Origin: an uncultured Erysipelotrichaceae bacterium
Lineage (GTDB): Bacteria; Bacillota_I; Bacilli_A; RFN20; CAG-826
NCBI GenBank assembly: GCA_902763555.1
Contig: CACWSI010000006.1
Span: 1 to 43,097, forward strand
Length of the DNA: 43,097 nucleotides
Reading direction: 5' to 3'
Shown here: positions 1 to 43,097 of the stretch, in pieces
How the letters are laid out: each line of letters begins with the position of its first letter
Position numbering within the stretch: the stretch's first letter is position 1
Program-made: the position numbers and the translations under genes
Notes under the pieces: model-generated
What the model saw: only the letters and a program-made list of their open reading frames with translations
Database searches by the model: none
Told to the model about the DNA's origin: nothing

Positions 1-108
1 ATGGGTAGAGAATTTACTCTTGAAGTCTATAAGCATGCAGTGGAAGAAAAATATAGATTCTTCTCATTTGGAGATGCGATGTTCATTTATGGAAGAGACA
101 AAGATTAA
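1..108 (+). CDS. queA: QueA C-terminus, 5' end outside window (S-adenosylmethionine:tRNA ribosyltransferase-isomerase)
   Basis: The frame open from base 1 encodes 35 residues ending at the TAA at 106-108. The end matches the C-terminal signature of QueA, with an [11 protein letters not shown]-type ending, which in this family closes the protein. QueA transfers the ribose of SAM to preQ1 in tRNA to make epoxyqueuosine. The gene overlaps queH downstream, which performs the next step of the same pathway. That pairing supports the assignment, although only the tail is visible. The in-frame ATG at base 1 is internal and not the start. Confidence 0.8.
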
Positions 109-715
109 TTATCAAAAAGAGCAAGAACGGTTACTTAAAAAGTTATTGGAAGCTGGTGAAAAGCCAACATTACTTTTACATGTTTGCTGTGGTCCTTGTT
201 TCACTTATCCTTTTGAATTAATTAAAGATTATTTTAAGATCACCATCATTTATAACAATTCCAATATTTATCCAGAAGAAGAATACCATCGTCGACTTAA
301 TGAGCTTAAGGGTTATCTAAAAGCGATATCCGCGGATATTGAAGTTATTGAATTTGATTATGATAATGCAACCTACAACAAAGATTTAGAACCATACGCT
401 AATCAGCGTGAAGGTATGGATCGTTGTCGTGTTTGCTTTAGAAAGAGATTAGGCCAAGCTGTCGACCTCGCCGAAGAACGTGGCTATGACTATGTTGGCA
501 CTGTCATGAGTATTTCTAGATTTAAGAATTCACAAGATTTAAATAAAATCGGTTTTGAATTAGCAGAAGGTAAAAGAGTTAAATGGCTACCAGCGGACTT
601 TAAAAAGAATGGTGGTTATGAAAAATCTTTAGATATAGTCCGTAAATATGGATTATATTTCCAACATTACTGTGGATGTAAATTCTCAATTCGCACCACA
701 AAAGAAGAACTGTAA
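89..715 (+). CDS. queH: Epoxyqueuosine reductase QueH (DUF208 family), 208 aa
   Basis: QueH reduces epoxyqueuosine in tRNA to queuosine and is the non-homologous replacement for QueG. The family's iron-sulfur cysteines are visible: HVCCGPC at residues 31-37, a central CRVC motif near residue 115 and YCGC near the C-terminus. The reading frame is open from an ATG at 20, but the family normally begins shortly before the CCGPC motif. The ATG at 89 gives a normal length and a 20 nt overlap with queA, consistent with translational coupling. The Shine-Dalgarno sequence is weak (GGAG at 70-73), so the start is uncertain by a few codons. Function is assigned with high confidence from the motifs and the queA neighbour. 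Confidence 0.9.
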
Positions 716-741
716 TTTATTACAATTTGCGCTTTTCAAAG

Positions 742-769
742 TTCAATTAATAAAAAAGTATGCTATCAT
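742..769 (+). promoter_or_regulatory. Putative promoter for the REC-EAL/Hpt pair
   Basis: A TGCTATCAT extended -10 element (764-769, with TG at 761-762) lies 16 nt after a weak -35, TTCAAT (742-747). It is the best promoter in the 716-867 gap, which otherwise is AT-rich and shows no clear terminator for queH. The predicted 5' UTR is about 90 nt. Confidence 0.4.
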
Positions 770-867
770 CTAGATAGATATTTTTTGTTATAACATTCAC
801 AAATCAGCTATTTTTTCATTTTTTATCAAAATGGGAGACTTTGATTGAAGATAAAGGAGCAATGGTT

Positions 868-2538
868 ATGAATAAAAACAAACGCAAAATTTTAATTGTT
901 GAAGATGAGTTCGTTAACCGTGAGATTTTAAAGAACATCTTACTAGATGATTTTGAAATCTTTGAAGCGGAAGATGGTGAAACCGCAGTTGAGTTGTTAG
1001 AAAGTAAAAAGAGTGATTTATCACTCATCCTTTTGGATTTGTTCTTGCCTAAGATGTCAGGCTTAGAACTTTTAAATATCATCCAAGCAAATCCTGAACT
1101 CAATAACATCCCAGTCATCGTTTTAACAAGTGATAAAGAACTAGAAGTCCAATGCTTACAATATGGCGCTTCTGACTTTATTTCTAAACCATATCCAGAC
1201 TCCAGTATCATCAAAGCTAGAATTAATAGAGTGGTGGAACTATTTGAAGATAGACAAACCATTAAATCCACTGAAAGAGATGCATTAACAAGACTTTATA
1301 CTAGAGAATACTTTTATAAGTATGTCGCTGATGAAGATAAGACAAATCCAAACGCAGAAAAAGACGCTATTGCGATTGGCATTAGATCCTTCCATATCAT
1401 CAAAGAACGTTTCGGTACTTCCATTAGTGATAGTCTTCTCGTTCGTTTTTCCAAACGTTTGAAGAAACTAATGCCAAGTATTTCAGGCATGGTCTGTCAC
1501 TTAGAAGCGGATACATTTATTGTTTACGCTCAACACTTTGAAGATTATGAAGACTTCATTGAGAGATTATCGCAAGACTTATCCTTGGATAATGAGAGTA
1601 AAACACCAATTAAATTACAAATTGGTATCTATCAAAATGTCGATAAAAATCTTGATATCGATGTGCGTTTCGAGAGAGCAAAAATTGCCCTTAATAAAAT
1701 CAGAGATAGTGTGGTCAAAAACTACTTCATCTTTGATGACAAATTAAAAGAAAAAGAACTCTTTGAAGAAGAGCTTTTAGAAGAGTTTAATGCCGCTATA
1801 AATGAGAAACAATTCGTGGTCTTTTATCAACCAAAATTTAACATTCAAGGAGAGGCTCCAAAGCTTGCAAGCGCGGAGGCTCTTGTGAGATGGAAACACC
1901 CACAAAAAGGTTTGATTTCTCCAGGTATTTTTATTCCTTTATTTGAAGAAAAAGGTCTCATCCAACAACTTGATTTATATGTCTGGAAAGAGGCTGCTTC
2001 TCAGATGAGAAAATGGCAAGAAAAATACCATAAACATGTCCCTGTTTCAGTCAATGTTTCACGTATCGATTTATTCGATCCAACACTCGTTGAAACACTT
2101 TTAGATATCGTTAAAGAAAATGGTTTAGAAACCAAGGATTTATTACTCGAAATAACCGAATCAGCGTGCACTGAACACGTTGATGTTATCATCGATAAAA
2201 CAAATGCTTTAAGACAAGCAGGATTCAAGATTGAAATCGATGACTTTGGTACAGGCTATTCATCCTTAAGTATGATTAACAAGCTTCCACTTGATGCTTT
2301 GAAGATTGATATGATCTTTACTCGCAATGCCTTTACTAGTGAAAACGATAACAAAATGATTAAAATCATTATCGATATCGCTTCATACTTAAAAGTTCCA
2401 ACAATTGCAGAAGGTGTAGAAACCAAAGAACAAGTCGCAGTTTTAAGAGAATTAGGCTGTGATATTGTCCAAGGCTATTACTTCTCAAAACCAGTACCAA
2501 ATGAAGAATTTGCGGCATTTTTAACCGCGGAAAAATAA
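868..2538 (+). CDS. Response regulator with REC, degenerate GGDEF and EAL domains (c-di-GMP phosphodiesterase), 556 aa
   Basis: The N-terminal receiver domain (about residues 5-125) has the acidic pair in VEDE, phosphoacceptor Asp57 in LLDLFLP, the Thr of VLTS and the Lys of ISKP. A GGDEF-like domain (about 130-265) keeps an ALTRLYTREYF start, but the GGDEF site reads LEADTF, so cyclase activity is not expected. The EAL domain (about 295-550) keeps SAEALVRW, EITES, DDFGTGYSS, LKID, AEGVET and QGYYFSKP, so c-di-GMP hydrolysis is likely. The start chosen is the ATG at 868, 8 nt after AAAGGAG (853-859); an upstream TTG at 841 is in frame but lacks this spacing. The gene lies 14 nt before an Hpt gene. 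It is probably cytoplasmic, with activity gated by phosphorylation. No sensor kinase is in the window. Confidence 0.9.
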   Translation: MNKNKRKILIVEDEFVNREILKNILLDDFEIFEAEDGETAVELLESKKSDLSLILLDLFLPKMSGLELLNIIQANPELNNIPVIVLTSDKELEVQCLQYGASDFISKPYPDSSIIKARINRVVELFEDRQTIKSTERDALTRLYTREYFYKYVADEDKTNPNAEKDAIAIGIRSFHIIKERFGTSISDSLLVRFSKRLKKLMPSISGMVCHLEADTFIVYAQHFEDYEDFIERLSQDLSLDNESKTPIKLQIGIYQNVDKNLDIDVRFERAKIALNKIRDSVVKNYFIFDDKLKEKELFEEELLEEFNAAINEKQFVVFYQPKFNIQGEAPKLASAEALVRWKHPQKGLISPGIFIPLFEEKGLIQQLDLYVWKEAASQMRKWQEKYHKHVPVSVNVSRIDLFDPTLVETLLDIVKENGLETKDLLLEITESACTEHVDVIIDKTNALRQAGFKIEIDDFGTGYSSLSMINKLPLDALKIDMIFTRNAFTSENDNKMIKIIIDIASYLKVPTIAEGVETKEQVAVLRELGCDIVQGYYFSKPVPNEEFAAFLTAEK

Positions 2539-2552
2539 AGGAGAAATTGTGT

Positions 2553-2891
2553 ATGATTACCATTGAAAGCTTAAGAAAATACGGCGCGAATGTTGATGAA
2601 GGATTACAACGCTGTGTCAGCAACGAACAACTATATTTGACTTTAGTCAACCGTTTCCTAGATCAGAACACTTTTCCTGATTTAAAAGCGGCTATTCTAG
2701 ACCATGATTTAGAGAAAGCTTTCCATATTGCCCACTCCTTAAAAGGTGTCATTGGAAACCTCTCTTTATCCCCACTTTATGACGTCATTTATCAGCTGAC
2801 AGAACTACTCAGAAACCGCACAGAAATGGACTATTCAGACTACATTCAAAGGTATGAGATGTCCTATTCCTTGCTCGCTGCATTAAGGTAA
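2553..2891 (+). CDS. Stand-alone histidine phosphotransfer (Hpt) protein, 112 aa
   Basis: The small helical protein carries the Hpt signature AHSLKGVIGNL, with His61 as the likely phosphoacceptor. The LKG and GNL surroundings match the family. Length is typical for a single Hpt domain. The start is the ATG at 2553, 9 nt after AAAGGAG (2537-2543); an in-frame TTG at 2547 is too close to the ribosome-binding site. The gene is co-transcribed with the REC-EAL regulator. The inference is that Hpt passes phosphate to or from Asp57 of that regulator. It is the last gene before the terminator at 2930. Confidence 0.85.
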   Translation: MITIESLRKYGANVDEGLQRCVSNEQLYLTLVNRFLDQNTFPDLKAAILDHDLEKAFHIAHSLKGVIGNLSLSPLYDVIYQLTELLRNRTEMDYSDYIQRYEMSYSLLAALR

Positions 2892-2929
2892 AAAATCACC
2901 TAATTTTTAATACCAAAAATTCAAAAATT

Positions 2930-2962
2930 GACCAGAAAAAATGCACTTTTTGGTCTTTTTTG
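2930..2962 (+). terminator. Rho-independent terminator after the Hpt gene
   Basis: A stem pairs GACCAGAAA with the TTTTTGGTC side around a short loop and runs into six T (2956-2961). It separates the signalling pair from the ribosomal operon. Bases 2963-3051 contain AT-rich sequence with no gene that I can support. Confidence 0.85.
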
Positions 2963-3051
2963 TTGAAAATTTTTTGTTTCGAAAACCATGTCACGTGTCC
3001 ATTATTTTAGTGCCTTCGCCCTTTATATATTTAAATTTATTTAATAAGTTG

Positions 3052-3080
3052 TTGACAGCGTATGCACACTCACGTATGAT
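3052..3080 (+). promoter_or_regulatory. Sigma-A type promoter of the S10-spc-alpha operon
   Basis: A consensus -35 TTGACA (3052-3057), a 17 nt spacer and -10 TATGAT (3075-3080) predict a start near 3087. The -10 is embedded in CACGTATGAT, which recurs exactly in the rplM-rpsI promoter (41814-41823). This is the strongest promoter in the window, as expected for ribosomal proteins. Confidence 0.93.
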
Positions 3081-3086
3081 ATTAAG

Positions 3087-3205
3087 CGTTGACGGCTCGC
3101 GTTGACGTGCGAGGTTGCTGATACACCCACAGGCGTTGTCATGAAGGTGTATTCAGGTAATTCGCACTGAGAGAGTTAAAGTCAAAGCCTGATAGTGATA
3201 GGAGG
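3087..3205 (+). promoter_or_regulatory. Structured 5' leader of the rpsJ operon
   Basis: About 130 nt separate the predicted start from rpsJ. Two hairpins are visible. One is CTCGC (3096-3100) with GCGAG (3109-3113). The other pairs the CTGATACACC side (3118-3127) with GGTGTATTCAG (3146-3156), with one bulge. The segment GTCAAAG (3181-3187), then 12 nt, then AGGAGG (3200-3205) is matched in the rplM leader. There are direct repeats of GCGTTGACG (3086-3094, 3099-3107). Autogenous control by a ribosomal protein is plausible from what is known of S10 operons, but the ligand is unknown. Confidence 0.6.
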
Positions 3206-3216
3206 AAAAACAATTC

Positions 3217-3528
3217 ATGGCAAAAGCAACCACAATTAGGGTTCGTCTTAAAGCGTATGATCATGTCAACTTAGACTTAAGTGCTGAAAAGATCATCGCC
3301 GCAGCGAAAAACACAGGCGCCACAGTTGTTGGCCCAATTCCGCTCCCAACGGAAAAGCAAGTGTTCACCATTCTAAGAGCGGTTCACAAGTACAAAGATT
3401 CTCGTGAACAATTCGAAATCAGAACACACAAAAGAATCATCGATATTAAGAACTACCGCAAAGAAACTCTTGATTCCTTAAAGAATCTCGACTTACCAGC
3501 CGGTGTTGATATCGAAATCAAATTATAG
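3217..3528 (+). CDS. rpsJ: 30S ribosomal protein S10, 103 aa
   Basis: S10 sits in the 30S head and also acts as NusE in antitermination. The sequence has the family's N-terminal [10 protein letters not shown], the central GPIPLPT loop and the [10 protein letters not shown] motif. Length is typical. It is the first gene of the superoperon, preceded by AGGAGG at 3200-3205 and 13 nt ahead of rplC, the canonical order. Expression is governed by the promoter at 3052 and the leader. Nothing in the protein is unusual. Confidence 0.97.
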
Positions 3529-3541
3529 GAGGTAAGAGTCA

Positions 3542-4282
3542 ATGAAAGCTATTGTCGGTAGAAAAATGGGCATGACTGAAGTCTTCACTGAAGATGGCCA
3601 AATCTACGCTGTGACAGTCGTTGAAGTCTTACCAAACGTTGTCACACAAGTCAAAACTGTTGAAAAAGACGGTTATGCCGCTGTGCAAGTTGGTTATGAA
3701 GAATTAAAAGAATCCAGAGCCAACAAATGCGAAAAGGGAATCGCAAAGAAAGCCAATACAGTCCCACACCAAGTCCTTAAAGAATTAAAGGGCGATGAAA
3801 TGACAGGCTACCAACTCGGTGATGTTATTAAAGCTGACATCTTCAAAGCTGGTGAAGTCGTCGATGTCATTGGCACAAGTAAGGGTCACGGTTATTCCGG
3901 TGTTATCAAACGTTGGAATCAAACCATCGGTCCAAAAGGTCACGGTTCAGGTTACCACAGAGGTCAAGGTACCTTTGCTAACAACGGTCGTTACAACCAC
4001 GGCGTTATGCCAGGTAAACACATGTCCGGTCATTACGGTAACGAATCTGCAACAGTCCTCAATCAAATGATCGTCGCTGTTGATGCAGAAAAGAACTACA
4101 TCTTAGTTAAAGGTGGTCTTCCAGGTGCACGTAAGTCAATCGTTGTCATTCGTAGCGCTATCAAAGATGTCAAACATCCAGAAGTTATCAAACCACTAAT
4201 CGATCGCACTCCAGTTGCTGCTGAAACTCCAGCTCAAGAAGCTCCAGTCGAAGAAACACCAGCTACTGAAGCCGCAGAATAA
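3542..4282 (+). CDS. rplC: 50S ribosomal protein L3 with acidic C-terminal tail, 246 aa
   Basis: L3 is an early assembly protein near the peptidyl transferase centre. GRKMGMTEVF at the N-terminus, the GTSKGHGYSGV region and the central GHGSGYHRGQG loop are diagnostic. The core is about 220 residues. The last 25 or so are a low-complexity Ala/Pro/Glu/Thr tail (PAQEAPVEETPA type), absent from the usual 205-210 residue protein and probably disordered. The gene lies between rpsJ and rplD as expected, with AGGAGG upstream. Confidence 0.97.
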   Translation: MKAIVGRKMGMTEVFTEDGQIYAVTVVEVLPNVVTQVKTVEKDGYAAVQVGYEELKESRANKCEKGIAKKANTVPHQVLKELKGDEMTGYQLGDVIKADIFKAGEVVDVIGTSKGHGYSGVIKRWNQTIGPKGHGSGYHRGQGTFANNGRYNHGVMPGKHMSGHYGNESATVLNQMIVAVDAEKNYILVKGGLPGARKSIVVIRSAIKDVKHPEVIKPLIDRTPVAAETPAQEAPVEETPATEAAE

Positions 4283-4305
4283 GAACGGAAAGGAGAACAG
4301 TAATT

Positions 4306-4944
4306 ATGGCAGAAAAGAAATCCGTCAGTGTTAAAGTCCTTAACATGGCTGGCGAAGAAGTCTCCAAGATGAACCTCAATGCTGAAGTCTTCGGTATTGA
4401 ACCACATCAACAAGCAATGTTCGACGCCGTTCAAGTAGAACAAGCTAACCAAAGACAAGCAACCGCTAAAACTAAAGTCAGACATGAAGTTAGTGGTGGT
4501 GGTAAAAAGCCATGGCGCCAAAAAGGCACAGGCCGCGCTCGTGCAGGTAGCAGCCGCTCCCCAGTCTGGGTCGGTGGCGGAACAGTCTTCGGACCAGTTG
4601 GAAATCAAAACTTCAAGATTTCCCAAAACAAAAAAGAACATAAACTTGCGCTCAAGTCCGCGTTAAGTTTAAAAACAAAAGATGGACTCTTAGTCATCGA
4701 TGAAATCAAATTTGATGAAAAGAAAACCAAAAACTTCGTTAGCTTCTTAGACGCTATCAAAGTTGGTGGTAAAGCTCTCGTCGTCGTCGATGAAATCACA
4801 GAAGAAATCTTCGCTAGCTCCCGCAACGTTGGATTCGCCAAAGTTGTGACAAGCGACAACATCAGCGTTCTCGATGTCTTAAATGTCGACAACCTCGTGA
4901 TGAGCAAAGCTAGCATCAAAACAGTTGAGGAGGCGTTAAAGTAA
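4306..4944 (+). CDS. rplD: 50S ribosomal protein L4, 212 aa
   Basis: L4 lines the exit tunnel and in some bacteria represses its own operon. The conserved tunnel loop is clear: [12 protein letters not shown], then SPVWVGGG and FGPV. Length is close to normal. The ribosome-binding site AAAGGAG lies before the ATG. The stop is one base before the rplW start, so the pair is probably translationally coupled. Whether L4 binds the structured leader upstream of rpsJ, as in E. coli, cannot be told from sequence alone. Confidence 0.97.
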
Positions 4945-4945
4945 T

Positions 4946-5284
4946 ATGGCAGCCAAGAAGAAAACCGAAGCAGCAGCACGCTTCCCAAAAGCGACTGAAA
5001 AAGACTTCACAGTTATCGTTAAACCATTAATCACTGAAAAAACAATGGCCTTAATGCAAAACGAAAACAAGGTCACAGTCAAAGTGCTCGAAAGCGCTAA
5101 CAAGACAGAAATCAAATTAGCGTTCGAAAGAATTTTCCAAGTCAAAGTTACAGACGTGAAAGTTCTTAACCAAAGAGCAAAGGACACAACCAGAGGCACC
5201 AGATATGCTGGTCATATCTCTGGATTCAAGAAAGCGGTTGTTACCGTCGCTGAAGGCGAAGCAATCGACTTATTCAAAGAATAA
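4946..5284 (+). CDS. rplW: 50S ribosomal protein L23, 112 aa
   Basis: L23 lies at the tunnel exit and docks SRP and trigger factor. The IVKPLITEKTMALM motif and the KVTDVKVLN segment identify the family. The protein is slightly longer than the usual 95 residues because of a Lys/Ala-rich N-terminus (about 18 residues) before the core. The ATG is 1 nt after the rplD stop; its ribosome-binding site (GAGGAGG) lies within the end of rplD. The gene keeps its conserved position between rplD and rplB. Confidence 0.96.
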   Translation: MAAKKKTEAAARFPKATEKDFTVIVKPLITEKTMALMQNENKVTVKVLESANKTEIKLAFERIFQVKVTDVKVLNQRAKDTTRGTRYAGHISGFKKAVVTVAEGEAIDLFKE

Positions 5285-5321
5285 GGCAGTTCACTTATTC
5301 AAACTATAGGAGGACAAAGTA

Positions 5322-6155
5322 ATGTCAATTAGAACTTACAAGCCTACGTCTCCAAGCCGTAGAGCTATGACAAATTCGACATTCGGTGAAATCACTACAT
5401 CCACTCCTGAGAAGAGCTTATTAGTCAGTTTATCCAAATCTGGCGGTAGAAATAACCAAGGTAAAATTACCTGCCGCCACATTGGTGGAGGTCACAAACG
5501 CAAATATCGTGTTATTGACTTCAAACGTAATAAAGATGGCATCCCAGCAGTAGTGAAGACAATCGAATACGATCCAAACAGAAACGCAAGAATCTGCTTA
5601 CTCAGCTATGCTGATGGCGAGAAGAGATACATTCTCGCACCAAAAGATATCAAACTCGGTTACAAGATTATGTCTGGTGAAGAAGTTGATATCATGCCTG
5701 GTAATGCCTGCTTACTTAAAAACATTCCAGAAGGTACATTAGTTCACAACATCGAATTAGTTCCTGGTAGAGGTGGCCAATTATGTAGAGCCGCTGGTGC
5801 TTACGCTCAAGTGTTAGGTGCTGAAGGTAAATATGTTACCCTCCGCTTAATGAGTGGCGAAGTTCGTAAAATCTTAGGAACATGCCGTGCGACAATCGGT
5901 ACAGTCGGTAATGAAGACTGGAACCTTGTCAATCTCGGTAAAGCCGGTAAAACAAGATGGGCCGGCGTCAGACCTACCGTCCGTGGTAGTGTCATGAACC
6001 CAAACGATCACCCACATGGTGGTGGTGAAGGTAAGTGTCCTGTTGGTCGTGATGCACCAAGAACCCCATGGGGCAAACGTGCATTAGGCGTCAAGACAAG
6101 AAACAATAAGAAAGCCAGCGGCAAATTAATCGTTCGCCGTAGAAATGGCAAGTAA
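5322..6155 (+). CDS. rplB: 50S ribosomal protein L2, 277 aa
   Basis: L2 supports subunit joining and peptidyl transfer. The sequence shows YKPTSPSRR at the start, the [15 protein letters not shown] core, and the universally conserved C-terminal [10 protein letters not shown] region that contains the functional histidine loop, followed by TPWGKRALG. Length equals the Bacillus protein. A good AGGAGG precedes the ATG. The 37 nt gap from rplW is among the longest inside this operon but contains no hairpin that I consider convincing. Confidence 0.98.
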
Positions 6156-6176
6156 TCGCGAAAGGAGATAGAAAAC

Positions 6177-6470
6177 ATGGCAAGAAGTTTGAAAAAAGGC
6201 GCATTCGTCGATGCTTCCTTAATGAAGAAAGTCGATGCATTAAACGCTGCTAACAAAAAAGAAGTCATTAAGACTTGGTCACGCCGTTCTACCATCTACC
6301 CATCATTCGTGGGTCACACATTCGCGGTTTATAACGGTAAAGAACACATCTCTGTTTATGTCACAGAAGATATGGTCGGACACAAATTAGGTGAATTCTC
6401 CCCAACAAGAAAATTCACTGGACATACAGGCCACACCGCTGAAGATAAAGCGGCTAACGCCGGTAAATAG
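6177..6470 (+). CDS. rpsS: 30S ribosomal protein S19, 97 aa
   Basis: S19 forms part of the 30S head next to S13. [28 protein letters not shown] and the LGEFSPTR motif are family hallmarks. Length is a few residues above the usual 92. It lies 21 nt after rplB with an AAAGGAG site and is followed closely by rplV, as in most bacteria. Confidence 0.97.
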
Positions 6471-6486
6471 TAGGAGGGACTGATAC

Positions 6487-7020
6487 ATGGCAGAAACAAA
6501 GAAAACAGCTGCTAAGAAAACAACCAAAAAGGTTGCTGAACCAGTAGTTGAAGAAGAAAAAGTTGAAGCTCCTGTTGAAGAAGCTCCTAAAGCTAAAAAG
6601 ACAGCCGCTAAGAAAGCCGCTGCTCCAAAAGCTGAAAAGAAAGCCAAAGAAGAAAAGAAACCAGAAGCTCCTAAAAAGCCAATGCCAACAGAAGCTAGAG
6701 CCATCGCGAAGAACGTTCGCGTCACTCCACGTAAGGTTCGCTTGGTTATCGATCTCGTCAGAGGCTTACCAGTTAAACAAGCGTTAGGTATCTTAGATAA
6801 CCTTAACCGTGCCGCTAGCGAACCAGTCATGAAATTAATCAAGTCTGCAGCCGCTAACGCCACCAACAACTTCGGTATGGATGAAGATGCATTATACATC
6901 GCTCAAATCTATGCCAATGATGGCTTAAGAATGAAGAGATACTTACCAAGAGCTAAAGGCTCAGCCTCAGGCTTGGTCAAACGCAGCAGCCACATCACAG
7001 TTGTGGTCAAGATGAGATAG
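6487..7020 (+). CDS. rplV: 50S ribosomal protein L22 with long Lys/Ala/Glu N-terminal extension, 177 aa
   Basis: The L22 core starts near residue 67 (TEARAIAKNVRVTPRKVRLV) and continues through ANATNNFGMD and the YLPRAKGSA tunnel loop to the end. The first 65 or so residues are low-complexity Lys/Ala/Glu/Pro with KKTAAKK-type repeats, so the protein is much longer than the usual 110-115. The ATG at 6487 follows AGGAGG, and no good internal start with a ribosome-binding site lies between the tail and the core, so the extension is probably translated. It would be flexible and at the solvent side of the ribosome. Identity is certain; the role of the extension is unknown. Confidence 0.96.
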   Translation: MAETKKTAAKKTTKKVAEPVVEEEKVEAPVEEAPKAKKTAAKKAAAPKAEKKAKEEKKPEAPKKPMPTEARAIAKNVRVTPRKVRLVIDLVRGLPVKQALGILDNLNRAASEPVMKLIKSAAANATNNFGMDEDALYIAQIYANDGLRMKRYLPRAKGSASGLVKRSSHITVVVKMR

Positions 7021-7033
7021 GAGGAAAACATCA

Positions 7034-7714
7034 ATGGGTCAAAAAGTTAATCCAGTAGGCTTAAGAATTGGCGTCAACAAGAATTGGAATTCTCGTTGGT
7101 ATGCTAATGATCAAGAATTCCATGTGTTCCTCAACGAAGATGTTAAAGTTCGTGAATTCTTAGAAAAGAAACTCAAAGAAGCTTTACTCTCTCACGTCGA
7201 AATCGAAAGAATCAAAACCGATAAAGGTTACACTGTGGTCGTCATGGTCTTCGTCGCCCGTCCAGGCGTCGTCATTGGTCAAGACGGTAAAAATATTAAT
7301 GAATTAAAAGATCAATTAGCGAAATTACTCAAGAACGCTGAAGTCCGTATCGATGTCGTGGAAGTCAAAAATCCTGACTTAGATGCCACAATCGTTGCTA
7401 GTGAAATCGCTAAACAATTAGAAGAAAGAGCGAGTTTCAGAACCGCGCAAAAGAAAGCCATCCAAAGAGTCCGCAAAGCTGGCGCTAAAGGTATCAAAAC
7501 TTCCGTCAGTGGCCGTTTAGGTGGTGCCGATATCGCCCGTGCTGAAGGCTATCGTGAAGGTGTCATTCCTCTACATACCTTAAGAAGTGATATTGACTAC
7601 GCTTGCGTACACGCTGCTACACAATATGGCCGTTTAGGCGTTAAAGTGTGGATCTGCCGTGGCGAAATTCGTCCTGAACTCCAAAAGAAACAAAATAACG
7701 AGAAAGGAGAATAG
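7034..7714 (+). CDS. rpsC: 30S ribosomal protein S3, 226 aa
   Basis: S3 lines the mRNA entry channel and has helicase activity with S4. [13 protein letters not shown] at the start, the KH-domain [11 protein letters not shown] segment and the C-terminal [15 protein letters not shown] and [10 protein letters not shown] motifs are clear. Length is near the usual 218 residues. AGGAGG precedes the start. The stop is only 2 nt before rplP, whose ribosome-binding site (AAAGGAG) lies in the rpsC tail. Confidence 0.98.
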
Positions 7715-7716
7715 TC

Positions 7717-8127
7717 ATGTTACAACCAAAACGTGTTAAATATCGTCGTCCACATATCATCAAATATGAAGGACACTGCAAATCCGCTCCAAAAGTGGCT
7801 TTCGGTGAATTTGGTTTACAAGCTCTTGAAGGTGCTTGGGTCACAACTCGTCAAATCGAAGCGGCCCGTATCTGCCTCGCTCGTTATACCAAAAGAGGTG
7901 GTCAAATCTGGATCAGAATCTTCCCACACTTAGCTAAGACTAAAAAGCCTGCTGAAGTCCGTATGGGTTCTGGTAAAGGTTCACCAGAAGATTGGGTAGC
8001 AGTCGTCCGTAAGGGCTGTGTCATGTTCGAAATCGGCGGTGTCGCTGAAGAAGACATGAGAGAAGCTCTCCGCTTAGCGGCTTACAAACTCCCAATCAAA
8101 TGCAAAGTTATTAAGAAAGGTGAGTAA
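7717..8127 (+). CDS. rplP: 50S ribosomal protein L16, 136 aa
   Basis: L16 contacts the A-site tRNA. The N-terminal [10 protein letters not shown] segment, [15 protein letters not shown], and [19 protein letters not shown] are diagnostic. Length is normal. The gene is coupled to rpsC (2 nt gap) and precedes rpmC by 5 nt in the standard order. Confidence 0.97.
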
Positions 8128-8132
8128 TAGTT

Positions 8133-8336
8133 ATGAAAATTAATGAAGTTCGTGAACTTTCTACGAGTGAATTAAAAGAAAAATTATACTCACTCAAGGA
8201 ACAATTATTCGAGCTCCGCAGAAAGAAAGCTGTCGGTGCCCTCGAAAGAGGTGAAGATGTCATCACCGTGAGAAAAGACATCGCTAGAGTTAATTTAGTT
8301 CTCAGAGAACGTGAATTAGCAGAAGAAAACAAATAG
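8133..8336 (+). CDS. rpmC: 50S ribosomal protein L29, 67 aa
   Basis: This short helical hairpin protein sits at the tunnel exit next to L23. The ELKEKLYSLKEQLFELR segment and the KDIARVNLVLRERE ending match L29. Length is normal. Its ribosome-binding site (AAAGGTGAG) overlaps the rplP end. It lies between rplP and rpsQ, as expected. Confidence 0.95.
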   Translation: MKINEVRELSTSELKEKLYSLKEQLFELRRKKAVGALERGEDVITVRKDIARVNLVLRERELAEENK

Positions 8337-8349
8337 GAGGACTGCTTAG

Positions 8350-8736
8350 ATGGAAAGAAAAACAGAAGCGAGAACCGTCATTCAAGGCGTCGTTGTCTCT
8401 GATAAAAACGCTAAGACAATCGTCGTCCTAGTTGAAACTCACAAAAGACACTCAAAATACGGCAAACGTGTTAAATACGGTAAAAAGTATTACGCACATG
8501 ATGAAGAAAACGCCGCCAAAGTTGGCGATACAGTCACCATCATGGCCACCCGTAAATTAAGTGCGACAAAACGCTGGAGATTAGTCTCCATCGATAAGAA
8601 AGCGGAATTATCCGTCAAAGAAGCTGAAGCTGAATTAAAAGAAGAAATCATCGAAGCTGAAGCCGCTGCTGAAGCTGCTACCGCTAAAGATGAAGCCCCA
8701 GCTGAAGAACCAAAAGAAGAAAAGGAGGCCGAATAG
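8350..8736 (+). CDS. rpsQ: 30S ribosomal protein S17 with acidic C-terminal tail, 128 aa
   Basis: The S17 OB-fold core occupies about residues 1-87: [28 protein letters not shown] and [21 protein letters not shown]. About 40 further residues are rich in Glu, Ala and Lys and form a predicted helical or disordered acidic tail. The usual length is 85-90. The ribosome-binding site AGGAGG is good. The tail contains the ribosome-binding site (AAAGGAGG) for rplN, whose ATG lies 3 nt past the stop. Confidence 0.96.
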
Positions 8737-8739
8737 TTT

Positions 8740-9117
8740 ATGATCCAGAAGGAAACAAACCTTGTTGTCGCTGACAACTCCGGTGCCAGAAGCGTTCGTG
8801 CTTTCACTCTCTATGGTGGTTCAACCCGTAAGAGCAGTAGTGTTGGTGACGTCATCTTATGTGCCGTCAAAGACGCTATCCCAAACGGTAAAGTTAAAAA
8901 AGGCGATGTCGTCAGATGCGTCATCGTGAGAACCAAAAAGGCTATCGGTCGTCGCGATGGCTCAACAATTGCCTTTGATGACAATGCTGTTGTAGTTATT
9001 AATGATGATAACGCGCCTGTAGGTACACGTGTGTTCGGCCCTGTTGCTAGAGAACTCCGTGAAAAGGGTATTGAAGGATTCATGAAAATTGTCTCCCTCG
9101 CCCCAGAAGTGTTATAA
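8740..9117 (+). CDS. rplN: 50S ribosomal protein L14, 125 aa
   Basis: L14 lies at the subunit interface. [40 protein letters not shown] and the C-terminal GPVARELRE with [12 protein letters not shown] identify the family. Length is normal. The gene follows rpsQ and precedes rplX, as in Bacillus. Confidence 0.98.
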
Positions 9118-9130
9118 GGAGGAAGAACGT

Positions 9131-9436
9131 ATGAATCTTGTTAAAGGTGACAAAGTAGTCGTTATTGCCGGTAAAGATAAAGGCAAACAAGGCACAATTC
9201 AAAAAGTGATTCCTGAACAAAATCGTGTTGTCGTTGAAGGCGTCAACATCCGCAAAAAATGCAATAAGCCAACACAAAAGAACCCAGATGGTGGCATCGT
9301 TGAAATCTATGCCCCAATTGATGCTTCTAACGTCATGTTGGTTGACCCAAAGACCAAAAAGCCAACCAAAATTGGCCACAAAGAAGTCAAGGGTAAAAAA
9401 GTCCGTTATGCTAAAGCAAGCGGCACAGTGTTATAA
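9131..9436 (+). CDS. rplX: 50S ribosomal protein L24, 101 aa
   Basis: L24 initiates 50S assembly. The KOW motif [18 protein letters not shown] and the downstream [17 protein letters not shown] segment are diagnostic. The reading frame is open further upstream, but the ATG at 9131 is 9 nt after GGAGG and gives the normal L24 N-terminus and length; an earlier start would overlap rplN by about 30 nt. Position between rplN and rplE is canonical. Confidence 0.97.
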
Positions 9437-9450
9437 GGAGGAAAGCTGAA

Positions 9451-10134
9451 ATGGCTGAAGAATTAAAAGAAAAGAAAGCTCCTGCTAAGAAAGCTGCTCC
9501 TAAAGCTGCGCCAAAAGCGGAAGCTGCTGCTGAAGAAGCTCCAAAAGCCCCAAAAGCTAAGAAAGCTTCTACTGGCAACAAGAAAGCTGCTATCATCTCT
9601 CGTGTTCAAGTCAAATATGAAAACGAAGTTCGTAAAGCTTTATTAGAAAAATATCAATATTCTTCCACAATGCAAATTCCTGCGTTAAGCAAAATCGTCA
9701 TCAACATTGGTGTCGGTGATGCTACACAAGATAGCAAGAAGTTAGAAGAAGCGGTCAGTGAATTAACATTAATCTCTGGCCAAAAACCAATCATCACAAA
9801 GGCGAAAAAGTCTATCGCTACCTTCAAATTAAGAGAAGGTCAAGAAATCGGTTGTAAGGTCACACTTCGTGGTCTTAGAATGTACGACTTCTTCGATAAG
9901 TTAGTCTCTATCGCCTTACCACGTGTCCGTGACTTCCGTGGCGTCAGCAAAAACGCTTTCGATGGTCGTGGTAACTACACACTTGGTATTAAAGAACAAT
10001 TAATCTTCCCTGAAATCGATTACGATAAAGTGGCGAAGGTTCGTGGTATGGATATCGTTATCGTTACCACCGCTAAAAACGATGCGGAAGCGTATACCTT
10101 ATTAGATTTATTAGGTATGCCATTCCACAGATAG
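9451..10134 (+). CDS. rplE: 50S ribosomal protein L5 with Lys/Ala/Pro N-terminal extension, 227 aa
   Basis: L5 binds 5S rRNA and contacts the 30S head and P-site tRNA. The core starts near residue 50 and has [43 protein letters not shown] and the [11 protein letters not shown] ending. The usual length is about 180, so roughly the first 45 residues (KKAAPKA-type repeats) are extra. The start at 9451 follows AGGAGGAAA with good spacing and no better internal start exists. The extension resembles that of L22. Confidence 0.96.
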
Positions 10135-10152
10135 AAAGGAGTTCACAGTATT

Positions 10153-10311
10153 ATGGCAAAGACAAGTCAAAAAGTCAGACAATCTCGCCCACAAAAATAT
10201 AAAGTTCGTGAATACACACGTTGCGAACGCTGTGGACGTCCACATTCTGTTTATAGCAAATTCCATTTATGCCGTATCTGCTTAAGAGAATTAGCCTATA
10301 AAGGTGACTGA
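10153..10311 (+). CDS. rpsN: 30S ribosomal protein S14, Cys4 zinc type, C-terminally shortened, 52 aa
   Basis: This is the short zinc-binding S14 found in Gram-positives. CERCG and CRIC supply the four Cys ligands, and [14 protein letters not shown] and [13 protein letters not shown] match closely. The homologous Bacillus protein is 61 residues and ends with a conserved KKASW-type tail. Here the protein stops at AYKGD (TGA at 10309-10311), about nine residues short. The last eight bases overlap the GTG start of rpsH. Reading TGA as Trp would not restore the tail, since the next codons spell unrelated residues. The start follows an AAAGGAG site. Confidence 0.93.
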
Positions 10312-10690
10312 TCCAATTGCGGATATGCTTACCCGCATTAGAAACGCAAACGCGTTAAAATATGAATCTGTGAAGATGCCTTCTAGCAAGATGAAAGTCG
10401 AAATTGCTAAGATTCTCAAAGAAGAAGGCTTTATCGCTGATTACAAAGTCACTGGTAAAGTGAAAAAAGAATTAGCTATTACCTTAAAGTACTTCAATGG
10501 TGAAAGAGTTATCTCCGGTTTGAAGAAAATCTCTAAACCAGGTCTCAGAGTCAACGTTGGCTTTGAAAAATTACCAAAAGTTCTTAAAGGTTTAGGTATC
10601 GCAATTATTTCCACCTCCCAAGGTGTTATGACTGATTCAAAAGCCAGAACACTTGGCATCGGTGGTGAAGTAATTTGCTACGTCTGGTAA
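10304..10690 (+). CDS. rpsH: 30S ribosomal protein S8, 128 aa
   Basis: S8 is a primary 16S rRNA binder and a known autoregulator of the spc operon in E. coli. [23 protein letters not shown]-like KPGLRVN and the C-terminal [11 protein letters not shown] are diagnostic. The start is a GTG at 10304 that sits inside the end of rpsN; the conserved [14 protein letters not shown] beginning requires it. No clear Shine-Dalgarno sequence precedes the GTG, only a weak AAGAGA about 12 nt upstream, so translation probably depends on coupling to rpsN. Confidence 0.96.
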
Positions 10691-10706
10691 TAGGAGGAAA
10701 TGAGTC

Positions 10707-11252
10707 ATGTCACGTATTGGTAACAAACACATTGATCTCCCAGCCGGAGTCACAGTGAGTGAAGATAATGGTTTCGCCATTGTCAAAGGCCCAAAAGGCG
10801 AACTCAAAGTGAAATTAAATAAAGGTATTCAAATGAACGTTGAAGGTAGCATCGTTACATTCAAACGTGAAAATGAAACCAAACAAGTTAAACAAAACCA
10901 TGGTACAGTTCGTGCTAATGTCCACAATGCTGTCGTCGGTGTTTCCGAAGGCTACAAGAAGACCTTAGAAATGAGAGGTATCGGTTACAAAGCTCAAATG
11001 AAAGGCCAAGCCGTTGAAATTTGGGCCGGTTATAGCCACACAGTGGTTATTAACCCAGAAGAAGGCGTCAAAATCACATTACCTAACGCCACTGATATTG
11101 AAGTCGAAGGTATTGATAAACAAAAAGTTGGTCAAACCGCGGCCTTAATTCGTGAAGTACGTACACCAGAACCATATCTTGGTAAAGGTATTCGTTACAA
11201 AGACGAAGTGGTCATCACTAAAGAAGGTAAGCGCGCTGGCGCTGGTAAGTAA
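10707..11252 (+). CDS. rplF: 50S ribosomal protein L6, 181 aa
   Basis: L6 sits near the factor-binding site. MSRIGNKHIDLPAGV, VKGPKGEL, the second repeat's GIGYKAQMKG and the C-terminal EPYLGKGIRYKDE are typical. Length is normal. A good AGGAGG precedes the ATG. The gene follows rpsH and precedes rplR as expected. Confidence 0.98.
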   Translation: MSRIGNKHIDLPAGVTVSEDNGFAIVKGPKGELKVKLNKGIQMNVEGSIVTFKRENETKQVKQNHGTVRANVHNAVVGVSEGYKKTLEMRGIGYKAQMKGQAVEIWAGYSHTVVINPEEGVKITLPNATDIEVEGIDKQKVGQTAALIREVRTPEPYLGKGIRYKDEVVITKEGKRAGAGK

Positions 11253-11269
11253 GATAGGAGGTAAGAGTT

Positions 11270-11626
11270 ATGACAACAAAACCAAGCAAAAATGTTTCTC
11301 GTTTAAGAAGACATGCTCGTGTGAGAAAGAAAGTTTCTGGCACTGCCGAAACACCAAGACTCTGTCTCTATCGTTCTAACAAAAATATTGAAGCTCAAAT
11401 TATTGATGACGTTAAAGGCGTTACATTAGTTGCTTCCTCATCCATGACCTTAAAGTTAGAAAATGGTAGCAACGTTGAAGCCGCCGCCGCTGTCGGTAAA
11501 GATATCGCTGAAAAAGCTTTAGCCAAAAAGATTAAGAACGTTGTCTTCGATAGAAGTGGTTACATCTATCATGGCCGCGTTAAGGCTTTAGCCGAAGCCG
11601 CTCGTGAAGCTGGCTTAGTGTTCTAA
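11270..11626 (+). CDS. rplR: 50S ribosomal protein L18, 118 aa
   Basis: L18 binds 5S rRNA with L5. The [21 protein letters not shown] beginning and the C-terminal [22 protein letters not shown] segment are diagnostic. Length is normal. AGGAGG precedes the ATG at 11270. Its stop overlaps an ATG (11626) that is in frame with rpsE but has no ribosome-binding site. Confidence 0.97.
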
Positions 11627-11640
11627 TGGAGGAAAAGACA

Positions 11641-12279
11641 ATGGAAGAAGAAAAGAAAGTTGAAGCAGTCGCTGAACAAGCTGCTGCAGAAGCCGCTCCA
11701 GAAGCTGCTCCACAAGAACAAAATCAACAACCTCGTGAAAGACGTGAACGTCGTGATAACAGACGTGGCGATCGTAAAGGTGGCCCACGTGAAAGACGTG
11801 AACGCAGAGACGAACCAAAAGAATTTGAAGAACGTGTTGTTTTCATCAACAGAGTTAGCAAAACCGTTAAAGGTGGTCGTCGTATGAAATTCACCGCCCT
11901 CGTGGTTATCGGTGATCATAAAGGCCGTTACGGTTTCGCCGTTGGTAAAGCTGCTGAAGTTCCAGATGCCATTAAGAAAGCTAGTGAAGCTGCAAAGAAG
12001 AATCTCTTCAAACTTCACCTCGTGAAAGGTCAAACAATCTCTCACGAAATCGTTGGCAAATACGGTGCTTGTAACGTTTACTTAAAACCAGCCCCAGAAG
12101 GTACTGGTATCATCGCTGGTGGTCCAGTGAGAGCTATCCTCGAACTCGCCGGTGTTCAAAACGTTTGCAGTAAGGTCTATGGTTCCCGTGCTCCAATCAA
12201 TATCATTAGAGCGACAAACCAAGGCTTGAACAACCTCAAGAGCTACAAAGTTATGAAAGAACTTCGTGGCAAAGAATAA
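11641..12279 (+). CDS. rpsE: 30S ribosomal protein S5 with charged N-terminal extension, 212 aa
   Basis: S5 contributes to decoding accuracy. The core starts near residue 58 ([22 protein letters not shown]), followed by [28 protein letters not shown] and [14 protein letters not shown]. The usual length is about 166. The first 55 or so residues are acidic/Ala-rich and then Arg/Glu-rich with two RERRERRD copies. The start chosen is the ATG at 11641, 8 nt after GGAGG (11628-11632). A further upstream in-frame ATG at 11626 overlaps the rplR stop and lacks a ribosome-binding site. Confidence 0.95.
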
Positions 12280-12322
12280 ACTAATAATTATTCCTTATTA
12301 AATAGAAATAGGAGGTGCATTT

Positions 12323-12763
12323 ATGAAACTACATGAACTTCAAGCAACAGAAGGTAGCCGTTTCGAACACTACCGCAAAGGCCGTGGCCTTGGTAGCGGA
12401 AACGGAAAAACTGCTGGTAAAGGTCACAAAGGTCAAAACGCCCGTAGTGGTGGCGGTGTTGCCTTAGGTTTCGAAGGTGGTCAATTACCACTTTGGAGAG
12501 CCTTACCAAAACGTGGCTTTAAGAATGTTAATCATGTCAATTATGCAACCATCAATGTTTCTGCCTTAGAAAGATTCGAAGACGGAACAGTGGTTACTCC
12601 AGCCTTATTAAAAGAAGTCGGTTTACTCAAAAAAGAATATAATGGATTAAAAGTCTTAGGTAATGGTAAGTTAACCAAAAAGTTAACAGTCCAAGCTCAA
12701 GCCTTCTCCAAAACTGCTGAAGCCGCAATTAATGAAGCTGGTGGCAAAATTGAGGTGATCTAA
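12323..12763 (+). CDS. rplO: 50S ribosomal protein L15, 146 aa
   Basis: L15 is an assembly protein. The N-terminal [20 protein letters not shown] glycine-rich arm, [10 protein letters not shown] and [17 protein letters not shown] are diagnostic. Length is normal. AGGAGG precedes the ATG. In Bacillus, rpmD (L30) lies between rpsE and rplO; here only 43 nt of AT-rich sequence occupy that place and no L30 is encoded. The stop is 1 nt before secY. Confidence 0.97.
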
Positions 12764-12764
12764 T

Positions 12765-14138
12765 ATGAAAAAGCTAATTAACATCCTCAAGAATAAAGAG
12801 ATTATGGGTCGTATCGTCTTTACGATCATGATCCTCTTCATCTTCCGTTTAGGTGCGCAAGTTACCGTTCCAGGTGTCTCAATTCCTGAATCGAGTAACT
12901 TAGCTAGCGCTCTTAACGATAATGGTGCTTTATCACTCATGAACTTACTTGGTGGTGGAACCTTACAAAGCTTCTCCATCTTCGCGTTAGGCGTGAGTCC
13001 TTACATCACCGCGCAAATTATCGTTCAATTATTGTCCACTGACGTCTTACCAGCCTTAACTGAGTTAAAACGTCAAGGTCAATACGGAAGAAAGAAAATT
13101 GAAATGGCCACACGTTACTTAACATTAATGTTAGGTGCTGTTCAAGCGTATGGCATTGTCAAAACAATGGAATCCCAAACTCTTATTGAGTTCCATGTTG
13201 CAGAAAACGCTCCATGGTTAACATATATCTATGTGATCTTGATCTTACTCGCCGGCACCATGCTCGTCATGTGGCTCGGTGACCAAATCTCCACAAAAGG
13301 TATTGGTAATGGTATTTCCATGATCATCTTCGCCGGTATCGTCAGTTCATTACCATCACAAATGGTCAATGCCTGGGTTAACTGGTGTGATCCATCAAAA
13401 ACAGCTGCCGGTGAAGGCGCGACAATCGCGGGCTGGTTCCAGTTCTTACTATATGTATTTGCTTACTTGCTCATTATTGCCTTCGTCACATTCATCGAGC
13501 TATCAAAAAGAAAAATTCCAGTGCAACATTCTGGAAAGGGTGGCGGCCAAACTCAAAGTATGGCGCGTGCCTCATTCTTACCAATTAAAATTAACTCCGC
13601 CGGTGTTATTCCTGTCATCTTCGCGAGTTCCATCTTAATGGCGCCACAAGTCATTATGGCATTCGTCGATACAGAAAATGGCATGAACGCACCATGGCTT
13701 AAAATCTTCTCCACCTCCGAGTTATTCGACAATGGTGGATGGTACATGCCTTGGGGTTTAATTATGTACATCATTCTCATCATCGCGTTCTCATTCTTCT
13801 ATGCGAACTTGCAAATCAATCCGCAACAACTCGCTGAGAACTTCCAAAAGAACGGTTCCTATATTCCAGGTATCCGTCCAGGTAACGAAACAGAACGTTA
13901 CGTGAGAAAGGTCTTAAACCGTATCACCGTTATTGGTGCTATCGCGTTAGCCTTCATTGCCGCCTTACCACCTGTCTTAACAATGACTGGCGTGTTCGGT
14001 GACAACCATTCCTTAGCTTTAGGTGGCACTGGCCTCATCATCGTCGTTGGTGTTGCTCTCGAACTCAACTCTCAAATCGATGGCTTACTCGCTGGTAAGT
14101 CCTTCGAAGAAGTTGTCGCTGCTGGAGGTCAAGGCTAA
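12765..14138 (+). CDS. secY: Preprotein translocase subunit SecY, 457 aa
   Basis: SecY forms the membrane channel for secretion and membrane-protein insertion. The sequence has about ten hydrophobic segments starting near residue 15, the GVSPYITAQIIVQLL segment of helix 2, LGDQISTKGIGNGISM, and the cytoplasmic loop with IPVQHSGK. The C-terminal loop GSYIPGIRPG is also typical. It keeps the L15-SecY-Adk order of Bacillus, with the ribosome-binding site inside the rplO end. The stop overlaps adk by one base (TAATG). It would export the two lipoproteins in this window. Confidence 0.98.
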   Translation: MKKLINILKNKEIMGRIVFTIMILFIFRLGAQVTVPGVSIPESSNLASALNDNGALSLMNLLGGGTLQSFSIFALGVSPYITAQIIVQLLSTDVLPALTELKRQGQYGRKKIEMATRYLTLMLGAVQAYGIVKTMESQTLIEFHVAENAPWLTYIYVILILLAGTMLVMWLGDQISTKGIGNGISMIIFAGIVSSLPSQMVNAWVNWCDPSKTAAGEGATIAGWFQFLLYVFAYLLIIAFVTFIELSKRKIPVQHSGKGGGQTQSMARASFLPIKINSAGVIPVIFASSILMAPQVIMAFVDTENGMNAPWLKIFSTSELFDNGGWYMPWGLIMYIILIIAFSFFYANLQINPQQLAENFQKNGSYIPGIRPGNETERYVRKVLNRITVIGAIALAFIAALPPVLTMTGVFGDNHSLALGGTGLIIVVGVALELNSQIDGLLAGKSFEEVVAAGGQG

Positions 14139-14785
14139 TGAAAAGAAACATTATTCTCATGGGCCCTCCTGGTGCAGGTAAGGGCACGTTAGCTAAACAA
14201 CTAATCGCTTTGGGCTTTGTCCATATCTCCACAGGTGATATGTTCAGAGAAGCCATCAAAGCCGGTACCGAACTCGGTAAATTAGCCGATAGTTATATCA
14301 AGCATGGGGATCTTGTTCCTGACGAAGTAACAATCGGTCTTGTGAGGGAACGTCTCTTGCAAGACGATTGTGCAAACGGATTTCTCTTAGATGGTTTCCC
14401 AAGAACCACGCCACAAGCGGAAGCTCTTGAGAAACTCACTAAAGAAATAAACCGTCCAATCGATGTTGTGATCAACTTAGATTGTGACAAAAACGAATTA
14501 GTGAGACGCATTGGTGGTCGTCGCGTTTGTAAAAATTGTGGCGCGCCATATCACGTCGATACCTTTAAACCAAAAGTTGATGGTGTTTGTGATTTATGCG
14601 GAGGCCCTCTCTATCAACGTAATGATGATAATGAGGAAGCCTTAAAGGTGAGATTAGCTCACTACACTAATCAAACAAAGCCACTTATTGATTTCTATCA
14701 AGAAAGAGGCTTGCTCGCTAACTTTGATTCTTTAAAGGGTAGCGAAGCATTATTCGATGAAATTGCAAAATTTCTTAAAAGTTAA
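14138..14785 (+). CDS. adk: Adenylate kinase, zinc-type LID, 215 aa
   Basis: Adenylate kinase interconverts ATP plus AMP and two ADP. The P-loop GPPGAGKGT is at residues 8-16, followed by HISTGDMFR and the FPRTTPQAEAL segment that binds AMP. The long LID domain has a Cys4 zinc site, CKNCGAPY and CDLCGG, as in Gram-positive enzymes. The start overlaps the secY stop (TAATG), implying coupled translation. Map follows 3 nt later. Confidence 0.98.
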   Translation: MKRNIILMGPPGAGKGTLAKQLIALGFVHISTGDMFREAIKAGTELGKLADSYIKHGDLVPDEVTIGLVRERLLQDDCANGFLLDGFPRTTPQAEALEKLTKEINRPIDVVINLDCDKNELVRRIGGRRVCKNCGAPYHVDTFKPKVDGVCDLCGGPLYQRNDDNEEALKVRLAHYTNQTKPLIDFYQERGLLANFDSLKGSEALFDEIAKFLKS

Positions 14786-14788
14786 CTT

Positions 14789-15562
14789 ATGATAATTGTC
14801 AAGTCACCAAGGGAAATAGAATTAATGAAAGAAGCTGGCAAATTAGTGGCCAAAGTCTTCGAGACAGTGGAGCCATTAATTAGACCAGGTATCTCAACTT
14901 ATGAGATTAACGAAATCGCCGAGAGAGTGATCTACGAAGGTGGTGGTAGTTGTCCATGTAAGGGCTACTATGACTATCCCGCAGGAACATGCGTCTCAGT
15001 GAATGAAACTTTAATTCATGGTATCCCATCCAAAAAGATTAAACTTCAAGATGGCGATATTGTCTCCCTTGATGTCGTGGCATGTCTTAAGGGATACTGT
15101 GCGGACGCCACTAGGACATTCATGGTGGGCACTTGTAAAGATAATGTCAAAGAGATTGTTAAAGTCTGTAAAGACGCATTCTATGAAGGCATTAAACAAG
15201 CTAAGCCAGGAAATAGAGTAGGGGACATCTCCGCCGCTATTCAGCATTATGTCGAATCTCATGGCTATAATGTGGCGCGTGACTTTACCGGTCATGGTAT
15301 TGGTAAAAGCATGCACGAAGATCCAAGCGTACCAAACTATGGCATCGCTGGTACTGGACCAATCTTGCAAAAGGGTTTCGCTCTTGCGATTGAACCAATG
15401 ATTCTTGAAGGTCGTAAAGATACAAGAATCTTAGGCGACGGTTGGACAGTCAAATCTAAAGATGGTAAATTAACTTGCCATTATGAAAACACCATCATTA
15501 TTACCGATGAGGGTAACGAAATTATTACTTTAACCGAAGGAGAAAAACAAACTAATGTCTAA
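14789..15562 (+). CDS. map: Methionine aminopeptidase type I, 257 aa
   Basis: This enzyme removes the initiator methionine. The metal ligands are visible in order: Asp in [11 protein letters not shown], Asp in CADATRTF, His in [12 protein letters not shown], Glu in AIEPMI and Glu in CHYENTI. The beginning [17 protein letters not shown] is typical. Length is normal. It is coupled to adk and its last codons overlap infA by 8 nt. The ribosome-binding site is not obvious. Confidence 0.97.
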
Positions 15563-15773
15563 AGCAGATGTCATCGAAGTTCAGGCGGTCGTCAAAGAGT
15601 GTTTACCAAATGCTTCATTTAAGGTAGAACTCGAAAACGGCGTCGTAATTCTGGCCACCGTTTCTGGCAAAATCCGTATGAATTACATACGCATTCTCCC
15701 AGGAGATAGAGTTACGGTAGAAATCTCGCCTTATGATTTAACACGGGGCCGTATCACTTATAGATTCAAGTAG
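15555..15773 (+). CDS. infA: Translation initiation factor IF-1, 72 aa
   Basis: IF-1 is a single OB-fold that binds the 30S A site. The sequence shows [36 protein letters not shown] and the C-terminal [15 protein letters not shown]. Length equals the norm. The ATG overlaps the map stop by 8 nt; a GAAGGAG site lies about 9 nt upstream inside map. The gene precedes rpmJ, as in Bacillus. Confidence 0.97.
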
Positions 15774-15797
15774 AATCTAATTTAGGAGGAAAAAACT

Positions 15798-15911
15798 ATG
15801 AAAGTCAGACCTTCCGTCAAACCTATCTGTTCCAAGTGCAGAGTCATCAAAAGACATGGCAAAGTCATGGTCATTTGTTCTGATCCAAAGCACAAACAGA
15901 GACAAGGTTAA
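15798..15911 (+). CDS. rpmJ: 50S ribosomal protein L36, zinc-ribbon type, 37 aa
   Basis: The 37-residue protein has the normal L36 size, with zinc ligands Cys11, Cys14, Cys27 and His32. The [14 protein letters not shown] beginning and the KHKQRQG ending are diagnostic. The ATG follows TTTAGGAGGAAAAAAC with ideal spacing. Position between infA and rpsM is canonical. Confidence 0.97.
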
Positions 15912-15930
15912 TTTAGGAGGAAATTAGAAT

Positions 15931-16308
15931 ATGGCACGTATCGTTGGTGTTGATATTCCTAACGACAAACCAGTAGGTATCGCTCTTACCTACATCTATG
16001 GTATCGGTCGTTATACCGCAAAATTAATTTGCGACGGTGCTAAAGTTGATAGCACAATCAGAGTGAAAGATTTAACGGATGACCAATTAGGTGCAATCCG
16101 TAATGAAATCAGTAATTACAAAACCGAAGGTGATCTCCGTAGAGAAGTCGCCCTTAATATCAAACGTTTAACCGAAGTTGGTTGCTACCGTGGCACTCGC
16201 CATAGAAAAGGCTTACCAGTCAGAGGTCAAAGAACAAAAACAAACGCCAGAACTCGTAAAGGTCCACGTAAGACCATTGCTAACAAGAAGATGGCGCCAC
16301 AAGGTTAA
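15931..16308 (+). CDS. rpsM: 30S ribosomal protein S13, 125 aa
   Basis: S13 is in the 30S head and contacts L5 and P-site t[29 protein letters not shown] and the C-terminal [23 protein letters not shown] block are conserved; together they include the helix-hairpin-helix region. Length is slightly above 121. AGGAGG precedes the ATG. Confidence 0.97.
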
Positions 16309-16326
16309 TGAAAGGAGTATAGAATT

Positions 16327-16713
16327 ATGGCTAAAACAACAATTCGTAAAAAGAAAGTCAAACGTTCATTTACACGTGGTGTTGCCCATATCCACGCTAC
16401 TTTCAATAACACAATCGTCACAATCTGTGATGAACAAGGTAACGCCTTAGCCTGGAGCTCCGCTGGTGCAAACGGCTTCAAAGGTGCTAAAAAATCCACT
16501 CCATTCGCCGCTATGCAAGCTGCTGAAGCTGCTGGCAAAGCTGCTTATGAACAAGGTATTCGTCAAGTCGACGTCGATGTCAAAGGCCCAGGCCCAGGCC
16601 GTGAAGGTGCAATTCGTTCCCTCGCAGTTGCTGGCTTACAAGTCTTAAGCATCGTTGATACAACCCCCATCCCACACAATGGTTGCCGCCCACCAAAGAA
16701 ACCAAGAGGCTAA
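16327..16713 (+). CDS. rpsK: 30S ribosomal protein S11, 128 aa
   Basis: S11 lies on the 30S platform. [56 protein letters not shown] and the C-terminal [16 protein letters not shown] are diagnostic. Length is normal. It follows rpsM and precedes rpoA, the usual alpha-operon order when rpsD is located elsewhere. Confidence 0.98.
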
Positions 16714-16737
16714 TAACTTTAGGAGGTTATCAAATTT

Positions 16738-17703
16738 ATGAAAATTGCAAATCCATTTGAAAGATTTGGTATTACTCAAGCCGACTACGATGGTAATGAA
16801 AACTATGGTCGCTTTGTAATCGAACCATTAGAAAGAGGTTTTGGTCTCACATTAGGTAATGCCTTACGTAGAGTCTTACTCTCCTCTTTACCAGGTGCTT
16901 CCGTTTATGCTGTGGAAGTCGAAGGTGCTCGTCATGAATTCACCGCTCTTCCAGGCGTTGAAGAAGACGTTACAACCATCGTCTTAAATTTGAAAGACTT
17001 AGTCTTACGTATTGATAGCGAAGACGCTTCTAATAAGAGATTAGAAATCAATGTCACTGGTCCAGCCGTTGTTAAAGCAAGCGACATCGTTTGCCCAGCC
17101 GGTGTGGAAGTTGTCAATCCAGACTTAGTGATCGCTAATGTGACAGAAAGTGGTTCCTTACACATGGTTCTCCATGCTCGTAATGGCCGTGGTTATGTCA
17201 CAGGTGAACAAAATAAGATTCTTCACCCAAGTTTACAATTAGGTACTATCTGTACAGACAGTAACTATTCCCCAGTGAAGAAAGCCAATTATATCGTTGA
17301 TGGCACTCGTGTTGGTCACGATTCCCGTTTCGATAGCTTAACAATCGAAGTTTGGACCAATGGTTCCATGCTTCCACAAGAAGCCCTCGCAATGGCGGCT
17401 AAAATCTTAATCGACCACTTCAGTAAATTCCTTGACGTCGCTGAAATCGCTCGCGATATCAACATCGAAAAGGATGTCGTCCAAGTGGAAGAAAACAAAT
17501 ATGAGAACTTCATTATTGAAGAACTCGACTTATCTGTCCGTTCTTATAACTGCTTAAAGAGAGCTGGCGTTGCCACTGTCTTAGAACTCACAGAAAAAAC
17601 CGAAGAAGAAATGATGAAAGTCAAAAACCTTGGTAAGAAATCTCTTAAAGAAATTAAAGAGAAACTCGCGGCTTATGGCTTATCATTCAAAGATTTTGAA
17701 TAA
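16738..17703 (+). CDS. rpoA: RNA polymerase alpha subunit, 321 aa
   Basis: Alpha assembles RNA polymerase and binds UP elements and activators through its C-terminal domain. The N-terminal domain has FVIEPLERGFGLTLGNALRRVLLSS. A linker is followed by the C-terminal domain with the LDLSVRSYNCLKRAGV and KVKNLGKKSLKEIKEKL motifs. Length is normal. AGGAGG precedes the start. rplQ follows 14 nt later. Confidence 0.98.
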   Translation: MKIANPFERFGITQADYDGNENYGRFVIEPLERGFGLTLGNALRRVLLSSLPGASVYAVEVEGARHEFTALPGVEEDVTTIVLNLKDLVLRIDSEDASNKRLEINVTGPAVVKASDIVCPAGVEVVNPDLVIANVTESGSLHMVLHARNGRGYVTGEQNKILHPSLQLGTICTDSNYSPVKKANYIVDGTRVGHDSRFDSLTIEVWTNGSMLPQEALAMAAKILIDHFSKFLDVAEIARDINIEKDVVQVEENKYENFIIEELDLSVRSYNCLKRAGVATVLELTEKTEEEMMKVKNLGKKSLKEIKEKLAAYGLSFKDFE

Positions 17704-17717
17704 GGAGGCCATACAAC

Positions 17718-18125
17718 ATGCCAGCACAAGGTAGAAAAAATGTTCATGGTAAAACCGGCGTTAGATTCAAAGCCGCTTATACCAAGAGCAAATATGAGAA
17801 TATGCTCCGCAATGTCGTCACTGACTTAATCATCCGTGGTTCTGTCAAAGTGACTGCTGCGACTGCTAAAGACGTTATCAAAGAAGCTGACCGTTTAGTG
17901 ACATTAACCAAGAAAGAAGATGTCATGAACGCCAAACGTCAAGCTGCCGCCTTCGTCCGTAACATCGTTGCTGATGAAAAAACCGGCGCTAACGCTTTAG
18001 ATAAATTATTTGCCGAAATCGGTCCAAAGATGAAGGATCGCAATGGTGGTTACACAAAACAATATAAGTTAGAAAACCGCCGTGGTGATAACGCACCTGT
18101 CGTCTTAGTGACCTGGGTTGACTAA
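17718..18125 (+). CDS. rplQ: 50S ribosomal protein L17, 135 aa
   Basis: L17 lies near the tunnel exit. The beginning GKTGVRFKAAYTKSKYENMLRN and ending YTKQYKLENRRGDNAPVVLVTW match the family. It is about 15 residues longer than the Bacillus protein. AAGGAGG precedes the ATG. It is the last gene of the superoperon before the terminator at 18147. Confidence 0.96.
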   Translation: MPAQGRKNVHGKTGVRFKAAYTKSKYENMLRNVVTDLIIRGSVKVTAATAKDVIKEADRLVTLTKKEDVMNAKRQAAAFVRNIVADEKTGANALDKLFAEIGPKMKDRNGGYTKQYKLENRRGDNAPVVLVTWVD

Positions 18126-18146
18126 TCATCAACATATTTAGATTCA

Positions 18147-18176
18147 AGGGATGTCCAATATGGGCGTCCCTTTTTT
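18147..18176 (+). terminator. Rho-independent terminator of the ribosomal superoperon
   Basis: AGGGATGTCC pairs with GGGCGTCCCT (two G-U pairs) around a short AATAT loop, then six T. It ends the long transcript that begins near 3087. The rest of the gap to 18259 holds no gene. Confidence 0.93.
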
Positions 18177-18259
18177 ATTGTTAATAGTGGGCCACCAATA
18201 GCCAAAAAAGCCTCTCTAACAAATCAAATCCATAATTTGGTATAAATTATCAAGATAAC

Positions 18260-18282
18260 AAAAAGGAGCGCTTACGCGCCCC
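18260..18282 (-). terminator. Rho-independent terminator of the minus-strand lipoprotein gene
   Basis: Read on the minus strand, GGGGCGC and GCGCTCC pair around a GTAA tetraloop and are followed by five T. It ends the convergent lipoprotein transcript about 22 nt after its stop codon. Confidence 0.9.
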
Positions 18283-18304
18283 TAATTGATTAAGCTTGTT
18301 AAGA

Positions 18305-20434
18305 CTATTCAACAATGATTAATTCGAAGTAGTCCCAGCTAATTTCACAGCCACCAGGAATTGTTAACTTAATGGTGTGTTCACCAGCTGTGAGTTCAAA
18401 TGGAACTGATTCTGCATCTAACCATTCGCCTGTCATATTGGCATCGGCTTGACCGAGGTTAGAATTTGTAACGGCATCGTTAATTTTATCAGAAGCGTTA
18501 TCTAATCTAAGTTCAGCGGCACCGTTTTTGCCCCATTGACCTGAATACCAAGCATAGTGGAGTTTTAATTTAACGTTTCTAGCTTCTGCAAAGCTGAGTT
18601 TGTAAGAAGCGTTGAATTGTGGCCAACCACTAGACATATGACTAATGAATGTTGCGCCATTTTCGGTTGCGATTGTTGGATCGCTACTTGCTTCGTGATA
18701 AGCTTCGGCTTCGATTCTCATAACGCCATCAGCATCAAAAGCAGCAGGAGTGGCTGGTCTATTCCAGTTACCGACTCTGACTAAGCGGAGAGCGTAAACC
18801 CAAATGGAGTAACCATTGTTATTATTTGTCATTGTGAATGAGGCAGCGCCATCACCAATCATGACTTTTGCCATAGCAACGTTTGTCCAACCGCCTTCAT
18901 CTTTTGCTTCTAATAAACCGCAATCTGCATATGTTTTTTCAGAAGCTAAATCGACTGCATCAGCTGAGTCAACTTTGACACTATAACGGGCACCTGGATT
19001 ATATGGATTGCCGTTATTGCTTTCTTTATCGTTGTTCTTTTCAACGTTTTGAGCACCTGACCAATAGGAAGTACCATTACCTGAAGAGTATGAACCCTTA
19101 ACGTAGACTTCGTATTCACCAGATCTAATGCCGTTGATTTCCCAAACGTCACTCATTTTGCCACCTTTGCCTAAACGTGAATCTTTGTTAGAGGCTTTTG
19201 GATTGTTTTGACCTTCACAGTCAGCAGCGACCATTTCGTAAGCGATTTCGCCGTCCTTGCTCTTAACTGGTTGTAAGTCTGCAAACTTATCGCCTGCGTT
19301 GACGTATCTACCGGATTCTGTGATGAATAAGCCACAGTTACCATAGAGGTCTTCTTTAGCGTTCTTTGTGCTATCGGCGTAAACTGCATAGTCATACATA
19401 CCGAATGGGACTGGATTATCTCTACCATCAATGATGGCATCCATCTTTGTATCGGCATCTTTATCTTCGGAAAGGTTAATCTTAATGTTATAACCATTCG
19501 CTGGTAATGATGTGATATCAGTCTTAATTAAAGCGTTTTCTTGTTCATCAACGAGAACAGTAACTAAATCTGTCTTTGTGGAAGAACCAAGAACGTTTTG
19601 TTTCCAACCAACAGTGGTGGCTTCATATTGCATATATGGATGCTTTGCTAAGAAGTCCGCTTTTGGTAATTTTGCAGTGTTGAGTGCGCCACCGATGAGA
19701 TGGTAAACGTGATCGCCTTCAACTTCAATACGTGAAATTGTTAATTCGATTGGTGGGAGTTCATCCATCGCGAGAGCGGCTTTATCACTACGGATATACC
19801 ATCTGTAACCACTAAGGATTTCCTTACCTGTGCCCATACCTGTGATACTTGAAACTTCAACAGCGGCATAAGCACCTTTTGCGCCAACATAGATTGTGTA
19901 GACGCCAGCTTTGATTGTTGTAACGACTGTAACATCAATTTTAAGTTCGAATGTACCAGCAGTTGCATCGATTGTTGGAACATACTTGTAGTCAGCATCA
20001 GCTGGAGTTGCAGAACCGACTAACCATTGAGCGGTTTGACCTTGTGCTGGAATGGCATCAAGAAGACCAAAGGCCATCTTCATTGCATCGGCATTAGCGT
20101 ATCCAGAATATGTGCCTCCGATTTTGAGTAATACTTTGTCGCTTTCCTTGATAACATCGAGAGCGTTGACCGCCATTTGTCCATCGACCGCTGGGGTAGA
20201 AGAACTACTTGGACCAGTTGAAGAACTTGGTGCTGGTGTACTTGATGTACTTGGTGCAGGAGTGCTTGAAGTATCTTGCGCAGGTGTACTTGAAGTATCA
20301 GGTGCAGGTGCGCTTGTGCTTGCTGGTAGTTCTTCTGAACTTGGAGTTTTTGATGGTTCAGCAGTTGGACCACAAGCAACTAAACCCATTGCTAAAATGG
20401 TTGAAATCATAGCAAAAAGTTTTGTTTTTTTCAT
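18305..20434 (-). CDS. Large surface lipoprotein with Ser/Thr/Pro linker and carbohydrate-binding-like domains, 709 aa
   Basis: A lipoprotein signal peptide (residues 1-20, lipobox LVAC with Cys21) predicts lipid anchoring outside the cell. Residues about 25-90 are a low-complexity linker with imperfect SSTPAP repeats. A middle part (about 90-400) has no family I recognise. Residues about 400-560 and 570-705 look like beta-sandwich domains of the CBM6/CBM35 type: the last one starts RIEAEAYHEASS and ends with a WDYFELIIVE strand, and the earlier one ends YSIWVYALRLVRVG. The family match is inferred from pattern only. No glycosidase motif is seen, so a binding or adhesion role, or solute capture, is more likely than catalysis. 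AAAGGAG precedes the ATG. It is monocistronic. Confidence 0.75.
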   Translation of the reverse strand: MKKTKLFAMISTILAMGLVACGPTAEPSKTPSSEELPASTSAPAPDTSSTPAQDTSSTPAPSTSSTPAPSSSTGPSSSSTPAVDGQMAVNALDVIKESDKVLLKIGGTYSGYANADAMKMAFGLLDAIPAQGQTAQWLVGSATPADADYKYVPTIDATAGTFELKIDVTVVTTIKAGVYTIYVGAKGAYAAVEVSSITGMGTGKEILSGYRWYIRSDKAALAMDELPPIELTISRIEVEGDHVYHLIGGALNTAKLPKADFLAKHPYMQYEATTVGWKQNVLGSSTKTDLVTVLVDEQENALIKTDITSLPANGYNIKINLSEDKDADTKMDAIIDGRDNPVPFGMYDYAVYADSTKNAKEDLYGNCGLFITESGRYVNAGDKFADLQPVKSKDGEIAYEMVAADCEGQNNPKASNKDSRLGKGGKMSDVWEINGIRSGEYEVYVKGSYSSGNGTSYWSGAQNVEKNNDKESNNGNPYNPGARYSVKVDSADAVDLASEKTYADCGLLEAKDEGGWTNVAMAKVMIGDGAASFTMTNNNNGYSIWVYALRLVRVGNWNRPATPAAFDADGVMRIEAEAYHEASSDPTIATENGATFISHMSSGWPQFNASYKLSFAEARNVKLKLHYAWYSGQWGKNGAAELRLDNASDKINDAVTNSNLGQADANMTGEWLDAESVPFELTAGEHTIKLTIPGGCEISWDYFELIIVE

Positions 20435-20491
20435 TATGAAATGCTCCTTTCATTATAATTGCGATTTCTTTATGAAAAGTTATCTGTCTTC

Positions 20492-20520
20492 ATATTACAT
20501 TAAGAAATAATTTCTGACAA
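20492..20520 (-). promoter_or_regulatory. Putative promoter of the 709-aa lipoprotein gene
   Basis: On the minus strand TTGTCA (20515-20520) lies 17 nt upstream of TAATAT (20492-20497). It gives a 5' UTR of about 50 nt that ends in an AAAGGAG site. The -10 matches the consensus at four of six positions. Confidence 0.55.
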
Positions 20521-20551
20521 GTGATAAGCATTTACGGGAAGACTGCTAAAA

Positions 20552-20569
20552 AAGAATATAAATATTCTT
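20552..20569. promoter_or_regulatory. Palindrome in the divergent lipoprotein/gpsA intergenic region
   Basis: AAGAATA and TATTCTT form 7 bp arms around TAAA. The site lies between the two divergent genes and upstream of both promoters. It might be an operator. It lacks a T-run, so it is not a standard terminator. No known regulator motif is recognised. Confidence 0.35.
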
Positions 20570-20653
20570 AAATAAAAATAATCAGATATGATGGGCAAAT
20601 ATTACCCTTTGTAAAGTTTTTCATAAGTAAACGTAGTTTATAAGGCCTCGTTG

Positions 20654-20662
20654 TGATATGGT
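20654..20662 (+). promoter_or_regulatory. Possible extended -10 promoter for gpsA
   Basis: TGATATGGT (20654-20662) is an imperfect extended -10 element 26 nt before the gpsA ATG. It places the start about 19 nt ahead of the ATG, just before AAAAGGA. The -35 is not convincing. Weak evidence. Confidence 0.3.
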
Positions 20663-20687
20663 ATTATTATTCAAAAGGAAGCTCATT

Positions 20688-21692
20688 ATGAAACGAATTG
20701 GTATATTAGGCGCTGGTACATGGGGTACCGCATTAGCAAATCTTCTCGCCAGTAGTGGTCATGAAGTTATGCTTTGGTCTCGCTTCGCTGATGAAGTGAA
20801 CACCATTATGAAAACCCATAGACACAAAAACTTACCAGGCGTTGAAATTAATAATAGAATTCTTTATTCCTGCTCCGTAGAAGAAGCAGTGGAAGGAAAA
20901 GATGTCGTTGTTATCGCAGTACCATCTATTTACGTACGCGAAACGACCGCACTCGCAAAACCTTATTTAAAATCTAATCAAATTATTGTCACTGTCGCTA
21001 AAGGCGTGGAAAAAGGCACTCTAATGACCACTAGTGAAATCATCCACGATGTTTTAAAAGAAAAAGATCTTCCAGTCGTGGCGTTAAGTGGTCCAACTCA
21101 CGCGGAAGAAGTGGCAATTGGTTTACCAACATTAATCGTTTCCGCTTGTGAAAGATTACAATACGCTGAAGAAATTCAAAATATCTTCTATTCCTCTTCT
21201 TTAAGAGTTTATACAAACCAAGATATCGTTGGTGTGGAATTATGTGGCGCGCTTAAAAACATCATTGCTTTAGCCGCTGGTATGAGCGATGGCTTAGGGT
21301 TTGGTGATAACGCAAAAGCGGCTTTAATTACTAGAGGTCTTAGAGAAATCACTAAGATTGGTTTAGCAATGGGGGCAAATGCTAATACATTCTCTGGCTT
21401 AACTGGTATTGGTGATATCGTTGTTACTGCAACATCAGTCCACTCTAGAAACCATAAAGCTGGATTCTTGTTAGGCCAAGGTTATTCTTTGCAAGAAACA
21501 CTAGAAAAAGTTGGCATGGTAGTGGAAGGCCTTAACTCCTTAGATGCCGCGTTAGAATTAGAAAAGAAATACGATTTACAATTACCTATTATCGATACAG
21601 TCGCCGCGATTATCGCTGGTAAGACAAAAGTTAAAGACGCTGTCACAAAGCTCTTTGCCCGTAAAAAACAAAACGAAATCGCATACTTATAA
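20688..21692 (+). CDS. gpsA: Glycerol-3-phosphate dehydrogenase (NAD(P)+), 334 aa
   Basis: GpsA reduces dihydroxyacetone phosphate to sn-glycerol 3-phosphate, the phospholipid backbone precursor. The NAD-binding motif GILGAGTWGTALANLLA is at the N-terminus, followed by SGPTHAEEVA and the catalytic-Lys region GVELCGALKNIIALAAG. The C-terminal domain has GLTGIGDIVVT and the NHKAGFLLGQG motif. Length is normal. The start is the ATG at 20688, 8 nt after AAAAGGA, rather than the ATG at 20658. It reads divergently from the lipoprotein gene. Confidence 0.97.
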   Translation: MKRIGILGAGTWGTALANLLASSGHEVMLWSRFADEVNTIMKTHRHKNLPGVEINNRILYSCSVEEAVEGKDVVVIAVPSIYVRETTALAKPYLKSNQIIVTVAKGVEKGTLMTTSEIIHDVLKEKDLPVVALSGPTHAEEVAIGLPTLIVSACERLQYAEEIQNIFYSSSLRVYTNQDIVGVELCGALKNIIALAAGMSDGLGFGDNAKAALITRGLREITKIGLAMGANANTFSGLTGIGDIVVTATSVHSRNHKAGFLLGQGYSLQETLEKVGMVVEGLNSLDAALELEKKYDLQLPIIDTVAAIIAGKTKVKDAVTKLFARKKQNEIAYL

Positions 21693-21706
21693 TTTCTAAA
21701 AAATAG

Positions 21707-21715
21707 TGATATAAT
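21707..21715 (+). promoter_or_regulatory. Extended -10 promoter upstream of the 76-aa membrane protein
   Basis: TGATATAAT (21707-21715) is a perfect extended -10 within GTGATATAATC, an 11-mer that recurs exactly at the ecfA1 promoter (35594-35604). The predicted RNA start is about 13 nt before the ATG at 21735. No good -35 is visible, as is usual for extended -10 promoters. Confidence 0.65.
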
Positions 21716-21734
21716 CTAAGAAAGATTTTGTATT

Positions 21735-21965
21735 ATGAGTAAAACTAAAAAGATTGTTTTTACCTGTTTACTTTCATTGTTCGCTGTTGCAGCGGGTTGT
21801 TTCGCTTACGCTTTCATAAGCTACGCTGTTACATATAGTCCAATGAACTCTTTTATAACTTTGGAAACTTCGATTGTTCTTTCGTGCGTTTGTGTTGCGA
21901 CCGCTCTAGCAGCATTAGCACTAATTCTCTTGATTCTTCTCAAAAAACCAAAACGAAATGCCTAA
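21735..21965 (+). CDS. Small two-helix membrane protein of unknown function, 76 aa
   Basis: I do not recognise this protein. Two hydrophobic segments (about residues 8-32 and 46-69) and a basic C-terminal end suggest a small integral membrane protein with both ends inside. The Shine-Dalgarno sequence is weak. It has its own extended -10 promoter and sits just after gpsA. The next gene has a similar design, so the two could be distant paralogues, but sequence similarity is not obvious. Confidence 0.55.
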   Translation: MSKTKKIVFTCLLSLFAVAAGCFAYAFISYAVTYSPMNSFITLETSIVLSCVCVATALAALALILLILLKKPKRNA

Positions 21966-21981
21966 CTATAAAAGGGCAAAT

Positions 21982-22010
21982 TTGCATTCGCATATTGAAA
22001 ATGTTATGAT
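21982..22010 (+). promoter_or_regulatory. Promoter of the 81-aa membrane protein gene
   Basis: TTGCAT (21982-21987), a 17 nt spacer and TATGAT (22005-22010), with a TG two bases upstream, form a good promoter. The predicted UTR is about 19 nt and carries AAAAGG. Confidence 0.7.
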
Positions 22011-22035
22011 GTAGACAAGAAAAGGTAATACCACT

Positions 22036-22281
22036 ATGAAAAAGTCAAAAGCATCTATTGTATTTTCTGTCTTTGAAGTTTTAATCGCAATTGCGGCACT
22101 AACATTCTTTATTTTATTGCTCGTTCCAGCTGTTGGCATGGGCTATGTCATTAGTTCATTAAGCGGACAATTTGGTCAAACCTTGTATATCGTCACTGTT
22201 GTGGCTACAGTAGCTATTTTTGTGGGTGCTGTTATCTTGATACTTACAACACGTGACATCATTAGGAAAAAGAGAAAATAA
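22036..22281 (+). CDS. Small two-helix membrane protein of unknown function, 81 aa
   Basis: I recognise no family. Two hydrophobic helices (about residues 8-33 and 50-70) and a Lys/Arg-rich end (IRKKRK) suggest a membrane protein. AAAAGG lies 10 nt before the ATG. It has its own promoter and is followed directly by a terminator, so it is a monocistronic unit. Its small size, isolated transcription and similar architecture to its upstream neighbour are the only clues. Confidence 0.6.
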   Translation: MKKSKASIVFSVFEVLIAIAALTFFILLLVPAVGMGYVISSLSGQFGQTLYIVTVVATVAIFVGAVILILTTRDIIRKKRK

Positions 22282-22308
22282 AACATAACTTTAACAAAAA
22301 TATAATAG

Positions 22309-22331
22309 CAGTGGTTTAACCACTGTTTTTT
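22309..22331 (+). terminator. Rho-independent terminator after the 81-aa gene
   Basis: CAGTGGTT and AACCACTG form a near-perfect hairpin followed by six T (22326-22331). Confidence 0.92.
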
Positions 22332-22332
22332 G

Positions 22333-22361
22333 TTGCTATCATCAACTTAATTGCATAGAAT
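22333..22361 (+). promoter_or_regulatory. Promoter of the zinc-ribbon membrane protein gene
   Basis: TTGCTA (22333-22338), a 17 nt spacer and TAGAAT (22356-22361) lie between the preceding terminator and the ATG at 22384. The UTR is short and includes GAAGAGGA. Confidence 0.55.
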
Positions 22362-22383
22362 ATATGGCTGAAGAGGAACTATT

Positions 22384-22746
22384 ATGAAATGTCCAAAATG
22401 CTCTGAAACAATTCCTGCTAATTCAAATAGATGCATATACTGTGGCCATGTTGTCACTGAAAAAGAAAGAGATGCATATATCAACGAAATGATTAAACAT
22501 CCAGTGGAAACTAGTGAAGCTCCAGATTTTGAAAATGATTATGAGCCTGTCGCTGTTCCTAAAGGATCATATATCTTAGGATTCATTCTTGGACTTTTAT
22601 TAAATATATTTGGTGTACTAATCGCTACATTCACAAGAGGCAGAAGAACAAAGTTTGCTTCTGGAATAGGTTTTATTGCCGGAAGTGCCTTAGCGCTTAT
22701 CGGACTTGGTGTCTATTTCCTAGTTAGTTATCTCATCAAAAAGTAA
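22384..22746 (+). CDS. Zinc-ribbon membrane protein of unknown function, 120 aa
   Basis: A rubredoxin-like zinc ribbon (CPKC at residues 3-6 and CIYC at about 17-20) opens the protein. An acidic linker follows. Two hydrophobic segments (about residues 62-82 and 93-115) fill the C-terminus. This arrangement is common for small Gram-positive membrane proteins of unknown role. The gene is flanked by terminators on both sides and has its own promoter. Confidence 0.75.
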   Translation: MKCPKCSETIPANSNRCIYCGHVVTEKERDAYINEMIKHPVETSEAPDFENDYEPVAVPKGSYILGFILGLLLNIFGVLIATFTRGRRTKFASGIGFIAGSALALIGLGVYFLVSYLIKK

Positions 22747-22750
22747 ATCT

Positions 22751-22773
22751 AGTGGACTAAAATCCACTTTTTT
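22751..22773 (+). terminator. Rho-independent terminator after the zinc-ribbon gene
   Basis: AGTGGA and TCCACT pair around CTAAAA and are followed by six T (22768-22773). Confidence 0.88.
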
Positions 22774-22793
22774 ATCGCATAAAACAGTAGTGG

Positions 22794-22827
22794 TTGTTGC
22801 AAAGCAACAATGTAGTATTACATACTA
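22794..22827. promoter_or_regulatory. Two adjacent inverted repeats upstream of rex (candidate operators)
   Basis: TTGTTGC-AAA-GCAACAA (22794-22810) and TAGTAT-TAC-ATACTA (22813-22827) lie 20-50 nt upstream of the rex -35. The first has TTGTT/AACAA arms like a Rex box, but with 7 rather than 8 bases between them. Rex often controls its own operon and adhE. Neither has a T-run, so they are not terminators. The link to Rex is inference. Confidence 0.4.
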
Positions 22828-22845
22828 TACTTCGGTAAAAAATTA

Positions 22846-22874
22846 TTGAAATAGTCTTAAAATAAGATTATAAA
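22846..22874 (+). promoter_or_regulatory. Promoter of the rex-adhE operon
   Basis: TTGAAA (22846-22851), a 17 nt spacer and TATAAA (22869-22874) predict a start near 22881, about 25 nt before the rex ATG. Confidence 0.7.
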
Positions 22875-22905
22875 TAGATTGGTAAAAAAATACCGAACTA
22901 CTATT

Positions 22906-23532
22906 ATGAACACTAAAGTTTCGTTAAAACAAATTGAAAGATATCCCGTTTACTTAAACGTTTTATTATCTTTAAGAAATAGTTGTATTAACAAAGTTAA
23001 CTCTCGCTTATTAGCGGATGCTTTAGGCGTCTCTGAAGAACAAGTGAGAAAAGATTTACAAATTGTTTCTCCACATAGTTCCAAACCAGGTTGTCCTAGA
23101 GATGTTGATACTTTAATTAATCATTTAAAAGAATATCTTGGTTATAACCAAATCAATAAAGCTATCTTAGTTGGCGTTGGTCATTTAGGCAGCGCTCTTT
23201 TGTCATTTAAAGGCTTTGATGATTACGGCTTAGATATCGTTGCTGGTTTTGATATTGATCCATCCATCACTGGTGAATCAATTGAAGGCAAACCTATATA
23301 TTCTATTTTTAATTTAGATAATAAGATTAAGGAATTAGGCGTGGAAGTCGCAATTGTGACCACTCCTAAGGATGTCACTCAAGAAATAGTTAATAAATTA
23401 ATTAATAGTGGTATTAAAGCGATATGGAACTTTGTTCCAATTCACTTAGAACACCCAGACAATATCGTTGTTGAGAATATGGATTTAGCCCGTTCTTTAG
23501 CGGTCTTCTTCCATCGTATAAATAAAAAATAG
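22906..23532 (+). CDS. rex: Redox-sensing transcriptional repressor Rex, 208 aa
   Basis: Rex binds DNA when NADH is low and releases it when NADH rises. The N-terminal winged helix (about residues 10-75) has RLLADALGVSEEQVRKDL. The Rossmann part has GVGHLGSALL, GFDIDPS, VEVAIVTTPKD and GIKAIWNFVP. The start is the ATG at 22906; a TTG at 22879 is open in frame but would sit at or before the predicted RNA start. No Shine-Dalgarno sequence is visible. adhE follows 14 nt later, so they form an operon and Rex probably regulates adhE and the hydrogenase genes. Confidence 0.95.
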   Translation: MNTKVSLKQIERYPVYLNVLLSLRNSCINKVNSRLLADALGVSEEQVRKDLQIVSPHSSKPGCPRDVDTLINHLKEYLGYNQINKAILVGVGHLGSALLSFKGFDDYGLDIVAGFDIDPSITGESIEGKPIYSIFNLDNKIKELGVEVAIVTTPKDVTQEIVNKLINSGIKAIWNFVPIHLEHPDNIVVENMDLARSLAVFFHRINKK

Positions 23533-23545
23533 GAGGCTAGAAATT

Positions 23546-26164
23546 ATGCCTGAAGAAAAAGTAGTGGCCCCAGAAGTTACAAAAGAAATTAATGATTTAG
23601 TGGCCAAAGGCGTTAAGGCTCTTGAAGAATTCGAAAACCTTAACCAAGAACAAATCGACTACATCGTTGCGAAATGCTGTGTTGCCGGTTTAGACCATCA
23701 TGGTACATTAGCGAAAGCGGCTATTGATGAAACACATCGTGGTGTCTTTGAAGACAAAGCCACGAAGAACTTATTCGCGTGCGAATATGTGCAAAATAAT
23801 ATGCGCTCACTTAAGACCGTTGGTGTGGTTAGCAATAACCCAGTGACTGGTATTACTGAAATCGCCGAACCAGTTGGTGTTATCTGTGGTATTACCCCAG
23901 TTACTAACCCAACAAGTACAGTTATTTTCAAATCTCTGATTTGTTTAAAGACCAGAAACCCAATCATCTTTGCGTTCCACCCAAGCGCACAACAAAGTAG
24001 TAAACAAGCTGCCGTCTTAATGAAAGAAGTCGCGGAAGCCGCTGGTGCACCAAAGAACTGTATTCAATGGATTGAACATCCAAGTATGGATGCCACTCAT
24101 GCTTTAATGAATCACCCAGATGTCGCTACTATCTTAGCCACAGGTGGTAACGCCATGGTTAAAGCCGCTTATAGTTGTGGTAAACCTGCGATGGGTGTTG
24201 GTGCGGGTAACGTTCCAGCCTATATGAATAAATCGTGTGACGTTGAACAAGCCGTTAACGATATCGTGTTATCTAAATCATTTGATAACGGTATGATCTG
24301 TGCTTCAGAACAAGCCGCGATTATCGACCAAGATATTTGGGATGAAGCCATTGAATTATTCAAACGCTTCAAAGTCTATTTTGTTAATAAAGAAGAGAAA
24401 ATTAAACTCTCAAGATATATGTTTGGCTATGCCGAAGGTGATAAGGATGTTGAACTTGCAAAGCTCAATCCAGACATCGTTGGTCAGTCCGCTCACTGGA
24501 TTGCAAAACAAGCGGGATTTGATGTTCCAGAAGATACTTCTATCCTCGGTGTGTTCTGTCAACAAGTCGGTCCAAAAGAACCAATTTCTAGAGAGAAACT
24601 ATCACCCGTCCTCGCTTATTTCTGCGTAAAGGATGAAAAAGAAGGCTTCCAAAGAGCCAAAGAAATGGTGGAATTTAACGGCCTAGGACATAGTGCTGCA
24701 ATCCACTGCAAAGAACAAAAAATGGCGGATGATTTTGGTGAAGTCGTTAAAGCCATTCGTATTATTTGGAATTCTCCATCGACATTCGGTGGTATTGGTA
24801 ATGTCTATAACTCATTCCTACCATCATTGACCTTAGGCTGTGGTTCATATGGCCATAACTCCATTGGTGGCAACATCAGTGCGGTCAATCTCTTAAACAT
24901 CAAACAAGTCGGTAAAAGGAGAAACACTATGCAATGGTTCAAAGTTCCTGCGAAGATTTATTTCGAACGCAATTCCATTCAATACTTAAAAGACTGTAAA
25001 GAAATGCACAAAGTCTTTATCGTCACTGATAAATCCATGATTGAATTAGGCTTCTTAAGCAAGATTGAAGAACAACTTAATCAAAGAAGAGAAAGACCAA
25101 TCATGCAAATCTGCAGTGGTGTTGAACCAGATCCAGATATCTCAAGTGTCCGTAAAGGCGCGGATATGATGAAATTATTTGAACCTGATACCATTATTGC
25201 TTTAGGTGGTGGTTCTGTCATGGACGCCGCTAAAGGTATGTGGTTGTTCTATGAACACCCTGAAGTTAATTTCGATGATTTGAAACAAAAATTCATGGAT
25301 ATTAGAAAGAGAGCCTTTAAATATCCAGAACTTGGTAAAAAATCTCGTTTAATTTGTATCCCAACTACATCAGGTACAGGTAGTGAAGTTACTCCATTCG
25401 CGGTTATTTCTGATAAAGCAAATAACAAGAAATATCCATTAACTGACTACTCATTAACTCCAACAATCGCCATCGTTGACCCAGAGTTCACAACTCATCT
25501 TCCAAAAGCCGCGACAGCAATGACTGGTCTTGATGTTTTAACCCATGCCATTGAAGCGTATGTTTCCGTCATGGCTAATGACTTTACCGATGGTCTTTGC
25601 TTAAAAGCAATTCAATTAGTGTTTAAATACTTGCCACGTGCGGTTAAGAATGGTCCAAATGACTTAGAAGCGAGAGAAAAAATGCATAACGCTGCGACTA
25701 TCGCAGGTATGGCGTTTGCTAACGCATTCTTAGGTATGACGCACTCCCTAGCACATAAAGTTGGCGCGGAATTCCATGTTGTACACGGCTATGCTTGCGC
25801 TATTTTGCTCCCACACGTCATCCGCTATAACGGACAAGTGCCTACAAAATTAAGTGTCTGGCCAAAATATAACCACTATAACGCTGATAAGAAATATCAA
25901 GAAATCGCTGGTTTATTAGGTCTTAAAGCTAAAACTCCAGAAGAAGGTGTTGAATCCTTAGCTCAAGCTGTTCTCGCTTTAACTAGAGAATGTGGCTTAG
26001 ATCCAAACTTCCAAGCCTGTGGCATTAGTGAAAAAGATTGGATGGCTAAACTTGATGAAGTAGCAGTCCTTGCTTACGAAGATCAATGCTCACCAGCCAA
26101 CCCACGTATGCCAATCGTGGAAGATATGAAACAAATGCTTATCAAAGCATATAAAGGCAACTAA
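23546..26164 (+). CDS. adhE: Bifunctional acetaldehyde-CoA/alcohol dehydrogenase, 872 aa
   Basis: AdhE reduces acetyl-CoA to acetaldehyde and then to ethanol, consuming two NADH, and forms spirosomes. The N-terminal aldehyde dehydrogenase domain (about residues 1-440) has the catalytic Cys in DNGMICASEQA. After a linker the iron-type alcohol dehydrogenase domain (about 455-870) has GGGSVMDAAK, TTSGTGSEVTPF, and the iron-ligand segments GLDVLTHAIEAY and GMTHSLAHKVG. Length is full. AGGAGG precedes the ATG. It is co-transcribed with rex and followed by a terminator. Confidence 0.98.
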   Translation: MPEEKVVAPEVTKEINDLVAKGVKALEEFENLNQEQIDYIVAKCCVAGLDHHGTLAKAAIDETHRGVFEDKATKNLFACEYVQNNMRSLKTVGVVSNNPVTGITEIAEPVGVICGITPVTNPTSTVIFKSLICLKTRNPIIFAFHPSAQQSSKQAAVLMKEVAEAAGAPKNCIQWIEHPSMDATHALMNHPDVATILATGGNAMVKAAYSCGKPAMGVGAGNVPAYMNKSCDVEQAVNDIVLSKSFDNGMICASEQAAIIDQDIWDEAIELFKRFKVYFVNKEEKIKLSRYMFGYAEGDKDVELAKLNPDIVGQSAHWIAKQAGFDVPEDTSILGVFCQQVGPKEPISREKLSPVLAYFCVKDEKEGFQRAKEMVEFNGLGHSAAIHCKEQKMADDFGEVVKAIRIIWNSPSTFGGIGNVYNSFLPSLTLGCGSYGHNSIGGNISAVNLLNIKQVGKRRNTMQWFKVPAKIYFERNSIQYLKDCKEMHKVFIVTDKSMIELGFLSKIEEQLNQRRERPIMQICSGVEPDPDISSVRKGADMMKLFEPDTIIALGGGSVMDAAKGMWLFYEHPEVNFDDLKQKFMDIRKRAFKYPELGKKSRLICIPTTSGTGSEVTPFAVISDKANNKKYPLTDYSLTPTIAIVDPEFTTHLPKAATAMTGLDVLTHAIEAYVSVMANDFTDGLCLKAIQLVFKYLPRAVKNGPNDLEAREKMHNAATIAGMAFANAFLGMTHSLAHKVGAEFHVVHGYACAILLPHVIRYNGQVPTKLSVWPKYNHYNADKKYQEIAGLLGLKAKTPEEGVESLAQAVLALTRECGLDPNFQACGISEKDWMAKLDEVAVLAYEDQCSPANPRMPIVEDMKQMLIKAYKGN

Positions 26165-26178
26165 TATTCAACTTCTAT

Positions 26179-26237
26179 AAAAGTTAGTCCTAATGACAAT
26201 AAAAACGTCGCATTAAACGGGACTAACTTTTTATTTT
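26179..26237 (+). terminator. Rho-independent terminator after adhE
   Basis: AAAGTTAGTCC (26180-26190) pairs with GGACTAACTTT (26220-26230) across a 29 nt loop, followed by a T-rich tract. The loop is unusually long for a terminator. Confidence 0.8.
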
Positions 26238-26245
26238 GTAAATCA

Positions 26246-26298
26246 CAGCGATTTTCTTATTGTTTATTAACGCACATATGCGTAAAATAATATCGCTG
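26246..26298 (+). promoter_or_regulatory. Hydrogenase operon promoter with overlapping inverted repeats
   Basis: TTGTTT (26260-26265), a 17 nt spacer and TAAAAT (26283-26288) form the promoter. ACGCA-CATA-TGCGT (26270-26283) occupies the spacer and touches the -10. A wider pair, CAGCGAT (26246-26252) and ATCGCTG (26292-26298), brackets it. A bound repressor here would block RNA polymerase. Rex is the obvious candidate by neighbourhood, but the repeats do not match the Rex consensus. Confidence 0.55.
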
Positions 26299-26329
26299 AA
26301 TTACTTTATGTAATCATTAGGAGGCTATT

Positions 26330-26815
26330 ATGGCAAAATTACAACCACAAGCTGTAAAACAAATTACCGAAATAGTGGAACGCTATAAAGATGAGCCAAC
26401 TCCTACCATGATGATTCTTGAAGACATTCAAAAGGAATATGGCTACATTCCTCTAGAAGTTCAAGAACTTGTCTCTGAATTAACTGGTGTGCCAGTCAGT
26501 GACATCTATGGTGTTGTGACTTTCTATTCGTTCTTCTCAATGGTCCCAAAGGGCAAATATGTCATTGGTGTCTGTTTAGGTACTGCTTGCTACGTCAAAG
26601 GCAGTCAATTGGTATGCGACAAATTTGGCGAATTATTAGGAATTAAACCAGGTGAAACCACACCAGATGGTTTATTCACATTAGACTTGCTCCGTTGTAT
26701 CGGTGCATGTGCTGTTGCTCCAGCAGTGAGCATCAATGGTAAAGTTTACCCACAAGTTAAAGTGGATAACGTTAAAAACATTATCGAAGAATATCGCGCA
26801 AGGGAGGCTAACTAA
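26330..26815 (+). CDS. hydC: NuoE-like [2Fe-2S] subunit of NAD-linked [FeFe] hydrogenase, 161 aa
   Basis: This thioredoxin-like subunit belongs to the NuoE/HydC/HndA family, with four cluster cysteines in CLGTACYVKGS and RCIGACAVAP. The helical N-terminus IVERYKDEPTPTMMILEDIQ and the GVVTFYSFF motif are typical. It passes electrons inside the hydrogenase complex. AGGAGG precedes the ATG, and hydB follows 2 nt after the stop. The hydABC letters follow Thermotoga and related clusters; some call this HndA. Confidence 0.93.
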   Translation: MAKLQPQAVKQITEIVERYKDEPTPTMMILEDIQKEYGYIPLEVQELVSELTGVPVSDIYGVVTFYSFFSMVPKGKYVIGVCLGTACYVKGSQLVCDKFGELLGIKPGETTPDGLFTLDLLRCIGACAVAPAVSINGKVYPQVKVDNVKNIIEEYRAREAN

Positions 26816-26817
26816 GT

Positions 26818-28725
26818 ATGGAACAAATCAAAACTGAAAAAGAACTCCAAGCGAGATTTGAAAAATGTGGTGCTTGTTTACAAAAGAAGTTCCACTGTGA
26901 ACCAGGCCATAAAGCCATCGTTGTCTGTGGTGGTACTGGCTGCTTATCCGCAGACTCACAAGTCATCATCGATAAGTTCAAAGAATTAATCAAAGCTAAC
27001 GGCTTAGAAGATAAAGTAACCGCTAACATCGTTGGTTGCTTCGGCTTCTGTTCCCAAGGTCCTTTCGTTAAAGTTTTCCCAGAAGAAACCTTATACGTTA
27101 AAGTCAAAGTTAGTGACGTTGAAGAATTATTCGAAAAAGACATTAAGAACAATGAAGTAGTTGAACGTTTACTCTTCGTTGATCCACAAACAAAACAACA
27201 CGTTCAAAAACAACACGAAATCAACTTCTACAAATTGCAAAGAAGAGATATCGCTTTACATGGCAATGGTGAAATCAACCCAGAAGACATCAATGAAGCG
27301 ATTGGTAACGGTGCATTCCAAGGTTTAAATAGAGCCTTACACATGACCCGTGAAGAAGTTATTGATGAAGTTTTAAAATCAGGTTTAAGAGGTAGAGGTG
27401 GCGCAGGCTTCCCAACCGGAAGAAAATGGTCCTTCGTTCCTAAAACTGATGAACCAAAATACATGATCTGTAATGGTGATGAAGGTGACCCAGGCGCATT
27501 CATGGACCGTTCCATCATCGAAGGTAACCCATGTGCAGTTATCGAAGGTATGATGATTGCTGGTTACGCTATCGGTGCTCAAAACGGTTACTTCTATGTC
27601 CGTGCGGAATACCCAATCGCCGTTAAACGTTTAGCCAAAGCTATTAAAGAATTAGAAGAAATTGGTATCTTAGGTGACCACATCTTAGGTACAGACTTCT
27701 CATTCCGCTGCCACATCCGTTTAGGCGCTGGTGCCTTCGTCTGTGGTGAAGAAACAGCTTTGATTAACTCAATCGAAGGTAAACGTGGTATGCCACGTCC
27801 TCGTCCTCCATTCCCAGCAGTTAAAGGTTTATGGGGTCACCCATCAGTCGTTAATAACGTCGAAACCTTAGCCTGTGTTCCTTATATCTTAAGAGAAGGT
27901 TGGGAAAAATTCGCTGCTATTGGTACAGCTGACACCAAAGGTACAAAGGTCTTTGCTCTCGGTGGTAAAGTCAATAACGTTGGTCTTGTCGAAGTTCCAA
28001 TGGGCACAACATTAAGACAATTAATCTATGATATCGGTGGTGGTATCCCAGGCGGAAAGAAATTCAAAGCCATTCAAACTGGTGGTCCTTCCGGTGGCTG
28101 CTTAACCGAAAAAGACTTAGATACACCAATCGACTTCGGTAGCTTAGTCGCTGCTGGTAGTATGATGGGTTCCGGTGGTGCCATCGTCATGGACGAAGAC
28201 AACTGTATGGTTGACGTCGCTAAATTCTATATGACATTTATTTGCGATGAATCATGTGGTAAATGTTCTCCATGCCGTATCGGTACAAAGAGATGTTTAG
28301 ACATCTTAACAAAGATTTGTGATGGTAAGGGTGAACCTCAAGACTTAGAAGATCTTAAGGAATTAAGTAATGTTATTAGAAATAACTCCTTATGTGCTTT
28401 AGGTCAAACCGCCACAAACCCAATTCTCTCCACACTGAAAGCTTTCCCAGAAGAATACGAAGCTCACGTCAAAGATCACAAATGTCCAGCTCACGTTTGT
28501 AAGAACATGATGGAATACTACATTCTTCCAAATAAATGTATCGGTTGTGGTCTCTGTATGAGAAACTGCCCAGTCGGCGCTATCGCTCCTGGTACAGAAC
28601 CTGCTCACTTACCAAATGGTAACGTTAACCCAGGTAAATTCGCCCACGTCATTGATCCTAAAAAGTGTGTCAAGTGTGGTTCATGTTTAAGTGGTTGCCG
28701 TATTGGTGCAATCACCAAGAGATAG
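26818..28725 (+). CDS. hydB: NuoF-like flavin/iron-sulfur subunit of NAD-linked [FeFe] hydrogenase, 635 aa
   Basis: The N-terminal thioredoxin-like domain (about residues 1-130) has a [2Fe-2S] site in GGTGCLS and GCFGFCSQ. The FMN/NADH part has GLRGRGGAGFPTGRKW (near 188) and CNGDEGDPGAFMD. A NuoF-type [4Fe-4S] site, ESCGKCSPCRIGTKR, lies near 477. Two ferredoxin clusters, CIGCGLCMRNCPVGA and CVKCGSCLSGCRIGA, end the protein. This is the HydB layout of electron-bifurcating hydrogenases, which couple NADH and ferredoxin to H2; bifurcation is inferred. AGGAGG lies before the next gene. Confidence 0.95.
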   Translation: MEQIKTEKELQARFEKCGACLQKKFHCEPGHKAIVVCGGTGCLSADSQVIIDKFKELIKANGLEDKVTANIVGCFGFCSQGPFVKVFPEETLYVKVKVSDVEELFEKDIKNNEVVERLLFVDPQTKQHVQKQHEINFYKLQRRDIALHGNGEINPEDINEAIGNGAFQGLNRALHMTREEVIDEVLKSGLRGRGGAGFPTGRKWSFVPKTDEPKYMICNGDEGDPGAFMDRSIIEGNPCAVIEGMMIAGYAIGAQNGYFYVRAEYPIAVKRLAKAIKELEEIGILGDHILGTDFSFRCHIRLGAGAFVCGEETALINSIEGKRGMPRPRPPFPAVKGLWGHPSVVNNVETLACVPYILREGWEKFAAIGTADTKGTKVFALGGKVNNVGLVEVPMGTTLRQLIYDIGGGIPGGKKFKAIQTGGPSGGCLTEKDLDTPIDFGSLVAAGSMMGSGGAIVMDEDNCMVDVAKFYMTFICDESCGKCSPCRIGTKRCLDILTKICDGKGEPQDLEDLKELSNVIRNNSLCALGQTATNPILSTLKAFPEEYEAHVKDHKCPAHVCKNMMEYYILPNKCIGCGLCMRNCPVGAIAPGTEPAHLPNGNVNPGKFAHVIDPKKCVKCGSCLSGCRIGAITKR

Positions 28726-28737
28726 GAGGAAATAGCC

Positions 28738-30501
28738 ATGTCATTAGTTAATATCAAAATTAATGGTCAACCTTACCAAGTTGAATCAGGTCTTACAGTT
28801 TTAGAAGCTGCAAGAAAATGTGGTTACGTCGTTCCTTCTCTCTGTGCCTTCAACCATGGCAAATGCTCTTTGGCCTCCTGCCGTGTTTGCTTAGTTGAAG
28901 TCGTGGGTGCTCGTGGCTTAGTGGCCTCTTGTGTCTACCCAGTTAACGAAGGTATGGAAATCATTACCAATTCCCAAAAAGCCGTCGAAGCCAGACGTGC
29001 CTCCGTGGAATTAATCCTTTCCAACCACCAAAAGAACTGTTTACAATGCCCAAAACAAGGCAAATGTGAATTATTAGAAGTCGCTAACATCGTTGGTGCT
29101 CGTGATCAAAAATTCATGGGTGAACAATCACCAGCCACTGTTGACGAATTAGCCCCAGGCTTAATGAGAAATACCGCTAAATGTATCTTATGTGGTCGTT
29201 GTATCGAAAGATGTAAAGAAGCTCATGGTATTTCCATCCTCGGTTTTGAAAACCGTGGTTTCAAAGCCATCGTTGCTCCTGCACAAAATAGAAGTTTCGC
29301 TGAAAGCCCATGCTTACAATGTGGTCAATGCGTGAACGTCTGTCCAACAGGTGCCTTATACGAAAACGAAGAAATCGCTAAAGTTGATGCAGCCTTCAAA
29401 GCGGGTAAGAAAGTTATCGTTCAAACCGCTCCAGCTGTTAGAGCCGCCATTGCTGAAGAATTCGGTGAACCAATTGGTACAACCGGTACAGGCAAAATGG
29501 TCGCTGCTTTAAGAAGATTAGGCTTCTACCGTGTCTTCGACACCAACTTTGGTGCTGACTTAACAATCATGGAAGAAGCGCATGAATTAATGGATAGAAT
29601 TACCAAAAAGACCGCGCCACTTCCACAAATCACATCCTGTTCCCCAGGTTGGATTAACTATTTAGAATACTTCTATCCAGAAGTCATTCCAAACGTCTCT
29701 TCATGTAAGTCCCCACATATGATGGTGGGCGCGATCGTGAAATCCTACTTTGCCAAAAAGCATGAATTAGATCCAAAGGATATCTTCGTGGTCTCCGTCA
29801 TGCCATGTACCGCTAAGAAGTACGAAAGACAAAGAAAAGAAATGCCAAATGATGTCGATGCTGTTTTAACAACACGTGAATTAGCAAAGATGATCAAACG
29901 TGCTGGCATCGTTTGGAACAAATTACCAGATGAAGAATTTGATAACGACTTACTCGGCGAATATAGTGGTGCTGGTGTCATCTTCGGTGTCACCGGTGGT
30001 GTTATGGAAGCCGCTTTAAGAACAGCTTATTTCTGGTTAACTGGTAAAGAATATAAGGAAATCAACTTCACCGCTGTCCGTGGCTTAGAAGGTGTTAAAG
30101 AAGCCGCTTTAAATATTAATGGTACTGAAATCAAAGTTGCCGTTACATCCGGCATGGCTAACGCTAAGAAGCTTTTAGACCAAATTAAAGATGGTACTTC
30201 TCCATACACTTTCATCGAAGTCATGTGTTGTCCAGGTGGATGTATCAACGGTGGTGGTCAACCATTCGTTAAACCAATCTTCTTACCAAACGAAGATGAT
30301 GACATCTTAGAAACATACCGCGCTAAACGTGCCAGTGTGTTATATAGTGAAGATGAACGCTTAGTCATTCGTCAATCTCACAATAACAAAGACATCCAAA
30401 AACTCTATGCCGATTTCTTGGGTGAACCTGGTAGCGAACTCGCTGAAGAATTACTCCATACTTCCTATAATGCGAAGAGAGAAAAATTTCCAGTAAAGTA
30501 A
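28738..30501 (+). CDS. hydA: [FeFe] hydrogenase catalytic subunit, group A3/M3 type, 587 aa
   Basis: HydA evolves or oxidises H2 at the H-cluster. N-terminal [2Fe-2S] ligands lie in CAFNHGKCSLASCRVC, then a His/Cys3 [4Fe-4S] site (NHQKNCLQCPKQGKC) and a ferredoxin pair (CILCGRCIERC, CLQCGQCVNVCPTGA). H-cluster motifs are L1 TSCSPGW (about 299-305), L2 MPCTAKKYE (about 355) and L3 EVMCCPGGCINGGGQP (about 494). L1 has Ser where the common form has a second Cys, and L3 has Cys where Ala is usual. The TSCSP form is, to my recollection, frequent in multimeric NAD-linked enzymes. Length is full. The maturases HydE, HydF and HydG are not in this window. Confidence 0.95.
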   Translation: MSLVNIKINGQPYQVESGLTVLEAARKCGYVVPSLCAFNHGKCSLASCRVCLVEVVGARGLVASCVYPVNEGMEIITNSQKAVEARRASVELILSNHQKNCLQCPKQGKCELLEVANIVGARDQKFMGEQSPATVDELAPGLMRNTAKCILCGRCIERCKEAHGISILGFENRGFKAIVAPAQNRSFAESPCLQCGQCVNVCPTGALYENEEIAKVDAAFKAGKKVIVQTAPAVRAAIAEEFGEPIGTTGTGKMVAALRRLGFYRVFDTNFGADLTIMEEAHELMDRITKKTAPLPQITSCSPGWINYLEYFYPEVIPNVSSCKSPHMMVGAIVKSYFAKKHELDPKDIFVVSVMPCTAKKYERQRKEMPNDVDAVLTTRELAKMIKRAGIVWNKLPDEEFDNDLLGEYSGAGVIFGVTGGVMEAALRTAYFWLTGKEYKEINFTAVRGLEGVKEAALNINGTEIKVAVTSGMANAKKLLDQIKDGTSPYTFIEVMCCPGGCINGGGQPFVKPIFLPNEDDDILETYRAKRASVLYSEDERLVIRQSHNNKDIQKLYADFLGEPGSELAEELLHTSYNAKREKFPVK

Positions 30502-30511
30502 ATTAATATTT

Positions 30512-30543
30512 GGGGCGGGTACTTAAATACTCGCCCCTTATTG
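30512..30543 (+). terminator. Hairpin terminator after hydA
   Basis: GGGGCGGGTA pairs with TACTCGCCCC, a strong 10 bp stem with a 6 nt loop. The following T-run is short and broken (TTATTG), so termination may be partial, leaving read-through into cysS. Confidence 0.7.
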
Positions 30544-30564
30544 TCTCTAAAAGAGGAAACACTT

Positions 30565-31902
30565 ATGAACATCAAATTTTACAATTCCCTTTCTAATTCA
30601 CTAGAAGATTTCAAAACCATCCAAGACAAAAAGGTTAGTATGTATGTCTGTGGTCCAACAGTCTATAACTACCCACATATTGGTAATATGAGACCAGTCG
30701 TTGTCTTTGATACTTTGAGACGCTTTTTGACTTATGTCGGCTATGACGTCACTTATGTTAGTAACTACACTGATGTCGATGACAAAATCATCAAAGCCGC
30801 GAAGCAAGAAGGTAAATCAGAAAAGGAATTAACCGATTTCTACATCGGTGAATTTGAAAAGACTGTCAAAGGTATTGGTTCTCAGATTCCTACAATTACC
30901 CCAAGAGTTACCGAATATATGCCAAAGATTATTGCCTATATTGATAACCTTGTTAAAACCGGCGCCGCGTATGAAAGAGATGGGGATGTTTATTTCCGCG
31001 TTGAAAACATCAAAGATTATGGTGCTTTAAGTGGCATAAATGTAGAAGATTTACGCGTAGGCGCACGTGTAGAAGAGAATTCACAAAAAGAAAGCCCATT
31101 AGACTTCGCCTTATGGAAAAAGACTGATGAAGGCATTAAATGGGATTCACCATGGGGCAAAGGTAGACCAGGCTGGCACACTGAATGCTGCGTGATGATT
31201 GATTCTATTTTCCCAGGTGACCATATTGATATCCATGGTGGTGGTTATGATTTAAAATTCCCACACCATGAAAATGAAATCGCTCAAAGTGAAGCAACAC
31301 ATCATAGTAAGATTGCTCATTACTGGATGCACAACGCCTTTATTAACTTTGGTAACGAAAAGATGTCAAAGTCTTTAGGCAATGTCGTCTTAGCTAAAGA
31401 TATGATTGCCACCTATGGTGGTTTAGTCACCCGTTTAGTTATTTTAAACGCTCATTATAGACAAGCAGTTAACTTCACTGATGAAACAGTAAAAGAAGCT
31501 CAACAAGAAGTTTCTAGAATGCAAATGGCTTATAAACAAGCTGCGCTTAAATTGCAGGCTAACAAAGTTAATTTAGATGAAGGTAAGCCAGAATACATCG
31601 CTAAGTTCTTAGAAGCCTTAGCCAATGACTTAAACACTGCGAACGCTCTAGCGGAGCTTTATAACGTCCTTAAGGATGTCAATCAGTTGATTAGAAGTAG
31701 AGATGCTGATTTAAATCAACTGAATAACTTATTTAAAACACTTACTGACATGTTCTATGTTTTAGGTCTTGACATTACTTACGTAAAGTTTGATGATAAT
31801 ATCTCCCACTTATATGAAGAATATCTCTTGAGCAAAGAAAATAAAAACTTTGCTAAATCTGATGAAATCAGAAAAGTTTTAATTGAAAAAGGAGTCATGT
31901 AA
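30565..31902 (+). CDS. cysS: Cysteinyl-tRNA synthetase, 445 aa
   Basis: CysS charges tRNA-Cys. The HIGH-like PHIGN follows CGPTVYNY, with a zinc-site Cys, and the KMSKS loop is EKMSKSLGN. HENEIAQSEA is also typical. Length is slightly below the 465 of Bacillus. The start is the ATG at 30565, 8 nt after AAGAGGA; an in-frame TTG at 30541 lies in the upstream hairpin. The next gene starts 1 nt past its stop. In Bacillus cysS is followed by mrnC, rlmB, yacP and sigH, and part of that order survives here. Confidence 0.97.
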   Translation: MNIKFYNSLSNSLEDFKTIQDKKVSMYVCGPTVYNYPHIGNMRPVVVFDTLRRFLTYVGYDVTYVSNYTDVDDKIIKAAKQEGKSEKELTDFYIGEFEKTVKGIGSQIPTITPRVTEYMPKIIAYIDNLVKTGAAYERDGDVYFRVENIKDYGALSGINVEDLRVGARVEENSQKESPLDFALWKKTDEGIKWDSPWGKGRPGWHTECCVMIDSIFPGDHIDIHGGGYDLKFPHHENEIAQSEATHHSKIAHYWMHNAFINFGNEKMSKSLGNVVLAKDMIATYGGLVTRLVILNAHYRQAVNFTDETVKEAQQEVSRMQMAYKQAALKLQANKVNLDEGKPEYIAKFLEALANDLNTANALAELYNVLKDVNQLIRSRDADLNQLNNLFKTLTDMFYVLGLDITYVKFDDNISHLYEEYLLSKENKNFAKSDEIRKVLIEKGVM

Positions 31903-31903
31903 T

Positions 31904-33418
31904 TTGACAAATACAGAAAGCGTTAACACATCATTAATCGAAAAATTACTTGATGCACTTAATATTACTGGTGGAGTTAAAACCGCTAGTAGTGTCATCA
32001 TTGCTTTAGGTGCGATTTTAATATGTGGCTTTTTGATGACAAGAATCACTAAATTACTTAAATTACCAAACGTTACTGCTTATATCATTACTGGCGTTTT
32101 AATTGGTCCATCAGTGATTAACCTTATTCCTCAAGAATTTATAACAAGAACTGACTTTGTTAGTGATATCGCTTTAGCCTTTATCGCTTTTACCGCTGGA
32201 CAGTTCTTTAAAATAAGCGAACTTAAAAAAGCAGGCTGGAAGGTATTGATTATCACCGTTTTTGAAGCCCTTGCCGCTTTTGTTATTGTCTTCTGTTTAT
32301 GCTTCTTTGTTTTCCGCTTAAGCGTTGCCTTCTCATTAGTTTTAGGCGCCCTCAGTAGTGCGACCGCGCCAGCATCAACATTGATGACAATTAAACAAAC
32401 TAAAGCTAAAGGTCATTATGTTAATACATTATTAGAAGTTGTCGCTTTAGATGATGTTGTGACATTATTGCTCTATAGTGTCGCTATTGCTATTTGTATT
32501 GGTATTTCAAAAGGTTCAGTGGGCTTTATGGAAGTTGGTTGGCCAATTATTGAAAATATCATTTGCTTAGCAATTGGCTTTATTTTTGGCTTTATTTTAA
32601 GATTCTTAATTTCTTCAAAGAGAACAACAGACAATCGACTAATTATCGTTTTAGCTGTTTTATTATTATTCTGTGGCATATGTTCATTATTTGGCCAAAG
32701 TCCATTACTAGGTTGTATGGCTATTGGAATGGTCTACACTAATACCGCCAAGCAAGAAGAAAAATTATTTGCGCAAGTTAATTATTTTATTCCACCTATT
32801 ATGCTTGTTTTCTTTGTAAGAAGTGGCATGAATTTCTCATTTAGCGCTTTTACGAGCACAAGTTCAATTGCGGTTGTGCCACTTATCGTCGTAGCAATAG
32901 TTTATTTCTTTGCTCGTATTGCTGGTAAATACGGCGGAGCATATCTTGGTTGCTTGATTACTAGAACCCCTGCGAAAACTAGAAATTTCTTAGGCCTTGC
33001 TCTTATTCCTCAAGCCGGTGTTGCTATCGGTTTAGCGGCAATGGGCGCGAGAACCTTCTCTTCTTTTGGCTTAGAAGCCGAAGCAACCGCTTTAACTACA
33101 ATCATCTTAGCATCATCCATCCTTTATGAATTAATTGGTCCAGGATGCGCTAAACTTGGCTTATATCTATCTGGTTCATATAGTAAAGAAAATATTGATG
33201 AACTAGCCCCAGAAAGCGTGGTGCAACACAGAGTGGTTAATGATGAAGGCTCATCTAGAGAAATTGACTTATTAGCCGCCCAAATCAAACACATCTCAGA
33301 GGAAATTCCACCAATTGGTGTTGAAGAAGCAAATGAGCAAGCCTTTACTGAGGCTGCAGAAGAATATGAAAATGAAACCTTTAATCGTAATCATAGAGGT
33401 TTCCTTAACCGTAAGTAG
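31904..33418 (+). CDS. CPA2-family cation:proton antiporter, 504 aa
   Basis: The protein has about 12 hydrophobic segments up to residue 415, with a membrane-exchanger core typical of the Na+/H+ exchanger and Kef families: LPNVTAYIITGVLIGPS, then ALAFIAFTAGQFF and GALSSATAPASTL. A hydrophilic tail of about 90 residues (about 415-504) with acidic patches is cytoplasmic and lacks the nucleotide-binding signature of KefB/KefC. The start is TTG (31904), 10 nt after AAGGAG that lies in the cysS tail. Substrate ion is not determined. It is co-transcribed with cysS and an MgtC-like protein. Confidence 0.85.
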   Translation: MTNTESVNTSLIEKLLDALNITGGVKTASSVIIALGAILICGFLMTRITKLLKLPNVTAYIITGVLIGPSVINLIPQEFITRTDFVSDIALAFIAFTAGQFFKISELKKAGWKVLIITVFEALAAFVIVFCLCFFVFRLSVAFSLVLGALSSATAPASTLMTIKQTKAKGHYVNTLLEVVALDDVVTLLLYSVAIAICIGISKGSVGFMEVGWPIIENIICLAIGFIFGFILRFLISSKRTTDNRLIIVLAVLLLFCGICSLFGQSPLLGCMAIGMVYTNTAKQEEKLFAQVNYFIPPIMLVFFVRSGMNFSFSAFTSTSSIAVVPLIVVAIVYFFARIAGKYGGAYLGCLITRTPAKTRNFLGLALIPQAGVAIGLAAMGARTFSSFGLEAEATALTTIILASSILYELIGPGCAKLGLYLSGSYSKENIDELAPESVVQHRVVNDEGSSREIDLLAAQIKHISEEIPPIGVEEANEQAFTEAAEEYENETFNRNHRGFLNRK

Positions 33419-33430
33419 GAGGATTATCTT

Positions 33431-34162
33431 ATGGAAGATTTTATCGCATTAGATCCAATTAGCCAATTAACAAATGGATGGCTAGCGGAATTCAACATTT
33501 GGACAATCGTTATTAGATTAGCGTTAGCGTTTATTATCGGTGCTTCCTTCGGTTTTGAAAGAAGTAGAAAGAGACATACCGCTGGCTTTAGAACATTTAC
33601 CTTTGTGGCATTATTCTCCACAATCGCGGCCTTACTTGATGTTTATTTCATGGCCAACTTCAAAGTGGTCTTCCCAGCCGTGACAGCCGCTGTTGTATTA
33701 GGCGGTGCTATTATTTCTGGTAACACCCTTCTTTATTCCTCTAAAAACCAAATTAAAGGTTTAACAACCGCTGTCGCTTTATGGCTTACCGCTATTATCG
33801 GTGCTTCATTTGGTGCGGGCTTATATACCATCGGTTTAATCGGTGTTGTTCTTGCCTTCATTACATTAAGCGCAATGCCAAGAATTGAAGTTTATATGAA
33901 GAATAAGAGCAATCACTTTGAAATTCATTTAGAACTCAAAAATAGAAACGATTTAGTGAACTTCACCGGTGTTATTCGTAAACTTGGCTTAAAGATTGTT
34001 GATATCGAAGCCAACCCAGCCTATAACAATACAGGCCTTGGTGTTTATACCATTTCCATCACAATTAACTCTAAAGAGTTGAAAAAATACAAAACTCATG
34101 CAGAAATTATTGAAGCCTTATCGACTTTGGAATACATTAATTGTATTGAAGAAATCGACTAA
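33431..34162 (+). CDS. MgtC/SapB family membrane protein with C-terminal ACT-like domain, 243 aa
   Basis: MgtC-type features are visible: a first helix, then GFERSRKRHTAGFRTF, and three further hydrophobic segments through about residue 150 (AVVLGGAIISGN and TAIIGASFGAG). The last 85 residues are soluble and look like the ACT-type regulatory domain found in this family. MgtC proteins affect magnesium homeostasis, membrane potential or ATP synthase in pathogens, but most members are uncharacterised. AGGAGG precedes the ATG, 12 nt after the antiporter. A joint ion-homeostasis role with it is inference. Confidence 0.85.
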   Translation: MEDFIALDPISQLTNGWLAEFNIWTIVIRLALAFIIGASFGFERSRKRHTAGFRTFTFVALFSTIAALLDVYFMANFKVVFPAVTAAVVLGGAIISGNTLLYSSKNQIKGLTTAVALWLTAIIGASFGAGLYTIGLIGVVLAFITLSAMPRIEVYMKNKSNHFEIHLELKNRNDLVNFTGVIRKLGLKIVDIEANPAYNNTGLGVYTISITINSKELKKYKTHAEIIEALSTLEYINCIEEID

Positions 34163-34164
34163 TT

Positions 34165-34890
34165 ATGAATAAGGACATCAATCTAATCTACGGAAAGAAT
34201 CCAGTATACGAAGCTCTCAATGCTAAAAAGGCGTTGAAAGTTTTTGTTGTTCCTAGTTTTTCTGACCCAAGAATCACTAATCTCGTAAGAGAATATAAGA
34301 TTCCTGTGATCACTATTTCCCCTAATGAAATGGATAAGATGTCTAATAACGGTGTCCATCAAGGAGTCGCTGCTGAACTTAAACCATATCAGACGGTTTC
34401 TTTAGACGAAATCATTCTTAGAGCAAAAAAGAAAGAAAAGAAGATTATCGTCATGCTTGATAATATTGAGGATCCACATAATTTAGGCGCTATTTTAAGA
34501 AGTGCGGATGTCTTTGAAGCATCTGGAGTTATCTTACCTAAGCATAATTCCGTTTCTTTAAACGCTACTGTGGCAAAGACAAGTGCAGGCGCTATTAACT
34601 ATGTGCCAGTCGCAGTTGTAAATAACCTCAATCAAGCAATTAAACAGTTAAAAGAAGAAGGCTACTGGGTTGTTTCTACAGATGGTAGTGCAACGATTTC
34701 CTATTCTTCTATTAAATATGATTTTCCAGTTGTCGTGGTCATAGGCAGTGAAGGTAAGGGTGTTTCATCTCTTGTTCTAAAGAATTCTGATTATGTTGTG
34801 AAGATTCCTCAATTCGGACATGTCAATTCTTTAAATGCTTCCGTCGCAGCCGGCATATTATTAGCGGAGGTGCATAAAACAAATATCTAA
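34165..34890 (+). CDS. rlmB: 23S rRNA 2'-O-ribose methyltransferase (TrmH/RlmB family), 241 aa
   Basis: SpoU-family SAM methyltransferase. The N-terminal substrate-binding part starts INLIYGKNPVYEAL. The knot domain has DNIEDPHNLGAILRSADV, VVVIGSEGKGVS and QFGHVNSLNASVAAGILLAE, the three conserved motifs. RlmB modifies 23S rRNA G2251; the Bacillus orthologue is YacO. The gene is 2 nt after the MgtC gene with no clear Shine-Dalgarno sequence. The cysS-rlmB-sigH order supports the assignment. TrmH substrate specificity cannot be proved from sequence. Confidence 0.9.
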   Translation: MNKDINLIYGKNPVYEALNAKKALKVFVVPSFSDPRITNLVREYKIPVITISPNEMDKMSNNGVHQGVAAELKPYQTVSLDEIILRAKKKEKKIIVMLDNIEDPHNLGAILRSADVFEASGVILPKHNSVSLNATVAKTSAGAINYVPVAVVNNLNQAIKQLKEEGYWVVSTDGSATISYSSIKYDFPVVVVIGSEGKGVSSLVLKNSDYVVKIPQFGHVNSLNASVAAGILLAEVHKTNI

Positions 34891-34907
34891 TCGAAAGGAG
34901 ATTTGTT

Positions 34908-35531
34908 ATGGCACCCAAAACCTATAACCGCATTCTGGATGAGCACCTACATATCCTAATTACACAAGGCAATCATGAAGCCTATCTGTATTTAGTAAAA
35001 CGCTATCGCAAATATTTCAAAGGCTTGACTTGCGAAATGTTAGAGAAATACCCAAATAGTGGTGTTTCTTTTAAAGAACTCATGGCAATTTGCTCACAAT
35101 TATTTCCCAACATCATAAGGAAATATGATCCCCAGCGATTGTCTTCTTTCTTTATCTTTTGGAGAGAAAGTAGTGAGAAAGCAATCGTGGATTATTTATT
35201 AGAGAATTCTTATCTAGCGAATGCGGCAATGTTTCGTGGATTTGTTTCTTTTGATGAAGAAGCTGATGAAAGAAGATTCGCAGGTGAAAGAATCGCAGAG
35301 TTTAATGAACATCACTATAATGAAAAACGCATTGAAGAATTAAAAAGAATAATCTACGAGCATAGAAAAGAATTTAAGCATCAAGAATTTGCGATGTTAG
35401 CACTGATGTTAGAAGGCTATGATCTTAATGATTTAGAACATACAGGAATGATGAGTAGATCCTCATTATATTTAACCTTCAATAACGCTTGTGACAAAAT
35501 CAGAAAATACATCCAAGCAGCGAGAAAATAG
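34908..35531 (+). CDS. Diverged SigH-like RNA polymerase sigma factor, 207 aa
   Basis: Two parts resemble sigma regions. Residues about 18-105 look like region 2: YLYLVKRYRKYF and then SFKELMAICSQL, FPNIIRKYDPQRLSSFFIFW and EKAIVDYLLEN, in the place of the SSFRAFAELCI-like box of SigH. Residues about 160-205 look like a weak region 4: MLALMLEGYDLNDLE, then SRSSLYLTFNNACDKIRKYI, in place of the helix-turn-helix. The gene directly follows rlmB, as sigH does (with yacP between) in Bacillus. AAAGGAG precedes the ATG. I cannot exclude another DNA-binding family; the sigma call rests on these weak matches plus position. Confidence 0.55.
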   Translation: MAPKTYNRILDEHLHILITQGNHEAYLYLVKRYRKYFKGLTCEMLEKYPNSGVSFKELMAICSQLFPNIIRKYDPQRLSSFFIFWRESSEKAIVDYLLENSYLANAAMFRGFVSFDEEADERRFAGERIAEFNEHHYNEKRIEELKRIIYEHRKEFKHQEFAMLALMLEGYDLNDLEHTGMMSRSSLYLTFNNACDKIRKYIQAARK

Positions 35532-35593
35532 CGGTTATATACCTTTCATCACAAAGTGAAAATGGCAATATCGTTATTCATTTTTGCTCTCGC

Positions 35594-35603
35594 GTGATAT
35601 AAT
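35594..35603 (+). promoter_or_regulatory. Extended -10 promoter giving a probably leaderless ecfA1 mRNA
   Basis: GTGATATAATC (35594-35604) contains TGATATAAT (35595-35603). The -10 ends 7 nt before the ATG at 35611, so transcription should start at or 1 nt before the A of ATG. The -35 is weak (TATTCA near 35575). There is no Shine-Dalgarno sequence. An inverted repeat TTTCA/TGAAA lies upstream at about 35544-35562. Confidence 0.65.
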
Positions 35604-35610
35604 CACAACC

Positions 35611-36429
35611 ATGAGCAAACTAGAAATCAAAAATTTGAGCTTCTCATATGACGGCAGTAACAAAGTTATTGACGATATATCTTTCAGTGTTGAAAAGGGC
35701 ACATTTGTCTCTGTCTTAGGTCATAACGGTTCTGGTAAATCCACATTGGCGAAGTTAATCGTGGGCCTACTTGATAAAGCCGGGGGGCAAATCTTTTTTA
35801 ATGACGTCGAAATCACCGAAAAGAATCTTAAAGACTTACAAACCAAGACTTCTTTAATCTTCCAAAATCCTGATAACCAATTTATTGGCTCAACAGTGGA
35901 AGATGATATTGCTTTTGGTTTAGAAAATAGATGTTTTCCACACGATCAAATGCAAGCGGAAGTCGAACGCTTCGCTGATAGTGTGAATATGTTGGATCAC
36001 TTAAAGAAAGAACCAATTAATCTTTCAGGTGGCCAAAAACAAAGAATCGCTTTAGCGGGCGCTTTAATTTTAAGACCAGAAATCTTAATCCTTGATGAAG
36101 CCACATCAATGCTTGACCCTAAAGGCAAATCCACAGTGAGAAAGGTCATTGACCGTATCCATAAGGAAAACAAAGAACTCACAATTATTTCCATTACTCA
36201 CGATATCGATGAAGCTCTTTTAAGCGACAAGGTATTGATTTTGAACAAAGGTAAGCTCGTTAAAGAAGGTAAACCGCAAGACATATTAAGAGATGAATCC
36301 GCTTTATTAGAAGTGAAACTCGATATGCCTTTTGTTTATAAAATCGAAAAAGAGCTAAAAGAAATTGGCATTAATTCCAATGCGGAAACTATTGACCAAT
36401 TAGTGGAGGATATATGGGCATCCAAGTAA
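35611..36429 (+). CDS. ecfA1: ECF transporter ATPase EcfA1 (CbiO-type), 272 aa
   Basis: One of the two ATPases of energy-coupling factor vitamin transporters. Walker A is GHNGSGKSTLAK, the signature is LSGGQKQRIALAGAL, Walker B is ILILDEATSMLD, and the H-loop is ITHD. The start is the ATG at 35611; an in-frame TTG at 35584 precedes the -10 element and so cannot be used. It overlaps ecfA2 by 16 nt. No S component is in this window, so the substrates are unknown and probably several S proteins share this module. Confidence 0.95.
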   Translation: MSKLEIKNLSFSYDGSNKVIDDISFSVEKGTFVSVLGHNGSGKSTLAKLIVGLLDKAGGQIFFNDVEITEKNLKDLQTKTSLIFQNPDNQFIGSTVEDDIAFGLENRCFPHDQMQAEVERFADSVNMLDHLKKEPINLSGGQKQRIALAGALILRPEILILDEATSMLDPKGKSTVRKVIDRIHKENKELTIISITHDIDEALLSDKVLILNKGKLVKEGKPQDILRDESALLEVKLDMPFVYKIEKELKEIGINSNAETIDQLVEDIWASK

Positions 36430-37268
36430 AAAATATCTTCTACACTTACCAAAAGAAAGCCACTAATGCGACCCAAGCTTTAATGGATGTTTCTCTTGAA
36501 ATCAAAGACAATGATTTCTTGGCAATTGTTGGTGAAACCGGTAGTGGCAAATCAACATTAGCCCAAATGTTTAATGCCCTTTTAATCCCTGATAAAGGCG
36601 ATGTTTTAGCCAATGACTATGTCATTAACTATAAAAATAGAAAGAGTCGTAAATTACGTGGCTTGAGAAAACAAGTCGGTTTAGTTTTCCAATTCCCTGA
36701 ATATCAACTTTTCGAAGAAACAGTGGAAAAGGATGTGGCTTTTGGTGTTAAAAACTTTGGTGTCAAAGGTGAAGAAGCACTTAATAGAGCTCATGAAGCA
36801 TTAAAACAAGTTGGCTTAGATGAATCCTACTTCAAAAGAGCGCCTTTTGATTTATCCGGTGGTGAAAAAAGAAAAGTCGCTATTGCGGGTATCTTAGCGA
36901 TTGACCCAGATATCTTAATCTTTGATGAACCAACTGCAGGATTTGATCCACAAAGTAGTAAAGACTTAATGAATCTCATTACTGAGTTCCATAAGAATGG
37001 TAAAACCATTATTATCATTACCCATGATATGGACTTAGTTAATACATACACTAAACGAGTGGTGATGTTAGAAAGAGGACAAGTAACTTTTGATGGCACC
37101 CCTAATGAATTATTTAGCTATATCAAAGGCTACGACCGTTTAGATACTCCTTCCGTTATTAAAGTGGCAGAAAAACTAAAAGAGAAGGGCATGGATATCG
37201 ATATCAACGAAATTCACACAAATGAAGACTTAGTTGAAGCAATTAAAAAATGGAGGAATAAAGCATGA
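36414..37268 (+). CDS. ecfA2: ECF transporter ATPase EcfA2 (CbiO-type), 284 aa
   Basis: Second ECF ATPase. Walker A GETGSGKSTLAQ, signature LSGGEKRKVAIAGIL, Walker B ILIFDEPTAGFDP and an ITHD switch are clear. EcfA2-type features include the long Q-loop region and a C-terminal extension that contacts EcfT. The start at 36414 follows GGAGG and overlaps ecfA1. The stop TGA overlaps the ecfT ATG (ATGA at 37265-37268). It forms a heterodimer with EcfA1. Confidence 0.95.
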   Translation: MGIQVKNIFYTYQKKATNATQALMDVSLEIKDNDFLAIVGETGSGKSTLAQMFNALLIPDKGDVLANDYVINYKNRKSRKLRGLRKQVGLVFQFPEYQLFEETVEKDVAFGVKNFGVKGEEALNRAHEALKQVGLDESYFKRAPFDLSGGEKRKVAIAGILAIDPDILIFDEPTAGFDPQSSKDLMNLITEFHKNGKTIIIITHDMDLVNTYTKRVVMLERGQVTFDGTPNELFSYIKGYDRLDTPSVIKVAEKLKEKGMDIDINEIHTNEDLVEAIKKWRNKA

Positions 37269-38140
37269 GTAGCATGACTTTTGGTCGTTATTCCTTCCGT
37301 AATACTTTCATTCATAATTTGGATGCGAGAAATAAGATTTTCCTCATGCTTTTATTTATGGTGGGTATCTTCTTCCAATTCAATATGTGGTCAACCGCTT
37401 TAATCATGAGTGGTGTTTATATCGTCATCCTTTTAGCGTTAATGCTTATCTCTAGAGTGAGCTTATGGTCACTTATTAAATCACTAGGCGGTTTATGGAT
37501 GTTAGTCATCTTCTTGATGATTATTTATATTTTCGTACCGACCAATAATCCAAAGTTACCTGTCGCCTTTACTATTGGTTCTTTAGAAGTTCACTGGGAT
37601 GCATTCTGTCAAGCGGGTTATATTGTGATGAGATTGATTTTAATGATTTCATTAACAATGATTTTAACAAGCACCACAAAACCAATGGATATGACATATG
37701 CTTTTGAATGGTATATGACGCCATTAAAACCAATTCGTTTCCCAGTTCATGAAATCGCGATGACTTTATCAATCGCTTTAAGATTCATTCCAACATTGTT
37801 GGATGAAACTGAAAGAATTATGAAAGCCCAAGCCAGTCGTGGTGTTGATTTTAACCACGGTGGTATCTTTAAACGTTTCGGTGCGATTATTGCTTTAATC
37901 ATTCCATTATTTGTTTCTGCTTTAGAAAGAAGCGAAGAACTCGCTAACGCGATGATTGTTAGAGGCTATGATCCAAGAGCAAAACGCACTAGATATCGTT
38001 TATTAAGATTCTCTTGGAGAGATATTATCGCTTTCTTATTTATCGGTGGTATTTTTGCCGGTATTATTGTGATGTTCGTATTTGATAGAAAAAATCCAAT
38101 CGACATTGTGGAATTTTTCTTCCATGTTAAAGGATTCTAA
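37265..38140 (+). CDS. ecfT: ECF transporter transmembrane component EcfT, 291 aa
   Basis: Membrane coupling protein of the ECF complex. The sequence has about five to six hydrophobic segments and the two Ala-Arg-Gly-type coupling helices: ASRGVD and VRGYDPRAKR. N-terminal NLDARNKIFLMLLF is typical. The ATG overlaps the ecfA2 stop by four bases. truA follows 2 nt after the stop. The ecfA1-ecfA2-ecfT-truA order matches Bacillus, where these genes follow rplQ. Confidence 0.95.
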   Translation: MSSMTFGRYSFRNTFIHNLDARNKIFLMLLFMVGIFFQFNMWSTALIMSGVYIVILLALMLISRVSLWSLIKSLGGLWMLVIFLMIIYIFVPTNNPKLPVAFTIGSLEVHWDAFCQAGYIVMRLILMISLTMILTSTTKPMDMTYAFEWYMTPLKPIRFPVHEIAMTLSIALRFIPTLLDETERIMKAQASRGVDFNHGGIFKRFGAIIALIIPLFVSALERSEELANAMIVRGYDPRAKRTRYRLLRFSWRDIIAFLFIGGIFAGIIVMFVFDRKNPIDIVEFFFHVKGF

Positions 38141-38142
38141 TT

Positions 38143-38880
38143 ATGAAAGTATTAGGTATTTGTTCGTATAAGGGCACTAATTATTATGGCTGGCAAAAGC
38201 AAGTCGGTTTTGTGAGTGTGCAAAGTAAAATTGAAGAATGCTTAAGCAAAGTCTATGACACCCCAATCAATATCCAAGGTAGTGGACGTACAGACGCAGG
38301 TGTCCACGCTCTTAAACAATATTTTCATTATGTTAGTGATAAGGAAAAAGACTTAAAGCAGTTAACATATGCATTAAATAAAATGCTTCCAGATGATATT
38401 AAGATTCTATCCCTTGCCCAAGTTGATGATGATTTCCACGCTAGATATAACGCCACAAAGAAGATTTATGAATACCGTATCCTTCTAACAAATAAGGATC
38501 CTATGTCTTATGATTTAGCCTATATCTATCCAATGGAATTAGATATTGAACTATTTAAAAACGCTCTTCAAAAATTTGAAGGCACACACAATTATCAAGA
38601 CTTCACCTCTAAAGAAGAAGATGAAGGTGGATTCATTAGAACAATATATAATATTGAAGTCATTCAAGAAGGTGACTTATTAAGAGTCATATTTACCGGT
38701 AATGGTTTCATGAGATATCAAATTAGAAATATGATTGGTTCAGCGATTAATGTTGCTAATAAAAAGGAACCATTAGAGTTCATTGATAAGCATTTGCAAG
38801 ATAACAAAAATAGAGAAATCATCGCTTATAAAGCACCAGCCTCTGGCCTTTATTTAGTGGATGTTATCTATAATAATTAG
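38143..38880 (+). CDS. truA: tRNA pseudouridine synthase A (positions 38-40), 245 aa
   Basis: TruA makes pseudouridine in the anticodon arm. The active-site Asp lies in GSGRTDAGVHAL, with QYFHY and FHARYNATKKIYEYRI downstream and NGFMRYQIRNMIG at the C-terminal fold. Length is normal. AAAGGA lies about 10 nt before the ATG within the ecfT end. In Bacillus truA precedes rplM; here a lipoprotein gene and yebC intervene. Confidence 0.97.
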   Translation: MKVLGICSYKGTNYYGWQKQVGFVSVQSKIEECLSKVYDTPINIQGSGRTDAGVHALKQYFHYVSDKEKDLKQLTYALNKMLPDDIKILSLAQVDDDFHARYNATKKIYEYRILLTNKDPMSYDLAYIYPMELDIELFKNALQKFEGTHNYQDFTSKEEDEGGFIRTIYNIEVIQEGDLLRVIFTGNGFMRYQIRNMIGSAINVANKKEPLEFIDKHLQDNKNREIIAYKAPASGLYLVDVIYNN

Positions 38881-38894
38881 GAGGATTTTCTTTT

Positions 38895-40910
38895 ATGAAA
38901 AAACAATTGTTTGCAATCTTAGGAATCATGTTTGCTATTGGCGTTTCTGCTTGTAATAATAGTGAACCAGTTGCTTCTAATAGTGATTTCAAACAACAGT
39001 CTACTAGTAGTTCTACAGAAAGTAGTGAATCAACTTCTTCATCTATTTCATCACAATCTACTAGTGAATCTTCAATAAGCCCATCGGTTAGTTCTAGCTC
39101 TTCAAGCAGCTCATCCAGCAGTGCTTCAAGTAGCTCCTTACCAAGTAGTTCTTCTTCAAGCTCAAGCAGCAGTTCTTCAGTGCATGTCCATAATTATGGA
39201 ACATTAAACGAAGGAACTCTTCCATCATATTATTATGATGGCATGAAGCCTCATTATTACTGCATTGAATGTGGACAGTATTTTGACGTTGATAAGAACC
39301 CTACAACCAAAGACGCTTTAAAACTTGAAAAAGCAGGAGATAGAATCGCTCTTTTAATCAACGGTATTGAAAAGGATATTTTTGAAAATCCTGATAAAAA
39401 CGAACAACGAGTTATTTGGAGATTAGATAATCGTGGTCCAGGAAATACTGCTGTTGTCGCTTTAGCTAAGCCAGGTGATACAACTTATAAATATGGCTTC
39501 TTCGCTGGAGAAAACATTGATGAAAATAATACAATCACAATTGATGGCAGAGTTGATTTTGTTTTAGTGGCAACTCCTAATGGTCTTGTATTAAACGCTC
39601 TTGAACATAATGGCTTAGTGGTCAAAGTTAATTCCGAAGAATATCCACTAAACCCTGTTACCTATCTTGATGGTGTAACTAAGACATATATTTATGGTTA
39701 TCATTACTTTGAAGTCGGTGACAAAATGACTGTTGTTGATAAGGACAACAATATCACTTATGGATATAGCGATATCGCGAGTGATTCCGCTTGGAATAAA
39801 TATGATTTCCATAAAGGTACCAACAACGAGTTTGTCTTCGACAAAGCTGCTAGATTTGGTATTGAATTTGGCCGTGATGGAGTAAATGATATTTCTGTTA
39901 CTAAAACATTTGGTCCTTCTACAGGTACTGAATTCGCTGTTACTTTCAATTCAGAAAGAACTAGCGAACAATTAATAAAACATTCATATGCCACTAACAC
40001 TGAGGCCTATACAGAAGCAACTTGGTATGTGTTGCATGAAGTGGTTATAAACGCTGATGATATTAAAGCCGCTTTAGTGAATGGCTATGATATGTATACA
40101 GCTACTGTTTCTTTCTCAAGCGGTGAAGAATTCAACCTTAAAGACATTACTAATAACGCAGCTATTACTGGTGATCATTTAGCCTCTTACTATGGCGAAG
40201 ATGATTGCTTCACAATCTCAGGCGATTACATCAAAATCTTAAAAAACGGCAGCTACGGTATTTATTATGTTCCATCCGCTAATGTTATTGCTTTGACCAC
40301 TATGTCAGCGCCAGGCAATGCAAACATTATGGTCGATGGTGCATTTGTTCCGTTAACCAAAGACGCTAATGATAATGTCACCTATACTGGCCATTTTGAT
40401 AAGAATACATACGTTGTATTTGCAGATGATAGCTATAACATGATTACACCAACGTTAGCGAGTGGCGTTGATCAAACTGCTGTTCATTTGTCTTCATTCT
40501 TAATCTATTTTGACAAAGCCGGTACATTCAAACTTGATTTGAATTTAAACACTAATGTGTTAAATGTTACTGTCATAGAACTAGATGATCCTAGTCAACA
40601 ACAAGGACCTATTACTGGTGCTTATTTAATTGGCTCTGGTGGTATGTCCGCTAGAATGGAAAACAATCCAGATAATCCTGACGAATTAATGAAGAAAAAT
40701 GTCCAAATGGTAGCCAGTAGTGGAATGGTTTATGTTTCCATTTATAATTCCACACTAAGCGGCAATATTGAAGGTGTTACTTTATCAGAAGATAGCGCTA
40801 GTGTCGCAACAGCAATGAGTACCTTGTTCTATATCACCGCTGGTGAAGGAACATACGATTTCTATCTCAATAAAAACACTTTGGTATTGAGAATAGTTAA
40901 GGTTTCATAA
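38895..40910 (+). CDS. Surface lipoprotein with poly-Ser linker, 671 aa
   Basis: A lipoprotein signal peptide (lipobox VSAC, Cys20) is followed by a Ser/Thr-rich linker (about residues 30-95). A short module HVHNYG...HYYCIECGQYF (about 97-135) carries one CxxC and several His, a pattern I have seen in Firmicute surface proteins, probably metal binding. The rest looks beta-rich. Three similar strand motifs recur near residues 442 (KNGSYGIYY), 536 (KAGTFKLDL) and 645 (GEGTYDFYL), resembling starch-binding or SusE/F-type repeats. Function is unknown; a glycan-binding role is inference. AGGAGG precedes the ATG, 14 nt after truA, so it is probably in that operon. Its signal resembles that of the 709-aa lipoprotein. 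Confidence 0.75.
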   Translation: MKKQLFAILGIMFAIGVSACNNSEPVASNSDFKQQSTSSSTESSESTSSSISSQSTSESSISPSVSSSSSSSSSSSASSSSLPSSSSSSSSSSSSVHVHNYGTLNEGTLPSYYYDGMKPHYYCIECGQYFDVDKNPTTKDALKLEKAGDRIALLINGIEKDIFENPDKNEQRVIWRLDNRGPGNTAVVALAKPGDTTYKYGFFAGENIDENNTITIDGRVDFVLVATPNGLVLNALEHNGLVVKVNSEEYPLNPVTYLDGVTKTYIYGYHYFEVGDKMTVVDKDNNITYGYSDIASDSAWNKYDFHKGTNNEFVFDKAARFGIEFGRDGVNDISVTKTFGPSTGTEFAVTFNSERTSEQLIKHSYATNTEAYTEATWYVLHEVVINADDIKAALVNGYDMYTATVSFSSGEEFNLKDITNNAAITGDHLASYYGEDDCFTISGDYIKILKNGSYGIYYVPSANVIALTTMSAPGNANIMVDGAFVPLTKDANDNVTYTGHFDKNTYVVFADDSYNMITPTLASGVDQTAVHLSSFLIYFDKAGTFKLDLNLNTNVLNVTVIELDDPSQQQGPITGAYLIGSGGMSARMENNPDNPDELMKKNVQMVASSGMVYVSIYNSTLSGNIEGVTLSEDSASVATAMSTLFYITAGEGTYDFYLNKNTLVLRIVKVS

Positions 40911-40916
40911 ACATTT

Positions 40917-40938
40917 ATGTTCAATTCTATATGAACAT
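40917..40938. promoter_or_regulatory. Inverted repeat upstream of yebC
   Basis: ATGTTC (40917-40922) and GAACAT (40933-40938) flank 10 nt. A weak promoter (TTCAAT 40920-40925, 17 nt, TAATAT 40943-40948) overlaps it. The repeat lacks a following T-run right after the arm, so a regulatory site is as likely as a terminator. Confidence 0.35.
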
Positions 40939-40983
40939 GTGGTAATATTTTTTCGCAAAAAAGCAAAAAAGGAGTTTTAAATC

Positions 40984-41688
40984 ATGGGTAGAGCACATGA
41001 AGTAAGAGCAAAAGCGATGGCCGCAACCGCTGCAAAAAGAAGCGCACTCTTTATGAGAGCCAGTAAGGAAATCTATATGGCGGCAAAGAATGGCGTTCCT
41101 GACCCTGAAATGAACTTAGCACTCCGTTCTGCAATTGAAAAATGGAGAGGTCAAAACGTTACTAAAGACGTTATTGATAGAGCGATCCAAAAAGCTAAAG
41201 GCGGCGAAGCCGAAAGCTATTCTGAAGGCCGTTATGAAGCCTTTGGTCCAGGTAACTCCCTCTTTATCATTGATACATTAACTGATAACTCAAACCGTGC
41301 GTTTATCGAAGTTAGAACCGCTATCACCAAAAAGGGTGGCCACTTAGGTTCCACAATCTTCAATTTCACACAAACTGGTTTATTCGTTTTCAACGGCACC
41401 AATAGAGATGAAGTTGAAGAAAACTTAATTCTCTCTGACGTTGATGTCCGTGAAGTCACAGCAGAAGATGGAAAGATCGAAGTCCTTGTTGAACCAGCAG
41501 CCTTCGCTCAAGCTAGAGAAGTTTTAGGTGGTATGGGCATCTCCGAATTCGATGTTGCGGAAATAACCTTCTTAGCCAATGATCCAATTGAAATCACTGA
41601 TCCAGAAGAAAGACGCAAATTCGACGAATTATGCGACATGCTTGATGACTTACAAGACGTCCAAAACGTCTACCACAACGTCAAGTAA
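40984..41688 (+). CDS. yebC: YebC/PmpR (TACO1) family protein, 234 aa
   Basis: The family is broad; members act as transcription regulators or ribosome-associated factors for proline-rich translation. The N-terminal helical domain has KRSALFMRASKEIY and LRSAIEKWRGQNV. The DNIDRAIQKAKGG-type motif (here KDVIDRAIQKAKGG) and AFGPGNSLFIIDTLTDN identify it. Length is normal, at 230-240. AAAGGAG precedes the ATG. It lies between truA's lipoprotein and rplM and has its own weak promoter and a terminator. Confidence 0.93.
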   Translation: MGRAHEVRAKAMAATAAKRSALFMRASKEIYMAAKNGVPDPEMNLALRSAIEKWRGQNVTKDVIDRAIQKAKGGEAESYSEGRYEAFGPGNSLFIIDTLTDNSNRAFIEVRTAITKKGGHLGSTIFNFTQTGLFVFNGTNRDEVEENLILSDVDVREVTAEDGKIEVLVEPAAFAQAREVLGGMGISEFDVAEITFLANDPIEITDPEERRKFDELCDMLDDLQDVQNVYHNVK

Positions 41689-41712
41689 TTATTAACCTAT
41701 AATTATGCAAAT

Positions 41713-41740
41713 ACCAATCACGAAATGTGGTTGGTTTTTT
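41713..41740 (+). terminator. Rho-independent terminator after yebC
   Basis: ACCAATCAC pairs with GTGGTTGGT around GAAAT, followed by six T (41735-41740). Confidence 0.92.
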
Positions 41741-41794
41741 GTTTGAAAAACAACTTTTTTCTAGTCTCCAGGAATTATTTTTATAAATAATCAA

Positions 41795-41823
41795 TTGACA
41801 TCACACACGTAAACACGTATGAT
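41795..41823 (+). promoter_or_regulatory. Sigma-A type promoter of rplM-rpsI
   Basis: TTGACA (41795-41800), a 17 nt spacer and TATGAT (41818-41823). The -10 lies in CACGTATGAT, identical to that of the S10 operon promoter. Confidence 0.93.
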
Positions 41824-41829
41824 TTTTAT

Positions 41830-41890
41830 CGGCACAAAAGCTAAATTAGCGAAGTCCCCGGTAAGGTCAAAGTTAGTTTGGTAAAGGAGG
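41830..41890 (+). promoter_or_regulatory. Leader of rplM-rpsI with a motif shared with the rpsJ leader
   Basis: The approximately 70 nt leader holds GCTAA-A-TTAGC (near 41840-41850), a CCCCGGTAAGG segment, and TAAGGTCAAAG (41862-41872) 12 nt before AGGAGG (41885-41890). CTAA and GTTAG could also pair over a longer distance. In Bacillus the rplM leader is a known L13-responsive structured RNA; equivalence here is inference. Confidence 0.55.
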
Positions 41891-41899
41891 ATTACAGTT

Positions 41900-42340
41900 A
41901 TGCAACGTCAAACTACTATTGCAAAAAATAACGAAATCCAAAGAAAATGGTATGTCGTCGATGCCACAGACAAACCATTAGGAAGATTAGCATCACAAGT
42001 CGCTCAAGTTTTAACTGGCAAGAATAAGCCAATTTGGACTCCAAATGTTGACTGTGGTGACTATGTTATTATCATCAACGCTGAAAAGGTTGCTCTTTCT
42101 GGCGATAAAGTTAATAACAAAAAATACTACAATGTGTCTGGTTACGCTGGCGGTCTCCGTACTCGTACAGCCGGTACTATGAAAGAAAAGTATCCAGTAG
42201 AAATGCTTGAAAGATGCCTTCACGGTATGCTTCCAAAGGGTCGCTTAGGTCGTCAAATGATCAAGAAACTCTTCGTCTATGCTGGTCCAGAACACAAACA
42301 AGAAGCTCAAAAACCAGAAGTTCTTGAGCTCAAATACTAG
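41900..42340 (+). CDS. rplM: 50S ribosomal protein L13, 146 aa
   Basis: L13 is an early 50S assembly protein. [35 protein letters not shown] and the C-terminal [20 protein letters not shown] are diagnostic. Length is normal. AGGAGG is 9 nt upstream. The gene precedes rpsI by 11 nt. It has its own promoter and leader, unlike the common layout in which it follows truA. Confidence 0.97.
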
Positions 42341-42351
42341 GAGGTCTTAAC

Positions 42352-42750
42352 ATGGCAAAGAAAGCTGATCTTCAATATTACGGCACAGGCAAAAGAAAAT
42401 CTTCTATCGCTCGTGTTTACATCACTGCTGGTACAGGCAAAGTTGTTGTCAATGGCCACCCAGTGGAAGAATATATGCCTTATGCGACATTAATTCTCGA
42501 CTTAAAACAACCATTAACATTAACAGGCACAGATGGCAAATACGATGTGCGTGCAGAAGTTAAAGGTGGTGGCTTCACAGGTCAAGCTGGCGCTATCCGC
42601 TTAGGTATCGCTAGAGCCTTATTAGAAGCCGGTTGCGATCGTGCAGTCTTAAAATCTAACGGTATGGTCAAACGTGACTCCCGTAAGAAAGAACGTAAGA
42701 AATACGGTCTCAAAGCTGCTCGTAAAGCTCCACAATTCAGCAAACGTTAA
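42352..42750 (+). CDS. rpsI: 30S ribosomal protein S9, 132 aa
   Basis: S9 touches the P-site tRNA with its C-terminal tail. [35 protein letters not shown] and the ending [25 protein letters not shown] are diagnostic. The C-terminal KR end is conserved. AGGAGG is upstream. A terminator follows 25 nt later. Confidence 0.97.
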
Positions 42751-42775
42751 TCGTTTACTACAAAACAAGAAAAAC

Positions 42776-42800
42776 AGGAAGTCATTTGGCTTCCTTTTTT
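42776..42800 (+). terminator. Rho-independent terminator after rpsI
   Basis: AGGAAG and CTTCCT pair around TCATTTGG and are followed by T-rich sequence (42795-42800). Confidence 0.9.
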
Positions 42801-42829
42801 CGTGCGCGATAAATCTTATATAAAAAGCA

Positions 42830-42858
42830 TTGATTTTAATAAATCATTGTTGTATATT
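42830..42858 (+). promoter_or_regulatory. Promoter of tRNA-Ile
   Basis: TTGATT (42830-42835), 17 nt, TATATT (42853-42858) place the start near 42865, ahead of the tRNA at 42883. Confidence 0.65.
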
Positions 42859-42882
42859 ATTACCGCTGTCTTTAAGACGCAT

Positions 42883-42959
42883 GGGCCCATAGCTCAGTTG
42901 GTTAGAGCGCGCCCCTGATAAGGGCGAGGTCGGAAGTTCAAGTCTTCTTGGGCCCACCA
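42883..42959 (+). tRNA. tRNA-Ile, anticodon GAT
   Basis: The 77 nt sequence folds as a cloverleaf. The acceptor stem pairs GGGCCCA with TGGGCCC, the anticodon stem pairs CGCCC with GGGCG around CTGATAA, and the anticodon GAT (42917-42919) is followed by a normal T-arm (GTTCAAG). CCA is encoded at 42957-42959. No rRNA is adjacent, so it is a lone tRNA with its own promoter. Two terminators follow. Confidence 0.96.
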
Positions 42960-42970
42960 AATCGATTGTT

Positions 42971-43004
42971 AAGAAGGATGTCAAAGTTCTTCTTTTTATT
43001 TTTT
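42971..43004 (+). terminator. Rho-independent terminator after tRNA-Ile
   Basis: AAGAAGGA pairs with TTCTTCTT around 8 nt with a G-U pair, followed by two T-runs. Confidence 0.8.
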
Positions 43005-43025
43005 ACCCTAAATATAGGGTTTTTC
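43005..43025 (+). terminator. Second tandem terminator after tRNA-Ile
   Basis: ACCCTA pairs with TAGGGT around AATA and leads into TTTTT. The 72 bases from 43026 to the window end contain no gene I can support; a TATGTT-like -10 is present near 43051 but is weak. Confidence 0.65.
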
Positions 43026-43097
43026 TTTTGCTCAAGTAAAATATTGTTATGTTTCTTGGGTTGATGGCTAAGCCTAAGTAGGTGGGAGCAGGCATGC

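Follow-up and report, generated by a model that had tools for sequence, protein, structure and literature searches.

A putative SigH-like sigma factor and a predicted competence promoter that changes among genera of uncultured Bacilli

The window analyzed here is a 43,097-nt stretch from the genome of an uncultured Erysipelotrichaceae bacterium, an incomplete assembly of 1.15 Mb in 82 contigs. Directly downstream of rlmB it contains an open reading frame (here referred to as SIG) that starts with ATG after a 17-nt gap holding a AAAGGAGA Shine-Dalgarno sequence (Table 1). A search with this single sequence recovered SIG from 16/16 genomes of the window's genus, at 36 to 98% identity over its length in the other 15, and gave matches in 53 of 279 genomes of the order; a 22-row SIG profile matched 212 of the 279, a figure that also takes in other sigma factors and cannot be read as an orthologue count. 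The named relatives are MAGs (uncultured Bacillales, Bacilli, and Erysipelotrichaceae/Erysipelotrichia), some of them titled as from ruminant stomachs. Because SIG is conserved over its length within the genus, it is a real gene and not a chance open reading frame. Across genera, SIG sequences are 21 to 25% identical (22-sequence alignment), compared with mostly 45 to 65% for rlmB and ecfA1/ecfA2, and the residues typical of classical region 2 are largely replaced. Such fast divergence would suit a functionless, decaying remnant of sigH, but we regard this reading as extremely improbable: SIG is stop-free in all listed matches of the 53 genomes, its length and place are constant, and D11, Y33, and W85 are invariant, with F81 nearly so.

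Table 1. Features at the SIG locus (positions in the window)
Feature	Position	Strand	Evidence
rlmB (SpoU-type rRNA methylase), constant upstream neighbour	34165..34890	+	Pfam SpoU_methylase 2.7e-44
SIG, putative SigH-like sigma factor, 207 aa	34908..35531	+	16/16 genus genomes; profile best match 3mzy
Approximate sigma region 2 (residues 17-116), including invariant F81..W85 block and NSY motif	34956..35255	+	Alignments; limits by eye
Approximate sigma region 4 helix-turn-helix (residues 156-204)	35373..35519	+	Sigma-H/LuxR-type HTH profile match; confident model part
TATAAT ahead of ecfA1, sigma-A-like -10	35598..35603	+	Read from sequence
ecfA1, downstream neighbour in the genus	35611..36429	+	Pfam ABC_tran 1.2e-34; listed ORF starts 35584

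The surroundings of SIG are similarly stable. rlmB lies directly upstream in 50/50 loci read (30 from the single-sequence search and 20 outgroup loci). Among the 30 loci from the single-sequence search, in one of which (L033) the SIG frame was assigned by position, ecfA1 follows SIG in 29 and the contig ends in 1. Of the 20 further loci, which come from other genera and families, 9 have ecfA1 downstream and 6 have nusG (NusG identity confirmed in 6/6), the remaining 5 being unassigned in this count. cysS lies near SIG, with Na/H-antiporter-like and mgtC-like genes between cysS and rlmB. Judged by gene order, the SIG locus is a Bacillus-type sigH cassette, rlmB-sigH-(rpmG-secE)-nusG, in which the window's genus has ecfA1 instead of nusG. 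An adjacent anti-sigma gene is common, though not universal, in ECF groups; none adjoins SIG, whose neighbours are rlmB and ecfA1, and SIG thus lacks this mark of ECF (group 4) sigma factors. Two further observations concern the surrounding annotation. The mechanical start of ecfA1, a TTG at 35584, precedes the TATAAT; translation more probably begins with the ATG at 35611. A 671-aa serine-rich, lipoprotein-like protein that has no Pfam match is encoded at window positions 38895 to 40910, with truA on one side and a yebC-like gene on the other; it is absent from the corresponding place in locus L074.

We compared SIG with known protein families both as a single sequence and as a family. Alone, the SIG protein matched no Pfam sigma model at E<=10; its NCBIfam matches to SigI (0.0013), FliA (0.004), and SigH (0.012) all lay short of the curated cut-offs, and weak matches to DUF2515 (0.023) and DnaT (0.064) were dropped as identities. 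Membership in the sporulation SigH equivalog TIGR02859 was rejected, as SIG scored 15.1 bits against a curated cut-off of 294.8. Among 22 members of the SIG family, however, 12 matched the sigma-70 model TIGR02937 (best 1.2e-13), 11 the spore_sigH model (best 1.6e-8), and 8 Pfam region 2 (best 3.5e-5), each at E<=0.1. When the family profile was compared with solved structures, the best match was the sigma-H factor 3mzy (E 1.6e-6, columns 55-203); the helix-turn-helix parts of LuxR-type regulators also matched, as expected for region 4. An AlphaFold model of SIG had a mean pLDDT of 64, with a confident C-terminal part (pLDDT 82-89). A Foldseek search with this model returned nothing at E<=0.001, its best rows being sigma factors; the highest Z from VIA-align was 7.8, below that tool's caution level of 8, and neither result was used as proof. 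The family, rather than the window sequence alone, thus supports the assignment of SIG to the sigma-70 superfamily, in which it likely belongs with the SigH/ComX group, outside the sporulation equivalog. Most of what the preliminary description of this DNA had said about the gene itself held up. The frame at 34908-35531 that it had picked out is conserved in 16/16 genus genomes, the sigH position that it had proposed agrees with rlmB upstream in 50/50 loci and nusG downstream in 6 distant ones, and its reading of SIG as a sigma factor gains support from the sigma-70-like family profile and from the profile search that it had suggested, with sigma-H 3mzy as best solved match at 1.6e-6. The traces of region 2 that it had noticed in SSFFIFW include F81 and W85, conserved across 22 sequences, and its C-terminal helix-turn-helix is backed by the family profile and by the model. 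Its placement of SIG after cysS and rlmB was exact for rlmB, but cysS is only nearby, with two genes between; the structural check that it had proposed gave sigma factors as the best Foldseek rows, with all matches below the level of proof.

We then asked what such a sigma factor might read. The comEA upstream regions at 11/11 aligned loci of the genus share the block GGAMAAA and, at an unvarying distance of 15 nt, CTAYT. This element, GGAMAAA-N15-CTAYT, was found in 16/16 genus genomes, with 154 matches in total compared with 55 for the reversed pattern. In the window's genome, where it takes the form GGACAAA/CTATT, 11 of its 12 matches are intergenic and 1 lies inside a gene. The element precedes a small-protein gene with comFA-comFC, rpsF-ssb, recA, dprA (split in the assembly) with topA, comEA-comEC-holA, a gene for a 60-aa peptide with radC, a pilus-type operon (VirB11/TadA-type), two ABC transporters, and small basic proteins at three loci, of which one is disturbed. 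Target identities rest on Pfam (the helicase, ssb, recA, dprA, comEA, radC, and others) and, for comEC, on PF03772, a search for which left comEC missing in 4/16 genus genomes, several of these incomplete. Mostly the same targets were found in three other genus genomes (G189, G182, and G181; in G182, 15 of 17 matches were read, the other 2 both being of the GGAAAAA type), along with a C39-peptidase gene (by Pfam) ahead of three genes that we take to be ybeY-cdd-era. Some sites, in the window's genome as in other genus genomes and in g30 (see below), precede genes without a known competence role. Among the targets of SIG suggested in the preliminary description, competence-like genes fit this predicted regulon, in which the element stands ahead of comEA-comEC, comFA-comFC, dprA, and recA, while for stress and surface genes the predicted regulon offers nothing more than a single pilus-type operon and a single ABC pair. 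The element's unlikeness both to the TATAAT ahead of ecfA1 and to the published SigH consensus is in line with the altered promoter choice that the description had inferred.

Several of the predicted targets are of interest in themselves. The proteins of about 100-145 aa encoded behind the element are small and very basic, fall into several families, and in many cases contain a GHP or HPN motif (L136:896-1273, L140, L144, L178, L183, L187, L192, L198, L205, L208, L210, L212, and L213); those tested matched nothing in Pfam, NCBIfam, or PHROGs. The 60-aa membrane-peptide gene (L143:651-833) is conserved ahead of radC and has the element in common with the C39 gene, which encodes a 404-aa protein (L180:648-1862). 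The two may work together in competence, one as a peptide and the other as the enzyme that processes it. In the window's genome, dprA consists of two overlapping open reading frames (L139:653-1323, contig C9), compared with a single 263-aa frame in G189; the split is either an assembly error or a decayed gene.

No sign of autoregulation was seen: the window contains 13 matches to the element at <=2 mismatches, compared with 20.3 expected, none of them ahead of SIG, and the element occurs in 0 of the 16 SIG loci of the genus. Since SIG lacks an element of its own, its activation must come from elsewhere.

A different element was found in part of genus g30, where SIG is about 20-24% identical to that of the window. 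The g30 element, GCAAA-N16-17-CTCTTTAT, ends in CTCTT and had 33 matches in four genomes compared with 0 for the reversed pattern; over all 17 g30 genomes searched it had 38 matches compared with 10 reversed, and it was absent from 10/17. In the two genomes that were read, it precedes comEA-comEC, comFA-comFC, the 60-aa peptide gene with radC, the C39 gene, and a dprA fragment. Other g30 sites (L271-L273, L275, L276, L280, L284, and L285) lack a recognised competence gene or run off the fetched stretch, and two matches (L278 and L279) look like chance. To compare elements more broadly, we aligned the 72-nt regions upstream of comEA and dprA from 21 genomes of 11 genera. The mean local score was 24.7 when both regions came from the same genome and 10.7 when dprA came from another genus, a likeness reached by 0/20000 permutations, and in 15/21 genomes the genome's own dprA region outscored every dprA region of another genus. 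Two regions that are probably mis-started, that of comEA in G162 and that of dprA in G086, were kept in this count. As a control, the regions upstream of ecfA1 (18 genomes, most with a TATAAT-like site) showed no own-genome excess (7.28 compared with 7.80), and those of other genera mostly carry TATAAT too. The comEA and dprA elements therefore change in concert within genomes, which points to one shared reader that is itself changing. The genera would thus have different competence promoter codes for target genes that remain largely alike.

From the homology and position of SIG, the shared elements with their recurring targets, and the concerted change of elements within genomes, we infer that SIG reads the elements and that these act as promoters. 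We consider it highly probable that SIG is a competence sigma factor at the sigH position and that the element is its predicted cognate, jointly drifting promoter. SIG corresponds to sigH by position and probably by descent; with its regions 2 and 4 it would direct RNA polymerase to a late competence regulon comprising the DNA-uptake channel, helicase, DprA, RecA, SSB, RadC, and the VirB11/TadA-type pilus, and the cells would presumably take up DNA. The promoter in the window's genus probably consists of a -35-like GGACAAA and a -10-like CTATT or CTACT, separated by 15 nt that include an A-tract, and SIG and its promoters would drift together to give different codes per genus for much the same genes. 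Alternatively, SIG could be a sigma factor for something else, with the element read by an ECF sigma or by an activator acting with sigma-A. The window's genome does encode four ECF-type sigmas, the link between SIG and the element is indirect, and the SIG gene itself has no element. In four genus genomes (G176, G177, G179, and G184), however, RpoD is the sole PF04542 match and there is one SIG-profile match each, and the element is still present ahead of comEA (G176 and G184) and, exactly or nearly so, ahead of dprA (G177, G179, and G184). Since only RpoD and SIG are detectable there, SIG is the likely reader; two blocks at fixed spacing that drift alongside a fast-evolving sigma also fit a sigma factor better. 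We therefore judge a different reader unlikely.

Most element sites can form a hairpin that has the -10-like block in its 5' arm; the 3' arm usually contains the Shine-Dalgarno sequence and often has T-runs behind it. We examined 51 sites from four genomes, having dropped two single in-gene matches (L147 and L184) as chance. TTTT occurs within 38 nt at 37/51 sites, and cognate arms folded better than arms swapped between sites in 4/4 genomes (258, 1173, 87, and 173 of 20000 permutations were as low). A hairpin z of <=-2 was obtained ahead of comEA in 20/21 genomes and, more weakly, ahead of dprA in 13/21, compared with 3/17 for the ecfA1 control. These folds raise the possibility that the element is mainly an RNA device of the com genes, a terminator or a ribosome-site-hiding hairpin, and that GGACAAA is not a -35. 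Yet the conserved GGAMAAA block and the constant 15-nt spacing lie outside the hairpin, and both recA sites that were read have the element but hardly any hairpin or none. At rpsF-ssb in the window's genome, about 200 nt separate the hairpin from the next start codon, which means that hiding a ribosome site cannot be its sole role; we find a mainly RNA-based function quite improbable. Promoter and hairpin may instead be combined. We suggest, tentatively and with some doubt, that within this order one competence sigma and all its promoters co-change into private genus codes for a nearly fixed set of DNA-uptake genes, with the promoters nested in the stem of a terminator-like hairpin that keeps com genes tightly shut outside competence. 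The hairpin would block read-through from the upstream gene, such transcripts being stopped or left untranslated, while sigma-dependent transcripts born at the promoter would lack the 5' arm, escape, and be translated.

We searched the open-licence PMC literature and found no report of a competence sigma factor of this bacterial group; what is new is the regulon predicted here, together with the way in which element and sigma drift in concert in these uncultured bacteria. Among the closest known counterparts is SigH of Staphylococcus aureus, Lactobacillus sakei, and Listeria monocytogenes, which like SIG adjoins rlmB, with nusG as in the outgroup families. In non-sporulating Firmicutes, according to the available part of PMC3364868, sigH lies in an rlmB/nusG cassette and diverges fast at a constant place, with the low between-species identity also seen for SIG. 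The sigma factor at this position activates late com genes in S. aureus and L. sakei, as far as the accessible text of PMC3486894 and PMC3364868 goes, and the same is predicted for SIG. Unlike SigH, SIG is followed by ecfA1 in most of family f1. The SigH consensus given in excerpts of PMC4754846 is AGG(A/G)WWW with GAA(A/T). The elements described here end in CTATT/CTACT or, in g30, CTCTT, without the GAAT -10 of the SigH class (AGGAWWW/GAAT), and the predicted code of SIG varies among genera. ComX (SigX) of streptococci resembles SIG as a diverged sigma of the same group, and drives late com genes, as predicted for SIG. Its targets include recA, ssb, dprA, radC, comEA-EC, and comFA-FC, which are also among the predicted SIG targets, and its -10 box, TACGAATA, is unlike CTATT. 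In the available part of PMC3364868, ComX is classed in the same sigma group as SigH, and comX, unlike SIG, lies elsewhere in the genome than the rlmB-sigH place. According to the excerpted text of PMC9262362, sigma-20 (MG428) of Mycoplasma genitalium, likewise an alternative sigma of a reduced genome, has recombination genes under its control, among them recA, a predicted SIG target; unlike SIG, it is described there in antigenic variation and recombination. An inverted repeat that hides the ribosome site of sigH itself in S. aureus (PMC3486894, text available in part) differs from the hairpin described here, which sits at element sites. The predicted regulon offers a testable, site-by-site account of competence for a sizeable group of uncultured Bacilli whose genomes measure about 1-2 Mb, its small basic proteins and 60-aa peptide being new candidate competence proteins, and the sigma/promoter pairs would form a natural series for asking how promoter choice can shift while the regulon stays.

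The pilus-type operon would set this regulon apart from SigH systems, since the uptake pilus appears to be of the VirB11/TadA type. An ATPase over the PF00437 cut-off was found in 13/16 genus genomes, and those read are VirB11/TadA-like; the ATPase of the pilus operon matched VirB11 (2.6e-31), TadA (8.9e-29), and ComGA (1.2e-17), none over its own NCBIfam cut-off. An assignment of the PF00437 matches to ComGA was rejected, as the sequences and NCBIfam show a VirB11/TadA-like ATPase. No comG operon was seen where the VirB11/TadA-type operon sits in the regulon, and the two membrane proteins of the operon, compared with a view to TadB/TadC platform proteins, matched no relevant Pfam or NCBIfam model. 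If uptake runs on such a pilus, it would depart from known competent Firmicutes, which use a comG pilus. The operon's first gene (L336:8529-8852; homologue L145:649-972) has an NCBIfam match to MG284/MPN403 (5.4e-17) and also weakly matches ArpU-type phage regulators; the MG284/MPN403 match is a possible link to mycoplasma biology.
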